Source: Thioalkalivibrio sp. ALJ7 (GTDB taxonomy: Bacteria > Pseudomonadota > Gammaproteobacteria > Ectothiorhodospirales > Ectothiorhodospiraceae). From it: DNA of 64,000 bases. This document shows, piece after piece, positions 1 to 64,000 of the stretch (its first letter is position 1; each line of letters opens with the position of its first letter). The stretch is from the NCBI RefSeq assembly GCF_000376865.1, contig NZ_AQXQ01000012.1:620001-684000 (forward strand), read 5' to 3'. A program made the translations under genes and the position numbers. The notes below the pieces were generated by a model. The model was not told where the DNA came from. It saw only the letters and a list, made by a program, of their open reading frames with translations, and did no database searches.

Positions 1-768
1 GGCATCGACACCGTCGCCCAGTTCCGTCCACGCGATATCGCGGCCGGGGGCGAGGGCGCACCGCTGGCCTGCGGCTTTCACTCCGCCCAGTTCGGCACCC
101 CGGACGAGTCACGAGCCATCCTCAACCTGGGGGGCATCGCAAACGTGACCTGGCTGCAATCGGGCCATCCCGTGGTCGGCTTCGACTGCGGCCCGGCCAA
201 CACCCTGATGGACGAATGGAATCGACGCCACCATCGCACCCCTTTTGATCGAGACGGGGCCTGGGCGCGCAGCGGCACCCCGGATTCGAAGCTGCTGGAA
301 CGACTGCTGGAAGACCCCTTCTTCCACCGCCCGCCACCCAAGAGCACCGGCCCGGAATATTTCTCGCCCGCCTGGCTGCGGACGTATGCCGGCGACGCAC
401 TGGACACGGCCCGGCCCGAAGATATTCAAGCCACTCTGGCAGAACTGACGGTTGAGGGCGTGCGGCGCGCCCTTGCAGCCGTCAGCGCCGCGCCACCCGA
501 CCGACTTCTGGTGTGTGGCGGCGGCGCTCACAACGAGTACCTGATGAAACGCCTGGCCCGAGCATTGCCAGACACCCGCGTAGAAACGACCGAGCGCTAC
601 GGCATTCCCCCGCAACAGGTGGAGGGCGCCGCGTTCGCCTGGCTGGCGGCCCGCACCCTGGCCGGTGAGCCCGGCAACCTGCCGGAGGTCACCGGCGCCC
701 GCGGCCCGCGAATCCTTGGTTGCATCATCCCCGGCAGGCAGTGGTCCACGCCAACAAACCAAGGCTGA
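1..768 (+). CDS. anmK: Anhydro-N-acetylmuramic acid kinase, 5' end missing
   Basis: AnmK phosphorylates and opens 1,6-anhydro-MurNAc released during peptidoglycan turnover, giving MurNAc-6-phosphate for recycling in the cytoplasm. The frame is open from base 1, so the N-terminus lies outside the window; about 255 residues remain of a family length near 370. Visible family motifs are the glycine-rich ILNLGGIANVT, GFDCGPANTLMDEW and the C-terminal LVCGGGAHNEYLMKRL, typical of this ASKHA-fold kinase. The gene ends at a TGA and is followed by a strong hairpin. The erpA gene converges from the other side. Function is assigned by family motifs; confidence is high despite truncation. Confidence 0.93.
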   Translation, partial: GIDTVAQFRPRDIAAGGEGAPLACGFHSAQFGTPDESRAILNLGGIANVTWLQSGHPVVGFDCGPANTLMDEWNRRHHRTPFDRDGAWARSGTPDSKLLERLLEDPFFHRPPPKSTGPEYFSPAWLRTYAGDALDTARPEDIQATLAELTVEGVRRALAAVSAAPPDRLLVCGGGAHNEYLMKRLARALPDTRVETTERYGIPPQQVEGAAFAWLAARTLAGEPGNLPEVTGARGPRILGCIIPGRQWSTPTNQG

Positions 769-782
769 CACCTCTACATAAA

Positions 783-818
783 AAAGGCCCGACCCGGCAC
801 AAACCGGGTCGGGCCTTT
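783..818. terminator. Bidirectional intrinsic terminator between anmK and erpA
   Basis: A near-perfect inverted repeat (AAAGGCCCGACCCGG / CCGGGTCGGGCCTTT) with a short loop is flanked by A's on the left and T's on the right. It therefore works as a hairpin-plus-U-tract in both directions, ending anmK on the plus strand and erpA on the minus strand. Confidence 0.85.
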
Positions 819-840
819 AACTAGAACTGCAACGGTGGCG

Positions 841-1215
841 CTAGACGGAGAAGCTAGAGCCGCAACCGCAGGTGGTGGTGGCATTCGGATTGCGAATCAC
901 GAACTGCGCCCCCTCCAGCCCTTCGGAGTAGTCGATCTCGGCACCGGCCAGATACTGGAAGCTCATCGGGTCGATCAGCAGCGTCACCCCGCCATTCTCG
1001 ACCACGGTGTCACCATCACCGACGGTTTCGTCGAAGGTGAAGCCGTACTGGAACCCGGAACAACCACCGCCGCTCACAAAGACACGCAGCTTCAGGTTGT
1101 CATTGTTTTCTTCCTCGATCAGCCCCTTCACCTTGGTGGCCGCCGCATCGGTAAAGATCAGCGGGCTGGGCATTTCGATGTCCATTTCCGCTTCGGACGT
1201 CATGGGCTCGGACAT
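841..1215 (-). CDS. erpA: Iron-sulfur cluster insertion protein ErpA
   Basis: A-type Fe-S carrier that hands clusters to apo-enzymes in the cytoplasm (for example the isoprenoid enzymes IspG/IspH in E. coli). The 124-residue product carries the three conserved cysteines of the family: one in [10 protein letters not shown] and two in the C-terminal TTCGCGSSF. The start is set at 1215 because AGGAGG lies 6 nt upstream; the frame is open further to 1248 but has no such site there. It lies downstream of the bactofilin gene in the same direction, with a possible promoter in between, and ends at the shared terminator with anmK. Confidence 0.95.
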
Positions 1216-1246
1216 TCGGGGCCTCCTGTAATAATCATTTTCATTC

Positions 1247-1276
1247 ACGCTACGGAAGACTGAGCCCCGGAGTCAA
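1247..1276 (-). promoter_or_regulatory. Possible sigma-70 promoter for erpA
   Basis: On the minus strand TTGACT (1276-1271) is followed after 18 nt by TAGCGT (1252-1247). The -35 is good and the -10 is poor. It overlaps the end of the upstream bactofilin gene and would let erpA be transcribed separately. Inferred from sequence only. Confidence 0.3.
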
Positions 1277-1716
1277 GAATGCTCATCTTCCGTAGGATTT
1301 GAGGCGTTGGACAGGGCCTGCGTCTCACCCGGACCCTCAAGCTCGCCCTCAAGCGGATGATCGACCCGCTTGAGCAGGCCGTCAATCTGCGCACCTTCCG
1401 CCATCTGCAGCACGGCGTAGTAGAGATTACCCGCCAGCCGGGCCGTCTCGCCCAACTCCACGTGCTCACCCACATGGACATCACCATGCAACTCTCCGTT
1501 CATCAGCAGGTGCGGCACAGCGACGTGACCCTCGACCATGCCCCCCTCCGCCACGATCAACACCGCGGCGGGATCCGTAGCCGCGCGGATATCCCCGACG
1601 ATCCGGCCCTCGACGTGCAACCCGCCCCCGAACTCGACGTCGCCATGGATCACCGTGTTGCGGCCGACCAGGGTATCCACCTTGCTTGCGCGGCGACCTC
1701 GTTTTCGTCCAATCAT
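1273..1716 (-). CDS. Bactofilin (polymer-forming cytoskeletal protein)
   Basis: Bactofilins form membrane-associated beta-helical filaments that localise cell-wall or envelope enzymes. The 147-residue product has the typical plan: a short basic N-terminus (IGRKRGRR), a central beta-solenoid rich in G-x-(I/V)-x-G-D/E repeats (for example GDVEFGGGLHVEGRIVGDI, GELHGDVHVGEHVELGE) and a disordered acidic tail. Its ATG overlaps the stop of the upstream membrane coiled-coil gene by 4 bp, suggesting translational coupling and a joint role. No catalytic residues are expected. Confidence 0.88.
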   Translation of the reverse strand: MIGRKRGRRASKVDTLVGRNTVIHGDVEFGGGLHVEGRIVGDIRAATDPAAVLIVAEGGMVEGHVAVPHLLMNGELHGDVHVGEHVELGETARLAGNLYYAVLQMAEGAQIDGLLKRVDHPLEGELEGPGETQALSNASNPTEDEHS

Positions 1717-2477
1717 TGCACTCCCTCCAGCAGGCGATCCCAGCCGGCCCCTTCGGAAACCGGCTCAAGATCATCGTCGTCTTCGGCACTTACACTCAGC
1801 GTCAGGCGCCGTGGCTCGAAACCTTCCGGCAACTGGATGCGCACCCGATGGTTGCGCAGCAACCGCAACCCCTGCACGGTACGATCGCCATCCAGTTCCA
1901 GGGCCTCGGCATCCAGCGTCGTGGTCTCTTCCTCACCCTCTCGGTAACCCTCTACCTCGAGGGTCCATTCCACATCCACCGAGCGGTTCAACCCCGGGCG
2001 GTAGAGCTGAAACAGCACGTCAAAGACCCCGGATTGGCCCGTGCGCTGCAACTGCAGTGACCGGATACCGAGACCGTCCTCGCCCGAGCCCTCGGCCAAC
2101 CGCTGATAAAACGCCAAGTCATCACGCAATTCCAGGAGCTCGGCTTCCTGGCGCTCGATATCACCGGAGAAAGCCGCCACCTCGGCGGTCTTGATTTCCA
2201 ATTGCTGCTCGGCACGGCGCAAGGCCTCTTCGGCCGCCTGCCGCGCCGCAATCTCCGCCTCCAGGTCGTCGCGCAGGGCGTCGATACCCTGTTGCGGATC
2301 CATCTCCACGGTATCGTCCGGAGGTCCGAGCGCGAACCAGACAACACCGGCTATCAGTACCGCAACCAGCACGCCACCCAGCAGTGCCAACAACCATCCG
2401 GACCCGCGGCGCCCGGACGTCCGCCGACGGGTCGGAATCCGTGGCCGGCGCGGCAGACGCGGGATACGGGAGCTCAT
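1713..2477 (-). CDS. DUF6776-like membrane protein with coiled coil
   Basis: A 254-residue inner-membrane protein of unknown function. A very basic N-terminal segment (many R/P residues, about 1-30) is followed by one hydrophobic helix (WLLALLGGVLVAVLIAGVVW), then an acidic coiled coil (about residues 70-140, rich in E, A, L, R), then a beta-rich periplasmic domain. The order of parts resembles the DUF6776 family as I know it; this is not confirmed. The start at 2477 (MSSRIPR) is chosen because the longer frame would run into argC. The 4-bp overlap with the bactofilin suggests it may anchor or regulate that polymer. Confidence 0.7.
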   Translation of the reverse strand: MSSRIPRLPRRPRIPTRRRTSGRRGSGWLLALLGGVLVAVLIAGVVWFALGPPDDTVEMDPQQGIDALRDDLEAEIAARQAAEEALRRAEQQLEIKTAEVAAFSGDIERQEAELLELRDDLAFYQRLAEGSGEDGLGIRSLQLQRTGQSGVFDVLFQLYRPGLNRSVDVEWTLEVEGYREGEEETTTLDAEALELDGDRTVQGLRLLRNHRVRIQLPEGFEPRRLTLSVSAEDDDDLEPVSEGAGWDRLLEGVQ

Positions 2478-2493
2478 ATGGCCGATCCGTACA

Positions 2494-3546
2494 TCAAGGG
2501 AAGACCGGCAGCCCATCCAGGCCGGCGGTCTCGGCCTGGCCAAACATCAGGTTCATATTCTGAACCGCCTGCCCGGCGGCACCCTTCACCAGGTTGTCGA
2601 TCACCGATAGCACCATCAGACGCCCGGAATGTGGCGGCTGCACCAACGCGATACGGCAAAGATTGGTGCCGCGCACGCTGGACGTCTGCGGATGCGCGCC
2701 CGCTGGAAGGACATCCACAAAGGGTTCCTCCCGGTAGCGGGCCTCAAGACAGGCCTGCCAGTCGGCGTCGGCGCGCGGACGCAAATAGACCGTGGCATGG
2801 ATACCGCGGGTCATCGGCACCAGATGCGGCTGGAAGATCAGCCCTACGTCCTGGCCGGCCACTCCGGCGAGCGTCTGGTGGATCTCCGGCCAATGGCGGT
2901 GTCCGCCACTAGCATAGGCACGAAAATCCTCCTGCACCTCGGCAAACAACCCGCCAATCTGCGCCTTTCGCCCGGCCCCGCTGACACCGCTCTTGGCGTC
3001 CGCAATCACGTCGTCAGGGTCAATCAGGCCCGCCTCCAGCAGTGGCAGCACGGCCAGGGTCACCGCAGTGGGGTAACACCCGGGGACCGCAATCAGCCGC
3101 GCATCGCGGATCTTCGCCCGGTTCAGCTCGGGAAGGCCGTACACCGCCTCGTCCAGATATTGTGGGGCCCCGTGCGCCTGACCGTACCACCGGGCCCATA
3201 GATCAGGGTCCCGGATTCGGAAATCGGCCGACAGGTCGATGATGCGAACGCCGCGCTCCAACAGAGGCGCCGCCAGCCCGTGCGCCACCCCGTGAGGCGT
3301 GGCAAAAAAGACGACGTCACAGCCGCCGAGGACGTCTTCATCCGGGACCTGGAAAACTGCATCGACCGCCCCGCGGAGGCTGGGGAAGAGTTCCGCCACC
3401 GCCGTACCGGCTTCGCCGCGCGAGGTCACCACCTGCAGGTCCGCGGCTGGATGGCGCGCCAACAGGCGCAGCAGCTCTACGCCGGTGTATCCGGTCGCAC
3501 CGACAACCCCGATGCGGATAGGTTTGCTGTTGGTTGCATGTGTCAT
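2494..3546 (-). CDS. argC: N-acetyl-gamma-glutamyl-phosphate reductase
   Basis: ArgC reduces N-acetylglutamyl-5-phosphate to the semialdehyde with NADPH, the third step of arginine synthesis. The product (350 residues, normal length) starts with the Rossmann loop [18 protein letters not shown], and contains the catalytic-cysteine motif [12 protein letters not shown] and the C-terminal [11 protein letters not shown] stretch. An upstream extension of the frame to 3888 is antisense to the neighbouring thioredoxin-like gene and is rejected. A further arginine gene, argG, lies about 18 kb away. It leads the minus-strand series argC, DUF6776-like gene, bactofilin, erpA. Confidence 0.96.
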
Positions 3547-3639
3547 GCTGCGGCATGATACCGGCTTGGCTGATGCCACGGAACGCAGGGGCGTTCGGCC
3601 AGTCCATAACTGCAGCCTATTCGACGAACGGATCACACC

Positions 3640-4155
3640 ATGAGCAAAGGCAGGATCGACCGCAAAGCCATCTTCGGAGGCATCTTCATTCTGGCGCTGG
3701 TTGCCATTGCTGCCAGCATCTGGCTCACCGACGACGGCATGCGCCCAGCGCCTGCGTTCGAAGCAACCACACTCGATGGCGAGCGGGTTGCCCTGGAGGA
3801 CTACGAAGGCCGCCCGGTGATGATCTCGTTCTGGGCCACGAACTGTCCGTCCTGCGTACGCGAGATCCCGAAACTTGTTCACCTGCACGAGACCTACTCC
3901 GAAAAGGGTTTCGAGCTACTGGCGGTGGCGATGTCCTATGACCCGATCAACCGCGTGGAGTCGATGCGCGAAGACCGGGAAATGCCCTACAAGGTGATCC
4001 ACGACAGCGACGAAGGCTTCTCTCAGGCCTACGGCGGGGTTCGCCTGACGCCGACGACCTTCCTGATCTCGCCAAGCGGGCGCATCGTCTATCAAAAGCT
4101 GGGCGATCCCGACTTCGGGCAGATCGAACGCCACCTGGAACGCTGGCTGTCGTAA
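3640..4155 (+). CDS. TlpA/ResA-like membrane-anchored thioredoxin
   Basis: A periplasmic disulfide reductase-type protein of 171 residues. An uncleaved signal anchor (about residues 11-29, [19 protein letters not shown]) is followed by an AhpC/TSA-redoxin fold with the active site WATNCPSC (Cys69, Cys72) and the cis-proline loop LTPTTFLI. Such proteins keep haem-binding or copper-binding cysteines reduced during cytochrome c or oxidase assembly, or serve other extracytoplasmic thiol pathways. It is 45 bp upstream of hemJ in the same direction, which fits a haem/cytochrome link, though the substrate cannot be read from sequence. Confidence 0.85.
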
Positions 4156-4200
4156 ACCACCCCGCGCAATGCCTCGCGCGGCCTGAAGAGAAGGACCTCC

Positions 4201-4713
4201 ATGCAAGCCTATAACTGGCTCCTCAGCCTGCACGTCATCTTCATGGTTACGTGGTTCGCCGGGCTGTTCTATCTTCCACGGCTGTTCGTCTACCACGCCA
4301 TGACGGAAGATGCCCTGGGCCACGAACGCTTCAAGGTCATGGAGCGCAAGCTGTTCTACGGGATCATGACCCCCGGGGCATTGATCACCATCGCCTTCGG
4401 GGTGGCCATGCTGGTGGACCGTTCGTTTTACCTGGCCGAACCGTGGATGCACTTCAAGCTGACGCTGATCGCCATCCTGGTGGCCTACCACGTCTGGTGC
4501 GGCAAGATCGTGCGCGACTTCCGGGATGACCTGAACCGGCGCGATCACACCTGGTATCGCTGGTTCAACGAGATCCCGGTCCCGATCCTGGTGGGCGCAG
4601 TCGTATTGGTGATCAACCGCTCCATCCCGGATGCGCTGATTGCCCTCGGCGTGGTGCTCGGCATCTTCCTGCTGAGCGCCCTGATCGGTCTATTTCGGGC
4701 ACGCCGAACCTGA
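4201..4713 (+). CDS. hemJ: Protoporphyrinogen IX oxidase HemJ
   Basis: HemJ is the membrane-bound, quinone-linked protoporphyrinogen oxidase used by many bacteria lacking HemG/HemY. The 170-residue product is nearly all membrane helices and has the family signature HVIFMVTWFAGLFYLPRLFVYH with conserved His11, then ERKLFYGIMTPG and HFKLTLI with the conserved lysine. Common HemJ proteins are about 140 residues; this one carries an extra C-terminal helix (IALGVVLGIFLLSALIGLF). AAGGA lies before the ATG. hemL and hemA elsewhere in the window supply earlier steps of the pathway. Confidence 0.88.
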   Translation: MQAYNWLLSLHVIFMVTWFAGLFYLPRLFVYHAMTEDALGHERFKVMERKLFYGIMTPGALITIAFGVAMLVDRSFYLAEPWMHFKLTLIAILVAYHVWCGKIVRDFRDDLNRRDHTWYRWFNEIPVPILVGAVVLVINRSIPDALIALGVVLGIFLLSALIGLFRARRT

Positions 4714-4727
4714 GGATAGGGATCCTT

Positions 4728-4815
4728 GGTCATCGCGAGGCGCGCCGCGACACCCCCCAGGGCCTGGCGTGCCCTGCGCTCACAGTCGATTGCCAAGCGG
4801 CGCCCGCAATGACGG
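4728..4815. repeat. Intergenic REP-like repeat, hemJ/ptsP
   Basis: The 177-bp gap between the convergent hemJ and ptsP holds no gene. It contains GTCATCGCGAGG (4729-4740) and, facing it, GATTGCCAAGCGGCGCCCGC followed by AATGACGG (4788-4815). Both half-sites recur in the block at 30.83-30.99 kb (CCTCGCGATGAC and GTCATTGCGAACCCCGCAGG). This marks a dispersed, palindromic intergenic repeat family. Confidence 0.65.
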
Positions 4816-4890
4816 CCCCCAGTCAACACAATCAACGCGCCCCACGATGAGGCCCGGAATCCATGCACGGCGACTCAATCGTCGGCGATT

Positions 4891-7158
4891 TCAGGTCTTG
4901 CCGGCGCGCACCAGTCCGCCCAGGCCTGCCTGGACCAAGGCATTGTTCAGCAGCGAGCGGATCTGATCCGCGTTCTCCAGCAGCCGGCATTGGGCCAGAA
5001 GAGCCTCGGCGCGGTCCGTCGAGAAACTGCGGATCACCCACTTCACCCTCGGGATGGCGGAGACGCTAACACTCAGGCTATCGATCCCCATCCCCAGCAG
5101 CAGGATCACCGCGGCCGGATCGGCCGCCATCTCCCCGCAGACGCTGACCGGCTTGCCCGCCCGGTGCGACCCGTCGGTGATGGTCTCCAGCGCATGGATG
5201 CAGGCCGGGTGCAGGGTGTCGTAGAGATGCGCCACACGGGCGTTGTTGCGATCCACCGCGAGCAGGTATTGCACCAGGTCGTTGGTGCCAACGGAGAGAA
5301 AATCCACCCGCCGCGCCAACATCTCCGACATGTAGACCGCTGCGGGCACTTCCACCATCACGCCGACTTTCGGCATCGGGATGCGGAAGCCCTCGTCCAG
5401 CAGCTCTTCGCGCGCCCGGTTGAGCAGGGTCATCGCACCCTTCAGCTCATCCAGCGCCGAGATCATCGGGAACAGAATCTGCAGGTTGTCGTGGGCGCGG
5501 CTCGCCTTGAGCATCGCCCGCAGCTGGGTCAAGAAGATCTCCGGATGGTCCAGCGAGATACGGATACCACGCCAGCCGAGGAACGGGTTGTCTTCCTTGA
5601 CCGGGAAGTACGGCAGGGCTTTGTCGCCGCCGATATCCAGAGTGCGCAGTGTCACCGGCATGGGATCGAAGGACGCCAGCACCTGATCGTACAACTGGAC
5701 CTGCTCCTCCTCGCCGGGGAAGCGGTCGCGAATCATGAACGGGACCTCGGTGCGGTACAGCCCGACCCCCTCGGCACCCGACTCCAGTGAGGGCTTGATG
5801 TCCGCCAGCAGGCCGGAGTTGGCCAGCACCGGAACGGCCACGCCGTCCCGGGTCTCGGCCGGATCCTTGGCCAGCGCGCGCAGGTCTTCTGCCAGCTCGC
5901 GCTCCTCGCGCACCAGGCGTTCGAACTCCACCCGAAGCTCGGCATTGGGATTCACGAACAGGCGACCGCGATAACCGTCCACCAGGATCTCGCGACCCTC
6001 CAGACGGCCGACCGGCAACTCGGACACGCCCATCACGGCCGGGATATTCAAGGCCCGCGCCAGGATCGCGATATGCGAGGAACCAGTCCCCTTAGCCGAG
6101 ACCATCGCGCCCAGTCGTTCGATCGGCACCTCCGCCAGATGCGAGGCCGTGAGATCGTCGCCCACCAGGATGCCGCCATCGGGAAACTCGTCCTGACTAC
6201 GATCCGCTGGCAGCAAGTGCGACAGCACGCGGCGGCCAAGGTCGCGCACATCCGCCGCACGCTCGCGCAGGTACGGGTCCTCCATGTCCTCGAATACCCG
6301 CACGCTCTCGCGCACCGTGTCGCGCAATGCCGCTGGCGCCCACTGGCCGTTGTGGATGCGTGCCTCGGTCTTGTGCACCAACGAGTCCGATCCCAACAGC
6401 AATAGATAGGCATCGAACAGCACCTGCTCGTCCGGCCCCAGCGCCTCGCCCATGCGCTGCTTCAGATCCTCGATCTCGGTGCGCGTCTCCACGACCGCCT
6501 GCTTGAAATGCTCCAGCTCCTCTTCCACCCCGGAGCCTTCGCGATCGGGGATGGAATCGAGATCCGCCAGGCGATACGCCACCACGGCCTTGCCGATCGC
6601 CACACCCGGCGAACCGGCAATCCCGGTCGCCTCGACGTTCACGTGCCCAATCAACGGGGTCTCGGAAGAGATCTCGTCATTGAACTCGGCATAGGCAATC
6701 GCCCCGGCCAGCTGAGCGGCCAGCGTAATCAGGAAAGAGACATGCTCGTCATCGAATTTGCGCGCCTGATGCTGTTGCACCACGAGCACGCCGAGCAGGC
6801 TGCGCTGATGGATGATCGGCACACCCAGAAACGCCAGAAAATGTTCCTCGCCAGTCTCCGGGAAATAGCGAAAGCGCGGGTGATCCTGGGCGCTATCCAG
6901 GTTTACCGGCTCGGCGCGTGAGGCCACTAGCCCCACAAGACCCTCTGACGGGTCCATCTCGACCTGTCCGACCGACTCCGAGCGCAGCCCCTCGGAAGCC
7001 ATCAGCACCAGACGCCCGGACTGCGGCGACTTCAGATAGATCGAGCAGACGTCGATCTCCAGCGCCGCCTTCACCCGCGTCACGATGATATGCAGCGCTT
7101 CGAAGAAATCCGCCGCGCCATTCACCTCCTGCACCACGCGGCGCAGGACCTCGAGCAT
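4891..7158 (-). CDS. ptsP: PTS-Ntr enzyme I (phosphoenolpyruvate-protein phosphotransferase)
   Basis: EI-Ntr takes phosphate from PEP and passes it to NPr, feeding the nitrogen PTS that regulates metabolism and potassium uptake rather than sugar import. In a 755-residue reading, a GAF domain (about 1-160) precedes the EI core: N-terminal domain, swivelling domain with phospho-His362 in KGTGSSHIAILAR, and the PEP-binding barrel with LYRTEVPFMIRDRFP and the C-terminal VCGEMAADP. Start 7158 (MLEVLRRV) matches how E. coli PtsP begins; a TTG at 7182 overlapping the rppH stop is an alternative. It is translationally close to rppH, as in many gammaproteobacteria. Confidence 0.95.
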   Translation of the reverse strand: MLEVLRRVVQEVNGAADFFEALHIIVTRVKAALEIDVCSIYLKSPQSGRLVLMASEGLRSESVGQVEMDPSEGLVGLVASRAEPVNLDSAQDHPRFRYFPETGEEHFLAFLGVPIIHQRSLLGVLVVQQHQARKFDDEHVSFLITLAAQLAGAIAYAEFNDEISSETPLIGHVNVEATGIAGSPGVAIGKAVVAYRLADLDSIPDREGSGVEEELEHFKQAVVETRTEIEDLKQRMGEALGPDEQVLFDAYLLLLGSDSLVHKTEARIHNGQWAPAALRDTVRESVRVFEDMEDPYLRERAADVRDLGRRVLSHLLPADRSQDEFPDGGILVGDDLTASHLAEVPIERLGAMVSAKGTGSSHIAILARALNIPAVMGVSELPVGRLEGREILVDGYRGRLFVNPNAELRVEFERLVREERELAEDLRALAKDPAETRDGVAVPVLANSGLLADIKPSLESGAEGVGLYRTEVPFMIRDRFPGEEEQVQLYDQVLASFDPMPVTLRTLDIGGDKALPYFPVKEDNPFLGWRGIRISLDHPEIFLTQLRAMLKASRAHDNLQILFPMISALDELKGAMTLLNRAREELLDEGFRIPMPKVGVMVEVPAAVYMSEMLARRVDFLSVGTNDLVQYLLAVDRNNARVAHLYDTLHPACIHALETITDGSHRAGKPVSVCGEMAADPAAVILLLGMGIDSLSVSVSAIPRVKWVIRSFSTDRAEALLAQCRLLENADQIRSLLNNALVQAGLGGLVRAGKT

Positions 7159-7178
7159 CGACGGCTGCTTCGGGACCG

Positions 7179-7739
7179 TCAACGCGACGACACCGACGAG
7201 CGGTTCAGCGAAGGTGCCGGACCGCGATTACCGGAGCGGCTTGCGCGCCCCTGATCCAGCTCGGGGAACATCAGCGGTACCAGTTCGCAAAGGGCACGGC
7301 GATAGACCTGGCGCTTGAAGTGCACCACCTCGCGCGCCGGGCGCCAGTAGTCGATCCAGCGCCAGTCATCGAATTCTGGGGTTTCCATTGCATCCAGCAC
7401 CACGTCGTCCTCTTCTCCGACCATGCGCAGCAAGAACCAGCGCTGCTTCTGGCCGATGCAGACGGGCCGCCGGTGCCGCCGAACCATCCGTTCCGGAAGC
7501 CGGTAGCGCAGCCAATGGCGGGTGCTCCCGAGCACCTCGACGTGCCGGGGTAACAGGCCGGTCTCCTCGCGCAACTCGCGGAACATCGCCTCTTCCGGCG
7601 TTTCTTCCGCGTTCACGCCCCCCTGGGGGAACTGCCAGGCCTCCTGACCGACCCGCTTGCCCCAGAACAGCTGTTTTTCCGCGTTGCACAGGATGATGCC
7701 TACGTTTGCGCGATACCCGTCACAATCAATCACTTGCAT
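7179..7739 (-). CDS. rppH: RNA pyrophosphohydrolase
   Basis: RppH removes pyrophosphate from the 5' end of mRNAs and so triggers RNase E-dependent decay. The 186-residue product begins [19 protein letters not shown], with the Nudix box at residues 40-62 ([20 protein letters not shown] plus TGL; the metal-binding glutamates are intact). A basic, serine/arginine-rich tail beyond residue 165 looks disordered and is variable in the family. It is upstream of ptsP, an arrangement also seen in E. coli. A 176-bp region upstream separates it from the divergent HAD gene. Confidence 0.93.
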
Positions 7740-7915
7740 CAGCCAGACGCTTTTCTATTACTGGCATTGTTCCACAGCAACAGTATCGGCGGCAAAGCCC
7801 CTACCGCGCCTCCGGTGCCCGCCCGGCAAGACACCGATCCATGGGCACACGGCTGCAGCCCGCAACGCCCACCGGTACACTCCAGCACGTCCCAAGCCAA
7901 TTCGAGAGCACCGTC

Positions 7916-8599
7916 ATGGCCCTGGCCCTTTTCGATCTCGACAACACCCTGCTCGCCGGTGACAGCGATCACGCCTGGAACCAGTTCCTGGCAGAGGTCG
8001 GCGCCGTCCATCCAACCTGTCATGCCGAGACCAACGACCGCTTCTACCAGGAGTATGTGGCCGGCACCCTCGACATCCACGAGTTCTGTCGCTTCGCGTT
8101 CAGTCCGCTGGCAGAGCACCCGCGCGCTCAGCTGGAGCACTGGCGAGAACGTTTCATCGACACCCTGATTCGGCCGATGATCGCCCCCGGTGCCGCCGGC
8201 CTGCTGGAACGACATCGCGAGGCTGGAGACGAGCTGGTCATTATCACCGCCACGAACCAGTTCGTTACCCAACCGATCGCCGACATCCTGGGGGTCGACC
8301 ACCTGATCGCTACGCTGGCGGACGAGGACGAGAACGGACAGTTCACCGGCGAGCTCACCGGCGTGCCCTGCTTTCAGGAAGGCAAGATCGAGCGCCTGCG
8401 CCAGCACCTCGCGGATCATTCCGATCCCGAAGTCCACATCGCGCAGGCCAGCTTCTACAGCGACTCGCGCAACGATATCCCCCTACTGGAACAGGTCGGC
8501 CGCCCGGTGGCCGTGGATCCGGACCCCACCCTCGCGGAACATGCCCGCAACAAGGGCTGGCCGGTCATCTCGCTGCGCGACCCCGACAGCACGGCATAA
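7916..8599 (+). CDS. HAD-IB family phosphatase (SerB-like)
   Basis: A 227-residue soluble hydrolase of the haloacid dehalogenase superfamily, subfamily IB. Motif I is LFDLDNTLLAGDSDHAW (nucleophile and acid/base Asp), motif II is IITAT, and motif III/IV includes a lysine in EGKIERL and SDSRNDIPLLE. This combination is typical of phosphoserine-phosphatase-like enzymes annotated HAD-IB, whose substrate is often unknown. Start 7916 places motif I right at the N-terminus as usual; the upstream frame extension is unlikely. It is transcribed divergently from rppH. Confidence 0.85.
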   Translation: MALALFDLDNTLLAGDSDHAWNQFLAEVGAVHPTCHAETNDRFYQEYVAGTLDIHEFCRFAFSPLAEHPRAQLEHWRERFIDTLIRPMIAPGAAGLLERHREAGDELVIITATNQFVTQPIADILGVDHLIATLADEDENGQFTGELTGVPCFQEGKIERLRQHLADHSDPEVHIAQASFYSDSRNDIPLLEQVGRPVAVDPDPTLAEHARNKGWPVISLRDPDSTA

Positions 8600-8644
8600 G
8601 GCGACACCGGACGCTTCGCGCCCTTGGCAAGGTGAGCCGATTTC

Positions 8645-8900
8645 ACCACGAAGCACACGAAGACACGAAGACACGAAGACACGAAGACACGAAGAAAATC
8701 AAAGAAGGTTCGGGGGATCGAATTAATTGGACCGAGCGAAGGGTACAAGCCGCGCCCTCGGCCGCGTTACCTGCACACACCCCCAGAAACCATCAGCCGC
8801 CAGTCCCCAGCGAAAACGCTCAATCTTCTCCGCGTCCTCGGTGCGCTCTGTGGAGCAGACACCCTGCGCCCTTTCTTCGTGTCTTCGTGCGCTTCGTGGT
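8645..8900. repeat. Inverted-repeat intergenic element with 8-bp tandem repeats
   Basis: The 358-bp gap between the convergent HAD gene and the minus-strand unknown gene has no credible coding sequence. At its left are five perfect copies of ACACGAAG (8655-8694). The 26-bp segment 8645-8670 and the reverse complement of 8875-8900 (both beginning ACCACGAAG) match at 25 of 26 bases, so they bound a 256-bp unit as terminal inverted repeats. This looks like a dispersed non-coding repeat widely seen in gammaproteobacterial genomes. No transposase is present. Confidence 0.75.
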
Positions 8901-8957
8901 GCAACCGCACTTGACCTTTACAGTGCTGATGCAGCCTGGCGCGCAAGGCGATCCGCG

Positions 8958-9404
8958 TTACTCAAAGACCGCCGCGATCTGCGCCAGGCGCTGGCCGGCC
9001 GGGGTATCCCCCTTGCCGGCGGCCACGACCGCATCGCGGTAGCCGGTCACCAGTTCCGGCACCACGGCCGTCACCTGCTTGCGGCGCAGGCGGCCAGCGC
9101 CGGTGACCGGCCAGGTCGCGCGGAAGTCGCAGTTATCCAGCGCATCGCAGACCCACAGGCTCCATTCGTGCCGCGTCACGTCGATCTCGTGCTGGCGGAT
9201 CACCAGGCGATAGACATGCTCGGCATTCATGTCCGCCATACCCACCCCGGGGCCCACGTGCTCCACCTGCAGCTCGGCAGCGATCCGGTTGATCTCCTGC
9301 TCCAGGGCGGTCAGGGCCCGGTCCACCTCCGCGTTCAACGTACCGCCGGACTTGGCGGCGGCGGCCAGGGGACGGAGGGACTCGACTTCGAACTCGTGGC
9401 TCAT
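8958..9404 (-). CDS. Conserved-looking hypothetical protein
   Basis: A 148-residue soluble protein that I do not recognise. Start 9404 (MSHEFEVESL) is chosen; longer in-frame extension would run across the thiD start region. The N-terminal half is a predicted helical segment (LNAEVDRALTALEQEINRIA), followed by a beta-like part with HEIDVTRHEWSLWVCDALDN and a helical C-terminus. No signal peptide, membrane helix or known catalytic motif is seen. It is divergent from thiD with about 80 bp between starts, but nothing ties it to thiamine. Confidence 0.65.
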   Translation of the reverse strand: MSHEFEVESLRPLAAAAKSGGTLNAEVDRALTALEQEINRIAAELQVEHVGPGVGMADMNAEHVYRLVIRQHEIDVTRHEWSLWVCDALDNCDFRATWPVTGAGRLRRKQVTAVVPELVTGYRDAVVAAGKGDTPAGQRLAQIAAVFE

Positions 9405-9486
9405 GCTGCGTACACTCCCGGGATTCGGAACAGGAACGCCCCGGGGTGCCGGGGCGCGCGCAACCTTAGCACGGGAGCCCCCATTC

Positions 9487-10275
9487 ATGAATCATCCCCC
9501 GATCGCGCTGACCATTGCCGGCTCCGATCCCGGCGGTGGCGCGGGCCTGCAGGCCGACCTGACCACCTTCACCCGGCTGGGCGTCCACGGGGCCACGGCA
9601 GTGACCGCGATCACCGTGCAGGACACCCGCAACGTGGTGGACTTCACCGTGCTGCCGCCGGAGCAACTGCGCGCCCAAATCGAAGTCACCCTGGCCGACC
9701 TCAAGGTGGCGGCGATCAAGATCGGTATGCTGGGTTCGGTCGATAACGTCTCGTCGGTGTCCGCCTTGCTCGCCGCGCACCCGCATATCCCGGTGGTGCT
9801 GGACCCGGTCATGGTCGCCGGCGGCGGCGGGGCCCTGGCCACCGAGGCCGTGGTCGACGCCACCCGCGAGACCCTTCTGCCGCGCGCGACCCTGATCACC
9901 CCGAACGGCCCGGAGGCAGCCCGCCTCGCCCGCACCGAGGACGCCGCGCAATGGGGAGAACGACTGCGTCAGCTGGGCGCCCTTAACGTGCTGGTCACTG
10001 GCGGCCACGAGGGAAGCGAGGATGACCCCATCATCAACCACCTGTATCGCGAGGACGGGCACATGCGTCCCTTCGAACTGCCACGCCAGCCAGCGGGCTA
10101 CCATGGTTCCGGCTGCACCCTGGCCGCGGCGATCGCAGCGTTCCTGGCGCGTGGCCGCGACCTGGAACCCGCGGTGATCGAAGCCCAGGCGTTCATGAAC
10201 GACGCAGTCGCCCGTGGCTACGCCCCGGGTCGTGGCCAGCACGTCCCCAACCGGCTGTGTCCCAATGGCGACTAA
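9487..10275 (+). CDS. thiD: Hydroxymethylpyrimidine/phosphomethylpyrimidine kinase
   Basis: ThiD phosphorylates HMP and HMP-phosphate to HMP-diphosphate, the pyrimidine substrate of ThiE. The 262-residue product shows the ribokinase-like signature LTIAGSDPGGGAGLQADLTT at its N-terminus, KIGMLGS, the VLDPVMVAGGGG stretch and the C-terminal anion hole GSGCTLAAAIAAFLARG. The start 9487 agrees with other ThiD proteins. It overlaps thiE by 11 bp, so the two are co-translated; hemL follows in the same direction. No TPP riboswitch is evident in the short upstream region. Confidence 0.95.
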   Translation: MNHPPIALTIAGSDPGGGAGLQADLTTFTRLGVHGATAVTAITVQDTRNVVDFTVLPPEQLRAQIEVTLADLKVAAIKIGMLGSVDNVSSVSALLAAHPHIPVVLDPVMVAGGGGALATEAVVDATRETLLPRATLITPNGPEAARLARTEDAAQWGERLRQLGALNVLVTGGHEGSEDDPIINHLYREDGHMRPFELPRQPAGYHGSGCTLAAAIAAFLARGRDLEPAVIEAQAFMNDAVARGYAPGRGQHVPNRLCPNGD

Positions 10276-10909
10276 GACCCACTTCCCCCTGCGCGGGCTC
10301 TACTTCATCACCCCGGCGGTGCCCGAGGGCATGGACGCGCCCACCGCCCACCTTGGACATGCCGGTGCCGCGCTACGCGGCGGTGCATCCCTGATCCAGT
10401 TCCGCGACAAAACCCTGGTGGGCGATGAACGCGAGGCGATTGCCCGCGCACTGGTCGCCCTCGCCCACGCGCATGACGCGCGTTGCATCATCAACGACGA
10501 CACCGAGCTGGCCGCCCGCGTCCAGGCCGACGGTGTTCACCTGGGGCGCGACGACCCGGACCCGGTGGCCGCGCGCCACCGCCTCGGTCCCGACGCGGTG
10601 ATCGGCGTGTCCTGCTACAACGAACTGGAGCGCGCACGGGCCGCGCAGGCCGCCGGCGCCAGCTATGTCGCCTTCGGGACGATGTTCCCGTCCCCGACTA
10701 AGCCTGAGGCCGCACACGCCGGGCCGGACCTGATCCGACAGGCCCACTCCAAGCTAGCTCTACCGATCTGCGCGATCGGCGGGATCACCCCGGAAAATGC
10801 GGGCGAGGCCGTCGCAGCCGGAGCGGATCTTGTCGCGGTCATCCAGGGCGTCAGCGCCGCGCCCGATCCGGAGGCGGCCGCGCGACGGATAAGTGCGCTA
10901 TTCGACTGA
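10265..10909 (+). CDS. thiE: Thiamine-phosphate synthase
   Basis: ThiE joins HMP-diphosphate with the thiazole phosphate to give thiamine phosphate. The 214-residue TIM-barrel protein has the family motifs [53 protein letters not shown] and the C-terminal phosphate loop [12 protein letters not shown]. Start 10265 lies inside the end of thiD. The pathway partner upstream supplies its substrate. Confidence 0.95.
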
Positions 10910-10997
10910 TCCTTTGCACCCGATCGCGGCCACCGCTAAGGTTGCCGGGCTTACCAATTCCACCGATCACGAACCCAGCGAAAACAGGAACACCGTC

Positions 10998-12275
10998 ATG
11001 CAGGAAACCGAGCGTCTGTTCGAGGCCGCCAAAGAGCACATCCCCGGGGGCGTGAACTCCCCGGTCCGCGCGTTCAAGGGCGTGGGCGGCACCCCGATCT
11101 TCATGGACCGCGCCAACGGCGCCTACATGTGGGACGCCGACGGCCAGCGCTACATCGACTACATCGGCTCCTGGGGCCCGATGGTCGCCGGCCACGCCCA
11201 CCCCGAAGTGATCGAGGCGGTGCGCGAGGCCTGCAACAACGGCCTGTCCTTCGGCTGCCCGACCCGGCTGGAGAACGACATGGCCGCGAAGGTCTGCGAA
11301 CTGGTGCCGTCGATGGACCTGGTGCGCATGACCAACTCGGGCTCCGAGGCCACGATGAGCGCGATCCGGCTGGCGCGCGGCTACACCGGGCGCGACCGCA
11401 TCGTGAAGTTCGAGGGCAACTACCACGGCCATGGCGACTCTCTGCTGGTGAAGGCCGGCTCCGGCGCCCTGACCCTCGGCCAGCCGAGCTCCCCGGGGGT
11501 GCCGAAGGAACTGGCCGCCCTGACCAGCACCCTCACCTACAACGACCCGGACGGCGTGCGTGCCTTCTTTGCGGAGAAGGGCGACGAGGTCGCCTGCATC
11601 ATCGTCGAGCCGATCGCCGGCAACATGAACTGCATCCCACCGGAACCCGGCTTTCTCGAAACCCTGCGCGAGGTCTGCGACCAGCACGGCGCGGTACTGA
11701 TCTTCGACGAGGTGATGACCGGCTTCCGCGTCTCGAAGAACTGCGCCCAGGGCTATCTCGGCGTCACCCCGGACCTGACCACGCTGGGCAAGATCATCGG
11801 CGGCGGCATGCCGGTGGGGGCCTTCGGTGGCAAGCGCGCGATCATGGAACACCTCTCGCCGCTGGGCCCGGTCTACCAGGCCGGCACCCTGTCCGGGAAC
11901 CCGATCGCGATGACCGCCGGGCTCAAGACCCTGGAGATCCTGACCCGTCCGGGCTTCCACGACGAACTGGAGCAGCGCACCAAGAAGGTCGTCGCGGGCT
12001 TCGAGGACGCCGCGCGCGAGGCCGGGCTCGCCCTGACCACCAACCAGGTGCCGGGCATGTTCGGCCTGTTCTTCTCGGACCAGAAGGTCACCGACTTCGC
12101 CGGGGCCACCGCCTGCGACACCGCCGCCTTCGGCCGCTTCTTCCACGCGATGCTGGGCGAGGGCATCTACCTGGCCCCTAGCGCCTTCGAGGCCGGCTTC
12201 ATGTCCAACGCCCACTCGGACGCGGACCTCGACGCCACCATCGAGGCCGCCCGCAAGTGCTTCAAGGCGCTCTGA
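10998..12275 (+). CDS. hemL: Glutamate-1-semialdehyde 2,1-aminomutase
   Basis: HemL, a PLP enzyme, converts glutamate-1-semialdehyde (made by HemA) to 5-aminolevulinate, the precursor of haem. The 425-residue product shows [18 protein letters not shown] at the N-terminus, [27 protein letters not shown] and the PLP lysine in [16 protein letters not shown]. Start 10998 follows AGGAA; the in-frame extension upstream lacks homology. It follows thiE by 88 bp, an order (thiD/thiE with hemL) common in gammaproteobacteria. A stable hairpin lies just downstream. Confidence 0.97.
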
Positions 12276-12295
12276 GCGCGCTTTCTCCCCCCTGA

Positions 12296-12335
12296 ACAGT
12301 GGGCCGGCAACCCCAGCGGCTTGCCGGCCCACTGT
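12296..12335 (+). terminator. Hairpin after hemL
   Basis: A perfect 15-bp stem (ACAGTGGGCCGGCAA / TTGCCGGCCCACTGT) with a 10-nt loop lies 20 bp after the hemL stop and about 30 bp before the permease ATG. There is no U-tract, so termination may be partial, or the structure may protect the upstream mRNA. Confidence 0.55.
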
Positions 12336-12366
12336 GTCCTGACTCACGACCCGGCACCACGCACGA

Positions 12367-13185
12367 ATGATCGACACGCTCATCCAGTCACCGTTGGCGC
12401 TGGGGCTGCTATTTGTGCTTCTGGGGCTGGTCGCCGGTATCCCGGCCGGGATGTTCGGCATTGGCGGCGGGCTGATCCTGGTGCCGGTGTTCGTCGCGAT
12501 CTTCAGCCTGCTGGCCTTCGACTCGGCCAGCCTGGTGCAGCTCGCGGTCGGCTCCTCGCTGGGCGCGATCATCCCCACCGCGATCCTGTCGGCCCGCGCC
12601 CACCACCGCCGCGGCGGGGTGGACGGCACGGCCGTGCGGCGCCTGCTGCCGGGGATCATCGTCGGGGCCCTGCTCGGGGCCTGGCTGGCCACGCGCATCG
12701 ACTCCGACCACCTGGGGCGCATCTTCGGCGCCTTCGAGGTCGCGATCGGGATATGGATGCTGCTGAACGTTCAGCCGCCGAAGGCACCCGCGCCGAGACG
12801 CAGCATCTGGCTGGGCGGCGGCACCGTCATCGGGGCCATCTCCGCGCTGATCGGCATCGGCGGCGGCACGCTGACCACGCCGTTTCTGGTCAGCCAGGGG
12901 CTGGAACTGCGCCGGGCGATCGGCTCCGCCGCGGCCCTCGGCGTGCCGATCTCCATCGGCGCGAGCCTGGTGTTCGCCCTGCCGCAGTGGACCGACCCGG
13001 CCTACCAGGCGCCGGAGTGGGCGCTGGGTTACCTCTATCTCCCCGCCATCCTCGGCGTGGTGATCGGGACCGCCATCAGCGTGCGTGCAGGTGTCTGGGT
13101 CACTCATCACCTGCCCGTGGCCATCCTCCGCCGTGGCTTCGCCGGCGTGCTAATCCTCGCCGGCATCCTGATGCTCCTGCGCTAG
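12367..13185 (+). CDS. TauE/SafE-family anion permease
   Basis: An integral membrane protein of 272 residues with about eight hydrophobic helices in two repeats, each bearing the family glycine motif (GMFGIGGGLILVPV in the first half and GIGGGTLTTPFLV in the second). TauE/SafE proteins export sulfite, sulfoacetate and related organic anions, or other small substrates; the substrate here is unknown. It follows hemL in the same direction with a hairpin between, so it may be expressed partly by read-through. Its 3' side is a long repeat-filled non-coding region. Confidence 0.85.
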   Translation: MIDTLIQSPLALGLLFVLLGLVAGIPAGMFGIGGGLILVPVFVAIFSLLAFDSASLVQLAVGSSLGAIIPTAILSARAHHRRGGVDGTAVRRLLPGIIVGALLGAWLATRIDSDHLGRIFGAFEVAIGIWMLLNVQPPKAPAPRRSIWLGGGTVIGAISALIGIGGGTLTTPFLVSQGLELRRAIGSAAALGVPISIGASLVFALPQWTDPAYQAPEWALGYLYLPAILGVVIGTAISVRAGVWVTHHLPVAILRRGFAGVLILAGILMLLR

Positions 13186-13282
13186 CCCGCACGGCTCAGC
13201 GCTCCGCCGTGCGTGAACGGGCGGTTGTGGCATGGCGGTAGCTGCACCTATCTCGCAACTCAGTGTTTACCGTGGTTTTGTG

Positions 13283-14124
13283 CCGGTCGCCTGCCTTGTT
13301 GTGGCTAGGCATGGTTCGGCCTCGGGTGTTTATGTGCCTTCGGTCCGCATACTGCCGAGCGCTGACTCGCCAGCGCGCCGCGCCCGTTTTTGATCAACAA
13401 CGGGCTTTCTTGCTTGCCCAAGAAAGGACCCAAAGAAGGGCACCCGGATTTCGCCCAGGAACCTTGCTCCAGGGCCCTCGGGCCGGCGGCGCTGAACTCG
13501 CTGCGATGCGCTCCGCTCAGACATCCAGCGCCTCCTTCCGGCCCATCACGCCCTCCACGAGGGGCTCCATACGGGAGGCGAAGGTCAAGACAGAAGGTAT
13601 TCCGGCCCCACGACACCACAACGGGCATTGCCGCCCGAAAGCCCCCGGCGCCCGCTAGCGGGCGCGGCACGCCATGGCCAAAGGCCGAGCGTGCCCAAGA
13701 TGCTCGAAGACCTTGCCTTCATCCATTACCACGAACCTGTGGACCGCCGTTGTCTTGACCTTGACCCCCGTTGTCGTCGCGCCGAGTGGAGAGGGTTTTC
13801 GCGGGATTCAAGGCGCTGGATGTCTGAGCGGAGCCGAAGGCGCAGCGAGTTCAGCGCCGCCCGCGAAAACCCTCGGAGCGAGGGAAACCCCGGCCCGCAC
13901 AGCGGGCCGGGGTCGCGGCAGTCGGGCGTGTTTCTTGGGTACTTCTTTGCACGAGCAAAGAAGTACCTCGCGGCGCGCTGGCGAGTCAGCGCCAGGCAGT
14001 ATGCGGACCGAAAGCACCGTAAACACGGAGCCCAATCCAGGACCAGCCACCACGAGGCAGGCGGCGGACCGGAGGCACCGCAAACACCGGATGCCGAACC
14101 AGGACCAGCCACAAACAGACGGCG
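13283..14124. repeat. Long non-coding block of inverted and direct repeats
   Basis: The 956-bp gap between the convergent permease genes holds no believable gene. Long inverted arms are seen: 13341-13356 (CGGTCCGCATACTGCC) pairs exactly with 13995-14010, 13359-13382 pairs exactly with 13969-13992 (core CTGACTCGCCAGCGCGCC), and the segment near 13487-13534 (GGCGCTGAACTCGCTGCG to ACATCCAGCGCC) pairs imperfectly with 13811-13858. The outer right arm also repeats directly with a 61-bp period (14003-14063 and 14064-14124), and the left arm near 13283-13349 is an inverted copy of the same unit. It looks like a mobile-type dispersed intergenic repeat present as an opposed pair. Confidence 0.75.
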
Positions 14125-14141
14125 GGGGATCCCCCCAAAGG

Positions 14142-15083
14142 TCAGGCGATTAGATGGGTGGCGAGGGCGAACCACAGCGGCAGGGTGATCAGCGACAGCG
14201 CCGTCGTCAGCGTGACGGCCGCCGCATAGAGCCCGGTATCCAGCCGGAAGCGATCGCAAAAGACCAGCCCCAGGACCATCGCCGGCATCGCCGCCTCCAG
14301 CACCGACCCGACACCGGGCACCCCCTCAAGGCCGGTCCACAGCACCAACCCCAGCGCGAAGACGGGGGCCAGGATCAACTGCACGACCGCCACGACCGCC
14401 AGCGGGCGGGCATCCCGACCCCGAAAGCGGTTGAAGACCAGCGCCAGACCCAGCGAGAACAACATCAAGGGCGCCACGCTATCGGCGAGGAATCCGAGAA
14501 AGACATCCAGCCAATCCAGCAACGGGACGCCGGCCAGATTCAGGGACACGCCCACCACCGCCGCCCAGATCGACGGGACCGCCGCCAGCCCGCGCAACGG
14601 ACTCCCGCCACCATAAAGGCGCACCGCTTCGGGATCACCGTAGCGCCGCGCCAGGAGCACACCCAGCGTCAGTACCAGTGGCAGGCAGGCAAACAGGTCG
14701 TACTGAATTGCGACGGCGCGACCGGCCTCGCCAAACAGGCTGTCCAACACCGGGAGTCCGAGATAGGTGGCATTGGGCCAGGCCGCCGCCAGCAACATCG
14801 CCCCGATCGCCGCCCGCTCGGCCATGCAGACGCGACAAGCGAGCAGGGTAACGCCCACCATGGCCAGCACCGTGAGGCCGGCGACCAGAGCGATACGCAG
14901 GGAATCGAGCCCCAGTGGCGCGACCCAAAGCACCTGCAGGACCAGTGCGGGTAGCAGGAGATAGTAGACCAGAGTGGTCAGGACCCGCCGGGTGGTATCG
15001 GCATCCAGACCACCGGGCTGCAGGGCCCGCCAGACCACGCCAGCGACAATCAAGGCCCCCATCTGGGTCATCACGGTCAGCAT
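14142..15083 (-). CDS. AEC-family permease
   Basis: A 313-residue inner-membrane transporter of the auxin efflux carrier family. Ten or so hydrophobic helices are arranged as two halves, with the conserved polar helix LLAAAWPNATYLGLPVLDSLFG and the second-half helix VAPLMLFSLGLALVF. Bacterial members move malonate, malate or other organic anions, but the substrate here cannot be told. It is a single gene facing the repeat block on one side and upstream of it is a short region before the trxA terminator. Confidence 0.83.
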   Translation of the reverse strand: MLTVMTQMGALIVAGVVWRALQPGGLDADTTRRVLTTLVYYLLLPALVLQVLWVAPLGLDSLRIALVAGLTVLAMVGVTLLACRVCMAERAAIGAMLLAAAWPNATYLGLPVLDSLFGEAGRAVAIQYDLFACLPLVLTLGVLLARRYGDPEAVRLYGGGSPLRGLAAVPSIWAAVVGVSLNLAGVPLLDWLDVFLGFLADSVAPLMLFSLGLALVFNRFRGRDARPLAVVAVVQLILAPVFALGLVLWTGLEGVPGVGSVLEAAMPAMVLGLVFCDRFRLDTGLYAAAVTLTTALSLITLPLWFALATHLIA

Positions 15084-15197
15084 GATCGGCGTGCGTCCTT
15101 TCGCGGCTGAGACAGGGTGGCGGGTTCCGTTGGGGTACGAAGGGGATATCCGTCACGCAAGGCGTCATTCTACGAGGGTAGCCCGCACCCCACACGC

Positions 15198-15231
15198 AAA
15201 AACCCGGCGAGCGCGAGGCTCGACCGGGTTT
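15198..15231 (-). terminator. Intrinsic terminator after trxA
   Basis: On the minus strand AAACCCGGTCGAGC pairs with GCTCGCCGGGTTT and is followed by TT and GCG, about 50 bp after the trxA stop. The stem is strong and the T-tract short. It closes the minus-strand gene series that begins at argG. Confidence 0.75.
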
Positions 15232-15282
15232 GGTGGCGCAGGGAAAGTCGCCCTGCGCGGGAGTGCAGCGGTGCGGGTTCGC

Positions 15283-15672
15283 TTACGCGGCGCCGCCGGC
15301 CTGCTCCTGTTCCTGCTGCTGGCGAGCGACATCGGCGCGGACCTGCTCCATGTCCAGCTCGCGCACCTTGCCCAGCACCTCGTCCAGCTGACCGGCAGAG
15401 AGCACGCCAGGCTGCGAGAACACGATGATCTGTTCGCGGAAGATCATCAGGGTCGGGATGGAACGAATCTGGAACGCACCCGCGATGCCCTGCTCCTCAT
15501 CCGTGTTGATCTTGGCGAAGACCACGTCGGAGTGCTTTTCCGAGGCCTCTTCGAAGGTCGGGGCGAACTGCTGGCACGGCCCGCACCAGGGGGCCCAGAA
15601 GTCCATGATGACGATGTCATTCCCGGTAATGGTGGATTCGAAATTGTCCTGCGTGAGTTCCTGAACGGCCAT
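15283..15672 (-). CDS. trxA: Thioredoxin with C-terminal extension
   Basis: A cytoplasmic thioredoxin of 129 residues. The active site is FWAPWCGPC (Cys30, Cys33) and the cis-proline loop is IRSIPTLMIF. The core resembles the thioredoxins often annotated TrxA in this group, but the usual glycine-rich end motif is changed to VFSQPGVLSAGQLDEVL, and a Q/E-rich tail (RADVARQQQEQEQAGGAA) extends the protein about 20 residues past a normal thioredoxin. It lies after a 57-bp gap from the LON-domain gene and ends at a terminator. It may be a second thioredoxin rather than the main one. Confidence 0.85.
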   Translation of the reverse strand: MAVQELTQDNFESTITGNDIVIMDFWAPWCGPCQQFAPTFEEASEKHSDVVFAKINTDEEQGIAGAFQIRSIPTLMIFREQIIVFSQPGVLSAGQLDEVLGKVRELDMEQVRADVARQQQEQEQAGGAA

Positions 15673-15729
15673 GGTAGAGGCTCCGGTTAAGAATTTGATC
15701 CGAAACCTTAACAGCCCCGTCTCAGGGTT

Positions 15730-16332
15730 TCAGGATTTCGATGCTGCGAGCATGGCCGCTCGCAGGCGCTCCAGGCGCTCGATCGGGTCGTCTGCTTCCA
15801 GCAGTTGCTGCTTGACCTCGAGATCGATGGGGAGCAGTTCGGTCAGACGCGCCGCTACCCACGTGGAGTCGTCGAAACGGCGCTCGAGATGCGACCAGGG
15901 CGTGCCCAGCTGGTCCAGCAACCGCTCCAGGAGATCCGCCAGCGAGGCGTAATCGACCGGAAGACTCACCTCGGGATACTCCTGCAGGGGCTCCACATCG
16001 CCCAGCCACAGGCCGTCGTCGGCGCGCCGGGCGTTCTCGATCACGCGGCGCCCCTCACCCTTGACCAGGATGCCCAGCAAGCCATCGGGACGTTGGTCCC
16101 AGTCCACGATGACTGCCTCGGTACCCACGCCGTGGAAGCCCACGGAGGGATCGGTTTCGGACGGGGGTCCGCCGGACTCGGGTTGCGGTTCGGTGGCGAC
16201 GATGACAAAGCGGCCATCGTCACGCAGGCAGCGCCGGACCATGTCCAGGTAGCGGGTCTCGAAGATCCGCAGGGGCAGCAAGCCCTCGGGGAACAGCACC
16301 GTGTTCAGCGGAAACAGCGGCAACGTCGTCAT
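15730..16332 (-). CDS. LON substrate-binding domain protein
   Basis: A 200-residue stand-alone protein made of the N-terminal domain of Lon protease (PUA-like fold), lacking the AAA+ and protease parts. It begins with the family motif [22 protein letters not shown] followed by RYLDMV, then GVGTEAVIV and LVKGEGRRV. Such proteins are widespread in proteobacteria; their role is unproven, perhaps substrate or peptide binding. Its ATG overlaps the ubiX stop by 4 bp. Confidence 0.87.
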
Positions 16333-16964
16333 GCATCCTCTCCCGGCATCGGTGCCGTGCCCCAGCGCGGCACCAGGGCGTGCTCGACGTCAAGGTGATC
16401 CAGCACTCGCGCCACCATGAAATCGACCAGGTCGTCGATGGACTGCGGCCGATGGTAGAACGCCGGGTTCGCCGGCATCACCACCGCACCCATGCGCGCC
16501 AGGCGCAGCATGTTCTCCAGGTGGATCTCGGAGAAGGGCGTCTCGCGCACCACCAGCAGGAGCTTGCGGCGCTCCTTCAGGACGACGTCGGCGGCGCGCT
16601 CGATCAACCCGCGCGAGGCGCCGGTCGCGATCGCCGACACGGTTGCGGTCGTACAAGGGCACACCACCATCGCCTCCGGAACGGCCGAGCCACTGGCCAC
16701 CGGCGCAGTCCACTGTTCGGCGCCATAGCAGTGGATCTGCTCGGGGGCTGCCTGATAGCGCTCGCTGAAGTAGCGCGCGATCTCCACTGGGCGTCCTGGA
16801 ACCTCGAGATCGGTCTCCAGACCCAGCACCACTTGGGCCGGCTTCGACAGCATCAAGTGCACCTGGATCCCGGCCTCGACCAAACACTGCAACAGACGCA
16901 GGCCATAGGGCGCACCGGAGGCCCCGGTCAGGGCCAGAGAGATGCTGCGCGGGCGTTCGTTCAT
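16329..16964 (-). CDS. ubiX: Flavin prenyltransferase UbiX
   Basis: UbiX prenylates FMN to make the cofactor of UbiD-type decarboxylases, needed in ubiquinone synthesis. The 211-residue product starts with [20 protein letters not shown] (FMN site) and has [17 protein letters not shown] and [20 protein letters not shown], all typical of the family. It is slightly longer than usual at the C-terminus. It overlaps mpl upstream and the LON gene downstream by 4 bp each, so it is in the same transcript. ubiD is not in the window. Confidence 0.94.
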
Positions 16965-18349
16965 ACGGGGGTTCCCTGCAGGGCATCAATCAGGCGCACA
17001 TGCAGCCCATCGAAGCCTCCGTTGCTCATGATCACCAGCGTATCGCCGGAGCGCACCGTGGCAAGAATCCCTTGCAACAAGGACTCGATATCGTGCGCCA
17101 CAACCAGGTTTTCACCCAGTTGCTGCTGCAAGACATCAGTCGACCAGTCGATCTCGGGGGCATGGTAAAGGTGTACGGCATCGGCCTGGGCCAGAGCCGC
17201 GCCCAGCGCATCGGCATGCACCCCCATGCGCATGGTGTTGGAACGCGGCTCCAGGATCGCCACCAGGCGGCCACCGACTGCGACCTGGCCGCGCAGCCCC
17301 TCCAGCGTCAGGCGGATCGCGGTGGGGTGATGGGCGAAGTCGTCGATCACCCGGACACCATCGATCTCGGCGCGCAGTTCCTGGCGTCGACGCACACCCA
17401 GAAAGCCGGGCAGCGCCGCAATCCCGGTCGTCAGCGGTACACCGGCGTGACGCGCCGCGGCCAGCGCGGCCAGGGCATTCGACAGGTTGTGCTGCCCGGT
17501 CAACGACCAGTCCACCCGGCCCTGCACCACGCCATCGGCCAGGACCTCAAAGGCCGAGGCCTCGGGGTTCAGGGCACGCGCGGCCAGCGCGGTGGGTGCG
17601 CCGGGATCCGGATCGGTACTCAGACGCTCCACCGGCGTCCAGCAGCCCATCTCCAACACCCGTTCCAGCGCCGCGTCGGCGGATGGCATCAGAATGCGCC
17701 CCTGCCCTGGCACCGTGCGCACCAAGTGGTGAAACTGACGCTCGATAGCGGCCAGATCGGGGTAGATGTCGGCATGGTCAAATTCGAGATTATTCAGAAC
17801 CAGGGTGCGCGGTCGGTAGTGCACGAACTTGGCGCGCTTGTCGAAAAAAGCACTGTCGTACTCGTCAGCCTCGATCACAAAGAAGGGGCTCTCGCCCAAG
17901 CGTGCGCTAACCCCGAAATTGCCCGGCACGCCGCCGATCAGGAAGCCGGGACTCATGCCCGCGTACTCCAGGATCCAGGCGAGCAGGCTGGCGGTGGTGG
18001 TCTTGCCGTGGGTACCGGCAACGGCCAGGACCCAGCGATCGCGCAGGAGGTGTTCGGACAGCCACTGCGGGCCCGAGGTGTAGTCCAGCCCGCGATCCAG
18101 CACCGCTTCGACAATCGGCATGCCGCGACGCATCACGTTGCCGACCACGACCGGACACTGCGCGGGCAGCGTCCCCGGGTCATGCCCCTCGTGATAGGGA
18201 ATCCCCACCTGCTCGAGCTGATCGCTCATGGGCGGATACAGCTTCTGGTCCGAGCCGGTGACCGCGTAACCTTGCGCCCGTGCCAGTTGGGCAAGACCGC
18301 CCATGAAGGTACCGCCGATACCGAGAACATGCAGGCGCCGGGTGCTCAC
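16961..18349 (-). CDS. mpl: UDP-MurNAc:L-Ala-gamma-D-Glu-meso-DAP ligase
   Basis: Mpl recycles murein tripeptide by ligating it directly to UDP-MurNAc. The 462-residue Mur-ligase has the N-terminal MurC-like loop [17 protein letters not shown], the ATP P-loop [15 protein letters not shown], the central [15 protein letters not shown] and the C-terminal domain with [11 protein letters not shown] and [14 protein letters not shown]. The [12 protein letters not shown] version separates Mpl from MurC. With anmK at the window start it indicates active peptidoglycan recycling. It overlaps its neighbours by 4 bp on both sides. Confidence 0.95.
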
Positions 18350-18870
18350 TGAAACAGCCCGATCGCGGTCTGGGTCAGCACGCTGGAGATCACCACGTAG
18401 CCCAGCGCAAGCAGCATCCCGACCAAGCGCAGGCCGAGCCCCAGCGCCTGCTGCAGGATATGACCGAACACCAGCAACAGCCAGGCGAGCAGGGTCAGCA
18501 TCCCCAGCACGACGCCGGTCGCGATGTCTTCGGGCTCCCGCCCAGGATCCGGGCCGCCCATCAACAGCATCAACAACGCCATCAACAGGCCCAAAATCGC
18601 CCCGGTCCCGGCCATCGCGGTAAAGGTCTGGCGCAGACGATCGGGCACACCCCGGATGGTCAGCACGATGGCAACAAAAGCGTACAGGACCACCAGGTCC
18701 ATCACGTTCAGCGCGAGGGCCTGGCCAAAGCCATACAGGGGTATCCCGACCACCATGCCGGCAATCAGGGCAATGCCGACCCAGAAGATCAGCGTCCCGC
18801 TATCCGCCGGAAGGTCCTGCGGGCCGGCACGCAGTCGCAAGATGTTGAATATCGTGAAGACGCCGTTCAA
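18346..18870 (-). CDS. Multi-pass membrane protein, YIP1-like
   Basis: A 174-residue inner-membrane protein with about five hydrophobic helices (for example LIFWVGIALIAGMVVGIPLYG, LVVLYAFVAIVLTIRG, AILGLLMALLMLLMGG, LLAWLLLVFGHILQQALGLG). The layout resembles small YIP1-domain bacterial membrane proteins, but I cannot confirm the family. Its ATG overlaps the mlaA stop by 4 bp and its stop overlaps mpl by 4 bp, hinting at an envelope role. Confidence 0.65.
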   Translation of the reverse strand: MNGVFTIFNILRLRAGPQDLPADSGTLIFWVGIALIAGMVVGIPLYGFGQALALNVMDLVVLYAFVAIVLTIRGVPDRLRQTFTAMAGTGAILGLLMALLMLLMGGPDPGREPEDIATGVVLGMLTLLAWLLLVFGHILQQALGLGLRLVGMLLALGYVVISSVLTQTAIGLFQ

Positions 18871-19655
18871 AGCCCTCCCTCCTCGGCCTCCATCGCCTCC
18901 AGGGCCTCGAGTTCCTCCAGCTCGTCCAGCATGGCATCGGCCTCTTCGTCCGACATGCCATCGCGCACGAGGAAGTCGCGGCGCTGCAGATAGCCCTGGC
19001 GCATCGCGATGTAGGGGTCATCGGACAGCTGAGCCAACATGCGCTCGGTGGGGATCAGACCGGCCCGCATGTCGATCACATCCAGCGCGATCAGGCCGGC
19101 CCACCAGCCCGAGTGATCGTCGCGCAAATTGGTGTGGTATAGCGGACTCACGTACCCGTCCACCAAGCGAGCGGGCGCATCACGGGCCGTGCTCGGGCCC
19201 AGGAACGGGAGCTGGAGGTAGGGCCCACGGGCAACACCCCAGGCCCCGAGGGTCTGCCCGAAGTCCTCGTTGTTCTTGTCGAGGCCCATCGGCGAGGCGA
19301 CATCAATCAACCCGAACACCCCGAAAGTGGTGTTGAAAAGCAGGCGACCGGTGTCGGACGCCGCGTTCTCCAGATTGCCCTGCAGCAGGTTGTTGAACAG
19401 CACCACCACGTCATTCAGGTTGGAGAAGAAATTCCCGACACCGGTCTGCACCGGCTGCGGCAAACGCTGGTACTGCACGGCGGCGGGGCGCAACAAGGAC
19501 TCGTCAAAATCCTGATTGAACTCAAAGACCGCTCGGTTGTAGGACTCCCATGGGTCGTCGGGATGACGGTCCTCGCTGGGTACCGTCGCACAGCCGGTCA
19601 GGCCCAGGACCACCAGGGCCAGAAGGCCCATTCGCAAGCGGGAGACAACAGACAT
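18867..19655 (-). CDS. mlaA: Outer-membrane lipid asymmetry lipoprotein MlaA (VacJ)
   Basis: MlaA removes phospholipids from the outer leaflet of the outer membrane and hands them to the Mla pathway. The 262-residue product has a lipoprotein signal with lipobox LTGC (Cys22), then the family core DPWESYNRAVFEFNQDFDESLLRP, NLNDVVVLFNNLLQG, LFNTTFGVFGLIDVAS and GVARGPYLQLPFLGPSTARD. An acidic Glu-rich tail (about 20 residues) follows. Start 19655 is preceded by AAGGA at 7 nt; the longer frame to 19748 is unlikely. Unusually, other mla genes are not adjacent; its neighbours are a membrane protein and mpl. Confidence 0.94.
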   Translation of the reverse strand: MSVVSRLRMGLLALVVLGLTGCATVPSEDRHPDDPWESYNRAVFEFNQDFDESLLRPAAVQYQRLPQPVQTGVGNFFSNLNDVVVLFNNLLQGNLENAASDTGRLLFNTTFGVFGLIDVASPMGLDKNNEDFGQTLGAWGVARGPYLQLPFLGPSTARDAPARLVDGYVSPLYHTNLRDDHSGWWAGLIALDVIDMRAGLIPTERMLAQLSDDPYIAMRQGYLQRRDFLVRDGMSDEEADAMLDELEELEALEAMEAEEGGL

Positions 19656-19744
19656 GTGATTCCTTTTTCTGAGCGGGTCACCGGGCGGCCAGGACGGCGG
19701 CATGCCAGGTGGTGGAACCGTGATCCGGGAGGGGCGTGCCTTGG

Positions 19745-21760
19745 TCAAACCCCAGGTATAGCGTGAATGTCCGCCTTGCGGGCGACCGTCACCTGGCCGC
19801 GCCCCTGGTCCTTGGCCTGATAACAGGCGCGATCCGCCGCGACGAAGGCCTCGTCCACACCCGGCACATCCGGCCCCAATTCGACCACGCCAACCGAAGC
19901 CCCAATGGTGACGTCCCGCGCTTCGACCTGCAACGGGCGGTCGGCCAAGGCCGAGCAGATGCGCTGCCCCAGTATGCGTGAATACTCGGCGTTGGTGTCG
20001 CGGGCGATAATGGCAAACTCGTCGCCCCCGATCCGTGCCACGGCATCGTGATTGCGGGTCAGGTCGTGCAGGACACGCGCCACCTGTCGCAACAATTCAT
20101 CACCCACGCGGTGACCATGACGATCGTTGACGTCCTTGAAGTAATCCAGATCCACCAGCAGAAGACTGGCAACGACGTGGTTTTCTCGGGCGGCATGCAG
20201 GGCGATCTCCAGTTCACGCTCGAAGGCCCGCCGATTCAATAACCCGGTCAGACTGTCATGACTAGCCTCGTGCACCAGTCGGTCCACCAGCCGGCGCTCT
20301 TCGGAGACATCGGTCAGGACCAGCAGGGTACGCACCGAACTCCCGGCTACCGGATCCAGCGCCGTGCGCGCGATCCGCACGATCAGTTCGTGGCCGTCAC
20401 GGCGGACCAATCGGGCATCAGAGCGATCACCAAGGGCCTGGTTCAGCCTTTCACCCCGAGCCCGCTCCGGTAGCAGGGGGCGCCCGGTGCCCAGCTCGCG
20501 CAGATCGAGAAGTTGATCGAGTGAACAGCCCAGGACCTGGTCCCGGCTGAGACCGGTCAGTTCACGAGCCGCGGGGTTTATATAGGAGATCCCGCCATGC
20601 GCATCCAGGGTGATCACGGCATCGGGCATCGCATCCATACTGCGTTCGAGATTGCGGCCGGATCGGCGCATCCGGGCATGCACGCGGGAGACATACAACA
20701 GCGCAAAAAACGCAAGAACCGCCAGCCCGGAAGCCAGCCAGACGAGGTTGCTGCGCAGCCATTCCAGTGCGTTGAACGGTTGCGGGGCATACAACCCGAC
20801 ACCCAGCTCGAACATCAGGCCATGGACATCCTCGTAGGAGCGTGGCGCGGACCAACCGGTGATCTCCGCTGCCTGGCTGGCCGGGTGTTCGGCATCCAGC
20901 GCCAACGTAGCTTGCAGGATCGAGTGCGCCAGCGAGGCATCCAGGTCGCCTCGCATCGCCAGCGGCCATTCGGGATACAACCGCGTACTGGAACGATGGT
21001 CGAACGCGGGGAAGGCGCGCTCGCCGACCACCCGGACCTGTTCCAGCCGCGGATCGTCACGGGCCTCCAGGTCCTCGAGAATTCCGGTACGGAAGGTCGC
21101 CGCATCCACCTCGCCGCGCAGCACCCAATCAAGGCCGCGCCCAACCGGGAATCCGGTGAACACAATGGCCGCCAGGTCGCGTTCGACATCCAGCCCAGCC
21201 GCCTGCAGTTCGCGCCAGGTCATCCACCAGCCGCCAAAGGCATCCGGGTGGACAGCGGACAGACGTTGGCCACGCAGATCCTCCAGCTCCACCAGGTCCT
21301 CGCGGTCGGCGCGCGCGATCACGACCGCCCCGAAGCGATCCTCGTCACGCCCCATCTGCCGCGGCTGCATGGTCGCAATCCGCGAGATCCCGTGACGCTG
21401 CTCCAGCATCACGTAGGAACCACTGTTGGTCAGGATCAGGTCAAACCGGTCGGCGGCCACAGCGGCCTGCAGTTCGTCGTTATCCACCGGCTCCAGTTCG
21501 AAGCGGGCACCCTCGATCTGCTCACTCAGATACTCGACAAAGGGCGTCCAGTTCTGGCGCGCCACGTCCTCGCCACGGTGTGCCAGCACCCCCAGAATGA
21601 GCCGCTGCTCATCGGCTTGCGGCTCGTCGGCCAACAACGGCGACACCGAAGTCAGTCCGATCAAGGTCAGCAACAGAGCCAGGCCACCGAACATCCATCG
21701 CGGGAGGCGCCGAGCCTCTGGCGCCCTGAACGATGGACGTCTGCGGCCACGCTCCTTCAT
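19745..21760 (-). CDS. Diguanylate cyclase with PhnD-like sensor and PAS domain
   Basis: A 671-residue membrane signalling protein predicted to make cyclic di-GMP. In order: signal-type hydrophobic segment (about 23-44), a periplasmic binding-protein domain of the PhnD/ABC phosphate-phosphonate type (LILGVLAHRG...DLILTNSGSYV...), a membrane helix (LVWLASGLAVLAFFALLYV), a PAS domain (SMDAMPDAVITLDAHGGISY) and a GGDEF domain with intact ARIGGDEF and a matching RNHD inhibitory I-site five residues before it. No EAL domain. It starts 1 nt after the argG stop, so the two are likely co-transcribed. Ligand unknown. Confidence 0.9.
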   Translation of the reverse strand: MKERGRRRPSFRAPEARRLPRWMFGGLALLLTLIGLTSVSPLLADEPQADEQRLILGVLAHRGEDVARQNWTPFVEYLSEQIEGARFELEPVDNDELQAAVAADRFDLILTNSGSYVMLEQRHGISRIATMQPRQMGRDEDRFGAVVIARADREDLVELEDLRGQRLSAVHPDAFGGWWMTWRELQAAGLDVERDLAAIVFTGFPVGRGLDWVLRGEVDAATFRTGILEDLEARDDPRLEQVRVVGERAFPAFDHRSSTRLYPEWPLAMRGDLDASLAHSILQATLALDAEHPASQAAEITGWSAPRSYEDVHGLMFELGVGLYAPQPFNALEWLRSNLVWLASGLAVLAFFALLYVSRVHARMRRSGRNLERSMDAMPDAVITLDAHGGISYINPAARELTGLSRDQVLGCSLDQLLDLRELGTGRPLLPERARGERLNQALGDRSDARLVRRDGHELIVRIARTALDPVAGSSVRTLLVLTDVSEERRLVDRLVHEASHDSLTGLLNRRAFERELEIALHAARENHVVASLLLVDLDYFKDVNDRHGHRVGDELLRQVARVLHDLTRNHDAVARIGGDEFAIIARDTNAEYSRILGQRICSALADRPLQVEARDVTIGASVGVVELGPDVPGVDEAFVAADRACYQAKDQGRGQVTVARKADIHAIPGV

Positions 21761-21761
21761 G

Positions 21762-22985
21762 TCATGTGGGCTTCCGATTACGGCTCGCGGCGATACGCAG
21801 ACGCAGGGCGTTCAAACGGATGAAGCCCTCGGCGTCTTTCTGGTCATAGGCGCCGGCATCGTCTTCGAAGGTCGCGATGGCGTCGTCAAACAGGGTGTCC
21901 TCGGAACGCCGGCCCGCCACGATCACGTTGCCCTTGTACAGACGCAGGCGCACCTCGCCGTTGACCACGGCCTGGGTATCGTCGATTGCGGCCTGCAACA
22001 TGCGCCGTTCCGGGCTCCACCAGTAGCCGTTGTAGATAATGCTGGCGTAACGCGGCATCAGCTCGTCCTTCAGGTGCGCCGCCTCGCGATCCAGGGTGAT
22101 GGATTCCAGCGCGCGACGGGCTCGCAACAGGATGGTGCCGCCCGGGGTCTCGTAGCAGCCACGGGATTTCATGCCGACATAGCGGTTCTCGACGATATCC
22201 AGACGACCAACGCCGTGAGCACCACCTCGCTCGTTGAGCTTCGCGAGCAGATCGGCCGCGCTCATGCGCTCACCGTTGATCGAGACCGGGTCGCCCTTCT
22301 CGAAACCGATGGTCAGGGTCTCGGACTCGTCCGGCGCGGCTTCGGGCGAGACCGACCAACGCCACATGTCCTCCTCGGCCTCGGTCCACGGGTCCTCCAG
22401 CGGGCCGCCCTCATAGGAGATGTGCAGAAGATTCGCATCCATCGAATACGGCGACTTCGTACCCTGCTTCTTGTAGTCCACCGGGATGTTGTGTTGCTCG
22501 GCGTAGGCCATCAGGCGCTCGCGCGAATTCAGGTCCCACTCGCGCCAGGGGGCAATCACCTGAATACCGGGCTTGAGCGCATAGGCGCCCAGCTCGAAGC
22601 GCACCTGATCATTGCCCTTGCCGGTGGCACCGTGGGCGACGGCATCAGCCCCGGTCTCTTCGGCGATCTCCACCAGGCGACGCGCGATCAGCGGGCGGGC
22701 GATGGAAGTACCCAGCAGGTACTCGCCCTCGTAGATCGTGTTGGCCCGAAACATCGGGAATACGTAGTCGCGCACGAAGACTTCGCGCAGGTCCTCGATA
22801 TAGATCTGCTTTACGCCCAGGGCCTCGGCCTTGGCACGGGCCGGTTCGACTTCCTCGCCCTGACCGAGATCGGCGGTAAAGGTGATGACCTCGCAGCCAT
22901 AGGTATCTTCCAGCCATTTAAGAATGACCGAAGTATCCAGGCCACCGGAGTAGGCGAGGACGACGCGTTTGATCGAGGAGCTCAT
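21762..22985 (-). CDS. argG: Argininosuccinate synthase
   Basis: ArgG condenses citrulline and aspartate with ATP to argininosuccinate. The 407-residue product has the ATP loop [53 protein letters not shown] and [20 protein letters not shown], all standard for the family. It heads the minus-strand gene series leading through the GGDEF protein to mlaA. A promoter-like sequence lies just upstream, overlapping the end of the MotY-like gene. Confidence 0.97.
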
Positions 22986-23014
22986 AAGAATGCCAGTCCT
23001 TGTCTTAACATGAA

Positions 23015-23043
23015 GATATAGTCGTTATAGCGACTTCCGTCAC
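23015..23043 (-). promoter_or_regulatory. Possible sigma-70 promoter for argG
   Basis: On the minus strand GTGACG (23043-23038) and TATATC (23020-23015) are separated by 17 nt, about 30 bp before the argG ATG. The spacer holds the short palindrome AGTCGCTATAACGACT, which could be an operator. Inferred from sequence only. Confidence 0.4.
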
Positions 23044-24005
23044 TACCACGCCGGGGTGCCGGAGGGTTCGGGCGGGATGGGAACTGGGCCTGCAGGCGGT
23101 TCAGTCCGAGGGTCTGAAACCGCCTCGGCCGGGGCTTCGCCTGCCTCCCGATCGCCCTTCAGCCACCAGATATCGCTTCGACGCGAAGCCGCTCGAGCGC
23201 CCTCGGCGGCCGGGTCCACGCCCGGTGCCTCGATCTCGATATGTTCGGCCGCAACCCCTGCCTCCACCAAGGCCTCCCGGACCACTCGGGCACGGTCGCG
23301 GCTTAGGGCCTCGTTGATCCCTAGCGGGCCTTCCGCATCGGTCCAGCCCACGACTCGGACCCGTGGGGCCGCAACGCTGGCCAGGGCCTGAACCGCCGCC
23401 TCCAGGGTCTCCCTCGCCTCGCGATCAAGCCGGTGGAGGCCGGTATCGAAATAGACGCTCCAGCGCTCCAGGGCCCCCGCCTCCGGGGCGGCCGCGGGCC
23501 GAGTATGACTCCCGTAGCAAGCACGGAAGTCCTGTGCACGAAGCGCAAAGCGAATCCCCCGGAAATGCACCCAATCATCACCATCCGGGAAATCGATACG
23601 AATATCGTGACCCGCCAACAGACGCGCCTTCAGGGGCTGAACCAGGGACTGCGGGACACGAAAGATCCGGTCGTCGCGGGCCTCTAGCTGCAGGTCCAGC
23701 GGCGCCATTGAGGCGGGTCGCAACCACTCCGGTGCACCGGTGCGCAGCCGTGGCGAATGCCCCTCGGGCATGGGGTACGGCGCCTCCCAGTAGGCCCCAG
23801 TCACCAGTCCTGGCCGGGTCTCGAAACCGAGCGTCCCGCCATGGCGGACCGACTGCTCGATACGACAGATGTCGTCGTCCTCGGTCAGCTGCCAGGTGCT
23901 GCGCTCCAGCGGCTCGCTGTACGGCGCGGCACCGGCCGTGACGATGCCAGCCCCCAGAAGCACGCAGGGGAGCATGAGACGCAGCCACTGGCGCAGGCCG
24001 GTCAT
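23043..24005 (-). CDS. MotY-like OmpA-family periplasmic protein
   Basis: A 320-residue exported protein: signal peptide (about 1-26), an N-terminal domain, then an OmpA-type peptidoglycan-binding domain (about 180-275; VYFDTGLHRLDREARETLE, VVGWTDAEGP, LSRDRARVVREAL) and a Pro/Glu-rich tail. The N-terminal part keeps the pattern of MotY, the T-ring protein of sodium-driven flagella: a conserved cysteine in DDICRIEQ, WVHFRGIRFALRAQDFRACYG. The terminal SRRSDIWWLKG replaces the usual NRRV-type ending. It lies 6 bp after lpdA. Either a stator-associated or a more general cell-wall-anchored role is possible. Confidence 0.7.
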   Translation of the reverse strand: MTGLRQWLRLMLPCVLLGAGIVTAGAAPYSEPLERSTWQLTEDDDICRIEQSVRHGGTLGFETRPGLVTGAYWEAPYPMPEGHSPRLRTGAPEWLRPASMAPLDLQLEARDDRIFRVPQSLVQPLKARLLAGHDIRIDFPDGDDWVHFRGIRFALRAQDFRACYGSHTRPAAAPEAGALERWSVYFDTGLHRLDREARETLEAAVQALASVAAPRVRVVGWTDAEGPLGINEALSRDRARVVREALVEAGVAAEHIEIEAPGVDPAAEGARAASRRSDIWWLKGDREAGEAPAEAVSDPRTEPPAGPVPIPPEPSGTPAW

Positions 24006-24011
24006 GAAGCG

Positions 24012-25796
24012 CTAGCGCTTCTTCGGCGGCAGGATGTCGGTAATCGACCCGTGCGCAACCTCGGCGGCAAAGGCTACGGTCTCGCTGAGCGTCGGATGCG
24101 GGTGCACGGTCAGGCCGATGTCTTCCATCTCGGCGCCCATCTCCAGCGCCAGCATGGCCTCGCCGATCAAATCGCCGGCGGACGGGCCCACAATGCCGGC
24201 CCCGATCACGCGACCTTCGGCGTCGAACAGCAGCTTGGTCATGCCATCCTCGGCACCCAGGGCGATCGCGCGGCCGGAGGCGGCCCAGGGGAACACGCCC
24301 TTGGTGTATTCGATGCCGTCGGCCTTGGCCTGCTCCTCGGTCACGCCCATCCAGGCGACCTCGGGATGGGTATAGGCCACCGACGGGATCGCGCGGGCGT
24401 CGAAGTGCACCTTGTGCCCGGCGATCACCTCGGCCGCGACCTTGCCCTCGTGGGTGGCCTTGTGCGCCAGCATCGGCTGGCCGACCACGTCGCCGATGGC
24501 GAAGATGTGCTCGACGTTGGTGCGCTGCTGGCTGTCGACCTCGATGAAGCCGCGCTCGGTCACCTGCACGCCCGCCGCCTCGGCCTTGATCTGCGCGCCG
24601 TTCGGGCTGCGTCCCACGGCGACCAGCACACGGTCGAAGGTGTCCTCTTCCGGCAGGCCCTTGGCCTCGCCCTCGAACTGGCAGACGATCCCGGCCTTGG
24701 TGGCCTTGGCCCCGTTCACCTTGCTCTTGAGGAAGATGTTCTCGAAGCGCTTCTTCGCGCGCTTCTCGAACGGGCGCACGATGTCGCGGTCCGCGCCCGG
24801 CATCAGGGTGTCGGACAGCTCGACCACTGTGACCTTGCTGCCCAGAGCCTCGTACACGCAGGCCATCTCCAGCCCAATGATGCCGCCGCCGACGACCAGC
24901 ATACGCTCGGGGATCTCCGCGAGGTCCAGGGCATCGGTGGAGTCCATCACCCGCTCGTCGTCCCAGGGGAAGCCGGGCAGCTTGATCGCCTGTGAACCGA
25001 CCGCGAGGATCGCGTGCTCGAAGCCGATCACCTCGCGGCCCTCGTCCCCTTCGACGGCAATGCTGTTGGCGCCGACGAACTCGCCCACACCCTGTACTAC
25101 ACGTACCTTGCGCTGCTTGCACAGCTGCTTGAGCCCGCCGGTCAGCTTCTTGACCGCGTTGCCCTTGTAGCCACGCAGCCCGTCGAGATCGATCTCCGGC
25201 GCGCCGAACTTGATGCCCAGAGCAGCAAAGCGCTCGGCCTCGTGCAGCACCTCGCCGGCGTGCAGCAGCGCCTTGGACGGGATGCAACCGACGTTCAGGC
25301 AGACCCCGCCGATCTGCGGGTAACGTTCGACCATCACCACATCCAGACCGAGGTCGGCCGCGCGGAACGCCGCGGTGTAACCACCGGGGCCGGAACCCAG
25401 CACCAGCACCTGGCACTGGCTGTCGGTATTCGGATCGGCGGCGGCCTTGGGCGCCGCCTTGTTCGACTCGCTCGCGGCGGCCGATTCCGGTTGCGCGGAT
25501 CCGGCCTTGGCGCCACCGCCGGCCGCCCCCGCATCCTCGCCACCCGCAGAATCGCCACTGGCTTCGAGGTCCAGGAGCTTGCTGCCCTTGGATACCTTGT
25601 CCCCGACCTTCACGTGCATCTTCTTGACCGTGCCCGCCTCGGGGGCGGGCACGTCGATGGTCGCCTTGTCGGATTCCAGGGTAATCAGCGGATCCTCCGG
25701 CGCGATCTCGCTGCCCGGCTGTACCAGGACCTCGATGATCTCGACGTCCTTGAAATCCCCGATATCCGGGACCTCGATGGTCTTGGTCTGGCTCAT
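24012..25796 (-). CDS. lpdA: Dihydrolipoyl dehydrogenase with N-terminal lipoyl domain (E3)
   Basis: E3 of pyruvate dehydrogenase, reoxidising dihydrolipoamide with NAD. The 594-residue product has a lipoyl domain (about 1-80, lipoylated lysine in TLESDKATIDVPAPEAG), an Ala/Gly/Glu-rich hinge (about 83-125) and the flavoprotein: FAD loop VLVLGSGPGGYTAAFRA, redox disulfide GGVCLNVGCIPSKAL, NAD loop VVGGGIIGLEMACV and the catalytic HPHPTLSE. Stand-alone E3s are about 470 residues, so the lipoyl fusion is a real feature, known in other proteobacteria such as Neisseria. It is 16 bp after aceF. Confidence 0.96.
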   Translation of the reverse strand: MSQTKTIEVPDIGDFKDVEIIEVLVQPGSEIAPEDPLITLESDKATIDVPAPEAGTVKKMHVKVGDKVSKGSKLLDLEASGDSAGGEDAGAAGGGAKAGSAQPESAAASESNKAAPKAAADPNTDSQCQVLVLGSGPGGYTAAFRAADLGLDVVMVERYPQIGGVCLNVGCIPSKALLHAGEVLHEAERFAALGIKFGAPEIDLDGLRGYKGNAVKKLTGGLKQLCKQRKVRVVQGVGEFVGANSIAVEGDEGREVIGFEHAILAVGSQAIKLPGFPWDDERVMDSTDALDLAEIPERMLVVGGGIIGLEMACVYEALGSKVTVVELSDTLMPGADRDIVRPFEKRAKKRFENIFLKSKVNGAKATKAGIVCQFEGEAKGLPEEDTFDRVLVAVGRSPNGAQIKAEAAGVQVTERGFIEVDSQQRTNVEHIFAIGDVVGQPMLAHKATHEGKVAAEVIAGHKVHFDARAIPSVAYTHPEVAWMGVTEEQAKADGIEYTKGVFPWAASGRAIALGAEDGMTKLLFDAEGRVIGAGIVGPSAGDLIGEAMLALEMGAEMEDIGLTVHPHPTLSETVAFAAEVAHGSITDILPPKKR

Positions 25797-25812
25797 GACA
25801 AAGCTCCGGTCG

Positions 25813-27153
25813 TTACAGCAGCATGCGGCGCATGTCGGACAGCAATGCGCTCAGCGTGGTGGCAAAACGGGCGCCCAGCGCGCCATCGATCACTCGGTGA
25901 TCGTAGGACAGCGCCAGCGGCAAGATCAGGCGCGGCTCGAAGTCCTTGCCATTCCACACAGGCTTCATGCTGGAGCGCGACACACCGAGGATCGCGACCT
26001 CGGGGGCATTCACGATCGGGGTGAACTGGGTGCCACCGATCCCGCCGAGGCTGGAGATGGTCAGGCAGCCACCCTGCATGTCCGCGGGCTTGAGCTTCTT
26101 GTCGCGGGCACGCTGGGACAGGTCCATCAGCTCGGCGGCGATGTCGACCAGGCTCTTGCGATCCACATCGCGCACCACCGGGACGACCAGGCCGTCCGGC
26201 GTGTCCACCGCGATGCCGAGGTTGTAGTACTGCTTCAGGATCAGATTCTCGCCGGTCGCATCCAGCGAGGCATTGAAGCGCGGATACTGCTTGAGCGCGG
26301 AGACCACCGCCTTCATCAGGAACGGCAGGAAGGTGACCTTCACGCCCTTCTTCTCGTACTCGGCCTTCAGCGACTTGCGGAAGTCCTCGAGCTCAGTGAT
26401 GTCGGCCTCGTCGAACTGAGTGACATGCGGGACGGTGACCCAATTGCGATGCAGGTTCTTGCCGGTGAGCTTGTTGATCTTCGACAGCGCCTGGGTCTCG
26501 ATCGGGCCGAACTCGGAGAAGTCGATCTCCGGCATCGGCTCGACGCCCAGGCCGCCGCCGGCGCCCTGGCTCAGCGCGCGCTTCACAAAGCCCTGCACGT
26601 CCTCGCGCAGGATGCGGCCCTTGCGCCCGGAGCCCTCGACCTTGGTCAGGTCGACACCCAGCTCACGCGCAAACCGGCGCACCACCGGCGAGGCATGGGC
26701 CTTGCGGAAGGCCGATTCGTCGCGGATGTGCTCGGTGGGGGACGGGCGCGGTCCGTCAGCCCGGTCGGCGGCCTTGGCAGCCGCGGATTTCGGTGGTGCG
26801 GCCTTATCGGATTTGTCCGCTGCGGCCTTCTCGGCCGCTGGCTGCTTAGCGGAGGCCTCGTCCTTCGAGGCTTCTTCCTTCTTCGCGGAATCGGCCTCGG
26901 CCGCGCCCTCCTCGGCGGGTTCCAGCTCCAGGATCGGATCGCCCTGGTTGACCCGATCGCCCGCTTTCACTTTCAGCGCCTTCACGGTGCCGCCCTGGGG
27001 CGCCGGGATCTCGATGGAGGCCTTGTCGGACTCCAGCGTAATCAGCGGATCCTCGGGGGCCACGCTGTCACCGGGGCTCACGATGACCTCAATGATCTCA
27101 ACGTCCTTGAAGTCGCCGATATCCGGGACGTGCACAGTAGTCGTGTTGCTCAT
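25813..27153 (-). CDS. aceF: Dihydrolipoamide acetyltransferase of pyruvate dehydrogenase (E2)
   Basis: E2 core of the pyruvate dehydrogenase complex, moving the acetyl group to CoA. In the 446-residue product a single lipoyl domain (lysine in TLESDKASIEIPAPQGG), an Ala/Lys/Pro/Glu-rich linker, a peripheral subunit-binding domain (ASPVVRRFARELGVDL...GRKGRILREDV) and the catalytic domain ending in LSYDHRVIDGALGARF are seen. E. coli AceF has three lipoyl domains; here one is on E2 and one on E3. It lies 28 bp after aceE. Confidence 0.96.
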   Translation of the reverse strand: MSNTTTVHVPDIGDFKDVEIIEVIVSPGDSVAPEDPLITLESDKASIEIPAPQGGTVKALKVKAGDRVNQGDPILELEPAEEGAAEADSAKKEEASKDEASAKQPAAEKAAADKSDKAAPPKSAAAKAADRADGPRPSPTEHIRDESAFRKAHASPVVRRFARELGVDLTKVEGSGRKGRILREDVQGFVKRALSQGAGGGLGVEPMPEIDFSEFGPIETQALSKINKLTGKNLHRNWVTVPHVTQFDEADITELEDFRKSLKAEYEKKGVKVTFLPFLMKAVVSALKQYPRFNASLDATGENLILKQYYNLGIAVDTPDGLVVPVVRDVDRKSLVDIAAELMDLSQRARDKKLKPADMQGGCLTISSLGGIGGTQFTPIVNAPEVAILGVSRSSMKPVWNGKDFEPRLILPLALSYDHRVIDGALGARFATTLSALLSDMRRMLL

Positions 27154-27181
27154 GTCTGCTCCTGCCTCGGGTCCGACGGCC

Positions 27182-29845
27182 TCAAGCCTTCAACGGATTG
27201 GGCCGTTCGACGTCGATCTTGTACTTCTTGATCGCGTCGGAGACGGTCTTGATCTCAACGGTCCCGGCATCGGCCAGGGCCTTCAGCGCCGCCACCGCGA
27301 TGTGGTAGCGATCCACCTCGAAGTGACGGCGCAGCGCGGCCCGGGTATCCGATCGGCTAAAGCCATCCGTCCCCAGCACGCGGTAATCTGCCGGCACCCA
27401 GGCGCGGATCTGGTCCGCGTAGGCCTGTACATAGTCCGTGGCGGCAATGACCGGGTCCTCCGAGCCACCCAGGCACTCTTCCACCCAAGCCTTGCGCGGC
27501 TTGGCTTCGGGGTTCAACCGTGCATGGCGATCGACATCGCGGCCATCGCGTGCCAGCTCGTTGAAGCTGGTCGCACTCCAGACCTCCGCGGCCACGCCAA
27601 AGTCCTTGTCCAGAAGTTCGGCGGCGGCGATGGCCTCGCGCAGGATGGTCCCGGAGCCCAGCAGGCGCACCTTCTTTTTCTTGCGCCCACCCGCCTGCAG
27701 CCGGTACAGGCCACGACGGATGCCCTCCTCGGCACCCTTCGGCATGGCCGGCTGCGGGTAGTTCTCGTTCATCACGGTGATGTAGTAGAAGACGCTTTCC
27801 TGCTCCGCGTACATGCGGCGCATGCCGTCCTGCACGATCACCGCCAGTTCATAGGCGAAGGTCGGGTCGTAGGCGATGCAGTTGGGCACGTTGGCGGCCA
27901 TCATCAGGCTGTGGCCGTCGTCGTGCTGCAGGCCCTCGCCGGCCAGCGTGGTGCGCCCGGCAGTCGCCCCCATCAGGAAGCCGCGGGCACGCATGTCGCC
28001 GGCGGCCCAGATCAGGTCGCCGATACGCTGGAAGCCGAACATCGAATAGAAGATGTAGAACGGCACCATCGCCACGCCATGCGTGGAGTAGGACGTGGCC
28101 GCCGCGATCCAGGAGGACATGGAACCGGCCTCGTTGATCCCCTCTTCCAGGATCTGGCCCTTCTTGTCCTCCTTGTAATACATCACCTGGTCCTTGTCCT
28201 GCGGCTCGTAGAGCTGGCCGACCGAGGAGTAGATCCCCAGCTGGCGGAACAGCCCTTCCATGCCGAAGGTACGCGCCTCGTCGGGCACGATCGGGACGAT
28301 GTTCTTGCCGATCTTCTTGTCGCGGGCGAGCAGCGTCAGCAGGCGAACGAAAGCCATGGTGGTGGACATCTCGCGCTCGCCGGAGGCCTCCAGCAGACCG
28401 TTGAAGGCGTCCAGCCCGGGGATCTCGAGCGGTGTCGCCAGCGGGCGGCGCACGGGCAGGTGACCGCCCAGGTCGTTGCGCCGCGCGTTCATGTACTTCA
28501 TCTCTTCCGAATCGGGATCCGGCTTGATGTATTCGGCTTTCTCCACCTGCTCGTCGGACAGCGGGATGTTGAAGCGGTCGCGGAACTGCCTCATGTCCTC
28601 CGCGTCCATCTTCTTCTGGCTGTGAGTGCGGTTCTGGGCCTCGCCCGCCGCGCCCATGCCGTAGCCCTTCACGGTGTGCGCGAGGATCACGGTCGGCTGA
28701 CCCTTGTGCTCGGCCGCCGCCTTGTAGGCTGCATAGACCTTGACCGGGTCATGGCCACCGCGATTCAGACGCCAGATGTCCTCGTCGGACATGTTGGCGA
28801 CCATGCGCTTGAGTTCGGGATACTTGCCGAAGAAGTGCTCGCGCACGTAGGCGCCGTCGCGCGACTTGTAGTTCTGGTAGTCGCCGTCGACCGCTTCCAT
28901 CATGCGTTTCTGCAGCAGACCGTCGGTATCCCTGGCCAGCAGCGGATCCCAGTAACGACCCCACAGGACCTTGACCACGTTCCAGCCGGCGCCGCGGAAG
29001 ATCGCCTCCAGCTCCTGGATGATCTTGCCATTGCCACGCACCGGGCCATCCAGGCGCTGCAGGTTGCAGTTCACCACCCAGGTCAGGTTGTCCAGCTTCT
29101 CGCGCGAGGCCAGGGTGATCGCACCCAGGGTCTCCGGCTCGTCCACCTCACCGTCGCCGACAAAGCTCCACACGCGGCGGTTCTCGGTCTGCGCGAGGCC
29201 CCGATCCTGCAGATAGCGCATGAAGCGCGCCTGGTAGATGCTCATGATCGGCCCGAGCCCCATGGACACGGTCGGGAACTGCCAGAAGTCCGGCATCAGC
29301 CATGGGTGCGGGTAGGAGGACAGGCCCTTGCCGTCCACCTCGCGACGGAAGTGGTCCAGCTGTTCCTCGGTCAGGCGGCCTTCCATGAACGCGCGGGCAT
29401 AGATGCCCGGCGAGGAATGCCCTTGGGCAAAAAGCAGGTCGCCGCCGTGGTCATGCGCTGGGGCATGCCAGAAGTGGTTGAAGCCCACGTCGTACAAAGT
29501 CGCGGCCGAGGCGAAGGTCGCGATGTGTCCGCCCAGCTCGGAAGAGGCTCGATTGGCCTTGACCACCATCGCCATCGCGTTCCAGCGAATATAGGAGCGG
29601 ATGCGATGTTCCACCGCACTGTCACCCGGATATTCCGGCTCCAGGTGCGTGGGAATCGTATTCACGTAGGCGGTGTTGGCGGAATACGGGAGATAGGCCC
29701 CGCTGCGGCGCGCCTTGTCGACCAGTCGCTCAAGGAGGGCGTGGGCCCGTTCCGGGCCATCCGTCTCCAGCACGGAGGCCAGGGCGTCAATCCACTCCTG
29801 AGTCTCCTGCGGGTCGATATCGTGTTCGGTCGCGTTCGGGTCCAT
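27182..29845 (-). CDS. aceE: Pyruvate dehydrogenase E1, homodimeric type
   Basis: Thiamine-diphosphate-dependent decarboxylase that feeds acetyl groups to AceF. The 887-residue single chain is the homodimeric form found in gammaproteobacteria. Visible blocks include GGHIATFASAATLYDVGFNHFW, the ThDP/magnesium motif WSFVGDGEVDEPETLGAI with NCNLQRLDGPVRGNGKIIQ, and AGRTTLAGEGLQHDDGHS. It leads aceE-aceF-lpdA and has a convincing upstream promoter. Length and motifs are normal. Confidence 0.97.
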   Translation of the reverse strand: MDPNATEHDIDPQETQEWIDALASVLETDGPERAHALLERLVDKARRSGAYLPYSANTAYVNTIPTHLEPEYPGDSAVEHRIRSYIRWNAMAMVVKANRASSELGGHIATFASAATLYDVGFNHFWHAPAHDHGGDLLFAQGHSSPGIYARAFMEGRLTEEQLDHFRREVDGKGLSSYPHPWLMPDFWQFPTVSMGLGPIMSIYQARFMRYLQDRGLAQTENRRVWSFVGDGEVDEPETLGAITLASREKLDNLTWVVNCNLQRLDGPVRGNGKIIQELEAIFRGAGWNVVKVLWGRYWDPLLARDTDGLLQKRMMEAVDGDYQNYKSRDGAYVREHFFGKYPELKRMVANMSDEDIWRLNRGGHDPVKVYAAYKAAAEHKGQPTVILAHTVKGYGMGAAGEAQNRTHSQKKMDAEDMRQFRDRFNIPLSDEQVEKAEYIKPDPDSEEMKYMNARRNDLGGHLPVRRPLATPLEIPGLDAFNGLLEASGEREMSTTMAFVRLLTLLARDKKIGKNIVPIVPDEARTFGMEGLFRQLGIYSSVGQLYEPQDKDQVMYYKEDKKGQILEEGINEAGSMSSWIAAATSYSTHGVAMVPFYIFYSMFGFQRIGDLIWAAGDMRARGFLMGATAGRTTLAGEGLQHDDGHSLMMAANVPNCIAYDPTFAYELAVIVQDGMRRMYAEQESVFYYITVMNENYPQPAMPKGAEEGIRRGLYRLQAGGRKKKKVRLLGSGTILREAIAAAELLDKDFGVAAEVWSATSFNELARDGRDVDRHARLNPEAKPRKAWVEECLGGSEDPVIAATDYVQAYADQIRAWVPADYRVLGTDGFSRSDTRAALRRHFEVDRYHIAVAALKALADAGTVEIKTVSDAIKKYKIDVERPNPLKA

Positions 29846-29956
29846 GCTCTACCCCTGAAAACGGGTTGGGAATCGGATTGCCACTACGAGGCCATGCCAC
29901 CGGGCCTTCGGGCATTTGCTACCATGCGCCGGTGTCGGGCGGGCATAAAAGGCGCA

Positions 29957-29986
29957 AGTATCCCGACTGCGCCGCCAATAGGTCAA
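29957..29986 (-). promoter_or_regulatory. Probable promoter of the aceE operon
   Basis: On the minus strand TTGACC (29986-29981) and GATACT (29962-29957) are 18 nt apart, about 110 bp upstream of the aceE ATG, in the region divergent to rnt. It is one of the best sigma-70 matches noticed. Inferred from sequence only. Confidence 0.5.
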
Positions 29987-30118
29987 GCGAAAGCCCCTTA
30001 TGGCGCCGAACGTCGGTAAAATATGCGGCAAAATCCGCAAACACCCAGAAAGCTGGCCCACTCGTTCGCCGCGACCGAACAACCCGCGAAACACCCCTCA
30101 TCGAGACCGAGCAAAACC

Positions 30119-30805
30119 ATGGCCGAACCCGTCCAGCTGGACCCGCAGCACCGCCCGATGGCGAACCGTTTCCGCGGCTTTTTGCCCGTCGTGGTGGACG
30201 TGGAAACCGGGGGCTTCGACTGCCACCGCCATGCGCTCCTGCAAGTAGCCGCCGTGTTCTTGCGTCGCGACGAACAGGACCACCTGGTGCGCGACCGCAC
30301 CGTCAGCCTGCATGTGCGCCCCTACGAAGGCTCGGAGATGGACCCGAAGTCCCTGGAAGTGAATGGCATTGACCCGTATCACCCGCTACGGGCGGCCTGG
30401 CCCGAAGATCAGGCGATGGGCAAGCTGTTCAGCGAAGTCCGCCGCGAAGTGAAGGTAAACCACTGCAAGCGCGCGATCCTGGTCGGGCACAATGCCCACT
30501 TCGATCTCGGCTTTGTGCATACCGCCGCCGAGCGCTGCGGGATCAAACGCAACCCCTTCCATCCGTTCAGCAGCCTGGACACGGTGTCGCTGTCCGCACT
30601 CGCGTTTGGCCAGACCGTGCTGGCACGGGCGGCTGATGCAGCGGGAATCGGCTGGGACACCGAATCCGCCCACAGCGCTGCCTTCGATGCAGAAAAGACG
30701 GCGGATATCTTCTGCCAGATCGCCAACCGCTGGCAGGACGGCATCGGAGTGCCGCAACCGGCGCTGCGCCTGCCCGAGCCGGAAGAGCTACCGCCCGGAA
30801 GCTGA
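30119..30805 (+). CDS. rnt: Ribonuclease T
   Basis: RNase T is a DEDD exonuclease that trims the 3' ends of tRNA, 5S and 23S rRNA. The 228-residue product shows Exo[12 protein letters not shown] (Asp27, Glu29), Exo[14 protein letters not shown], and Exo[17 protein letters not shown] with the catalytic His/Asp. The start 30119 fits family length (about 215-225). It is divergent from aceE. A repeat block follows before the convergent grxD. Confidence 0.95.
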
Positions 30806-30829
30806 CCGCGACTCGGGGCAACATCACGC

Positions 30830-30989
30830 AGATCGCCACGGCCCCGGACGGGGCCTCGCGATGACACAACCGCAACCCCGTCATTGCGAACCCCGCAGGG
30901 GTGAAGCAATCTCCCGGCGCGGGCACGAAGCGGGATCAGGTGGTCACGTTAGGAGATCGCCACGGCCCCAGACGGGGCCTCGCGATGAC
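30830..30989. repeat. Intergenic REP-like repeat cluster, rnt/grxD
   Basis: The 229-bp gap between convergent rnt and grxD has no gene. A 36-bp unit (AGATCGCCACGGCCCC then GACGGGGCCTCGCGATGAC) occurs twice in direct orientation, 30830-30865 and 30954-30989, with one mismatch. Each copy can fold (GGCCCC/GGGGCC). Between them is GTCATTGCGAACCCCGCAGG followed by GGTGAAGCAATCTC (30880-30913), an oppositely oriented relative. Half-sites recur near 4.73-4.82 kb. Confidence 0.75.
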
Positions 30990-31034
30990 GATGCTGGGGT
31001 GTGCCGCAGCCGAGTAGCCGCGGCACGACATGCC

Positions 31035-31364
31035 TTAGCTCGCGGCGCGCTTGGCGTGGGCCGCGTCAACCATCTTCTTCAGGTCGCCGCTCTCGAACAT
31101 CTCCAGCGTGATGTCGCAACCACCGACCAGCTCACCGTCGATATAGACCTGCGGGAAGGTCGGCCAGTCGGCAAACCGGGGCAGATTCTGCATCACTTCC
31201 TGGTCGGCGATCACGTTCACATAGCCGAACTCCTGGTCACAACGCTTGAGCGCCTCGACCGCACGGCTGGAGAAGCCGCACATGGGGAACTGCGGCGTGC
31301 CTTTCATGAAGATCACCACCGGATTGTCTTCCACCTGCTGGCGAATCCGATCCATTACATCCAT
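31035..31364 (-). CDS. grxD: Monothiol glutaredoxin, Grx4 type
   Basis: GrxD binds and delivers a 2Fe-2S cluster with glutathione and takes part in iron homeostasis. The 109-residue product has the monothiol active site GTPQFPMCGFSSRAVEAL (single Cys), WPTFPQVYIDGELVGGCDI and a basic end. Start 31364 follows GGGAG at 9 nt; a longer frame to 31391 is less likely. It functionally relates to erpA, another Fe-S carrier in the window, though they are far apart. Confidence 0.95.
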   Translation of the reverse strand: MDVMDRIRQQVEDNPVVIFMKGTPQFPMCGFSSRAVEALKRCDQEFGYVNVIADQEVMQNLPRFADWPTFPQVYIDGELVGGCDITLEMFESGDLKKMVDAAHAKRAAS

Positions 31365-31444
31365 TACTGTACTCCCGAAATTTGGTGCCAAGATTGGTGC
31401 CCGATCACCCGAAAGCGGTCGAGGCGAGTGACCTAGTGTGACGC

Positions 31445-32539
31445 TCAGACATTGAAGCGGAAATGTACCACGTCACCCTCTTTCAACAAGTATTCCTTGC
31501 CTTCGAGGCGCCATTTCCCCGCGTCCTTTGCGCCCTGTTCGCCGTTGTGCTCGACGAAGTCCTCATACCCGACGACCTCGGCGCGGATAAAACCGCGCTC
31601 GAAATCCGTGTGGATCACGCCCGCTCCTTGCGGCGCGGTGGAGCCCTGGCGCACGGTCCAGGCCCGCACTTCCTTCTCGCCGGCGGTGAAGAAGGTCTGC
31701 AGTTCAAGCAGGCGATAGGCGGTACGGATCACACGGTCCAGGCCCGGCTCGGCCAGCCCCAGATCGGCGATGAACTCCGCCCGCTCGTCCGGATCGAGCA
31801 CGGCGATTTCGGCCTCAATGGCGGCACAGACACTCACCACTTCGGCGCCCTCCTCGGCCGCCTTCGCCTGCACCACTTCGACCATCGTATTACCGTCAAC
31901 CAGGGAGGCCTCGTCCACGTTGGCGATGTACATCATCGGCTTGATCGTCAACAGATGCAGGTCATACAGCAACCGCCGCTCGTCCTCGTCGAGATCCTGG
32001 GCCCGCGCGGGAATCCCCTGATCGAGGCCTGCCGCCACTTTCTCGGCAGCCTTCAGCTGAGCGATGGCCGTTTTGTCCTGCGACTTGGCCGCACGCGCCA
32101 GACGATTGAGCGCTTTGTTGGCGGTTTCCAGGTCCGCCAGCATCAGTTCGGTGCTGATGGTCTCGATATCGGAGATCGGATCCACCTTGCCGGCGACGTG
32201 CACGATGTCGTCGTCCTCGAAACAACGCACCACCTGAGCGATCGCATCGGTCTCGCGGATGTGCGCGAGGAACTGGTTGCCCAGCCCCTCGCCTTGCGCG
32301 GCCCCGGCGACCAGGCCCGCGATGTCCACAAACTCGACCGTCGTCGGCAGTGTGCGCTGCGGCTTCACGATCTCGGTCAGCCGCGTCAACCGCGGGTCCG
32401 GGACCTCCACCACACCCACGTTGGGATCGATGGTGCAGAAGGGGTAGTTCTCCGCGGCGATCTCCGCACGCGTGAGGGCATTGAACAGGGTGGACTTGCC
32501 GACATTCGGCAGGCCCACGATCCCGCATTTAAGACTCAT
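31445..32539 (-). CDS. ychF: Ribosome-binding ATPase YchF
   Basis: YchF/Ola1 is an Obg-family NTPase that hydrolyses ATP and binds the ribosome; it affects stress tolerance and start-codon choice. The 364-residue product starts [20 protein letters not shown] (P-loop), has [20 protein letters not shown] (switch II) and a C-terminal TGS domain ending [18 protein letters not shown]. Its ATG overlaps the pth stop by 4 bp; pth-ychF pairing is widely conserved. Confidence 0.96.
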
Positions 32540-33159
32540 CGTGTTTCCTCGGAATTCGTGGCCGGCTTCGGGCTGCCGCCATGCAGATTGCGCACCGCCT
32601 CGTCCCAGCGCCCGGCCACCAGCGCAGGCACCTGATCCAGGGCCTTGTCGATGGCCTCCTCGATCACCTGCGTATCGGCCTTGCCGGGACGGTCCAGCAC
32701 GAAGGGCACCACATCATCGCGATGCCCCGGGTGGCCGATGCCAACCCGCAGCCGGGCGTAGTTCGGGCCGCCCAGGTGTCGATGCAGATCCCGCAGGCCA
32801 TTGTGGCCGCCATGCCCGCCACCCATCTTCAGCCGCACCACACCCGGATCGAGGTCCAGTTCGTCATGGACGATCAGGATAGCCTCGGGGGGTATACGGT
32901 AGAAATCGGCACACTTGCGCACCGGCAGGCCACTCTTGTTCATGAAGCTCATGGGTTTGAGCAGCCAGCAGTCGCCCGCGGGCAGATTGAGGCGGGCCGC
33001 CTCGCCATCGAAACGGCTCTCGGGGCGAAAGTCCGCGGCATACCGTCGGGCCAGGGCATCCACAAACCAGAAGCCCGCGTTATGCCGGGTCTCGGCGTAA
33101 CGCGGGCCTGGATTGCCCAGCCCGACCAGCAGGCGGATCGGCTCGGGTCGGATCGACAT
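32536..33159 (-). CDS. pth: Peptidyl-tRNA hydrolase
   Basis: Pth frees tRNA from peptidyl-tRNAs dropped by ribosomes. The 207-residue product contains [21 protein letters not shown] (catalytic His), [23 protein letters not shown] and [15 protein letters not shown], the full set of family motifs. It lies between rplY and ychF in the conserved prs-rplY-pth-ychF order. Confidence 0.96.
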
Positions 33160-33183
33160 CGGTCAGACGGAAAGCCGCAAGGC

Positions 33184-33894
33184 TTACTCCTTGCCCTCGG
33201 ACTCCGACTCGTCGTCGCCGGAGGCCTCTTCGCCATCGGCGGCTTCCTCACCACCTTCAGATTCCGCGGCCTCGGCTTCGCCTTCTTCGCCCTCTTCCTC
33301 ATCGGCCTTGGCAGCACGCGGCAGTACCACGCTGACCACAGCGTAGTCGTAGTCCTCGCCATGCATCAGGGCCACGCTCTGCACACCTTCCGGCAGCTTC
33401 AGCTCGGAGACGTGCAGGGTGTCACCGACGTCCATCTCGATCACGTCGATATCGATGGACTCGGGCAGATCACCCGGCAGACACTCGACCTCAAGCTCGT
33501 TGATCATCCGGCTCACCATGCCACCGCTCAGCTTCACACCCTTGCACTCTTCCTCGTTGTGGAAGTGCAGCGGCACGCTGACGCGGATCGGCTGGTTCGC
33601 GCTCACGCGCATCAGATCGACGTGGTAGATGGTCGGTTTGAACGGATGGCGCTGCACATCACGCAGAATCGCCTTCTCGGTCTTGCCATCCAGCTTCACA
33701 CTCAGGATGTGCGAGTAGAACGCATCTTCCTTCAGGTTATGGACCATCGCGTTGTGATCCAGCGTGATGGACACCGCGTCCTTATCTGCCCCGTACAGAA
33801 TGGCGGGCAGCTTGCCGGCGCGACGCAGGCGGCGGCTCGCACGCGAACCCTGTTCGTCCCGCTTCTCGGCTTCAATCGTAAAACTCATGCTCAT
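33184..33894 (-). CDS. rplY: 50S ribosomal protein L25, CTC form
   Basis: L25 binds 5S rRNA; the long form resembles the general stress protein Ctc. The 236-residue product has the N-terminal 5S-binding domain ([29 protein letters not shown]), the C-terminal beta domain (about 95-190), and a very acidic Glu/Ala/Ser tail (about 195-236). ATG 33894 follows GGAGA at 8 nt; a TTG further up lacks such a site. The acid tail is typical but is long here. Confidence 0.94.
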
Positions 33895-33916
33895 TGCTAC
33901 AGTCTCCAAAATGAAA

Positions 33917-33967
33917 GGCGCTTCACCCGAAGCGCCCTGAACACACCCCGCCCGCGACCAGGCGGGG
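33917..33967 (-). terminator. Paired hairpins between prs and rplY
   Basis: Two stem-loops occur in the 110-bp gap: CCCCGCC/GGCGGGG (33946-33952 with 33961-33967) and GGCGCTT/AAGCGCC (33917-33923 with 33930-33936). Only a short U-run follows, so they may attenuate rather than stop transcription from prs into rplY. Confidence 0.45.
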
Positions 33968-34004
33968 CGCTAAATGGGAGGCGACCCTCCCGAATTCTTG
34001 TTCG

Positions 34005-34961
34005 CTAGTCCATAAACAGCGAACTGACGGATTCTTCGCGATTGATGCGGCGGATGGTCTCCGCCAGCATCTCCGCGACCGACAACTGGCGGATCTTCTC
34101 GCAGCTCTGCGCGTTGGGCCGCAAGGCCAGCGTGTCCGTCACCACCAGCTCGTCAAGCGCCGAACCGTTTATGTTATCAATTGCTGCGCCGGAAAGCACG
34201 GGATGAGTGGCATAGGCCATCACCGAGTGCGCGCCATGCTCCTTCAGGGCCTTCGCCGCCTGACACAGCGTACCGGCCGTATCCACCAGATCATCGATGA
34301 TGATGCAGGACTTGCCACGCACGTCGCCGATGATATGCATCACTTCGGACTCGTTGGCGCGCGGACGGCGCTTGTCGATAATCGCCAGGTCCGCGTCGTC
34401 CAGGCGTTTGGCGATCGCCCGCGCACGCACCACCCCGCCAACATCCGGCGACACCACGGTCAGATCACCCGAAACATGGCGCCAGACATCGCCCAATAGC
34501 ACCGGAGAGGCATAGATGTTGTCTACCGGAACGTTGAAAAAGCCCTGGACCTGGTCGGCGTGCACGTCGATGGTCAGCACGCGATCCGCGCCCACTGCCT
34601 CGATCATATTGGCGACCACCTTGGCCGAGATCGGCACCCGCGCCGAACGCACCCGGCGGTCCTGCCGGGCGTAGCCGAAGTACGGGATCACCGTGGTGAT
34701 GCGGCCGGCGGAGGCGCGGCGAAGCGCGTCCACCATGATCACCAACTCCATGATGTTTTCGTTGGTCGGCTGACCGGTCGGCTGAATCAGGAACACGTCG
34801 CGTCCGCGAACGTTCTCCAGGATCTCGACCTGAACTTCGCCATCGCTGAAGCGGCCCACGGTCGCCTTGCCCATCGGCAGGCCGAGGTGTTCCGCGACAC
34901 CCTGCGCCAGACGCGGGTTGGCGTTCCCCGCGAAGATCATCATACGACTCTTGTCGACCAC
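34005..34961 (-). CDS. prs: Ribose-phosphate pyrophosphokinase
   Basis: Prs makes PRPP for nucleotide, histidine, tryptophan and NAD synthesis. The 318-residue product has [40 protein letters not shown], the flexible-loop [35 protein letters not shown] and the PRPP loop [18 protein letters not shown]. The start read here is GTG 34961 (8 nt after GGGA); ATGs at 34943 and 34940 are close alternatives. It follows tRNA-Gln and ispE as in pseudomonads. Confidence 0.96.
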
Positions 34962-35023
34962 GGTTTTTCCCGGTCTGGATGGATATGGAGCGGACGGCTT
35001 TGTCGCGCAGGCTCCAAATTATA

Positions 35024-35078
35024 GACCCCGGTGCTGGGCCGGGGTCTTGATGGTTGGCCTCGCGCCTTTCTGGCGCGA
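35024..35078 (-). terminator. Hairpins downstream of tRNA-Gln
   Basis: Directly after the tRNA on the minus strand are TCGCGCC/GGCGCGA (35060-35066 with 35072-35078) and GACCCCGG/CCGGGGTC (35024-35031 with 35039-35046); the latter is followed by TATAATTT. They may end the tRNA transcript or set its 3' processing, with prs then transcribed from its own or read-through signal. Confidence 0.55.
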
Positions 35079-35087
35079 AGCGGTTGT

Positions 35088-35162
35088 TGGCTGGGCCGGC
35101 AGGATTCGAACCTGCGCATGGCGGGATCAAAACCCGCTGCCTTACCGCTTGGCTACGGCCCA
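35088..35162 (-). tRNA. tRNA-Gln (TTG)
   Basis: A 75-nt cloverleaf on the minus strand: acceptor stem TGGGCCG/CGGCCCA, D arm GCCAAGCGGTAAGGC, anticodon stem GCGGG/CCCGC with loop TTTTGAT (anticodon TTG, reading CAA/CAG), T arm GCAGGTTCGAATCCTGC, discriminator G and an encoded CCA end. The position between ispE and prs is the same as in Pseudomonas. Confidence 0.96.
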
Positions 35163-35178
35163 ATATCTCGCTGAACTC

Positions 35179-36054
35179 TCAAATTGTACTGTCAGGGCTG
35201 GCGCCGCGCTGCGGCAGCCAGGCCTGTAAAGGCGACGCGTTCATCAGCGGCGTCACCCAGCTCCGCCACGGGGCGGGTTGCGTGGCTTGTGCGTTTCGGG
35301 CTGCCCCTTCGTCGGGGAATATCCCGAAGATGCATCCACCACTCCCGCTCAGGTGCGCGCGCGGCGTCTGATCCGCCAGCCAGGTCAGGGCCCGGTCGAC
35401 CTCCGGATAACGTGATCGAACGACCGGTTCAAACACGTTCACGAATCGCTCCGCTTCGAGCGCGGACGAAATTGTCTCGGTGGGGCAGTCCCGTGTCAAT
35501 TCCGCACACCCGAACATCGCACCAGTGGAAACCGAAACGCCTGGGTCAATCAGCAGGACCCAGCCCGTATCCGGGTCTACGGGCGCCAGACGCTCACCCA
35601 CCCCTTCAGCCCAGGCGGCATGCCCCGCGACAAACACGGGAACATCGGCCCCCAGCCCCAATCCAATCGCGGCAAGCCGTTCGACCGAACACCCCTGGTC
35701 GAAAAGAAAATTCAGCGCCACCAAGGTCGTGGCCGCGTCCGAACTGCCGCCCCCCAGGCCACCGCCTACCGGGATCCGCTTGTCGAGGTGGATACGCACT
35801 CCGAAGGGATTCCCGGTCTCCGCAGCCAGATCGCGGGCGGCCCGCAAGCAGAGATTATCGACCCCATCGATGGGCTCGCCGGCCATTTCGAATCGCCCAG
35901 CGGACAACGGCTCAAAGCGCAGGGTGTCGGCCAACCCAAGAAATTGAAACACCGTCTGCAGTTCATGGTACCCGTCCGGACGGCGGGCGGTGATATGCAA
36001 GAAACGATTGATCTTGGCCGAGGCCGGAAAATTCGTATCGAATGGATCTGCCAC
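35179..36054 (-). CDS. ispE: 4-diphosphocytidyl-2-C-methyl-D-erythritol kinase
   Basis: IspE phosphorylates CDP-ME in the MEP pathway to isoprenoids. The GHMP-kinase motifs are ASAKINRFLHITARRPDGYH, KRIPVGGGLGGGSSDAATT (ATP loop) and the C-terminal AHLSGSGGCIFGIF. No ATG fits. GTG 36054 gives 291 residues, near the normal length, and avoids overlapping lolB; GTG 36096 would overlap lolB by 31 bp and add 14 residues. It follows lolB and precedes tRNA-Gln, as in many gammaproteobacteria. Confidence 0.93.
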   Translation of the reverse strand: MADPFDTNFPASAKINRFLHITARRPDGYHELQTVFQFLGLADTLRFEPLSAGRFEMAGEPIDGVDNLCLRAARDLAAETGNPFGVRIHLDKRIPVGGGLGGGSSDAATTLVALNFLFDQGCSVERLAAIGLGLGADVPVFVAGHAAWAEGVGERLAPVDPDTGWVLLIDPGVSVSTGAMFGCAELTRDCPTETISSALEAERFVNVFEPVVRSRYPEVDRALTWLADQTPRAHLSGSGGCIFGIFPDEGAARNAQATQPAPWRSWVTPLMNASPLQAWLPQRGASPDSTI

Positions 36055-36065
36055 AGGTGCCCCGG

Positions 36066-36731
36066 CTAAAACGCTTCGTCGGTCCCGAACTGCCACCGCC
36101 CGATGCGCGCACGCAGCTCAACATCGTCGCGCGTCAGCACCATAGCCACTGGCATGGGCACCCCATCGATCTCTTCAAACTCGTTGTATTCGATGCTCCA
36201 GCCGGACTGCTGAATCTGCAGCGGGCGCCCATCCGCATCGACATCCAGCTGATAGGAGGCCTCCGGGTGCAGCAGGCCGCGCACCCAGTACTGCATCCCG
36301 CTGACCGGGATCGACTCGCCTAGAACCTGGGCCACCAACGCATCGGGGTCACGCGCCTGAAAGCGTTCGCCACTGCGGGTCACCAGCAACGCGCGACCGC
36401 TGTCCGACAATGTCAGGCGACCACCGCCACGCCCCATCGGGCCAGACAGGTCCAGCACCTGCTGCCCCTCCTGCACCCGCCAGTTGAGCTGCGCCGACCA
36501 GTACTCCTCCCCGGAGGCCAGCCCCAGACGCGCCACCAACCGCCAACTATCCAGCGCCTCCAGATACTGGGCACGCTCCTCGAAGGCCGCCTCCGCCGCG
36601 GGCGAAGTGTCCACGTCGGGCATGGGCGCGGCACACCCGGCAAGCAGCAAGACGCCCGCGATCAGGAGCCCCGCCGGCCCCGCCAGTGTCGAGGGCCGCC
36701 CCTGCCCGGTCGCCATTCCCCTTTGGCTCAT
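36066..36731 (-). CDS. lolB: Outer-membrane lipoprotein receptor LolB
   Basis: LolB takes lipoproteins from LolA and inserts them into the outer membrane. The 221-residue product has a lipoprotein signal with LLAGC (Cys33), then family features: RLGLASGEEYWSAQLNWRVQEG, LDLSGPMGRGGGRLTL, the exposed-loop region VRGLLHPEA and a C-terminal beta strand set. M6 at 36716 is an alternative start. The ATG overlaps the TPR gene's stop by 4 bp. Confidence 0.93.
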   Translation of the reverse strand: MSQRGMATGQGRPSTLAGPAGLLIAGVLLLAGCAAPMPDVDTSPAAEAAFEERAQYLEALDSWRLVARLGLASGEEYWSAQLNWRVQEGQQVLDLSGPMGRGGGRLTLSDSGRALLVTRSGERFQARDPDALVAQVLGESIPVSGMQYWVRGLLHPEASYQLDVDADGRPLQIQQSGWSIEYNEFEEIDGVPMPVAMVLTRDDVELRARIGRWQFGTDEAF

Positions 36732-38443
36732 TCAGCCAGCTCGTCACGCACACGCTGGAGACGTTCATGGTCCGGCTCGCGCTCCAGTGCCGCCTCCAGG
36801 ATTGCACGCGCCTCCTCGCGGTCGCCCCGCTCCCACAGCACCACCGCCAGATTGCTGGCAATCTCGCCATCCGGCATCAGCTCGTAGGCGCGCCGCAGCT
36901 GGGTCTCGGCTTCTTCCAGCCGACCCAGCCGATAAAGCACCCAGCCATAACTGTCGACAATCGCGGCGTCATCCGGCTCTTGCTCGTAGGCCCGCAGGAT
37001 CAGTTCGTAGGCCTCCTCGAAGCGTTCGGTCCGGTCCGCCAGGGTGTAACCAAGCGCATTCAACGCCGCGACGTTTTCCGGGTCGGATTCAAGGATGGCA
37101 CGGAAGTCTGCCTCGGCCGCATCGATGTCGTCCTCCCGCTCGTGCACCAGGCCGCGCAGATAGAGCAGCCGGGTATCACCCGGGAATTGCACCAGCCCTC
37201 GATTCAGACGGCCGCGGGCCTCGGCATAGTCACCCATCTCGCGCAGGATGTTCGCCTCCGCCAGATAGGCACGCCGGGCCAGATCCTCGTCCACCCCCTG
37301 CTGCATCGGGTCAAACAGGGCACGGGCAACCTCGGACCCATCGCGCTCAAGGGTCAGGCGGGCCGTGCGCAAACGCGCATCGTCGACGTAGTCCCCGGTC
37401 TCGACCCGGGCGTAGGCCGCCAGCGCGGCCTCCGGCTCGTCGGCCATCTCGTGCAAGCGACCGAGGTAGTAGGCCACCTCGTGTTCACGCTCGCCCCGGG
37501 CGTCCAGCCGTTCAAGATAATCCCGCGCCGGCTCCAACTGTTCCGCCTCGAGATTCATCAGCGCCAGGGCCAGCAGCAACTGGGTATCCTCCGGGGCCGC
37601 CTCAACCAGGCGGTCCATCTCCTGACGGGCGAAGTCACCATCGTCATGTTCCGCGAGGACGCGCGCATACCCCATACGGGCCTCACGGCTGTCCGGATGC
37701 GCCTCCACCGTGGCGCGCAGGATCTCCATCGCGGCCTCGACTTCGCCCGCCTCTCGCAGCGCCCGTGCGTGCAGCAACTGCAAGGGCACCGATTCCGGGA
37801 ATCGCTCGGTAGCGCGCTCCGTCACCGTCAACACATCCGCGCCCGGATCGGCGAAACGCAGCGCGGCCTCGGCATGTACCCGATGAACACCCACATCGTC
37901 GCTACGGCGCTCGCTCAGCAGGCGCATGGTTTCCAGCGCCGCCGCACGGTCCTGCACCTGGCCGATCACACCACCCAGCGTGGGATAGGGATCCGAACCC
38001 TCCGCCAGTAGACGATCCATTAGGGAATCCAGTTGCTCGGCGGCCTGCTCGGCATCCCCGGTGTTGATGCGCAACACGGTAGAGACCTGGCTGGCGTCCA
38101 GACTGTCGGGTGCCAGGCGCAGCCAGCGGTCCGCCGATTGTTGTGCCTGGGCGAAATCGCGTGCGAAAAGTGCAATCCGGGTCGCTCGCTCGGCGATCGC
38201 CGGATCGTCACTCAACAGAGCGGCCGCCCCGTAGTACCGCGCCGCCTCGGCCTCCTGCCCGGAACGCACCGCGATCTCCGCGATCAGCACGCTGAACATT
38301 AGCGCGGCCTCCGGGTCCTCGACCTGAGTCAAGGCCCGGACCTCGGGGCGATCCGACTCCGGGGCTTCGGAGGCGTCCAGTGGGCTATGCGCGCAACCGG
38401 CCAGGGAGAGCATGGCGATGAGCGCGAGCAGGCTTCGAATCAT
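36728..38443 (-). CDS. TPR-repeat lipoprotein
   Basis: A 571-residue exported protein made of tandem tetratricopeptide repeats. The signal MIRSLLALIAMLSLAGC gives a lipobox with Cys17. Helical pairs follow along the whole chain; clear TPR consensus is seen near the C-terminus (VAALNALGYTLADRTERFEEA, AAIVDSYGWVLYRLGRLEEA, AEIASNLAVVLWERGDREEA-like units). This large TPR lipoprotein upstream of lolB is a common feature in gammaproteobacteria, probably acting as an envelope scaffold. Start 38443 is used since it gives a proper signal peptide. It is divergent from hemA. Confidence 0.85.
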   Translation of the reverse strand: MIRSLLALIAMLSLAGCAHSPLDASEAPESDRPEVRALTQVEDPEAALMFSVLIAEIAVRSGQEAEAARYYGAAALLSDDPAIAERATRIALFARDFAQAQQSADRWLRLAPDSLDASQVSTVLRINTGDAEQAAEQLDSLMDRLLAEGSDPYPTLGGVIGQVQDRAAALETMRLLSERRSDDVGVHRVHAEAALRFADPGADVLTVTERATERFPESVPLQLLHARALREAGEVEAAMEILRATVEAHPDSREARMGYARVLAEHDDGDFARQEMDRLVEAAPEDTQLLLALALMNLEAEQLEPARDYLERLDARGEREHEVAYYLGRLHEMADEPEAALAAYARVETGDYVDDARLRTARLTLERDGSEVARALFDPMQQGVDEDLARRAYLAEANILREMGDYAEARGRLNRGLVQFPGDTRLLYLRGLVHEREDDIDAAEADFRAILESDPENVAALNALGYTLADRTERFEEAYELILRAYEQEPDDAAIVDSYGWVLYRLGRLEEAETQLRRAYELMPDGEIASNLAVVLWERGDREEARAILEAALEREPDHERLQRVRDELAE

Positions 38444-38604
38444 GTTGTATCCAGTCGGAATCAGTACAGGCATATCGGATGGGACGGGGCATCCACCCTC
38501 GGGGTTCCATGGCAGAGAAAGAGACTGTAGCCAACCCTACAGCACAGTACACTATCGGGAAATTGGGCCACGCGCCCCGGTTTTCCGGCACAATACGCGC
38601 CAGC

Positions 38605-39903
38605 ATGCTGTTCACTCTTGGGATCAATCACAAAACGGCGCCGGTCGCGATCCGCGAACGACTGTCCGTTAACCAGAACGAGCTTGGCGAGGCCCTACAC
38701 TCGCTACGCTCCGGCGTGCTATTGCCGGAAACCGCGATCCTGTCCACCTGCAACCGCACCGAGGTGTACTTCCGTGAGGGTGGTCAGCACAGCGACCAGC
38801 GCGTGCTCGACTGGATCGGCGGCTACCACGGCATCGACCGCGACGAACTCAAGCCTTATCTCTACCTGCACCACGACGGCTCCGCAGTGCGCCATGCCTT
38901 GCGCGTAGCGAGCGGACTGGACTCCATGGTCCTGGGCGAGCCGCAGATCCTCGGGCAGATGAAGACGGCCTACCAGTACGCCCACGATGCCGGCACGCTG
39001 GGACGCTCGCTGGAACGCCTGTTCCAGCACGCCTTCGCCACCGCCAAGGACGTACGCACCCAGACCGCTATCGGTCAGAGCGCGGTCTCGGTGGCCTTTG
39101 CGGCGGTCTCACTGGCGCGCCAGATTTTCGGTGACCTGAAACCGCTCACCGCGCTGGTCATCGGTGCCGGCGAGACCATCGAACTGGCCCTGCAGCACCT
39201 CTCCGGCGGCGGGATCGGCAACGTGATCGTCGCCAACCGAACGGCCGAGCGTGCCCGCGCCGTGGCCGGGCGTTTCGACGCCGAGGCGGTCAGCCTGGAT
39301 CAGCTCCCCGAGCGCCTGGCGGAGGCCGACATCGTCATCTCCTCCACCGCTGCCCCGCTACCGATCCTGGGCAAGGGTGCGGTCGAGCGCGCCTTGCGCA
39401 AGCGCCGCCACAAACCGATGTTCATGGTCGACATTGCCGTGCCGCGCGACATCGAACCCGAGGTCGGGCAGCTCGAGGACGTCTACCTCTACACCGTCGA
39501 CGACCTGCAGGAAGTGATCGACGAGAACATGGCCTCGCGCCACGCCGCCGCCGAACAGGCCGAGGAGATCATTGCTCAGCGCGCCGGCGAGTTCATGCGC
39601 TGGCTGCGCGCCCGCGATTCCGTGGACAGCATCCGCCAGCTACGTCAGCGCGCCGACAGCGTGAAGGCCGAGTCGCTGGCCAAAGCCGAGGCGATGCTGC
39701 GCGCCGGCAAATCCCCCGAGGAAGCACTGCAACTGCTCGCGCACAACCTGACCAACAAGCTGATGCATGCCCCCTGCAAGTCACTGAACGCCGCCGCTCA
39801 CGAAGGCAACGCACGGTTGCTGGAGGCCGCTCACCAGCTGTTCCAGCTGCCCGCACCGGAAGACGACCCCGGCGACGATTCCGACCCCGGCCCCCACTCG
39901 TGA
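38605..39903 (+). CDS. hemA: Glutamyl-tRNA reductase
   Basis: HemA reduces glutamyl-tRNA to glutamate-1-semialdehyde, the committed step of C5-pathway haem synthesis, and hands it to HemL. The 432-residue product has [16 protein letters not shown], the catalytic Cys49 in [24 protein letters not shown], the NADPH Rossmann region [11 protein letters not shown] and a helical C-terminal dimer domain. The stop overlaps the prfA GTG (GTGA). A palindrome CTGTAG/CTACAG lies 63-80 bp upstream in the divergent region. Confidence 0.97.
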
Positions 39904-40985
39904 AGGCCTCGTTCCAGACCAAGCTCGAAGGCCTGGCCGAACGCCATGCCGAGATCGCGCAACTGCTGTCGACCCCGGACGCCGCCGAGGACCCCGACCA
40001 GCTGCGCCGCCTGTCCCAGGAATACAGCCAGCTGGAGCCGGTCGCCGCGGCCTGGAAGGCCTGGCACGACAACCACGCCGCACTGGACGAGGCGCGCGCG
40101 ATGCTCGCGGAGGACGACCCCGACCTGCGCGCGATGGCCGAGGCCGAGATCGACACCCTGAACGAGCAGACCGAGGCCCTGGAGGCCGAACTCTACCGTC
40201 ACCTGATCCCGAAGGACCCGCACGACAACGCCAACGTGTTCCTCGAGATCCGCGCCGGCACCGGCGGCGACGAGGCCGCCATCTTCGCCGGCGACCTGCT
40301 GCGCATGTACACCCGCTACGCCGAACAGCAGGGCTGGAAGCTGGAGATCCTCAGCGCCAGCGAGGGCGAGCACGGCGGCTACCGCGAGGTAATCGGGCGC
40401 CTGGCCGGCCAGGGCGCCTTCTCGCGACTCAAGTTCGAATCCGGCGCCCACCGCGTGCAGCGCGTCCCGGAGACCGAATCCCAGGGCCGCATCCACACCT
40501 CCGCGGCCACGGTCGCCATCCTGCCAGAGCTGGACGAGGTCGAGATGCCGGATATCAACCCGGCCGACCTGCGCGTGGACACCTTCCGCGCCTCCGGGGC
40601 CGGCGGCCAGCACGTTAACAAGACCGACTCCGCGATCCGCCTGACCCACCTGCCCACCGGCATCGTGGTCGAGTGCCAGGAAGAACGCTCGCAGCACAAG
40701 AATCGCGCCAAGGCGATGACCTACCTCGCCGCCCGCCTGTTCGAGGCCGAGCGCGAGGCCCAGGCCGCCGCGCAAAGCGCCGAACGCAAGAGCCTGGTCG
40801 GCAGCGGCGACCGCTCCGAGCGCATTCGCACCTACAACTTCCCGCAGGGCCGCGTGACCGACCACCGCATCAACCTGACCCTGTACAAGCTGGAACAGGT
40901 GATGACCGGCGACCTCGACCCGGTAATCGACCCGCTGATCCACGAATACCAGGCCGAGCAGCTCGCTACCCTCGCCGAAGCCTGA
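39900..40985 (+). CDS. prfA: Peptide chain release factor 1
   Basis: RF1 reads UAA and UAG and triggers peptide release. The 361-residue product starts with GTG at 39900 inside the hemA stop and contains the peptidyl-transfer motif [13 protein letters not shown] and the codon-recognition motif region [18 protein letters not shown] with its PETE-type tetrad in place of the common PATE. prmC follows with a one-base overlap; its product methylates the GGQ glutamine. Confidence 0.97.
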
Positions 40986-41839
40986 TGCCCGCGACTTCGA
41001 CCCTGGACGCGTTGCTGCAGGAACTGCGTGCCCGGCTGCAGGCCGCCGGGATCGAAACGCCCGGACTGGAGGCCCGCATGCTGCTGGGCGCCGCCACTGG
41101 TCTGGACACCGCGCAACTGATCGCCCACGGCACCGACCCCGCCACGGCCGAGCAGGCCGCCCGAGCCGACACGCTCAGCCAGCGCCGCTGCGCCGGCGAG
41201 CCCATGGCCCACATCCTCGGTCGGCGCGCCTTCTGGACGCTGGACCTGGGCGTTTCCCCCGCCTGCCTGATCCCGCGACCCGAAACCGAGCTCCTGGTGG
41301 GGCAGGCCCTTGCCATACTCGCCACTTGCGATACCGAGGCCCCGAGGGTGCTGGATCTGGGAACCGGTCCGGGCACCATCATCCTGGCACTGTTAAGCGA
41401 ACGGCCAGGCCTGCAGGCCTTCGCCAGCGATCACAGCCACGAGGCGCTCCTGCAAGCCAAAGCCAACGCCCACGAACTGGGGCTGTCGGTTCACCTATGG
41501 CAGGGGGACTGGCTCGGTGCAGTAACCCGGCAGCGTGGCTTCGACCTGATCGCCTGCAATCCACCCTACATCGACCCCGACGACCCGCACCTGACGCGCG
41601 GCGATCTGCGTTTCGAGCCGCGCACCGCCCTTGCCGCAGAGGAGCAGGGCCTCGCCGACCTGCACCGGGTGATCGACAGCGCCCGCGAACACCTGAACCC
41701 GGGCGGCTGGCTGCTGCTGGAGCACGGCTTCGACCAGGGCGAGCCGGTGCGCCAACGGCTGCGGACCACGGGATATCAGGCGGTCCGCACCCTGCGGGAC
41801 ACCGCCGGTCACGAGCGCACCAGCCTGGGTAAGATCTGA
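40985..41839 (+). CDS. prmC: Release factor glutamine methyltransferase
   Basis: PrmC methylates the Gln of the GGQ motif in RF1 and RF2 with S-adenosylmethionine. The 284-residue product shows a helical N-terminal domain, HILGRRAFWTLDLGVSPACLIPRPETELLV, the SAM loop VLDLGTGPGTIILAL and the catalytic NPPY in IACNPPYIDPDDPHL. It overlaps the prfA stop by one base (TGATG), which fits coupled synthesis with its substrate. Confidence 0.96.
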   Translation: MPATSTLDALLQELRARLQAAGIETPGLEARMLLGAATGLDTAQLIAHGTDPATAEQAARADTLSQRRCAGEPMAHILGRRAFWTLDLGVSPACLIPRPETELLVGQALAILATCDTEAPRVLDLGTGPGTIILALLSERPGLQAFASDHSHEALLQAKANAHELGLSVHLWQGDWLGAVTRQRGFDLIACNPPYIDPDDPHLTRGDLRFEPRTALAAEEQGLADLHRVIDSAREHLNPGGWLLLEHGFDQGEPVRQRLRTTGYQAVRTLRDTAGHERTSLGKI

Positions 41840-41877
41840 ACGCCCGCGCCTGGGGCTACCTCCAGAAGAAGAAAAAA

Positions 41878-41901
41878 GGCCCCGGCGATCTCGCCAGGGC
41901 C
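41878..41901 (-). terminator. Terminator of the His-rich gene
   Basis: On the minus strand GGCCCTGGCGA pairs with TCGCCGGGGCC and is followed by TTTTTTC. It ends the His-rich protein gene and may also slow transcription from prmC in the other direction. Confidence 0.75.
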
Positions 41902-41930
41902 AACCCTGTGATGCTTTAAATCCGGTCGCC

Positions 41931-42299
41931 TCAGAACGGCAGATGCAGGTGCAGATTCATCGAGCCACTGGGCGACGACCGATGACGGTACCGGGTCGAA
42001 CGATTGTGGTCGTAATAGTGGTAGTGGTGGTGATGCGCATGGCTGCGCGAGTGCTTGTGATGGCCGCGCCCGCGCTGCTTCGCACGCTTGGCCTGCTTGT
42101 GCCCGCGCGCGCCGGGGTGACTCCGGTAGTGGTGGTGGCCGCGAGAATGGCCGTGCCGAACATGCTGCAGGGCACCGGGATCGAAAGTCGCCGCACCGGC
42201 CGCCTGCATCGGACCCGCCACCGGCTGAGCCGCGTGGGCCGGGAAGGACAGGGCGAGCGCCAGGATCGCCGCCGGTGCCAGAATAGCGGTTCGTTTCAT
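41931..42299 (-). CDS. Histidine-rich secreted protein
   Basis: A 122-residue exported protein with a clean signal peptide (MKRTAILAPAAILALALSFP then AHA, cleavage near 23). The mature part is very basic and has about 21 histidines among roughly 100 residues, in runs such as GHHHYRSHPG and HAHHHHYHYYDH. No fold is recognisable. This composition suggests metal (Ni, Zn, Cu) binding in the periplasm or simply a low-complexity polycation. Start 42299 follows GGAAGGA. It faces prmC and is divergent from the MoeB-like gene. Confidence 0.75.
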   Translation of the reverse strand: MKRTAILAPAAILALALSFPAHAAQPVAGPMQAAGAATFDPGALQHVRHGHSRGHHHYRSHPGARGHKQAKRAKQRGRGHHKHSRSHAHHHHYHYYDHNRSTRYRHRSSPSGSMNLHLHLPF

Positions 42300-42467
42300 G
42301 GTCGATTCTTCCTTCCATGCGGGCCCGTCCGGAAGACCTTGAACAGCCCGCGGTTGTGGCAGGATTGCCAGAGTCCAGCTTAGGCAACGTTCCTGAACGG
42401 TTCCCAACCAGACCGGCCAATGAGCGTGACGCCGGTTACACTTTTGGTCTTACTGGAGATTGATCCC

Positions 42468-43223
42468 ATGGATGACGACCAGCTTCTGCGCTATAGCCGC
42501 CAGGTCCTGCTGCCCGGCGTGGGTGTCGAAGGGCAGGACGCCCTGCAGCGGGCGCATGCGGTCATCATGGGACTCGGGGGCCTGGGCTCACCGGTCGCCG
42601 CCTATCTGGCCGCCGCCGGCGTGGGCCGGTTGACGCTCGTGGATCCGGACCACGTCGAGGTCACCAACCTGCAGCGCCAGATCCTGCACACCGAAGCGGA
42701 CATCGGCCGCGACAAGGTCGCCTCGGCCGCCGCGCGAGTGGCGGCGATGAATCCCCAGTGCCAGGTAGAGACCCGTGCCGCATACCTGGACGTCGAGGCC
42801 ATGACCCGACTCTTCGGCACAGCCGACGTGGTGCTGGACGGGACCGACAACTTCAGCGCCCGCGGCGCGATCAGTCGCGCGGCGCTGGCGGCGCGCACAC
42901 CGCTGGTCTCCGGGGCCGTGATCCGTTTCGAGGGTCAGCTCACCACGTTCGACTACCGCGACCCGGAGGCGGGCTGCTACCACTGCCTATACGGCGAGGA
43001 TGGCGGCGACGAGGACACCTGCGCGGCTAACGGGGTCCTGGCCAGTCTGCCCGGCGTGGTCGGCAGCCTGCAGGCCACCGAGGCGCTCAAACTCCTCATG
43101 GGGTTGCCGACCCTCCAGGGGCGTCTGCTCATCCTCGACGGCCTGGCCATGCAGTTTCGCGAGATCCGTCTGCGCCGCGATCCGGCCTGCCCGGTCTGCG
43201 GCCCTCGCTCCACGCCCGCCTGA
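42468..43223 (+). CDS. moeB: MoeB/ThiF-family adenylyltransferase
   Basis: E1-like enzyme that adenylates the C-terminal glycine of a sulfur-carrier such as MoaD or ThiS. The 251-residue product has LLRYSRQVLLPGVGVEGQ, the nucleotide loop VIMGLGGLGSPVAAYLAAAGVG, LVDPDHVEVTNLQRQ, VLDGTDNF and two zinc-binding CxxC pairs (CYHC and CPVC). There is no C-terminal rhodanese domain. MoeB and ThiF cannot be separated by sequence alone; no carrier gene is adjacent. Start 42468 follows GGAG; a GTG/ATG extension to 42420 is less typical. Confidence 0.88.
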   Translation: MDDDQLLRYSRQVLLPGVGVEGQDALQRAHAVIMGLGGLGSPVAAYLAAAGVGRLTLVDPDHVEVTNLQRQILHTEADIGRDKVASAAARVAAMNPQCQVETRAAYLDVEAMTRLFGTADVVLDGTDNFSARGAISRAALAARTPLVSGAVIRFEGQLTTFDYRDPEAGCYHCLYGEDGGDEDTCAANGVLASLPGVVGSLQATEALKLLMGLPTLQGRLLILDGLAMQFREIRLRRDPACPVCGPRSTPA

Positions 43224-43239
43224 TGCGGGCGGCCCCAAA

Positions 43240-43656
43240 TCAGGCGCAGGAACGCGGCTGAAACGGCAGGATCTTGCCCGAGGTCTGGGCAGGCGCCGTG
43301 ATGGCAAGGGCTGTCGTCAGCTCCGGCTCCATCGCCGCCAGGGTACGGTTCATCACCATGCTGGCCATGGCGTGAAAAAGCAGCAGCTCGCAGGCAATCG
43401 GACGGTGCAGGCTGCGCCGTCCACGGGCATGAAAAGCAGTCCAGGCGACCACCGGCATATCGTTCAAGACCCGATCCACCACGACCCAGGCATCGCGCTG
43501 CAGAATAAGATCCAGGTGTTTGAGGCCCGGGGGTGACAAACGGAGCTCGGGCCCCAGACGCGCCAGGGCGCGGCGAACCTGGTTGAAATAGCGCGCCTCC
43601 ACCAGCCAGCCGGGGCGAACATCCAGAGTCGGGATTTCGGTATGCCGGGAATACAT
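43240..43656 (-). CDS. Hypothetical protein, unrecognised
   Basis: A 138-residue soluble protein that I do not recognise. It begins MYSRHTEIPTLDVRPGWLVE and contains GLKHLDLILQRDAWVVVDRV and RRSLHRPIACELLLFHAMAS, with an even mix of charged and hydrophobic residues and a single Cys near the C-terminus. No signal peptide, membrane helix or metal motif is clear. It converges on the MoeB-like gene with 16 bp between, and its upstream region before hslO is about 135 bp without a gene. Confidence 0.65.
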   Translation of the reverse strand: MYSRHTEIPTLDVRPGWLVEARYFNQVRRALARLGPELRLSPPGLKHLDLILQRDAWVVVDRVLNDMPVVAWTAFHARGRRSLHRPIACELLLFHAMASMVMNRTLAAMEPELTTALAITAPAQTSGKILPFQPRSCA

Positions 43657-43791
43657 TGCGCCCCCGTGACGAAAAACGCTGCAAGGTCAGCCTGCATCTA
43701 TAGCAAAGACCTGGGGCGATCCGATGAGGTCACTCCGGTTTCCAGGGTACGGGACGTCACGACCGGCTAACGAGCACGGTCATCAACAGGA

Positions 43792-44688
43792 CTACTGGCG
43801 GGTATCCGGAGCCGGCGGCTGGGTGCCCTCGGGGGCACAGATGGCTCCGGCGTCGACGGGGTCAAAGTGATACTGGGCGTTACAAAACTCGCAGGTCACG
43901 TCCACCGCGCCCTGCTCCTCAATGATGCTGCGGATTTCGTCCCGCCCCAGGCCGCGCAGCGTCTCGCCTACACGCTCGCGCGAACACGGGCAGTGAAAGC
44001 TAACCGGCGCGCCGTCAAACAGCCGCACGCGCTCCTCGGCGAACAGCCGGCCCAGCAGGGCACCGGCATCCAATTCCAGCAGTTCGTCGGCCGTGGTCGT
44101 CTCGGCCAGGAGGGTCGCGCGGTTCCACTCTTCCGAATCCCGTGTCACCGCATCGCCGCCCTCTCCCGGCAATGCCTGCAGCAGCATCCCGGCGGCCGAC
44201 TGTTCACCACTCGCCAGCCACAGGCGGGTCGGCAACTGCTCTGAACGTTCGAAGTAGACGTTCATCGCCTCCGCCAGCGAGTCGCCTTCCAGCTCGACCA
44301 CACCCTGGTAACGATCACGGCCATCGCCCGGGTCCAGCGTCAGCATCAATCGTGCGTCTTCACCGGTACATTCGCTCAGCGTCGCGCCCTCCGGCGGGGT
44401 CTCGCGAAAGCGTGCCAGGCCGCGCAACCGTCCCTGGCCATCGGCCTGGGCGACGATCATGTGGACGGGGCCGGGGCCGGTGACCTGCAGGATCAGGGAA
44501 CCATCGAACTTGAGCGTCGCGGCCGTCAGGGCCACGGCCGCATAGGCCTGCCCCAGCAGGTCGCGCACCACGGGGGGATATTCGTGGCGCTCCAGCAGGG
44601 CCTGCCAGGCGGCATCGAGGTGCACCCATTCGCCGCGCACCCCGGCCTCCTCGAGCATGAACCGGTGCAGCGTGTCGGTCTCACGCAT
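43792..44688 (-). CDS. hslO: Redox-regulated chaperone Hsp33
   Basis: Hsp33 is a holdase switched on by oxidation of zinc-bound cysteines. The 298-residue product has the N-terminal core (HLDAAWQALLERHEYPPVVRDLLG, SLILQVTGPGPVHMIVAQA) and the C-terminal switch with CPCSRERV and, about 30 residues on, CEFCNAQYHF, i.e. CxC and CxxC. It lies just downstream of gatB on the same strand with 21 bp between. Confidence 0.95.
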   Translation of the reverse strand: MRETDTLHRFMLEEAGVRGEWVHLDAAWQALLERHEYPPVVRDLLGQAYAAVALTAATLKFDGSLILQVTGPGPVHMIVAQADGQGRLRGLARFRETPPEGATLSECTGEDARLMLTLDPGDGRDRYQGVVELEGDSLAEAMNVYFERSEQLPTRLWLASGEQSAAGMLLQALPGEGGDAVTRDSEEWNRATLLAETTTADELLELDAGALLGRLFAEERVRLFDGAPVSFHCPCSRERVGETLRGLGRDEIRSIIEEQGAVDVTCEFCNAQYHFDPVDAGAICAPEGTQPPAPDTRQ

Positions 44689-44709
44689 GACAGCACAACC
44701 CCGCCAGAC

Positions 44710-46143
44710 TCAAGAGTCGAGCTTCGCCTTGAGGCGCTCGTTGACCTGGGCCGGGTTGGCCTTGCCCTGCGTGGCCTTCATCACCTGGCCGACAAAGAAG
44801 CCAAACAGCTTGTCCTTGCCGCTGCGGTACTGCTCAAGCTGCTGCGGGTTGTTGGCCATCACCTCGTCGATGATGGTGTCGATCGCGCCAGTGTCGGTAA
44901 TCTGCTTGAGCCCCTTGGCCTCGATCACCACGTCGGCGTCGCCCTCGCCGTTCCACATCGCCTCGAAGACCTCCTTGGCGATCTTGCCGGAGATGGTCTC
45001 GTCCTGGATGCGCGCGATCAGTCCGGCCAGGCCCTCGGCGTTGACCGGAGCCTCCCCCAGTTCCACCTCGGAGCGGTTGAGTGCGGCGGAGAACTCGCCC
45101 ATCACCCAGTTGGCGGCCAGCTTGGGTGCATCGCACCCGGCGGCCACGGCCTCGTAGAAGTCGCCCATTTCGCGGGTCGCGGTCAGCACGCCGGCGTCGT
45201 AGTCCGACAGGCCATACTGTTCGACGAAGCGCGCGCGCTTGGCGTCCGGCAACTCCGGGAGCTTTTCGCGCACGGTCTCGATGAAGGCGCTGTCCACGAC
45301 CAGCGGCAGCAGATCCGGATCGGGGAAATAGCGGTAGTCGTTGGCCTCTTCCTTGCTGCGCATGGAGCGAGTCTCGTCACGGTCCGGGTCGTACAGGCGC
45401 GTCTCCTGCACCACCGAGCCACCGCCCTCGATCAGGTCGATCTGGCGCTCCACCTCGAAGTTGATCGCGCGCTCGACGAAGCGGAAGGAGTTCAGGTTCT
45501 TCAACTCGGCGCGGGTGCCGAACTCGGCCTGATCCTTGGGCCGAACCGAGACATTGGCATCACAGCGAAAACTGCCTTCCTGCATGTTGCCGTCGCAGAT
45601 ATCGAGATAGCGCACCAGCGAGTGCAGCTTCTTCATGTAGGCGACGGCTTCCTTCGCGGAGCGCAGCTCCGGCTCGGAAACGATCTCGATCAGCGGGGTA
45701 CCGGCACGGTTGAGGTCGATACCGGTCATCGCCTCGAAGCCCTCGTGCAGGCTCTTGCCCGCGTCCTCTTCCAGGTGCGCACGGGTCACGCCGATACGCT
45801 TGATCGAGCCGTCTTCCAGCTCGATATCCAGGTGCCCCAGGCCCACGATCGGCAGCTCGAACTGCGAGATCTGGTAGCCCTTGGGGAGATCCGGATAGAA
45901 GTAGTTCTTGCGCGCGAACACCGAACGCGGGGTGATCTCGGCGTTGATCGCCAGCCCTAGCATCACCGCGCGTTCCACCGCGCCCTTGTTCAGCACCGGC
46001 AGCACGCCGGGCATGCCCAGGTCCACCGGGCAGGCCTGGCGGTTGGGCTCGGCGCCGTAGGCGGTGGGCGCCCCGGAAAAGATCTTGGAGACGGTATTGA
46101 GCTGGGCGTGAATCTCCAGCCCGATGACGGTTTCCCATTCCAT
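44710..46143 (-). CDS. gatB: Asp/Glu-tRNA amidotransferase subunit B
   Basis: GatB binds the mischarged tRNA and phosphorylates the Glu or Asp so that it can be amidated to Gln-tRNA or Asn-tRNA. The 477-residue product starts [15 protein letters not shown]-like ([20 protein letters not shown]), has [19 protein letters not shown]-type [10 protein letters not shown] and a C-terminal YqeY-like helical tail ([20 protein letters not shown]). Start 46143 has GAGG upstream. It follows gatA by 11 bp. tRNA-Gln in this window could be one of its substrates. Confidence 0.96.
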
Positions 46144-46154
46144 GTTCAGGGCCC

Positions 46155-47609
46155 TCAGGCGAAGGCCGCCGGCACGCGAGCGTGCCAGTCGGTCTCTTGC
46201 TGATACTGGTGGGCGACGCCCAGCAGGCGCGCCTCGTCGAAGTAGTTGCCGATCAGCTGCAGCCCGACCGGCAGGCCGTCGATCTCGCCAGCCGGCAGCG
46301 ACATTGCCGGCAGGCCGGCCAGGTTGGCCGCGATGGTGTAGATATCCGACAGGTACATGCTCACCGGATCGGCCTTGGCGCCCAGCGCGAACGGCAGCTC
46401 CGGCGTGGTCGGCGCAAGGAGGACGTCCACATCCTCGAAGGCGCAACGGAAGTCGTCCGCGATGATGCGGCGGACCTTCTGCGCCTTCAGATAGTAGGCG
46501 TCGTAGTAGCCAGCGGACAGCACGTAGGTACCGACCATGATGCGGCGCTTCACCTCGTCGCCGAAGCCCTCCCCGCGCGAGCGGGTGTAGAGATCCATCA
46601 GGTCCTCGGGGTTCTCGCAGCGATAGCCGTAGCGCACGCCGTCGAAACGCGCGAGGTTGGAGGAGCATTCGGCCGGGGCGACCACGTAATAGGCCGGGAC
46701 CGACAGGTGGCTGTTCGGCAGGGCGACCTCGCGCACCTCGGCGCCGCGGCCCTTAAGGACCTCGATGGCTGCATCGATCACGCCACGCACCCGCTCGTCC
46801 AGCCCCGCCTCGCCAAAAAACTCCGTCGGCAGGCCAATACGCAGGCCCTTCAGCTCCTGGTTCAGGCCGGCGGTGAAGTCCTCGGCGGGGCGCTCGACGC
46901 TCGTGGAATCACGCTCGTCGAATCCAGCCATGCTGTTCAGCATCAGGCCGCAGTCCTCGGCGGTCGCGGCCATAGGGCCACCCTGGTCGAGACTGGAGGC
47001 AAACGCGATCATCCCGTAGCGCGAGACACGCCCGTAGGTCGGCTTGAGCCCGGTAATGCCGCAGAACGCCGCCGGCTGGCGGATCGAGCCACCGGTATCG
47101 GTACCGGTCGCGCCCGGCACCAGGCGTGCTCCCACCGCGGCCGCCGAGCCTCCGGAGGAGCCGCCGGGGACACGTTCGGTATCCCAGGGGTTGCGCACCG
47201 GGCCGAAAAAACTGGTCTCGTTGGACGAGCCCATCGCAAACTCGTCCATGTTGGTCTTGCCCAGCATCACCGCGCCGTCCGCGCTCATGCGCTCGACCAC
47301 GGTGGCGTTATAGGGCGAGACGAACGGATCGAGCATCCGCGAGCCGCAGGAGGTGCGCACACCCTCGGTGCAGAAGATGTCCTTCTGCGCGATCGGCACG
47401 CCCAGAAGCGGGCTCTGCTCGCCTTTCGCCAGGCGCGCATCGGCCGCATCCGCCTGGGCAAGCGCCTGCTCGGCGGTCACGGTGATGAAGCTGTTGAGCT
47501 GCGGATCAAGACGTTCGATCCGGTCCAGATACAGCTGGGTCAGCTCGCGCGAGCTGACCTCGCGGGCCTGGAGCTTGCGCACCCAGCCGGACAGGGTTTC
47601 CTGGGCCAT
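46155..47609 (-). CDS. gatA: Asp/Glu-tRNA amidotransferase subunit A
   Basis: GatA is the amidase that releases ammonia from glutamine for GatB. The 484-residue product shows the amidase signature with Ser-cisSer-Lys triad: [16 protein letters not shown] (Lys), [15 protein letters not shown] (serine region) and [16 protein letters not shown] (nucleophile region). It lies between gatC and gatB in the usual gatCAB order, all on the minus strand. Confidence 0.97.
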
Positions 47610-47671
47610 GATTTCGGGGACTCTTGCTGGCTAGAAGCGTGACGGATTCAACAGAATGGCGAAGGCGCGGA

Positions 47672-47959
47672 TCACTCGATTACGCGCGGGACCAGATACA
47701 GGCCGCCCTCGACTGCCGGCGCGATCGCCTGGAAGGTTTCGCGGCGATCCGACTCGGTGACCGCATCCGGGCGCAGGCGCTGCTCGGCATCCAACGGGTG
47801 GGCCATCGGCTCCACGCCGTCGATGGCCGCGCCATCCAGTTGTTCGACAAAAGCAAAGATATCGCTCAGCCCCCCCGCAAAATCCCGGGCCTGGTCGTCA
47901 TTCATGGCCAGACGGGAGAGATGGGCGATGCGCCGGACTTCAGAGGTATCGACGGACAT
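47672..47959 (-). CDS. gatC: Asp/Glu-tRNA amidotransferase subunit C
   Basis: GatC wraps around GatA and GatB and stabilises the complex. The 95-residue product (normal size) begins MSVDTSEVRRIAHLSRLAMN and contains GLSDIFAFVEQLDGAAIDGV and PDAVTESDRRETFQAIAP. Start 47959 follows AGGA. It is the first gene of gatCAB and is divergent from mreB. Confidence 0.93.
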   Translation of the reverse strand: MSVDTSEVRRIAHLSRLAMNDDQARDFAGGLSDIFAFVEQLDGAAIDGVEPMAHPLDAEQRLRPDAVTESDRRETFQAIAPAVEGGLYLVPRVIE

Positions 47960-48029
47960 GGCGGGGAAGGTCCTGTAGCGGTCGGATGCAATGGGTGAAA
48001 CGGAGCGCAAACTTACCACAAAGCCGTTG

Positions 48030-49147
<1,118 letters not shown>

Positions 49148-49305
49148 TACGGAGCCATCCCGCCCGTGCCTCCCCGGCGCGGGTCTCCCCGAACGACAGG
49201 TTCGGGTTACACTCCGGGCCGAAAAGGCCAGCAAAACGCCGCAGGGCGATGCCCTGACGCGACCGCCTTGCCTCATCGAAGCGATCCGCAACCGGAGGTC
49301 ACGCC

Positions 49306-50214
49306 ATCAGCAAACCGCTGTTCAGACTGGGTGTCTCGCCCACTCTGCGCCTGCTCGCGGCCATCCTGCTGGGCCTGGCGCTGATGGCGCTGGACCACCG
49401 TGTCAATGAGCTACAGGCCGTTCGTGGTGCCCTTGCCAGCATCACCTATCCGCTCCAGGTGGCTGTCGATGCCCCCGTGCGGGCCGTCAGCCGAGTGTTC
49501 GAGTCGTTCACCAGTCGCGAAGACCTGATCACCGAGAACCGCATCCTGCGTAGCGAGAATGCGGAACTGCGTGCCCGCCAGCTGCGGTTCGAGGCCCTGC
49601 AGTTGGAAAATGACCGCCTGCGGGCCCTGCTGAACACCGCACAACGGGCGGAAGAGCGCGTGGAGATCGCCAAATTGCTCGCCGTGGATCTCGATCCCTT
49701 CCGGCAACAGATCGTGCTCAACAAGGGGCGCAACGAAGACGTCTACGTCGGGCAGCCGGTGATCAATGCCGACGGCGTCATCGGCCAGATCCTGTCCACC
49801 CGCCTGACCAGCTCGGTCGCCCTGCTGATCTCCGATCCCAGCCATGCGCTGCCCGTCCTGAGCGCGCGCACGGGTCTGCGCGGCCTGGTGGTAGGCACCG
49901 GCAACCCGCAACGCCTCGAGATGCGCCACGTGCCCCTGCAGGAGGACGTGGAACCCGGGGACCTGCTGCTGACCTCCGGGCTCGGCGGGCGCTTCCCGGC
50001 GGACTACCCGGTGGCCCGCGTCACTTCGGTAGAACGCCCCCAGGGCCAGCCATTCCTGAGCATCGAGGCGGAACCGCTGGCGGCCCTGGACCGCTCGCGC
50101 GAGGTTCTTCTGCTGTGGACCGACGCAGACACCCCTATCGCCCCCATCGACGCCGGCGACACATTGGACGTTCCGCCCCAGGAAGGCGCTGAAGCGGCGC
50201 CCGACACCCCGTGA
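49306..50214 (+). CDS. mreC: Rod shape-determining protein MreC, probable ATC start
   Basis: MreC is the bitopic elongasome protein that activates PBP2/RodA. From the first ATG (49384) the product lacks most of its membrane anchor. Reading upstream in frame gives SKPLFRLGVSPTLRLLAAIL and LGLALMALDHR, a normal MreC N-terminus with basic end and TM helix, preceded by GGAGG (49294-49298) 7 nt before an ATC codon at 49306. An in-frame TGA at 49255 and no ATG/GTG/TTG until 49384 exclude a usual start. The rest is typical: coiled coil (about 65-110), then the beta domain with VINADGVIGQI and DLLLTSGLGGRFPADYPV. 302 residues from 49306. Confidence 0.88.
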   Translation: MSKPLFRLGVSPTLRLLAAILLGLALMALDHRVNELQAVRGALASITYPLQVAVDAPVRAVSRVFESFTSREDLITENRILRSENAELRARQLRFEALQLENDRLRALLNTAQRAEERVEIAKLLAVDLDPFRQQIVLNKGRNEDVYVGQPVINADGVIGQILSTRLTSSVALLISDPSHALPVLSARTGLRGLVVGTGNPQRLEMRHVPLQEDVEPGDLLLTSGLGGRFPADYPVARVTSVERPQGQPFLSIEAEPLAALDRSREVLLLWTDADTPIAPIDAGDTLDVPPQEGAEAAPDTP

Positions 50215-50702
50215 CCCGAGCAATCGGGATCCCCTGGCCGGTGCTACTGACCCTGCTGGCGGCTCTGGCCCTGGCCATCATCCCCATCCCCGATGCCCTG
50301 CGCCCGGCACGCCCGGAATGGCTGGCCCTGGTACTCATCTACTGGGCCATGGCCTTCCCATCACGCATCGGCATCCTGACGGCCTTCGTCGCCGGGCTCA
50401 TGCTGGACACCCTGCTCGGACAGCTCCTGGGCCAGAACGCCATCGCCCTGGCGGTGGTGACCTACATCGTGCTGCAGATCCATCCTCGCCTAAGGGTCTA
50501 CCCCGTCTGGCAACAGATGATCGTGGTGGCTCTATTGATGGCCCTGTTCAAGCTGCTCGCGCTGTGGCCGCAGGGCATCACGGGGTTTCCACCGGGCAGC
50601 ATCCTGTACTGGTTACCAGTGGTGACCAGCACCCTGGCCTGGCCCCTGATGTATTTCCTCTTGCGCGACATGCGCAGACGCTGGCTACTGCACCTGACCT
50701 GA
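50211..50702 (+). CDS. mreD: Rod shape-determining protein MreD
   Basis: MreD is the multi-pass inner-membrane partner of MreC and MreB. The 163-residue product, starting with GTG at 50211 inside the mreC stop (GTGA), has about five membrane helices, with RPEWLALVLIYWAMAFPSRI, GLMLDTLLGQLLGQNAIALA and a basic C-terminus (RDMRRRW). Start overlap implies translational coupling to mreC. Confidence 0.92.
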   Translation: MTRAIGIPWPVLLTLLAALALAIIPIPDALRPARPEWLALVLIYWAMAFPSRIGILTAFVAGLMLDTLLGQLLGQNAIALAVVTYIVLQIHPRLRVYPVWQQMIVVALLMALFKLLALWPQGITGFPPGSILYWLPVVTSTLAWPLMYFLLRDMRRRWLLHLT

Positions 50703-50775
50703 CCGCGTGCCAACCCGCTCGAAGCGAACCCCCGCGGTCGCGCATACTGTGCCCCGAATCCACAAGGAGCGATCC

Positions 50776-51078
50776 ATGGACCCGAACAAGCAAACCGAAA
50801 TCGAAGCCGCTGTGTTTCGCCGCCTGCTGCAACACCTGGATGAGCGCAAGGACGTGCAGAACATCGACCTAATGAACCTCGCCGGTTTCTGCCGCAACTG
50901 TCTGTCCAAATGGTATGCAGCCGCTGCCGAGGAACGCGGCGAGTCCGTCGACTACGAAGGCGCGCGCGAGATCGTCTACGGCATGCCCTACAGCGAGTGG
51001 AAAGAGCGCTACCAGCAGGAAGCGACGCCGGATCAGAAGGCGGCCTTCGAGGCCAGTCAGAAGAAACACAATGCATGA
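50776..51078 (+). CDS. DUF1244 family protein
   Basis: A 100-residue soluble protein of the DUF1244 family. It shows the family's central LMNLAGFCRNCLSKWYAAAA with a CxxC, then EIVYGMPYSEWKERYQ. Function is unknown; the CxxC and acidic residues have suggested metal binding. ATG 50776 is preceded by AAGGAG at 6 nt. It overlaps rnd by 8 bp, so the two are co-translated. Confidence 0.87.
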   Translation: MDPNKQTEIEAAVFRRLLQHLDERKDVQNIDLMNLAGFCRNCLSKWYAAAAEERGESVDYEGAREIVYGMPYSEWKERYQQEATPDQKAAFEASQKKHNA

Positions 51079-52219
51079 TCACGGGCTGATCGAGACACCG
51101 GAAGCGCTGCAGGGCTTCCTCGACACCATCGCCGGGACCGACTGGATCGCGCTGGACACCGAGTTCATGCGCGAGAAGACCTACTATCCGCGCCTGTGCC
51201 TGATCCAGCTGGCGACCCTGGATCAGATCGCCTGCGTCGATCCGTTCCAGCTGGATCTCAAACTGCTGGAACCGCTCTTGTTCGATGCCGGCGTCACCAA
51301 GGTCTTCCACTCGGCCTCACAGGATATGGAGGTCCTCTACCGTGAGCTCGGGCGCGTACCCGCTCCGATATTCGATACCCAGATCGCCGCCTCCATGCTG
51401 GGCTACGGCGATCAGGTCGGTTACGCCAATCTGGTCAAGGCCATCCTTGATCGCGACCTGGACAAGAGCCAGACCCGTACCGACTGGTCCCGCCGCCCCC
51501 TGAGCGAGCAGCAGATCCGCTACGCGGCCGATGACGTGCGCTTCCTGACCAACGTGTTCATGCGCCTGCTACGGGACCTGGAGAGCCACGACCGCATGCA
51601 CTGGCTGCGCCCGGAGATGGAGGCCCTAAGCAACCCCGGCCTGTACGAGCCCAACCCCGACGGGGCCTGGCAGCGGGTCTCCGGAGTGAAGCGGCTCAAG
51701 CCCCGCGAACGCGGTGTACTCAAGACCGTGGCGGCCTGGCGAGAACGCGCCGCGATGGAAAGCGACCGGCCGCGACGCTGGATCCTGGCGGACGACGTAT
51801 TGATCGATATCGCCCGCCGCACCCCGCAGGACATCAACGCCCTGCGTGAGCTGCGAGGCTTCCCGGATGGCATGAAACCACCGCGCCAGCAGGAGCTCCT
51901 GGAAGCGATCCAGGCCGGCCTCGACCTGCCCCGCGAGGAATGGCCGCAACTCCCCGAGAAGGCAAAGTTGAACGAAGCGGAAGAGGTTCTGGCCGATATC
52001 GGCATGGCCCTGCTGCGCGAATGCGCCCGACGCAACCAGATCACCGCCAGCGCCATCGCGCAGCGCAAGGATGTGATCGAGCTCATGAAGGGAGACGGCA
52101 CCACTGGCCGCCTGGGCAGCGGCTGGCGACACGAGATCGCCGGAAAGACCATCGCCCGCTGGTTCGCGGGCGATGGGGGGCTGACCTGTTCGACCGAGGG
52201 CCTGCAGATCGGAACCTGA
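51071..52219 (+). CDS. rnd: Ribonuclease D
   Basis: RNase D is a 3'-5' exonuclease trimming tRNA and other stable RNAs. The 382-residue product has the DEDD domain with WIALDTEFMREKTYYPRLCL, VFHSASQDMEVLY and the ExoIII region QIRYAADDVRFL, then two HRDC domains (about 210-290 and 300-370). Start 51071 fits; the longer frame upstream is inside the DUF1244 gene. With rnt elsewhere, two of the tRNA-maturation exonucleases are in this window. Confidence 0.95.
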   Translation: MHDHGLIETPEALQGFLDTIAGTDWIALDTEFMREKTYYPRLCLIQLATLDQIACVDPFQLDLKLLEPLLFDAGVTKVFHSASQDMEVLYRELGRVPAPIFDTQIAASMLGYGDQVGYANLVKAILDRDLDKSQTRTDWSRRPLSEQQIRYAADDVRFLTNVFMRLLRDLESHDRMHWLRPEMEALSNPGLYEPNPDGAWQRVSGVKRLKPRERGVLKTVAAWRERAAMESDRPRRWILADDVLIDIARRTPQDINALRELRGFPDGMKPPRQQELLEAIQAGLDLPREEWPQLPEKAKLNEAEEVLADIGMALLRECARRNQITASAIAQRKDVIELMKGDGTTGRLGSGWRHEIAGKTIARWFAGDGGLTCSTEGLQIGT

Positions 52220-52251
52220 GCTTTCAGGGGCCGACCGTTTCGCTGTGGACC

Positions 52252-52695
52252 TCAGGCGGTCTTGTAGACACCGCGGCGCGGCGAGGTGAGCCGGCCCTGG
52301 CGCTTCAGGTAAGCCAGAGTCTGGCTGATGTTCTTGGTATCCAGGCCGGCCTTTTCGGCCTGCGCCTTGATGTCCTGAATCGCCATCTCCGGCTGGGTTC
52401 CGACGATCTCGCAGAGCTTCTGGCTGATGGATGCGCCACCCGCACGACGCCCGCGACGACCACCGGCGCTACCCGTACGACCAACCCGGCCGCCCAACTC
52501 GCGGATTTTACGCTCGAGATCGGCCAGTTCCTTGCGATGCCGCGCCACCATCTCCTTGCGTTTTTCCATCAGCTTCTCGCGCTTCTGGCGACGCTCGGCT
52601 TCCTTGCGCTCGGCCTCTTCCTTTTCCCGCTGGCGCGCCAGGGCGTACAGTTCTTCGGCCGACAGATCGGAGGCCTTCTTGTTATCCATACTCAT
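52252..52695 (-). CDS. Coiled-coil protein with winged-helix-like C-terminus
   Basis: A 147-residue basic protein that I do not assign to a family. Residues 1-65 form a charged helix (ELYALARQREKEEAERKEAE), then a Gly/Arg linker (VGRTGSAGGRRGRRAGG), then a C-terminal domain of about 60 residues with helix-turn-helix shape (QKLCEIVGTQPEMAIQDIKA, ISQTLAYLKRQGRLTSPRRG). This plan, oligomerising helix plus flexible basic linker plus DNA-binding domain, resembles nucleoid-associated proteins. It starts at 52695 after GGGAG and is divergent from the SprT-like gene with only 31 bp between starts. Confidence 0.7.
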   Translation of the reverse strand: MSMDNKKASDLSAEELYALARQREKEEAERKEAERRQKREKLMEKRKEMVARHRKELADLERKIRELGGRVGRTGSAGGRRGRRAGGASISQKLCEIVGTQPEMAIQDIKAQAEKAGLDTKNISQTLAYLKRQGRLTSPRRGVYKTA

Positions 52696-52726
52696 GCGTG
52701 ACTCCCACTTTGTACTCTGGTTTACA

Positions 52727-53323
52727 ATGATCTCAATGAAAATCACCGGGCCCCATAAATCGGAAACCTGCGGCCGTGATCAGGCCACAGAATATGATAA
52801 TTCGGGCCAACAATTACAAGTACCACCTGAATCTCTAACGCCTCAACAGAAAGAGCGGATCCGCGAACAGGCCTACGCATTTTATCTTCAATGCGGAATT
52901 CATACCGATCTCCCGGAAATTTTGTTCGACCTGAAAGGAAAAGCCGCCGGACAATGGCGAATGACCTGCGGGCGGGAACAACTGCGCTTCAATGCTCAGG
53001 CGTTCGTGCTTGATTGGGATGCCCATTTCCCCAACACCATTGCCCACGAGGTCGCCCATTCGCTGGTTTACCGACGGCAAGGCCGACGCAGGCCGCGCCC
53101 ACATGGGCCCGAGTGGAAAGCCCAAATGCGGTCATTCGGGTGCGAGCCCCGCGTCACCCATCGAACGCCACTACGCGGGCGTACGATGAAAACCTATGAA
53201 TATGTCTGCGCCTGCCAGGGTCACAGCCTCAGCGCACGGCGGCACTCCCTCATCCAGCGCAAGCGTTATCGGTATCACTGCCGAGAATGCGGCCGGATCC
53301 TGAAAATAAAGACGCCCGAATAA
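52727..53323 (+). CDS. SprT-like zinc metalloprotease-fold protein
   Basis: A 198-residue protein of the SprT family (related to eukaryotic Spartan). It has the zinc site HEVAHSLVYRRQGR (HExxH), PHGPEWKAQM with the third histidine, and a C-terminal zinc-ribbon with CACQGHSLSARR and YHCRECGRILK. An N-terminal 45-residue part before the domain is polar and likely disordered. ATG 52736 is an alternative start. Local sequence from 52.7 to 53.0 kb is richer in A/T than its surroundings, which might reflect transfer or regulation. Confidence 0.82.
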   Translation: MISMKITGPHKSETCGRDQATEYDNSGQQLQVPPESLTPQQKERIREQAYAFYLQCGIHTDLPEILFDLKGKAAGQWRMTCGREQLRFNAQAFVLDWDAHFPNTIAHEVAHSLVYRRQGRRRPRPHGPEWKAQMRSFGCEPRVTHRTPLRGRTMKTYEYVCACQGHSLSARRHSLIQRKRYRYHCRECGRILKIKTPE

Positions 53324-53360
53324 CGCGCTTTACCAACGCGAAAGCCGTCGCACTTCCGCC

Positions 53361-53382
53361 AAAAAGGCCCCCATCAGGGCTT
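53361..53382 (-). terminator. Weak terminator overlapping the waaA stop
   Basis: On the minus strand AAGCCC then TGAT then GGGGGCCTTTTT forms a short stem with one bulge followed by five T's; it includes the waaA stop codon. It may end the waaA-gmh transcript. Confidence 0.4.
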
Positions 53383-54639
53383 CTCAAGAATCGAGCCGAC
53401 CTCCTGCAACACCCGTGCGACCGCACCACGCCCCGATTCAACAACCGACTGGCCCGACTGCCCCATGCGTTCCCTTTGGTTCGCATCTCCCAGTAACTGG
53501 GTAAGGGCCTTCCCCAACTCCGGTGCGTCGGCGACTTCCCACAACGCGCCGGCTACCAACAGACGCTCGACCGCAAACGCGAAATGCGCGGTATTCGGGC
53601 CAACCAGAACCGGCCGCCCCAATGCAGCGGGCTCCAGAACATTCTGCCCACCCAGCGGGACAAGGCTCCCCCCAACAAAGGCCACATCCGCCGCCGCCAG
53701 ATAGACACCGATCTCTCCCAGGGTGTCACCCACGAGGACATCCAGCGGCTCTTGCAACGGGCCGCTACTACGCAATGCGACACGGAATCCGGCTGCCCGG
53801 GCAGCCTGGAATGCCGGTCCGAACCGCTCTCGATGGCGGGGCACCCATAACAGGACCGCATCCGGGTAGCGCTCACGAACACTCCGATGCGCCGCCAGGA
53901 CGGCCTCATCCTCGCCCTCGCGCGTGCTCACCGCGGCCCATACCGGCACCCCCGCCGGTGCGATCTGGCACCGCATATCGGCCCCTTGCTCATGCCCGGG
54001 CGGCAGGAGTCTATCGAATTTGAGATTGCCTCCTACCTGCACCCGAACATCGGGGCCCCCAAGTGTCCGGAAGCCCTCTGCGGCAGCCTCATCCTGCGCC
54101 AGGATCACCCGGACTCGGGCCAAGGTATCGGCCACCAAAGGCTGCAGGCGCCGATACCGCGGCAATGAGCGCGGTGACAACCGCGCACTGACCAGCAACA
54201 GCGGAATCCCGTACCGCTCACAGGCGCGGTACAAGTTGGGCCACAATTCGGTCTCCACCACCACCGCCACCACAGGCCGGATCCGCACGAGAAACCGGCG
54301 TACCGACCCGGGAAGGTCCAGCGGCAGAAACTGGTGCGCGACGGCATCGCCCAACGCGGCGTCCAGCCGAGTGGCGCCCTCCGGTGTGGTCGTGGTCACG
54401 AGGAATGCTCGGTCGGGATACTGATCCCGCAGGGCACGCGCCAACGGCAGAGCCGCCTCGACCTCGCCTACCGAAGCCGCATGCATCCAGATCGCGCCCG
54501 GCGATATACCCTCACCACCGCCCAGCCATTCCCGCCAGCGCCGCAACGGAACCTGATTAGAACGCGCTCGCCGGATCAACCGTGCCAAAAGCCAGGGGGC
54601 GGCGAGGCGCATCATCAGGGTGTACAGGGCTGGACGCAT
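53374..54639 (-). CDS. waaA: Kdo transferase
   Basis: WaaA adds Kdo to lipid A precursor on the cytoplasmic face of the inner membrane. The 421-residue product has an N-terminal anchor region, IWMHAASVGEVEAALPLA, VVVETELWPNLYRACERYGI, and the GT-B donor domain with VPRHRERFGP and DVAFVGGSLVPLGGQNVLEP. Start 54639 (MRPALYTLMMRL) fits the family. It follows gmhB on the same strand with 14 bp between. Confidence 0.94.
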   Translation of the reverse strand: MRPALYTLMMRLAAPWLLARLIRRARSNQVPLRRWREWLGGGEGISPGAIWMHAASVGEVEAALPLARALRDQYPDRAFLVTTTTPEGATRLDAALGDAVAHQFLPLDLPGSVRRFLVRIRPVVAVVVETELWPNLYRACERYGIPLLLVSARLSPRSLPRYRRLQPLVADTLARVRVILAQDEAAAEGFRTLGGPDVRVQVGGNLKFDRLLPPGHEQGADMRCQIAPAGVPVWAAVSTREGEDEAVLAAHRSVRERYPDAVLLWVPRHRERFGPAFQAARAAGFRVALRSSGPLQEPLDVLVGDTLGEIGVYLAAADVAFVGGSLVPLGGQNVLEPAALGRPVLVGPNTAHFAFAVERLLVAGALWEVADAPELGKALTQLLGDANQRERMGQSGQSVVESGRGAVARVLQEVGSILEKP

Positions 54640-54653
54640 GAGGTGCTGACGGC

Positions 54654-55199
54654 TCAGCCGAGCCAAGTCACGGCTTCGGAGAGAGAACGGATACGGGCCA
54701 CGCCGTCCCATTCGGGCAGTACTTGGTCACCATCCGGGTCGAACAACAGGCCTATCCCTACTCCGGCCCGGTGGGCGGCCTCGAGATCCGAGGGGCGATC
54801 GCCCAGCATTACCGACTGAGCAAGATCCAGCCCAAGGTCATCACGGGCTCGCAGAAGCATCCCTGGCTCCGGCTTTCGATCCGGGCATGCCAGGCGGTAT
54901 TCGGGTAGTGCGTCATGCGGATGATGAGGGCAATGGTAGACAGCATCGATGCGCCCCCCCTGTTCAACAAAGCGCGCGCGCATCCAGTCCGTCAGGTGGC
55001 GAAAGTCAGACACGTCGTAATAACCACGACCGATCCCGGATTGATTGGTGACCACCACCACCTGCCATCCCTGATCTACAGCCTCCCTCACCAACTCGAA
55101 GATACCGGGTACGAACTCGACCTCCTCGGGGCGATGCACATAGCCGTGATCAATATTGATCACCCCATCACGGTCCAGGAACAGGGCGCGTGCACTCAC
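54654..55199 (-). CDS. gmhB: D-glycero-beta-D-manno-heptose 1,7-bisphosphate 7-phosphatase
   Basis: GmhB removes the 7-phosphate in ADP-heptose synthesis for LPS core. The HAD-fold motifs are LFLDRDGVINIDHGYV, VVVTNQSGIGRG, CPHHPHDALPEYRLACPDRKP (zinc loop with three Cys/His) and VMLGDRPSDLEAAHRAG. The start is GTG at 55199 overlapping the gmhA stop (GTGA), giving 181 residues, the normal size; the upstream extension has no homology. The heptose kinase/adenylyltransferase is not in the window. Confidence 0.94.
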   Translation of the reverse strand: MSARALFLDRDGVINIDHGYVHRPEEVEFVPGIFELVREAVDQGWQVVVVTNQSGIGRGYYDVSDFRHLTDWMRARFVEQGGRIDAVYHCPHHPHDALPEYRLACPDRKPEPGMLLRARDDLGLDLAQSVMLGDRPSDLEAAHRAGVGIGLLFDPDGDQVLPEWDGVARIRSLSEAVTWLG

Positions 55200-55795
55200 T
55201 CCGAGCCCACGTGTCCCTGATCCGCCACGAGGGCATCTTCGACGATCCCGCACAAGAGATGCCCGATCAGCCCGTGGACCTCTTGCACGCGGGCGGTGGC
55301 GGCGTCCGGCACCCGCAGCACATGATCCGCGGTATGCGTCTCCGGCAACCCCTTCTCGCCGGTCAGGGCCACGGTGATCAGTTCACGCTGACGCGCCACC
55401 TTGAAGGCCTCGAGCACATTGGGCGAATGCCCGGACGTGCTGATCCCGACGAACACATCGCCCGGCTGGCCCAGTGCCTCGACCTGGCGCGAGAAGATCT
55501 GCTCATAACCAAAATCGTTACCGATCGCAGTCAGCACTGAGGTATCAGTGGTTAGCGCAATCGCGGCCGCACCGGGACGCACCGCCCGATAACGACAGAC
55601 GATCTCCGCTGCAAAGTGCTGGGCGTCCGCCGCACTGCCGCCATTACCCGCAAGCAGCACCTTGCCCCCATTGCGGATACTGCGCAGCCACAACTGGCCA
55701 ACGGTCTCCACCTCGGCCACAAACGCCCGATCCTCCGCCAGCCGGCCGAACAGCCGGCTGGCGGCACCCAGTTCCTGTTCAATCCAGTGCTGCAC
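55196..55795 (-). CDS. gmhA: Phosphoheptose isomerase
   Basis: GmhA converts sedoheptulose-7-phosphate to heptose-7-phosphate, first step to ADP-heptose. The SIS-domain motifs are GGKVLLAGNGGSAADAQHFA, ALTTDTSVLTAIGNDFGYEQ, GISTSGHSPNVLEAF and VQEVHGLIGHLLC. The start is taken as GTG 55795 (VQHWIEQEL) 5 nt after GGGGAA, giving 199 residues; ATGs further up would add a segment unlike the family. It sits with gmhB and waaA on the minus strand, divergent from msbA. Confidence 0.92.
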   Translation of the reverse strand: MQHWIEQELGAASRLFGRLAEDRAFVAEVETVGQLWLRSIRNGGKVLLAGNGGSAADAQHFAAEIVCRYRAVRPGAAAIALTTDTSVLTAIGNDFGYEQIFSRQVEALGQPGDVFVGISTSGHSPNVLEAFKVARQRELITVALTGEKGLPETHTADHVLRVPDAATARVQEVHGLIGHLLCGIVEDALVADQGHVGSE

Positions 55796-55975
55796 TCTGG
55801 TTCCCCGTCGCGACGTGCTCGGCAGTATAACGTTCTCGATGGGCGGCGACCCTGGCCGCAGCGGCCAACCAGGGCAGCCCTCTGGTAGCATGACGCTTCG
55901 CACCCAATCGGAATCCCGTGTGTCCAGCACGACACCGCACCATCAGATCGACCCCGACGCCACGAAGGACCCCGG

Positions 55976-57796
55976 ATGAGCGCCAAACTCAAACACGTCA
56001 AACCGACCCAACCGTCGGCCGGCGAATCCTGGGTGCTGTACAAGCGCATTTTCAAATTCGTCAAGCCGTATTGGCGCCTGGGCGTACTGGCCATCATTGC
56101 GATGATCCTGGCAGCCGCGGGACAGACGGCGTTCGCGTGGATCATGCAGCCACTGGTTGACGGCACCTTCATCGAACAGGACCCGAACGCCCGCCTGTGG
56201 GTGCCCGCGGCCCTCGTCGGCATCTTTCTGTTCTATGGGATCACGATCTTTGCTTCGGATTACAGCGTGGCCTGGATCGGCCGCAAGGTCGTCAAGGACA
56301 TACGCCAAGCCGTGTTCGAGAAGTATCTACACCTGCCTTCGGCATTCTTCGACCGGCACTCCCCCGGGACCCTGCTGGCCAAACTGACCTACAACGTCAC
56401 CCAGATCAGCTCGGCCGCCTCCAAGGCAGTCGTCGTACTGATTCGCGACACCTTCACCGTCATCTTCCTGCTGGCTTACATGGCCTACCTGAGCGGGTGG
56501 CTGGTCCTGATCGTGTTTACAATCGCGCCAATCGTCGGGCTTGTGATAACTGGCGCCAACCGGCAATTCCGCAAGATCAGCCGCCGAATGCAGCGCTCCA
56601 CCGGGGACTATGCCCAGATTGCCGAGGACGGTATTCGCGGCCAGGCAGAGGTCAAGATCTTCGGCGCAACCGATTACGAGGCGCTGCGATTTGAAAAGAC
56701 CAACGAGCGCTTTCATCGCCAAGCCATGCGGCACAAGGCCGTTCAGGCGGCCGCCCAACCCCTCTCCCAGCTGGGCGCGGTCATCGCCCTGGCCGTAATC
56801 GTGTACCTGGCCACGATGGACCTGGTTCTGGAAACCATCACCCCCGGCGGCATGATCTCCTTTATCACAGCGATGCTGCTGATGCTGCCTTCTCTTAAGC
56901 GCATCGTGGGCGTCAATGCCGCTATCCAGAAGGCCCTGGCCGGGGGCGAGAGTGTCTTCGAAGTGCTCGACCTGCCGGCCGAACGCGACGATGGCCAGCG
57001 TCACCTCGAACGCGCCCTTGGCGATATCGAGTTCGATCACGTCGGCTTCCGCTATGCCACCAGCCACAAACGTGTTCTTGAAGACATCAGTCTGACCGTC
57101 AAGCCAGGCCAGACCGTGGCCCTGGTCGGCCGATCCGGCAGCGGGAAAACCACCCTGGCACGCCTGCTTCCGCGCTTCTATGAAATCGAAGAGGGCGAGA
57201 TCCGACTGGACGGTCATCCGATCCAGGAATACCGCCTCAGGGACTTGCGGGCACAACTGGCCATGGTCAGCCAGCATGTCGTGCTGTTCAACGACACGCT
57301 GGCGCATAACCTGTGCTACGGCATGGACCACAAACCCAGCCTCGAACAACTGCGCGAAGCGGCCGATGCAGCCAACGCCCTCGAGTTCATCGACGAGCTG
57401 CCTGAAGGCTTCGACACCGTGGTGGGAGAGAACGGGATCATGCTCTCCGGAGGCCAGCGCCAGCGCGTCGCCATCGCCCGCGCGCTCCTGAAAGATGCCC
57501 CGATCCTGATTCTGGACGAGGCCACCTCGGCACTGGATTCGGAATCCGAGCAAAAGATCCAGGACGCGCTGGAAAGGCTGATGGAGAATCGAACGACCCT
57601 CGTGATCGCTCACCGACTGTCCACCATCGAGAGCGCCGACCACATTGTGGTCCTTGACCGCGGCCGGATTGTCGAAGCGGGCTCGCATGCCCAACTGCTC
57701 GAACATAATGGGCACTACGCCGCGCTGCAAAAAACGCAGTTTGAAGAGCCTCCGGAAACATCGGAGACTCAGGACGACGAAGACCCGCCCCTATAA
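55976..57796 (+). CDS. msbA: Lipid A/phospholipid ABC transporter MsbA
   Basis: MsbA flips core-lipid A across the inner membrane. The 606-residue half-transporter has six TM helices (residues about 30-320), then the ATPase with Walker A LVGRSGSGKTTLARLLPRF, signature MLSGGQRQRVAIARALL, Walker B ILILDEATSALDSES and the H-loop in IAHRLSTIESADH. It starts at 55976 after AAGGA. It is the first gene of the plus-strand set leading to the acyltransferase and glycosyltransferases. Confidence 0.95.
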   Translation: MSAKLKHVKPTQPSAGESWVLYKRIFKFVKPYWRLGVLAIIAMILAAAGQTAFAWIMQPLVDGTFIEQDPNARLWVPAALVGIFLFYGITIFASDYSVAWIGRKVVKDIRQAVFEKYLHLPSAFFDRHSPGTLLAKLTYNVTQISSAASKAVVVLIRDTFTVIFLLAYMAYLSGWLVLIVFTIAPIVGLVITGANRQFRKISRRMQRSTGDYAQIAEDGIRGQAEVKIFGATDYEALRFEKTNERFHRQAMRHKAVQAAAQPLSQLGAVIALAVIVYLATMDLVLETITPGGMISFITAMLLMLPSLKRIVGVNAAIQKALAGGESVFEVLDLPAERDDGQRHLERALGDIEFDHVGFRYATSHKRVLEDISLTVKPGQTVALVGRSGSGKTTLARLLPRFYEIEEGEIRLDGHPIQEYRLRDLRAQLAMVSQHVVLFNDTLAHNLCYGMDHKPSLEQLREAADAANALEFIDELPEGFDTVVGENGIMLSGGQRQRVAIARALLKDAPILILDEATSALDSESEQKIQDALERLMENRTTLVIAHRLSTIESADHIVVLDRGRIVEAGSHAQLLEHNGHYAALQKTQFEEPPETSETQDDEDPPL

Positions 57797-57861
57797 TGGT
57801 GATCGCGGAATATACAATTCCGCCGCCTTTTCCTGTTTGCTGAAAGGACATCCCTCGCGCG

Positions 57862-58878
57862 ATGAAAGGTCCGCGTAGCAACAACACGCTGCACCCCTCC
57901 AACTGGGGCCAAGCCGCCGCGATCGCTGTGTTGTGGCTGATCGCCCGCCTACCCTGGCGCTTGGCTACAAGACTGGGGACTGGACTGGGTCACCTGCTCT
58001 ACCACCTGGCGCGGGACCGGCGCTATGTGGTGCGACGCAACCTCGAGCTCTGCTTTCCGGACCTGAGTACCGAGGAACGCGAACGCTGGGTGCACGCGAA
58101 CTTCGGCTACACCGGGCGTGGTATCGCTGAAGTGGCACTGGGCTGGTTCGGAGGACCGGCCGTGGATCGCGTGCCCTTTCGCGTCCTGGGGTTGGAACAC
58201 CTGAACGCGGCAAAAGAGGCCGGCGACCCGGTGATCCTGCTATCCGGACACTTCTCCTGTATTGAGCTGGCCGGGCGCCTGTTCGGGCAGCAAGTGGACA
58301 TGGCCGCCATTTACAAGCCGATGGACAAGAAGCCGGTTCTGGAGCGCGCCCTGCGGTATGGGCGCGAGAAAAAACTGGAACGGGTGATCTCCAAGGACGA
58401 CATCCGCGGCATCCTGCGCACACTCAAGAAGGGCGGCACCATCTGGTACGCCGGAGACCAGAACATGCGGCGCACGGAGCAGGTCTTTGCCCCATTCTTC
58501 GGCATGCAGGCTTCCACCACCACCGGACTGTCACGGCTGGCACGCATGGGCAAGGCCCGGGTGCTGCCCATGTTTTACTACGTGAACGCCACTGGCGACG
58601 GCTACGAATTCGTGGTCGGTCCGCCGCTGGAAGAATTCCCCAGCGACGACCGCGCGCACGACGCCGCGCGCATGAACGAGGTCCTGGAGGACGCCGTACG
58701 CCATGCCCCTGAGCAGTACTTCTGGGCGCACCGTCGCTTCAAGACCCAGCCGGTTGGCGCGCCTGATCCATATCCGGAACTGCAACACACCCACATTGGG
58801 CGCATGCCCTGGCAGAAAAACAAGCTAAAAAAGGCCCACAAAAAGCGCAAACGGAAGAAGTCCGATGACGGCTCCTGA
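57862..58878 (+). CDS. LpxL/HtrB-type lipid A acyltransferase
   Basis: Predicted secondary acyltransferase of lipid A biosynthesis. The 338-residue product has a membrane anchor (QAAAIAVLWLIARLPWRLA), the catalytic HX4D/E motif in LLSGHFSCIELAGRLFG, AIYKPMDKKPVLERALRYGR, and WYAGDQNMRRTEQVFAPFFG. The last 30 residues form an extreme lysine/arginine tail (KNKLKKAHKKRKRKKSDDGS), which is unusual and may bind acidic lipid head groups. Its end overlaps the GT9 gene by 14 bp. LpxL versus LpxM cannot be told. Confidence 0.87.
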   Translation: MKGPRSNNTLHPSNWGQAAAIAVLWLIARLPWRLATRLGTGLGHLLYHLARDRRYVVRRNLELCFPDLSTEERERWVHANFGYTGRGIAEVALGWFGGPAVDRVPFRVLGLEHLNAAKEAGDPVILLSGHFSCIELAGRLFGQQVDMAAIYKPMDKKPVLERALRYGREKKLERVISKDDIRGILRTLKKGGTIWYAGDQNMRRTEQVFAPFFGMQASTTTGLSRLARMGKARVLPMFYYVNATGDGYEFVVGPPLEEFPSDDRAHDAARMNEVLEDAVRHAPEQYFWAHRRFKTQPVGAPDPYPELQHTHIGRMPWQKNKLKKAHKKRKRKKSDDGS

Positions 58879-59962
58879 ACACAAACCCGTGACGTCATCG
58901 GCCTCCGGTCCTCCAGATGAAATTGCGCTGTTGCGCCTCTCGGCACTCGGCGACGCCACCCATGTGGTACCCGTGGTCCGCACGTTGCAAGCGGTCTGGC
59001 CCGATACCCGCATCACCTGGGTCATCGGGCGCCTGGAACACCAGCTTCTAGGGGACTTGCCGGGTATTGAGTTCGTCGTGGTCGACAAGAACCGAGGCTG
59101 GCGAGCCTACACGGACCTCCGGCGATCATTACGGGGCCGCCGATTCGACGTTCTCCTGCAGATGCAGGTCTCCCTGCGAGCCAGCCTTCTGGGAATGCAG
59201 GTCCCCGCCCACCGCAAGATCGGATTCGATCGGGATCGGGCGCGCGACTTTCAGTGGCTTTTCACGCGTGAACGCATCGCCGCCCGCCCCCGCCAGCATG
59301 TCCTGGACGGTTTCTTCGGCTTTGCCGAGGCACTGGGGGTGCACAGCCGTGACCTGCGCTGGGACATCCCGATTCCCGATACCGCCCGTGAATGGGCCCA
59401 TCGGCACCTGCCCACCAGCCAGCCCCTGCTCGCCATCAACCCGTGCTCCAGTGCTCGTTTTCGCAACTTTCGCAACTGGAACGCCAAGCGCTACGCGGCC
59501 ACGGCCGAGCACGCCATAGAGCAACACAGCATGGCCGTCGTGCTGATCGGCGGCCCCAGCCAACTGGAGCGGGAATATGGAGACGCCATTACCTCCAGAT
59601 GCCGATACCCGCTGATCAACCTGATCGGGTCGACCGACCTCAAACAACTACTGGCCGTATTCGATCAAGCTCATGTCGTGATCTCCCCGGACTCCGGTCC
59701 AGCGCACATGGCCAACGCGGTGGGCACCCCGGTGATCGGGCTCTACGCCGGATCCAATCCCGACCGCACCGGCCCGTACTGCAGCCGCCAGTGGGTCATC
59801 AACGCATACCCCGAGGCCTGCCAGGCCGCCTTTGGCAAGCCACCGGAGGCCCTGCGCTGGGGGCAACGGATACGGGAGCCGGACGTGATGGATCGCATCA
59901 CGGTCGCCGATGTCACCGCAAAGCTGGACACGCTGATGCAACCGAAGGTGACCGATGCCTGA
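58865..59962 (+). CDS. GT9 family heptosyltransferase-like protein
   Basis: ADP-heptose:LPS heptosyltransferase-type enzyme of 365 residues that would extend the inner core. It shows IALLRLSALGDATHVVPVVR at the N-terminus, ITWVIGRLEHQLLGDLPGIE, and the C-terminal donor domain with VLIGGPSQLEREYGD, NLIGSTDLKQLLAVFDQAHV, ISPDSGPAHMANAVGTPVIGL, all GT9 features. WaaC, WaaF and related enzymes cannot be separated here. It overlaps the preceding and following genes, suggesting one transcript. Confidence 0.87.
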   Translation: MTAPEHKPVTSSASGPPDEIALLRLSALGDATHVVPVVRTLQAVWPDTRITWVIGRLEHQLLGDLPGIEFVVVDKNRGWRAYTDLRRSLRGRRFDVLLQMQVSLRASLLGMQVPAHRKIGFDRDRARDFQWLFTRERIAARPRQHVLDGFFGFAEALGVHSRDLRWDIPIPDTAREWAHRHLPTSQPLLAINPCSSARFRNFRNWNAKRYAATAEHAIEQHSMAVVLIGGPSQLEREYGDAITSRCRYPLINLIGSTDLKQLLAVFDQAHVVISPDSGPAHMANAVGTPVIGLYAGSNPDRTGPYCSRQWVINAYPEACQAAFGKPPEALRWGQRIREPDVMDRITVADVTAKLDTLMQPKVTDA

Positions 59963-61079
59963 GGCCACGCCACCTCGGATCGCCCTGTTTTTCGCCACCT
60001 CGGGGCACAGCGGCGTCGACCGTGTGGTGACAAACCTGGTCCGGGAGTTTGCCCACTATCCAATGCAATTCGACCTGCTGACCCTCCGCGGGCACGGGCC
60101 CTATATCGAGGACCTACCCTCCAACGTTCGCCGGTTCCCACTACGGGCCGCACACCGCAATACCGCCCTGCCCACCCTGATCGCCTATCTGCTACGCCAC
60201 CGCCCACAAGCGCTCTACACCGCGAGTCATAGGCTAAACCGCACAGCACTGCTAGCACGGCAGCTCGCAAGGCCCAGCATGCCAGTGGCGATCCGCATGG
60301 GTATGTCTATTGCAGCCACCCTCGCTGAGCTCAAGCCCGCGGGCGCCCGCCGACTGGCACGTTCCATGCGGCGCTGGTACCCGCGCGCAGACGCGGCAAT
60401 CGCCCCCTCCGAGGGAGTCGGCCACGACCTTCGCATCCTCGCGGGGATGCCTGAGGATCGGGTCCATGTCATCCCCAACCCGATCGTTACCCCCGGCCTG
60501 CTCGAACAGGCCGCTGCTCCCCTTGATGACGCCTGGCTGCTGGACGGCCACGCGCAGGAGGTCCCCGTGATCCTGGCAGCTGGCTCCCTAGAGCCGCGCA
60601 AGGACTTTGCCACCCTCATTCGCGCGTTCGCTGCGCTGCGCCAGCAACGCCCCGCGCGGCTGATCATTCTCGGCGAAGGCCGCGAACGCGCTAGCCTGGA
60701 ATGCTTGGCAGAAGATCTAGGGGTGTTGCAGGACCTGCGCCTGCCGGGCTTTCAGGCCAATCCCTACGCCTGGATGGCACGCGCCAACGTGTTCGCGCTC
60801 ACCTCGCGCCGCGAAGGCTCGGGCGCCGTGCTGGTCGAGGCCCTGGCCTGCGGCACTCCCTGCGTCGCGACCGACTGCCCATCCGGCCCGGCTGAAATAC
60901 TTGGGCAGGGCGCCCTGGGACCTCTCATTACCGTCGGCGATGCCACCGCGCTGACCCAGGCCCTGAATGCCCTGTTAACAACACCACCGGGCGCCAATGC
61001 CCTCCGGGAGGCGGCGCGGCCTTTTGCGGCCCAGGTCTCCGCCCAGGCCTACCTGAGAGCCCTGCGCCTGGAGGTATGA
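59955..61079 (+). CDS. GT4 family glycosyltransferase
   Basis: A 374-residue glycosyltransferase with a GT-B fold. The N-terminal acceptor domain starts IALFFATSGHSGVDRVVTNL; the donor domain has VILAAGSLEPRKDFATLIRA, LIILGEGRERASLECLAEDL and the E-x7-E motif in SRREGSGAVLVEALACGTPC (Glu-x7-Glu). The linkage and sugar are unknown. It overlaps the GT9 gene by 8 bp and precedes the sulfotransferase array, so its product may make the glycan that is later sulfated. Confidence 0.88.
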   Translation: MPEATPPRIALFFATSGHSGVDRVVTNLVREFAHYPMQFDLLTLRGHGPYIEDLPSNVRRFPLRAAHRNTALPTLIAYLLRHRPQALYTASHRLNRTALLARQLARPSMPVAIRMGMSIAATLAELKPAGARRLARSMRRWYPRADAAIAPSEGVGHDLRILAGMPEDRVHVIPNPIVTPGLLEQAAAPLDDAWLLDGHAQEVPVILAAGSLEPRKDFATLIRAFAALRQQRPARLIILGEGRERASLECLAEDLGVLQDLRLPGFQANPYAWMARANVFALTSRREGSGAVLVEALACGTPCVATDCPSGPAEILGQGALGPLITVGDATALTQALNALLTTPPGANALREAARPFAAQVSAQAYLRALRLEV

Positions 61080-61164
61080 CGGGGCCGCCTGAATTGTCCG
61101 GTGCGGAAGGCCTGTGCTCTAATCTCGCCTCCCGTATGCACCGGTAGCAAGGGCCTCAATTCGC

Positions 61165-61899
61165 GTGATTATTTCGCACCGCCACCAGTTCGTCTTCATC
61201 AAGACCCGCAAGACCGCAGGCAGCAGCCTCGAGATCGGTCTGTCGCGCGTCTGCGGCCCTCAGGACATCGTAACCCCGCTCAGCGAGGAACGAGGGGAGG
61301 AAGAGTTCCGACGTCAGGAAGGCGGGTTTGGGCCGGCCAACCATCAAAAGCCGGTCGCCCGGCATCGCGGATTCAAGGAGTGGCGGCGACTGTTGACGCG
61401 AGGCCAGCGGGCGACCTATGGCCAGCACACCCGGGCCCCCGAGATCCGCGAGCTACTCGGGGAAGACAAGTGGAACCGATATTACCGTTTCACCGTCGAA
61501 CGCAACCCCTGGGATCGCGCCCTGTCGCGCTACTGGTGGCAAAAGCATCGCTGGGAGAGCAAGGGACGCACCGAGTTCCCCAGCCTGAGCGAATACCTGG
61601 CCTGGATGGAGCAGCACAAGCCGCACTGGCTGAGCAACTGGGGGCACTACACCATCGACGACGAGCTCGCCGTTCACAAGGTATTGCGCTACGAAACGCT
61701 CAGCGAAGACCTGGAAGCACTGCGGTCGGAAATGGGCATCGACGGCGACATCTCACTGCCGACCTATCGCGCGAAGGGCGGTTTTCGGAAGGATGGCCGC
61801 CATTACAGCGACATCCTGGGCCCCGAGGACCGGACGATCATCGAGCGCGTCTGCGACCACGAGATCGCCGCCCTCGGCTACCGTTTCGAGGTCACCTGA
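61165..61899 (+). CDS. Sulfotransferase family 2-like protein (first of four)
   Basis: A 244-residue soluble protein beginning at GTG 61165 with HRHQFVFIKTRKTAGSSLEI, a PAPS 5'-phosphosulfate-binding loop in the style of carbohydrate sulfotransferases, followed by YRFTVERNPWDRALSRYWW, the 3'-phosphate-binding motif. A second half has SNWGHYTIDDELAVHKVLRY. It would move sulfate from PAPS to a hydroxyl or amino group on a glycan. Acceptor unknown. It is 85 bp after the GT4 gene and 2 bp before the second sulfotransferase gene. A GTG start is supported only by position. Confidence 0.83.
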   Translation: MIISHRHQFVFIKTRKTAGSSLEIGLSRVCGPQDIVTPLSEERGEEEFRRQEGGFGPANHQKPVARHRGFKEWRRLLTRGQRATYGQHTRAPEIRELLGEDKWNRYYRFTVERNPWDRALSRYWWQKHRWESKGRTEFPSLSEYLAWMEQHKPHWLSNWGHYTIDDELAVHKVLRYETLSEDLEALRSEMGIDGDISLPTYRAKGGFRKDGRHYSDILGPEDRTIIERVCDHEIAALGYRFEVT

Positions 61900-61901
61900 A
61901 C

Positions 61902-62747
61902 GTGGCCGCAATCTCGCGCCAGCGGGGCCTGGTACGGCGACTCGTCCAGCGCATACGCCGCCAATGGCGCCGCCGCCGGGCAGACGTCCACCTGGTCTCC
62001 TACCCCAAGTGCGGAAGGACCTGGCTCGTGCTGCTGATCGGCAAGTCCCTGCAACTGCACTACGGCCTGAAAAACCGCAACCTGCTCAAGTTGCGCGCCT
62101 TTACCCGGCCCTGGCGGGACATCCCGTACATCCTGCAGCACCATGATGGAGGTCCCGAGTTCCTGCTTCCCGAGGAACTCAAGACGGACAAGTCCGCCTA
62201 TCGTGGCCGCAAGGTCGTGTTCATGGTCCGCGACCCGCGCGATGTGCTGGTTTCCTCCTACTTTCAGAAGACCCGACGCAACCGGAACTACGAAGGCAGC
62301 ATGGACCAATACGTGCACGAACGGCGTGGCAGCATCGAAACCATCGTGACGTTCTACAACATCTGGGCGCGCAATCGCGAAGTGCCGCGTGACTTCCTGA
62401 TCATCCGCTATGAAGACCTACATGCGGATACCCCAGGCGAGTTGCGGCGCGTACTCGATTTCATTGGGCTGGACGCGATCGCCGACCCCACCCTCCAGGA
62501 GGCCGTGGATTTCTGCCGTTTCGACAACATGCGCAAGCTGGAATCAAGAAATGCCCTGGGCACCAGCGCACTGTCAGCACGCGACCAGGACGACCAGGAC
62601 AGCTTCAAGACCCGGCGTGGCGAAGTCGGCGGCTACCACGAACATCTGCACGGCGAGGCCCTGGAACACGTCAACGCGATCATCCGGACACGCCTGGACC
62701 CTCTCTTCGCGAACTATATCAAGCCCGCACACGAGGACCGCGCATGA
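61902..62747 (+). CDS. Sulfotransferase family 1-like protein (second of four)
   Basis: A 281-residue protein from GTG 61902 that begins with a basic helix (LVRRLVQRIRRQWRRRRADV) and then shows VHLVSYPKCGRTWLVLLIGK (5'-phosphosulfate loop), VFMVRDPRDVLVSSYFQKTR (3'-phosphate loop) and the C-terminal Sulfotransfer_1 region with RYEDLHADTPGELRRVLDFI and FKTRRGEVGGY. It is a cytosolic-type PAPS sulfotransferase but its acceptor is unknown. Its fold belongs to a different branch from its neighbour, so the array is not a simple recent duplication. Confidence 0.87.
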   Translation: MAAISRQRGLVRRLVQRIRRQWRRRRADVHLVSYPKCGRTWLVLLIGKSLQLHYGLKNRNLLKLRAFTRPWRDIPYILQHHDGGPEFLLPEELKTDKSAYRGRKVVFMVRDPRDVLVSSYFQKTRRNRNYEGSMDQYVHERRGSIETIVTFYNIWARNREVPRDFLIIRYEDLHADTPGELRRVLDFIGLDAIADPTLQEAVDFCRFDNMRKLESRNALGTSALSARDQDDQDSFKTRRGEVGGYHEHLHGEALEHVNAIIRTRLDPLFANYIKPAHEDRA

Positions 62748-62787
62748 TGCTCCGCGCCAGCGGCCCCTGCCCGGCAAGGAGATCGCA

Positions 62788-63693
62788 ATGTCGCGTCCTC
62801 CGGTAATCATCATCGGCATGCACCGCTCGGGCACCAGCCTGCTGACACGGGTGCTGCAACAGGCCGGGTTCTTCATGGGAACAGGCGCCAGCCGCAACGA
62901 AGAGGCGGCCTTCACCAATGCGGTCAACGCATGGCTATTCCGCGAGGCCTCCGCCACCTGGGATCGGCCGGAATCCGTGGATTGGCTACTCGCGGACGAG
63001 GCCCTGAGACCCTGGCTGCTGGACTACATGCGCGACATGATCGAGGGCCCTGCCAGCCTGCGCTTCCTGGGTATTCGGCGGGGTTTGCGCGGCTGGGGGC
63101 TCGCCAAACAATCGACCCCCTGGGGCTGGAAGGACCCTCGCAACACGTTCACGCTGCCCTTGTGGCTGGAGCTCTTTCCCGACGCCCGGGTCCTCCATAT
63201 CGTGCGCCATGGCGCGGATGTCGCCGCGAGCCTGCGCAGCCGCCGTAGCGAAGTGTTCGACCAGCGCCGCGCGCGTTATCGGAAATACCGACCGGCACAC
63301 CGACTGGACCCTTTCGCTCCCCGGCGCCGGGGCTTCGCTCCCCAGGTTCGTTGCGGCACACTGGAGGGTGGGCTGGAGTTGTGGGCCCAATACGTCGCAA
63401 GGGCACGGCAGCATGTGCGGGCCCTGGACGAACGAGCTCTGGAGATTTCCTACGAGTCACTGCTCGCCGCACCAAAGGACACCCTCGATCAGGCCTTGCA
63501 GTTTTGCGACTGCCCCCTGGATACCGAACGACTGGCCATGACCGCCGCAACGTTTCGCCCGGACCGGGCCCATGCCTGGCACCGGGACCCGGAACTGCGT
63601 GCATTCGCCGAACGGCACCACAAAACACTGCAAGCCCAGGGATATGACGCTCACCCGCCGACGAGCCCGATTCCGGCGCCGCTCAGTCCGTGA
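62788..63693 (+). CDS. Sulfotransferase-like protein (third of four)
   Basis: A 301-residue protein with strong AAGGAG before ATG 62788. It begins PPVIIIGMHRSGTSLLTRVL, a 5'-phosphosulfate loop, then GWKDPRNTFTLPLWLELFPD and HIVRHGADVAASLRSRR (3'-phosphate region), and ISYESLLAAPKDTLDQALQF. It resembles the sulfotransferase families found beside polysaccharide genes. Its 3' end overlaps the next gene on the opposite strand by 11 bp. Confidence 0.82.
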   Translation: MSRPPVIIIGMHRSGTSLLTRVLQQAGFFMGTGASRNEEAAFTNAVNAWLFREASATWDRPESVDWLLADEALRPWLLDYMRDMIEGPASLRFLGIRRGLRGWGLAKQSTPWGWKDPRNTFTLPLWLELFPDARVLHIVRHGADVAASLRSRRSEVFDQRRARYRKYRPAHRLDPFAPRRRGFAPQVRCGTLEGGLELWAQYVARARQHVRALDERALEISYESLLAAPKDTLDQALQFCDCPLDTERLAMTAATFRPDRAHAWHRDPELRAFAERHHKTLQAQGYDAHPPTSPIPAPLSP

Positions 63694-64000
63694 ACGAATA
63701 CTTGAAGTACTCGATCTCCCGACCGAACAGTTGCTGGACTTTCTCCTTCTCCTCCTCCTCCCCGTAATACTCCTGCCACGGCTTGGGATAGGCACGGCGC
63801 TTCTCCGATGCCAGGGCATCCACGCCTTCGACGCCGGCTAGAGACAACGCACGCTGGAAATCGGCCTCGAGGTTCTCGAAGCGCCCGACAAAATCGACAG
63901 CGACTTCGTCATCAATGGTGTACATCGGCCAGTTGTCATGCTTTTGCCGACCCGACCGGGCCTCCGCAAGGAGCTCGTCGAGAAATCCGTCGAAACTGGG
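63683..64000 (-). CDS. Sulfotransferase family 2-like protein, start missing (fourth of four)
   Basis: The frame stays open to the window's right edge on the minus strand, so only the last about 105 residues are seen. They contain DNWPMYTIDDEVAVDFVGRF (split over the old ATG at 63925, which is internal), ENLEADFQRALSLAGV and YYGEEEEKEKVQQLFGREIE, matching the C-terminal half of family-2 sulfotransferases. The motif YTIDDE is shared with the first gene of the array. Active-site motifs lie beyond the window. Confidence 0.78.
   Translation of the reverse strand, partial: PSFDGFLDELLAEARSGRQKHDNWPMYTIDDEVAVDFVGRFENLEADFQRALSLAGVEGVDALASEKRRAYPKPWQEYYGEEEEKEKVQQLFGREIEYFKYSFTD

Follow-up and report, generated by a model that had tools for sequence, protein, structure and literature searches.

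An apparent AUC start codon of mreC in Thioalkalivibrio belongs to a start class retained across much of the Gammaproteobacteria and may limit MreC synthesis

Where does translation of mreC begin if the reading frame has no ordinary start codon ahead of the membrane helix? The question is raised by Thioalkalivibrio sp. ALJ7, a member of the Ectothiorhodospiraceae. We analysed 64,000 nucleotides of its genome (assembly GCF_000376865.1, contig NZ_AQXQ01000012.1, positions 620,001 to 684,000 of the forward strand), here called the window. Coordinates are positions in the window. The operon order mreB-mreC-mreD was confirmed, and the following features are relevant.

48101..49147, + strand: mreB, ATG start; from gene order and profile matches
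49306..50214, + strand: mreC, 302 residues, ATC to TGA; from translation and profile matches
50211..50702, + strand: mreD, GTG start overlapping the mreC stop (GTGA); from gene order and profile matches
49306..49308, + strand: predicted mreC start codon ATC; the only start that keeps the helix, codon class conserved
49294..49298, + strand: Shine-Dalgarno (SD) sequence GGAGG, 7 nt 5' of the ATC at 49306
49351..49392, + strand: N-terminal membrane helix of MreC, approximate, placed by eye from the translation; aligned in relatives

A sequence-only reading had proposed that mreC starts at the ATC. Its description of the site was borne out. The mreC frame contains a TGA at 49255-49257 and, on direct reading, no ATG, GTG or TTG before the ATG at 49384. 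GGAGG lies where it had been placed. The frame 5' of ATG 49384 does encode a basic end and a membrane helix; the residues after the ATC are S-K-P-L-F-R, followed by the hydrophobic helix. Basic end and helix are complete only with the ATC start, and both are conserved in N-terminal alignments. The ATG at 49384 sits within the helix. Pairing with the anti-SD was calculated at -10.2 kcal/mol for ATC 49306 and -3.4 kcal/mol for ATG 49384. Read from 49306, the product matches TIGR00219 with 184.2 bits (cut-off 92.75) and PF04085 with 134.5 bits (cut-off 28), identifying it as MreC. An Rfam scan of 47800-50800 and a promoter and terminator scan of 48900-49500 each returned zero matches.

Is the codon shared by relatives? 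We refer to ATC, ATT or ATA at the mreC start as ATH, and to ATG, GTG or TTG as canonical. Searching 47 genomes of the family gave 46 readable mreC genes and one genome with no mreC match. All 46 were ATH: 44 ATC, one ATT (L062) and one ATA (L015). At the position aligned with residue 1 of MreC from the window, 52 of 53 loci had ATC and one (L015) had ATA. Named Thioalkalivibrio records (L031-L051) read ATC in 21 of 21 cases, many of these being duplicates of genomes counted elsewhere in the relatives set. Two named Cycloclasticus records read ATC, then ATA. The sequence-only reading had named ATG at this exact codon in relatives as the observation to look for; it occurs in none of the 46 family genomes and is found in other families, for instance in E. 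coli. A sequencing error, or a recent mutation of ATG, has only the oddity of the codon in its favour. It is refuted by the 46 of 46 ATH family genomes and the uniform Thioalkalivibrio records, and its probability is negligible.

The codons that follow the start also differ from the rest of the gene in one group. Codons 2-15 (49309-49350, + strand) carry fewer synonymous changes than the remainder of mreC in clade 1, with a mean major-codon frequency of 0.947 against 0.774 (p 5.5e-5). When the whole genus set of 29 genomes was taken, the difference did not reach significance (p 0.09).

We extended the comparison to the class, taken to be Gammaproteobacteria as GTDB defines it on the strength of the named Thioalkalivibrio and Cycloclasticus records. 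In total 171 loci were read, 46 from the family and 125 others. The latter came from 207 matching genomes of 229. Higher-ranking matches were for the most part read ahead of lower ones, which leaves the most divergent mreC genes under-represented. Exclusion of six unclear rows (L120, L135, L167, L189, L190 and L195) left 165 genomes from 102 families, a set that does not include E. coli. In 29 rows the start was shifted by hand, 1-12 codons from the alignment column; 6 of these 29 count as ATH. An ATH start was found in 124 of 165 genomes and 69 of 102 families, and a canonical start in the other 41 genomes. The individual codons were ATC (83), ATT (25), ATA (16), ATG (26), GTG (13) and TTG (2). 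By family, 68 were purely ATH, 33 purely canonical and one mixed. The sequence-only reading had placed mreC beside a few isolated ATC or ATT cases; across the families read, the ATH start proves much more widespread. Canonical codons occur in a third of families; therefore, the trait can be lost.

The surroundings of the ATH codons were similar across the class. No in-frame canonical codon was present upstream in 102 of 124 ATH loci, and 99 of 124 had none either upstream or within the next 8 codons. An upstream stop lay at most 10 codons away in 71 of the 124 and at most 3 codons away in 16. At least four of the five letters of GGAGG preceded the start in 115 of 124 ATH loci but in only 2 of 26 ATG loci. 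SD spacing was 5-8 nt in 108 of the 124.

These data bear on two other possible starts. If translation began at ATG 49384, the upstream frame would be untranslated. This is the first ATG in the frame, and an ATG at codons 21-32 is present in 113 of 124 ATH loci. The SD at such ATG codons is weak (median -2.2; -4 or below in 12%), a protein started at 49384 would lack most of the helix, and the frame ahead of this ATG shows conservation at the protein level. This start was rejected on those grounds and is very improbable. Alternatively, translation could begin upstream of 49306, where the Ile would then be internal. In its favour, 22 of 124 ATH loci either carry an in-frame canonical codon further upstream or have a frame that runs to the end of the stretch. 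Six family genomes (L009-L014) have an in-frame stop two codons 5' of the ATC; therefore, a start further up is impossible there. The window itself has no canonical codon from TGA 49255 to the ATC, and the SD directly precedes the ATC. We rejected an upstream start, which we consider just as improbable. We conclude that ATC 49306 is almost certainly where mreC translation begins, with Met as the initiating residue. The case is strong because the codon class is conserved, stops lie close upstream, the SD is correctly positioned and alternatives are lacking.

How old is the ATH start? In the order of genome G207, which we take to be Pseudomonadales, mreC was found in 36 of 37 genomes. By eye, the 30 loci returned comprised 22 ATH and 8 canonical starts; some of the ATH rows (L311, L323 and L329) also have a canonical codon upstream, and one genome (G207) overlaps the first set. 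In each of two small orders surrounding ATG-type genomes, every start was canonical (6 of 6 and 3 of 3). Outside the class, 31 loci were sampled from the rest of the phylum and three on the wrong frame (L252, L254 and L261) were excluded. Read by eye, the remaining 28 all had ATG, GTG or TTG ahead of the helix. E. coli K-12 mreC starts with ATG. On an MreC tree with outgroups, ATH starts were clumped, with 15 changes compared with a shuffled mean of 38.9. Reconstruction gave 1-5 gains and 10-17 losses at gain costs of 1-3; a cost of 5 placed ATH at the root, with 20 losses. The tree is a quick one of a single gene, with the family thinned by hand to 10 of 46 rows, and these numbers are rough. 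As reconstructed, the ATH start of mreC is old and mostly inherited, because it is clumped on the tree and gains are few.

Does a strong SD compensate for the poor codon? In the first set, ATG loci had a median SD energy of -2.4, or -2.05 with corrected rows, compared with -7.3 for ATH loci of other families. Genome-wide SD use does not explain the difference. For mreB the median was -3.65 among 12 genomes of ATG type and -3.75 among 8 of ATH type, and the fraction of neighbouring ORFs with an SD at -4 or below was 0.55 and 0.43, respectively. The relationship failed in 22 further ATG loci, where the median was -4.75, and inside the G207 order there was no SD difference (p 0.33). A tree-based pair test was underpowered, with 5 supported pairs and a median p of 0.25. 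Hence, a strict rule of strong SD or canonical codon, clear in the first set, had to be tempered. Accessibility of the start site was nearly equal at ATH and canonical loci (0.47 and 0.44).

A separate element lies in the mreB-mreC intergenic stretch. ACTCCGG at 49211-49217 (+ strand) contains CTCCGG, complementary to the mreC SD core CCGGAG. The predicted fold of the window pairs ACTCCGG with the mreC SD (z -2.65). Of the 16 clade-1 Thioalkalivibrio genomes, 15 have CTCCGG at 31-108 nt 5' of the mreC start, in varying surroundings. An excess of SD complements upstream of mreC was not general beyond clade 1. The element is possibly one arm of a helix that sequesters the SD, or it may belong to a promoter (TTACACT/TAAACT). 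In a rod-shaped strain of Cupriavidus metallidurans, two mutations between mreB and mreC are reported and predicted to improve a large stem-loop (PMC13192273). They give a further indication that the intergenic region may be relevant to cell shape.

Among genes that start in this way, infC is the closest to mreC: both have an AUH start and a strong SD, conserved in the class. Near the expected infC start, 29 of 30 class loci have an ATH codon preceded by an SD that pairs at -4 kcal/mol or below. The 25 codons upstream were free of canonical codons in 26 of those 29, the window's genome included; L202 had GTG/TTG only. In the window's genome (L201), infC starts with ATT, and its SD pairs at -6.4 kcal/mol. 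The genes differ in that feedback by IF3 on its own gene is established for infC, whereas mreC encodes no translation factor. Reportedly, work by Hecht in 2017 obtained initiation from all 64 codons. As a further control, mreB had an ATG start in 20 of 20 genomes, in a scan that accepted canonical codons only. The pcnB gene of E. coli (NC_000913) resembles mreC in its AUU start; unlike that of mreC, its ATH start is not class-wide, because most pcnB starts among 30 loci of the class were canonical or unclear. E. coli K-12 mreC is the same gene, in the same mreB-mreC-mreD order and with its start at the aligned codon, but that start is an ATG without a good SD.

The literature offers one similar case. 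The sigR gene of Streptomyces is described as having a conserved non-canonical start behind a strong SD; it is repressed by IF3, and this sets the ratio of its product to a partner protein of the same operon (PMC5472188). That start is GTC/GTT, reported in 34 Streptomyces genomes and experimentally tested (PMC5472188); the predicted mreC start is AUH and spans many families. In Listeria, rare or flexible starts are reported for <0.3% of core genes (PMC13068326). Proteogenomics of Xanthomonas euvesicatoria gives ATT for infC, and mreC is absent from the main text of that paper (PMC5559785). Within the open-licence PMC literature, we found no report tying mreC to a non-canonical start.

Why would such a start be kept? 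We favour, with a probability of roughly 0.75, an old and retained AUC, AUU or AUA start with a strong SD, kept by selection to limit MreC synthesis. Each of the three codons mispairs with the initiator anticodon at its third base only, the other two being matched. Starts of this type tend to be rejected by IF3. In vitro, IF3 is reported to disfavour weak third-base pairs (PMC10158994). The strong SD would recruit ribosomes and keep initiation possible, while the poor codon would throttle commitment. MreC output would be capped below what the message could give, inside mreBCD. Since the GTG of mreD overlaps the mreC stop (GTGA), MreD may be coupled to mreC translation and share the cap. We infer the low initiation rate, the selection on dosage and the IF3 sensitivity from these comparisons. 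That the start codon caps MreC expression is probable; IF3 control that is put to physiological use is plausible, though less likely than not.

The sequence-only reading had called mreC translation deliberately weak. Indirect support comes from the interchange of ATC, ATT and ATA and from E. coli, where MreC excess is reported to deform cells and the MreC:MreD balance to govern PBP2 (PMC7793260). Canonical codons are present in 34 of 102 families. Movement among the three ATH codons in 69 families is consistent with selection against efficient initiation and is no proof of IF3 control. The IF3 sensitivity that the sequence-only reading suggested would follow by analogy with infC and sigR.

Two readings compete with a selected dosage cap. 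In the first, the ATC start is real and has no regulatory role; a strong SD suffices and drift keeps the codon. The three ATH codons interchange, some families have ATG, the trait is mostly inherited and SD strength does not generally compensate for the codon, all as drift would allow. However, a single base change would give ATG, and still all 46 family genomes (46 of 46), like 68 of the 102 families, are purely ATH. We consider drift alone improbable. The second reading is a specific switch, in which MreC would follow free IF3 or IF3 per 30S and elongation would thereby sense the translation machinery. The third base alone varies, infC has the same codon class across the class, and the sigR work (PMC5472188) and the IF3 experiments in vitro (PMC10158994) serve as precedents. 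Against this, E. coli and the 33 purely canonical families manage without it. We consider a specific switch plausible, though less likely than not.

Three features of IF3-class start genes were found at mreC: an AUU, AUC or AUA codon without a canonical alternative, a conserved codon class and a strong, well-spaced SD. One consequence is practical. Gene callers restricted to ATG, GTG and TTG would misplace or truncate mreC in many genomes, removing the membrane helix. If the codon does limit MreC, one-base changes would be a clean dosage test of the MreB:MreC:MreD ratio against cell width, and mreC would join infC and sigR as a gene whose protein ratio is written in its start codon. More speculatively, mreC could be the second class-wide IF3-type start after infC, such that ribosomal fidelity, in terms of IF3 per 30S subunit, would set MreC dosage, elongasome activity and cell width. 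Such a connection, itself a tentative proposal, may be ancient and present in most families of the class outside the lineages that returned to ATG.
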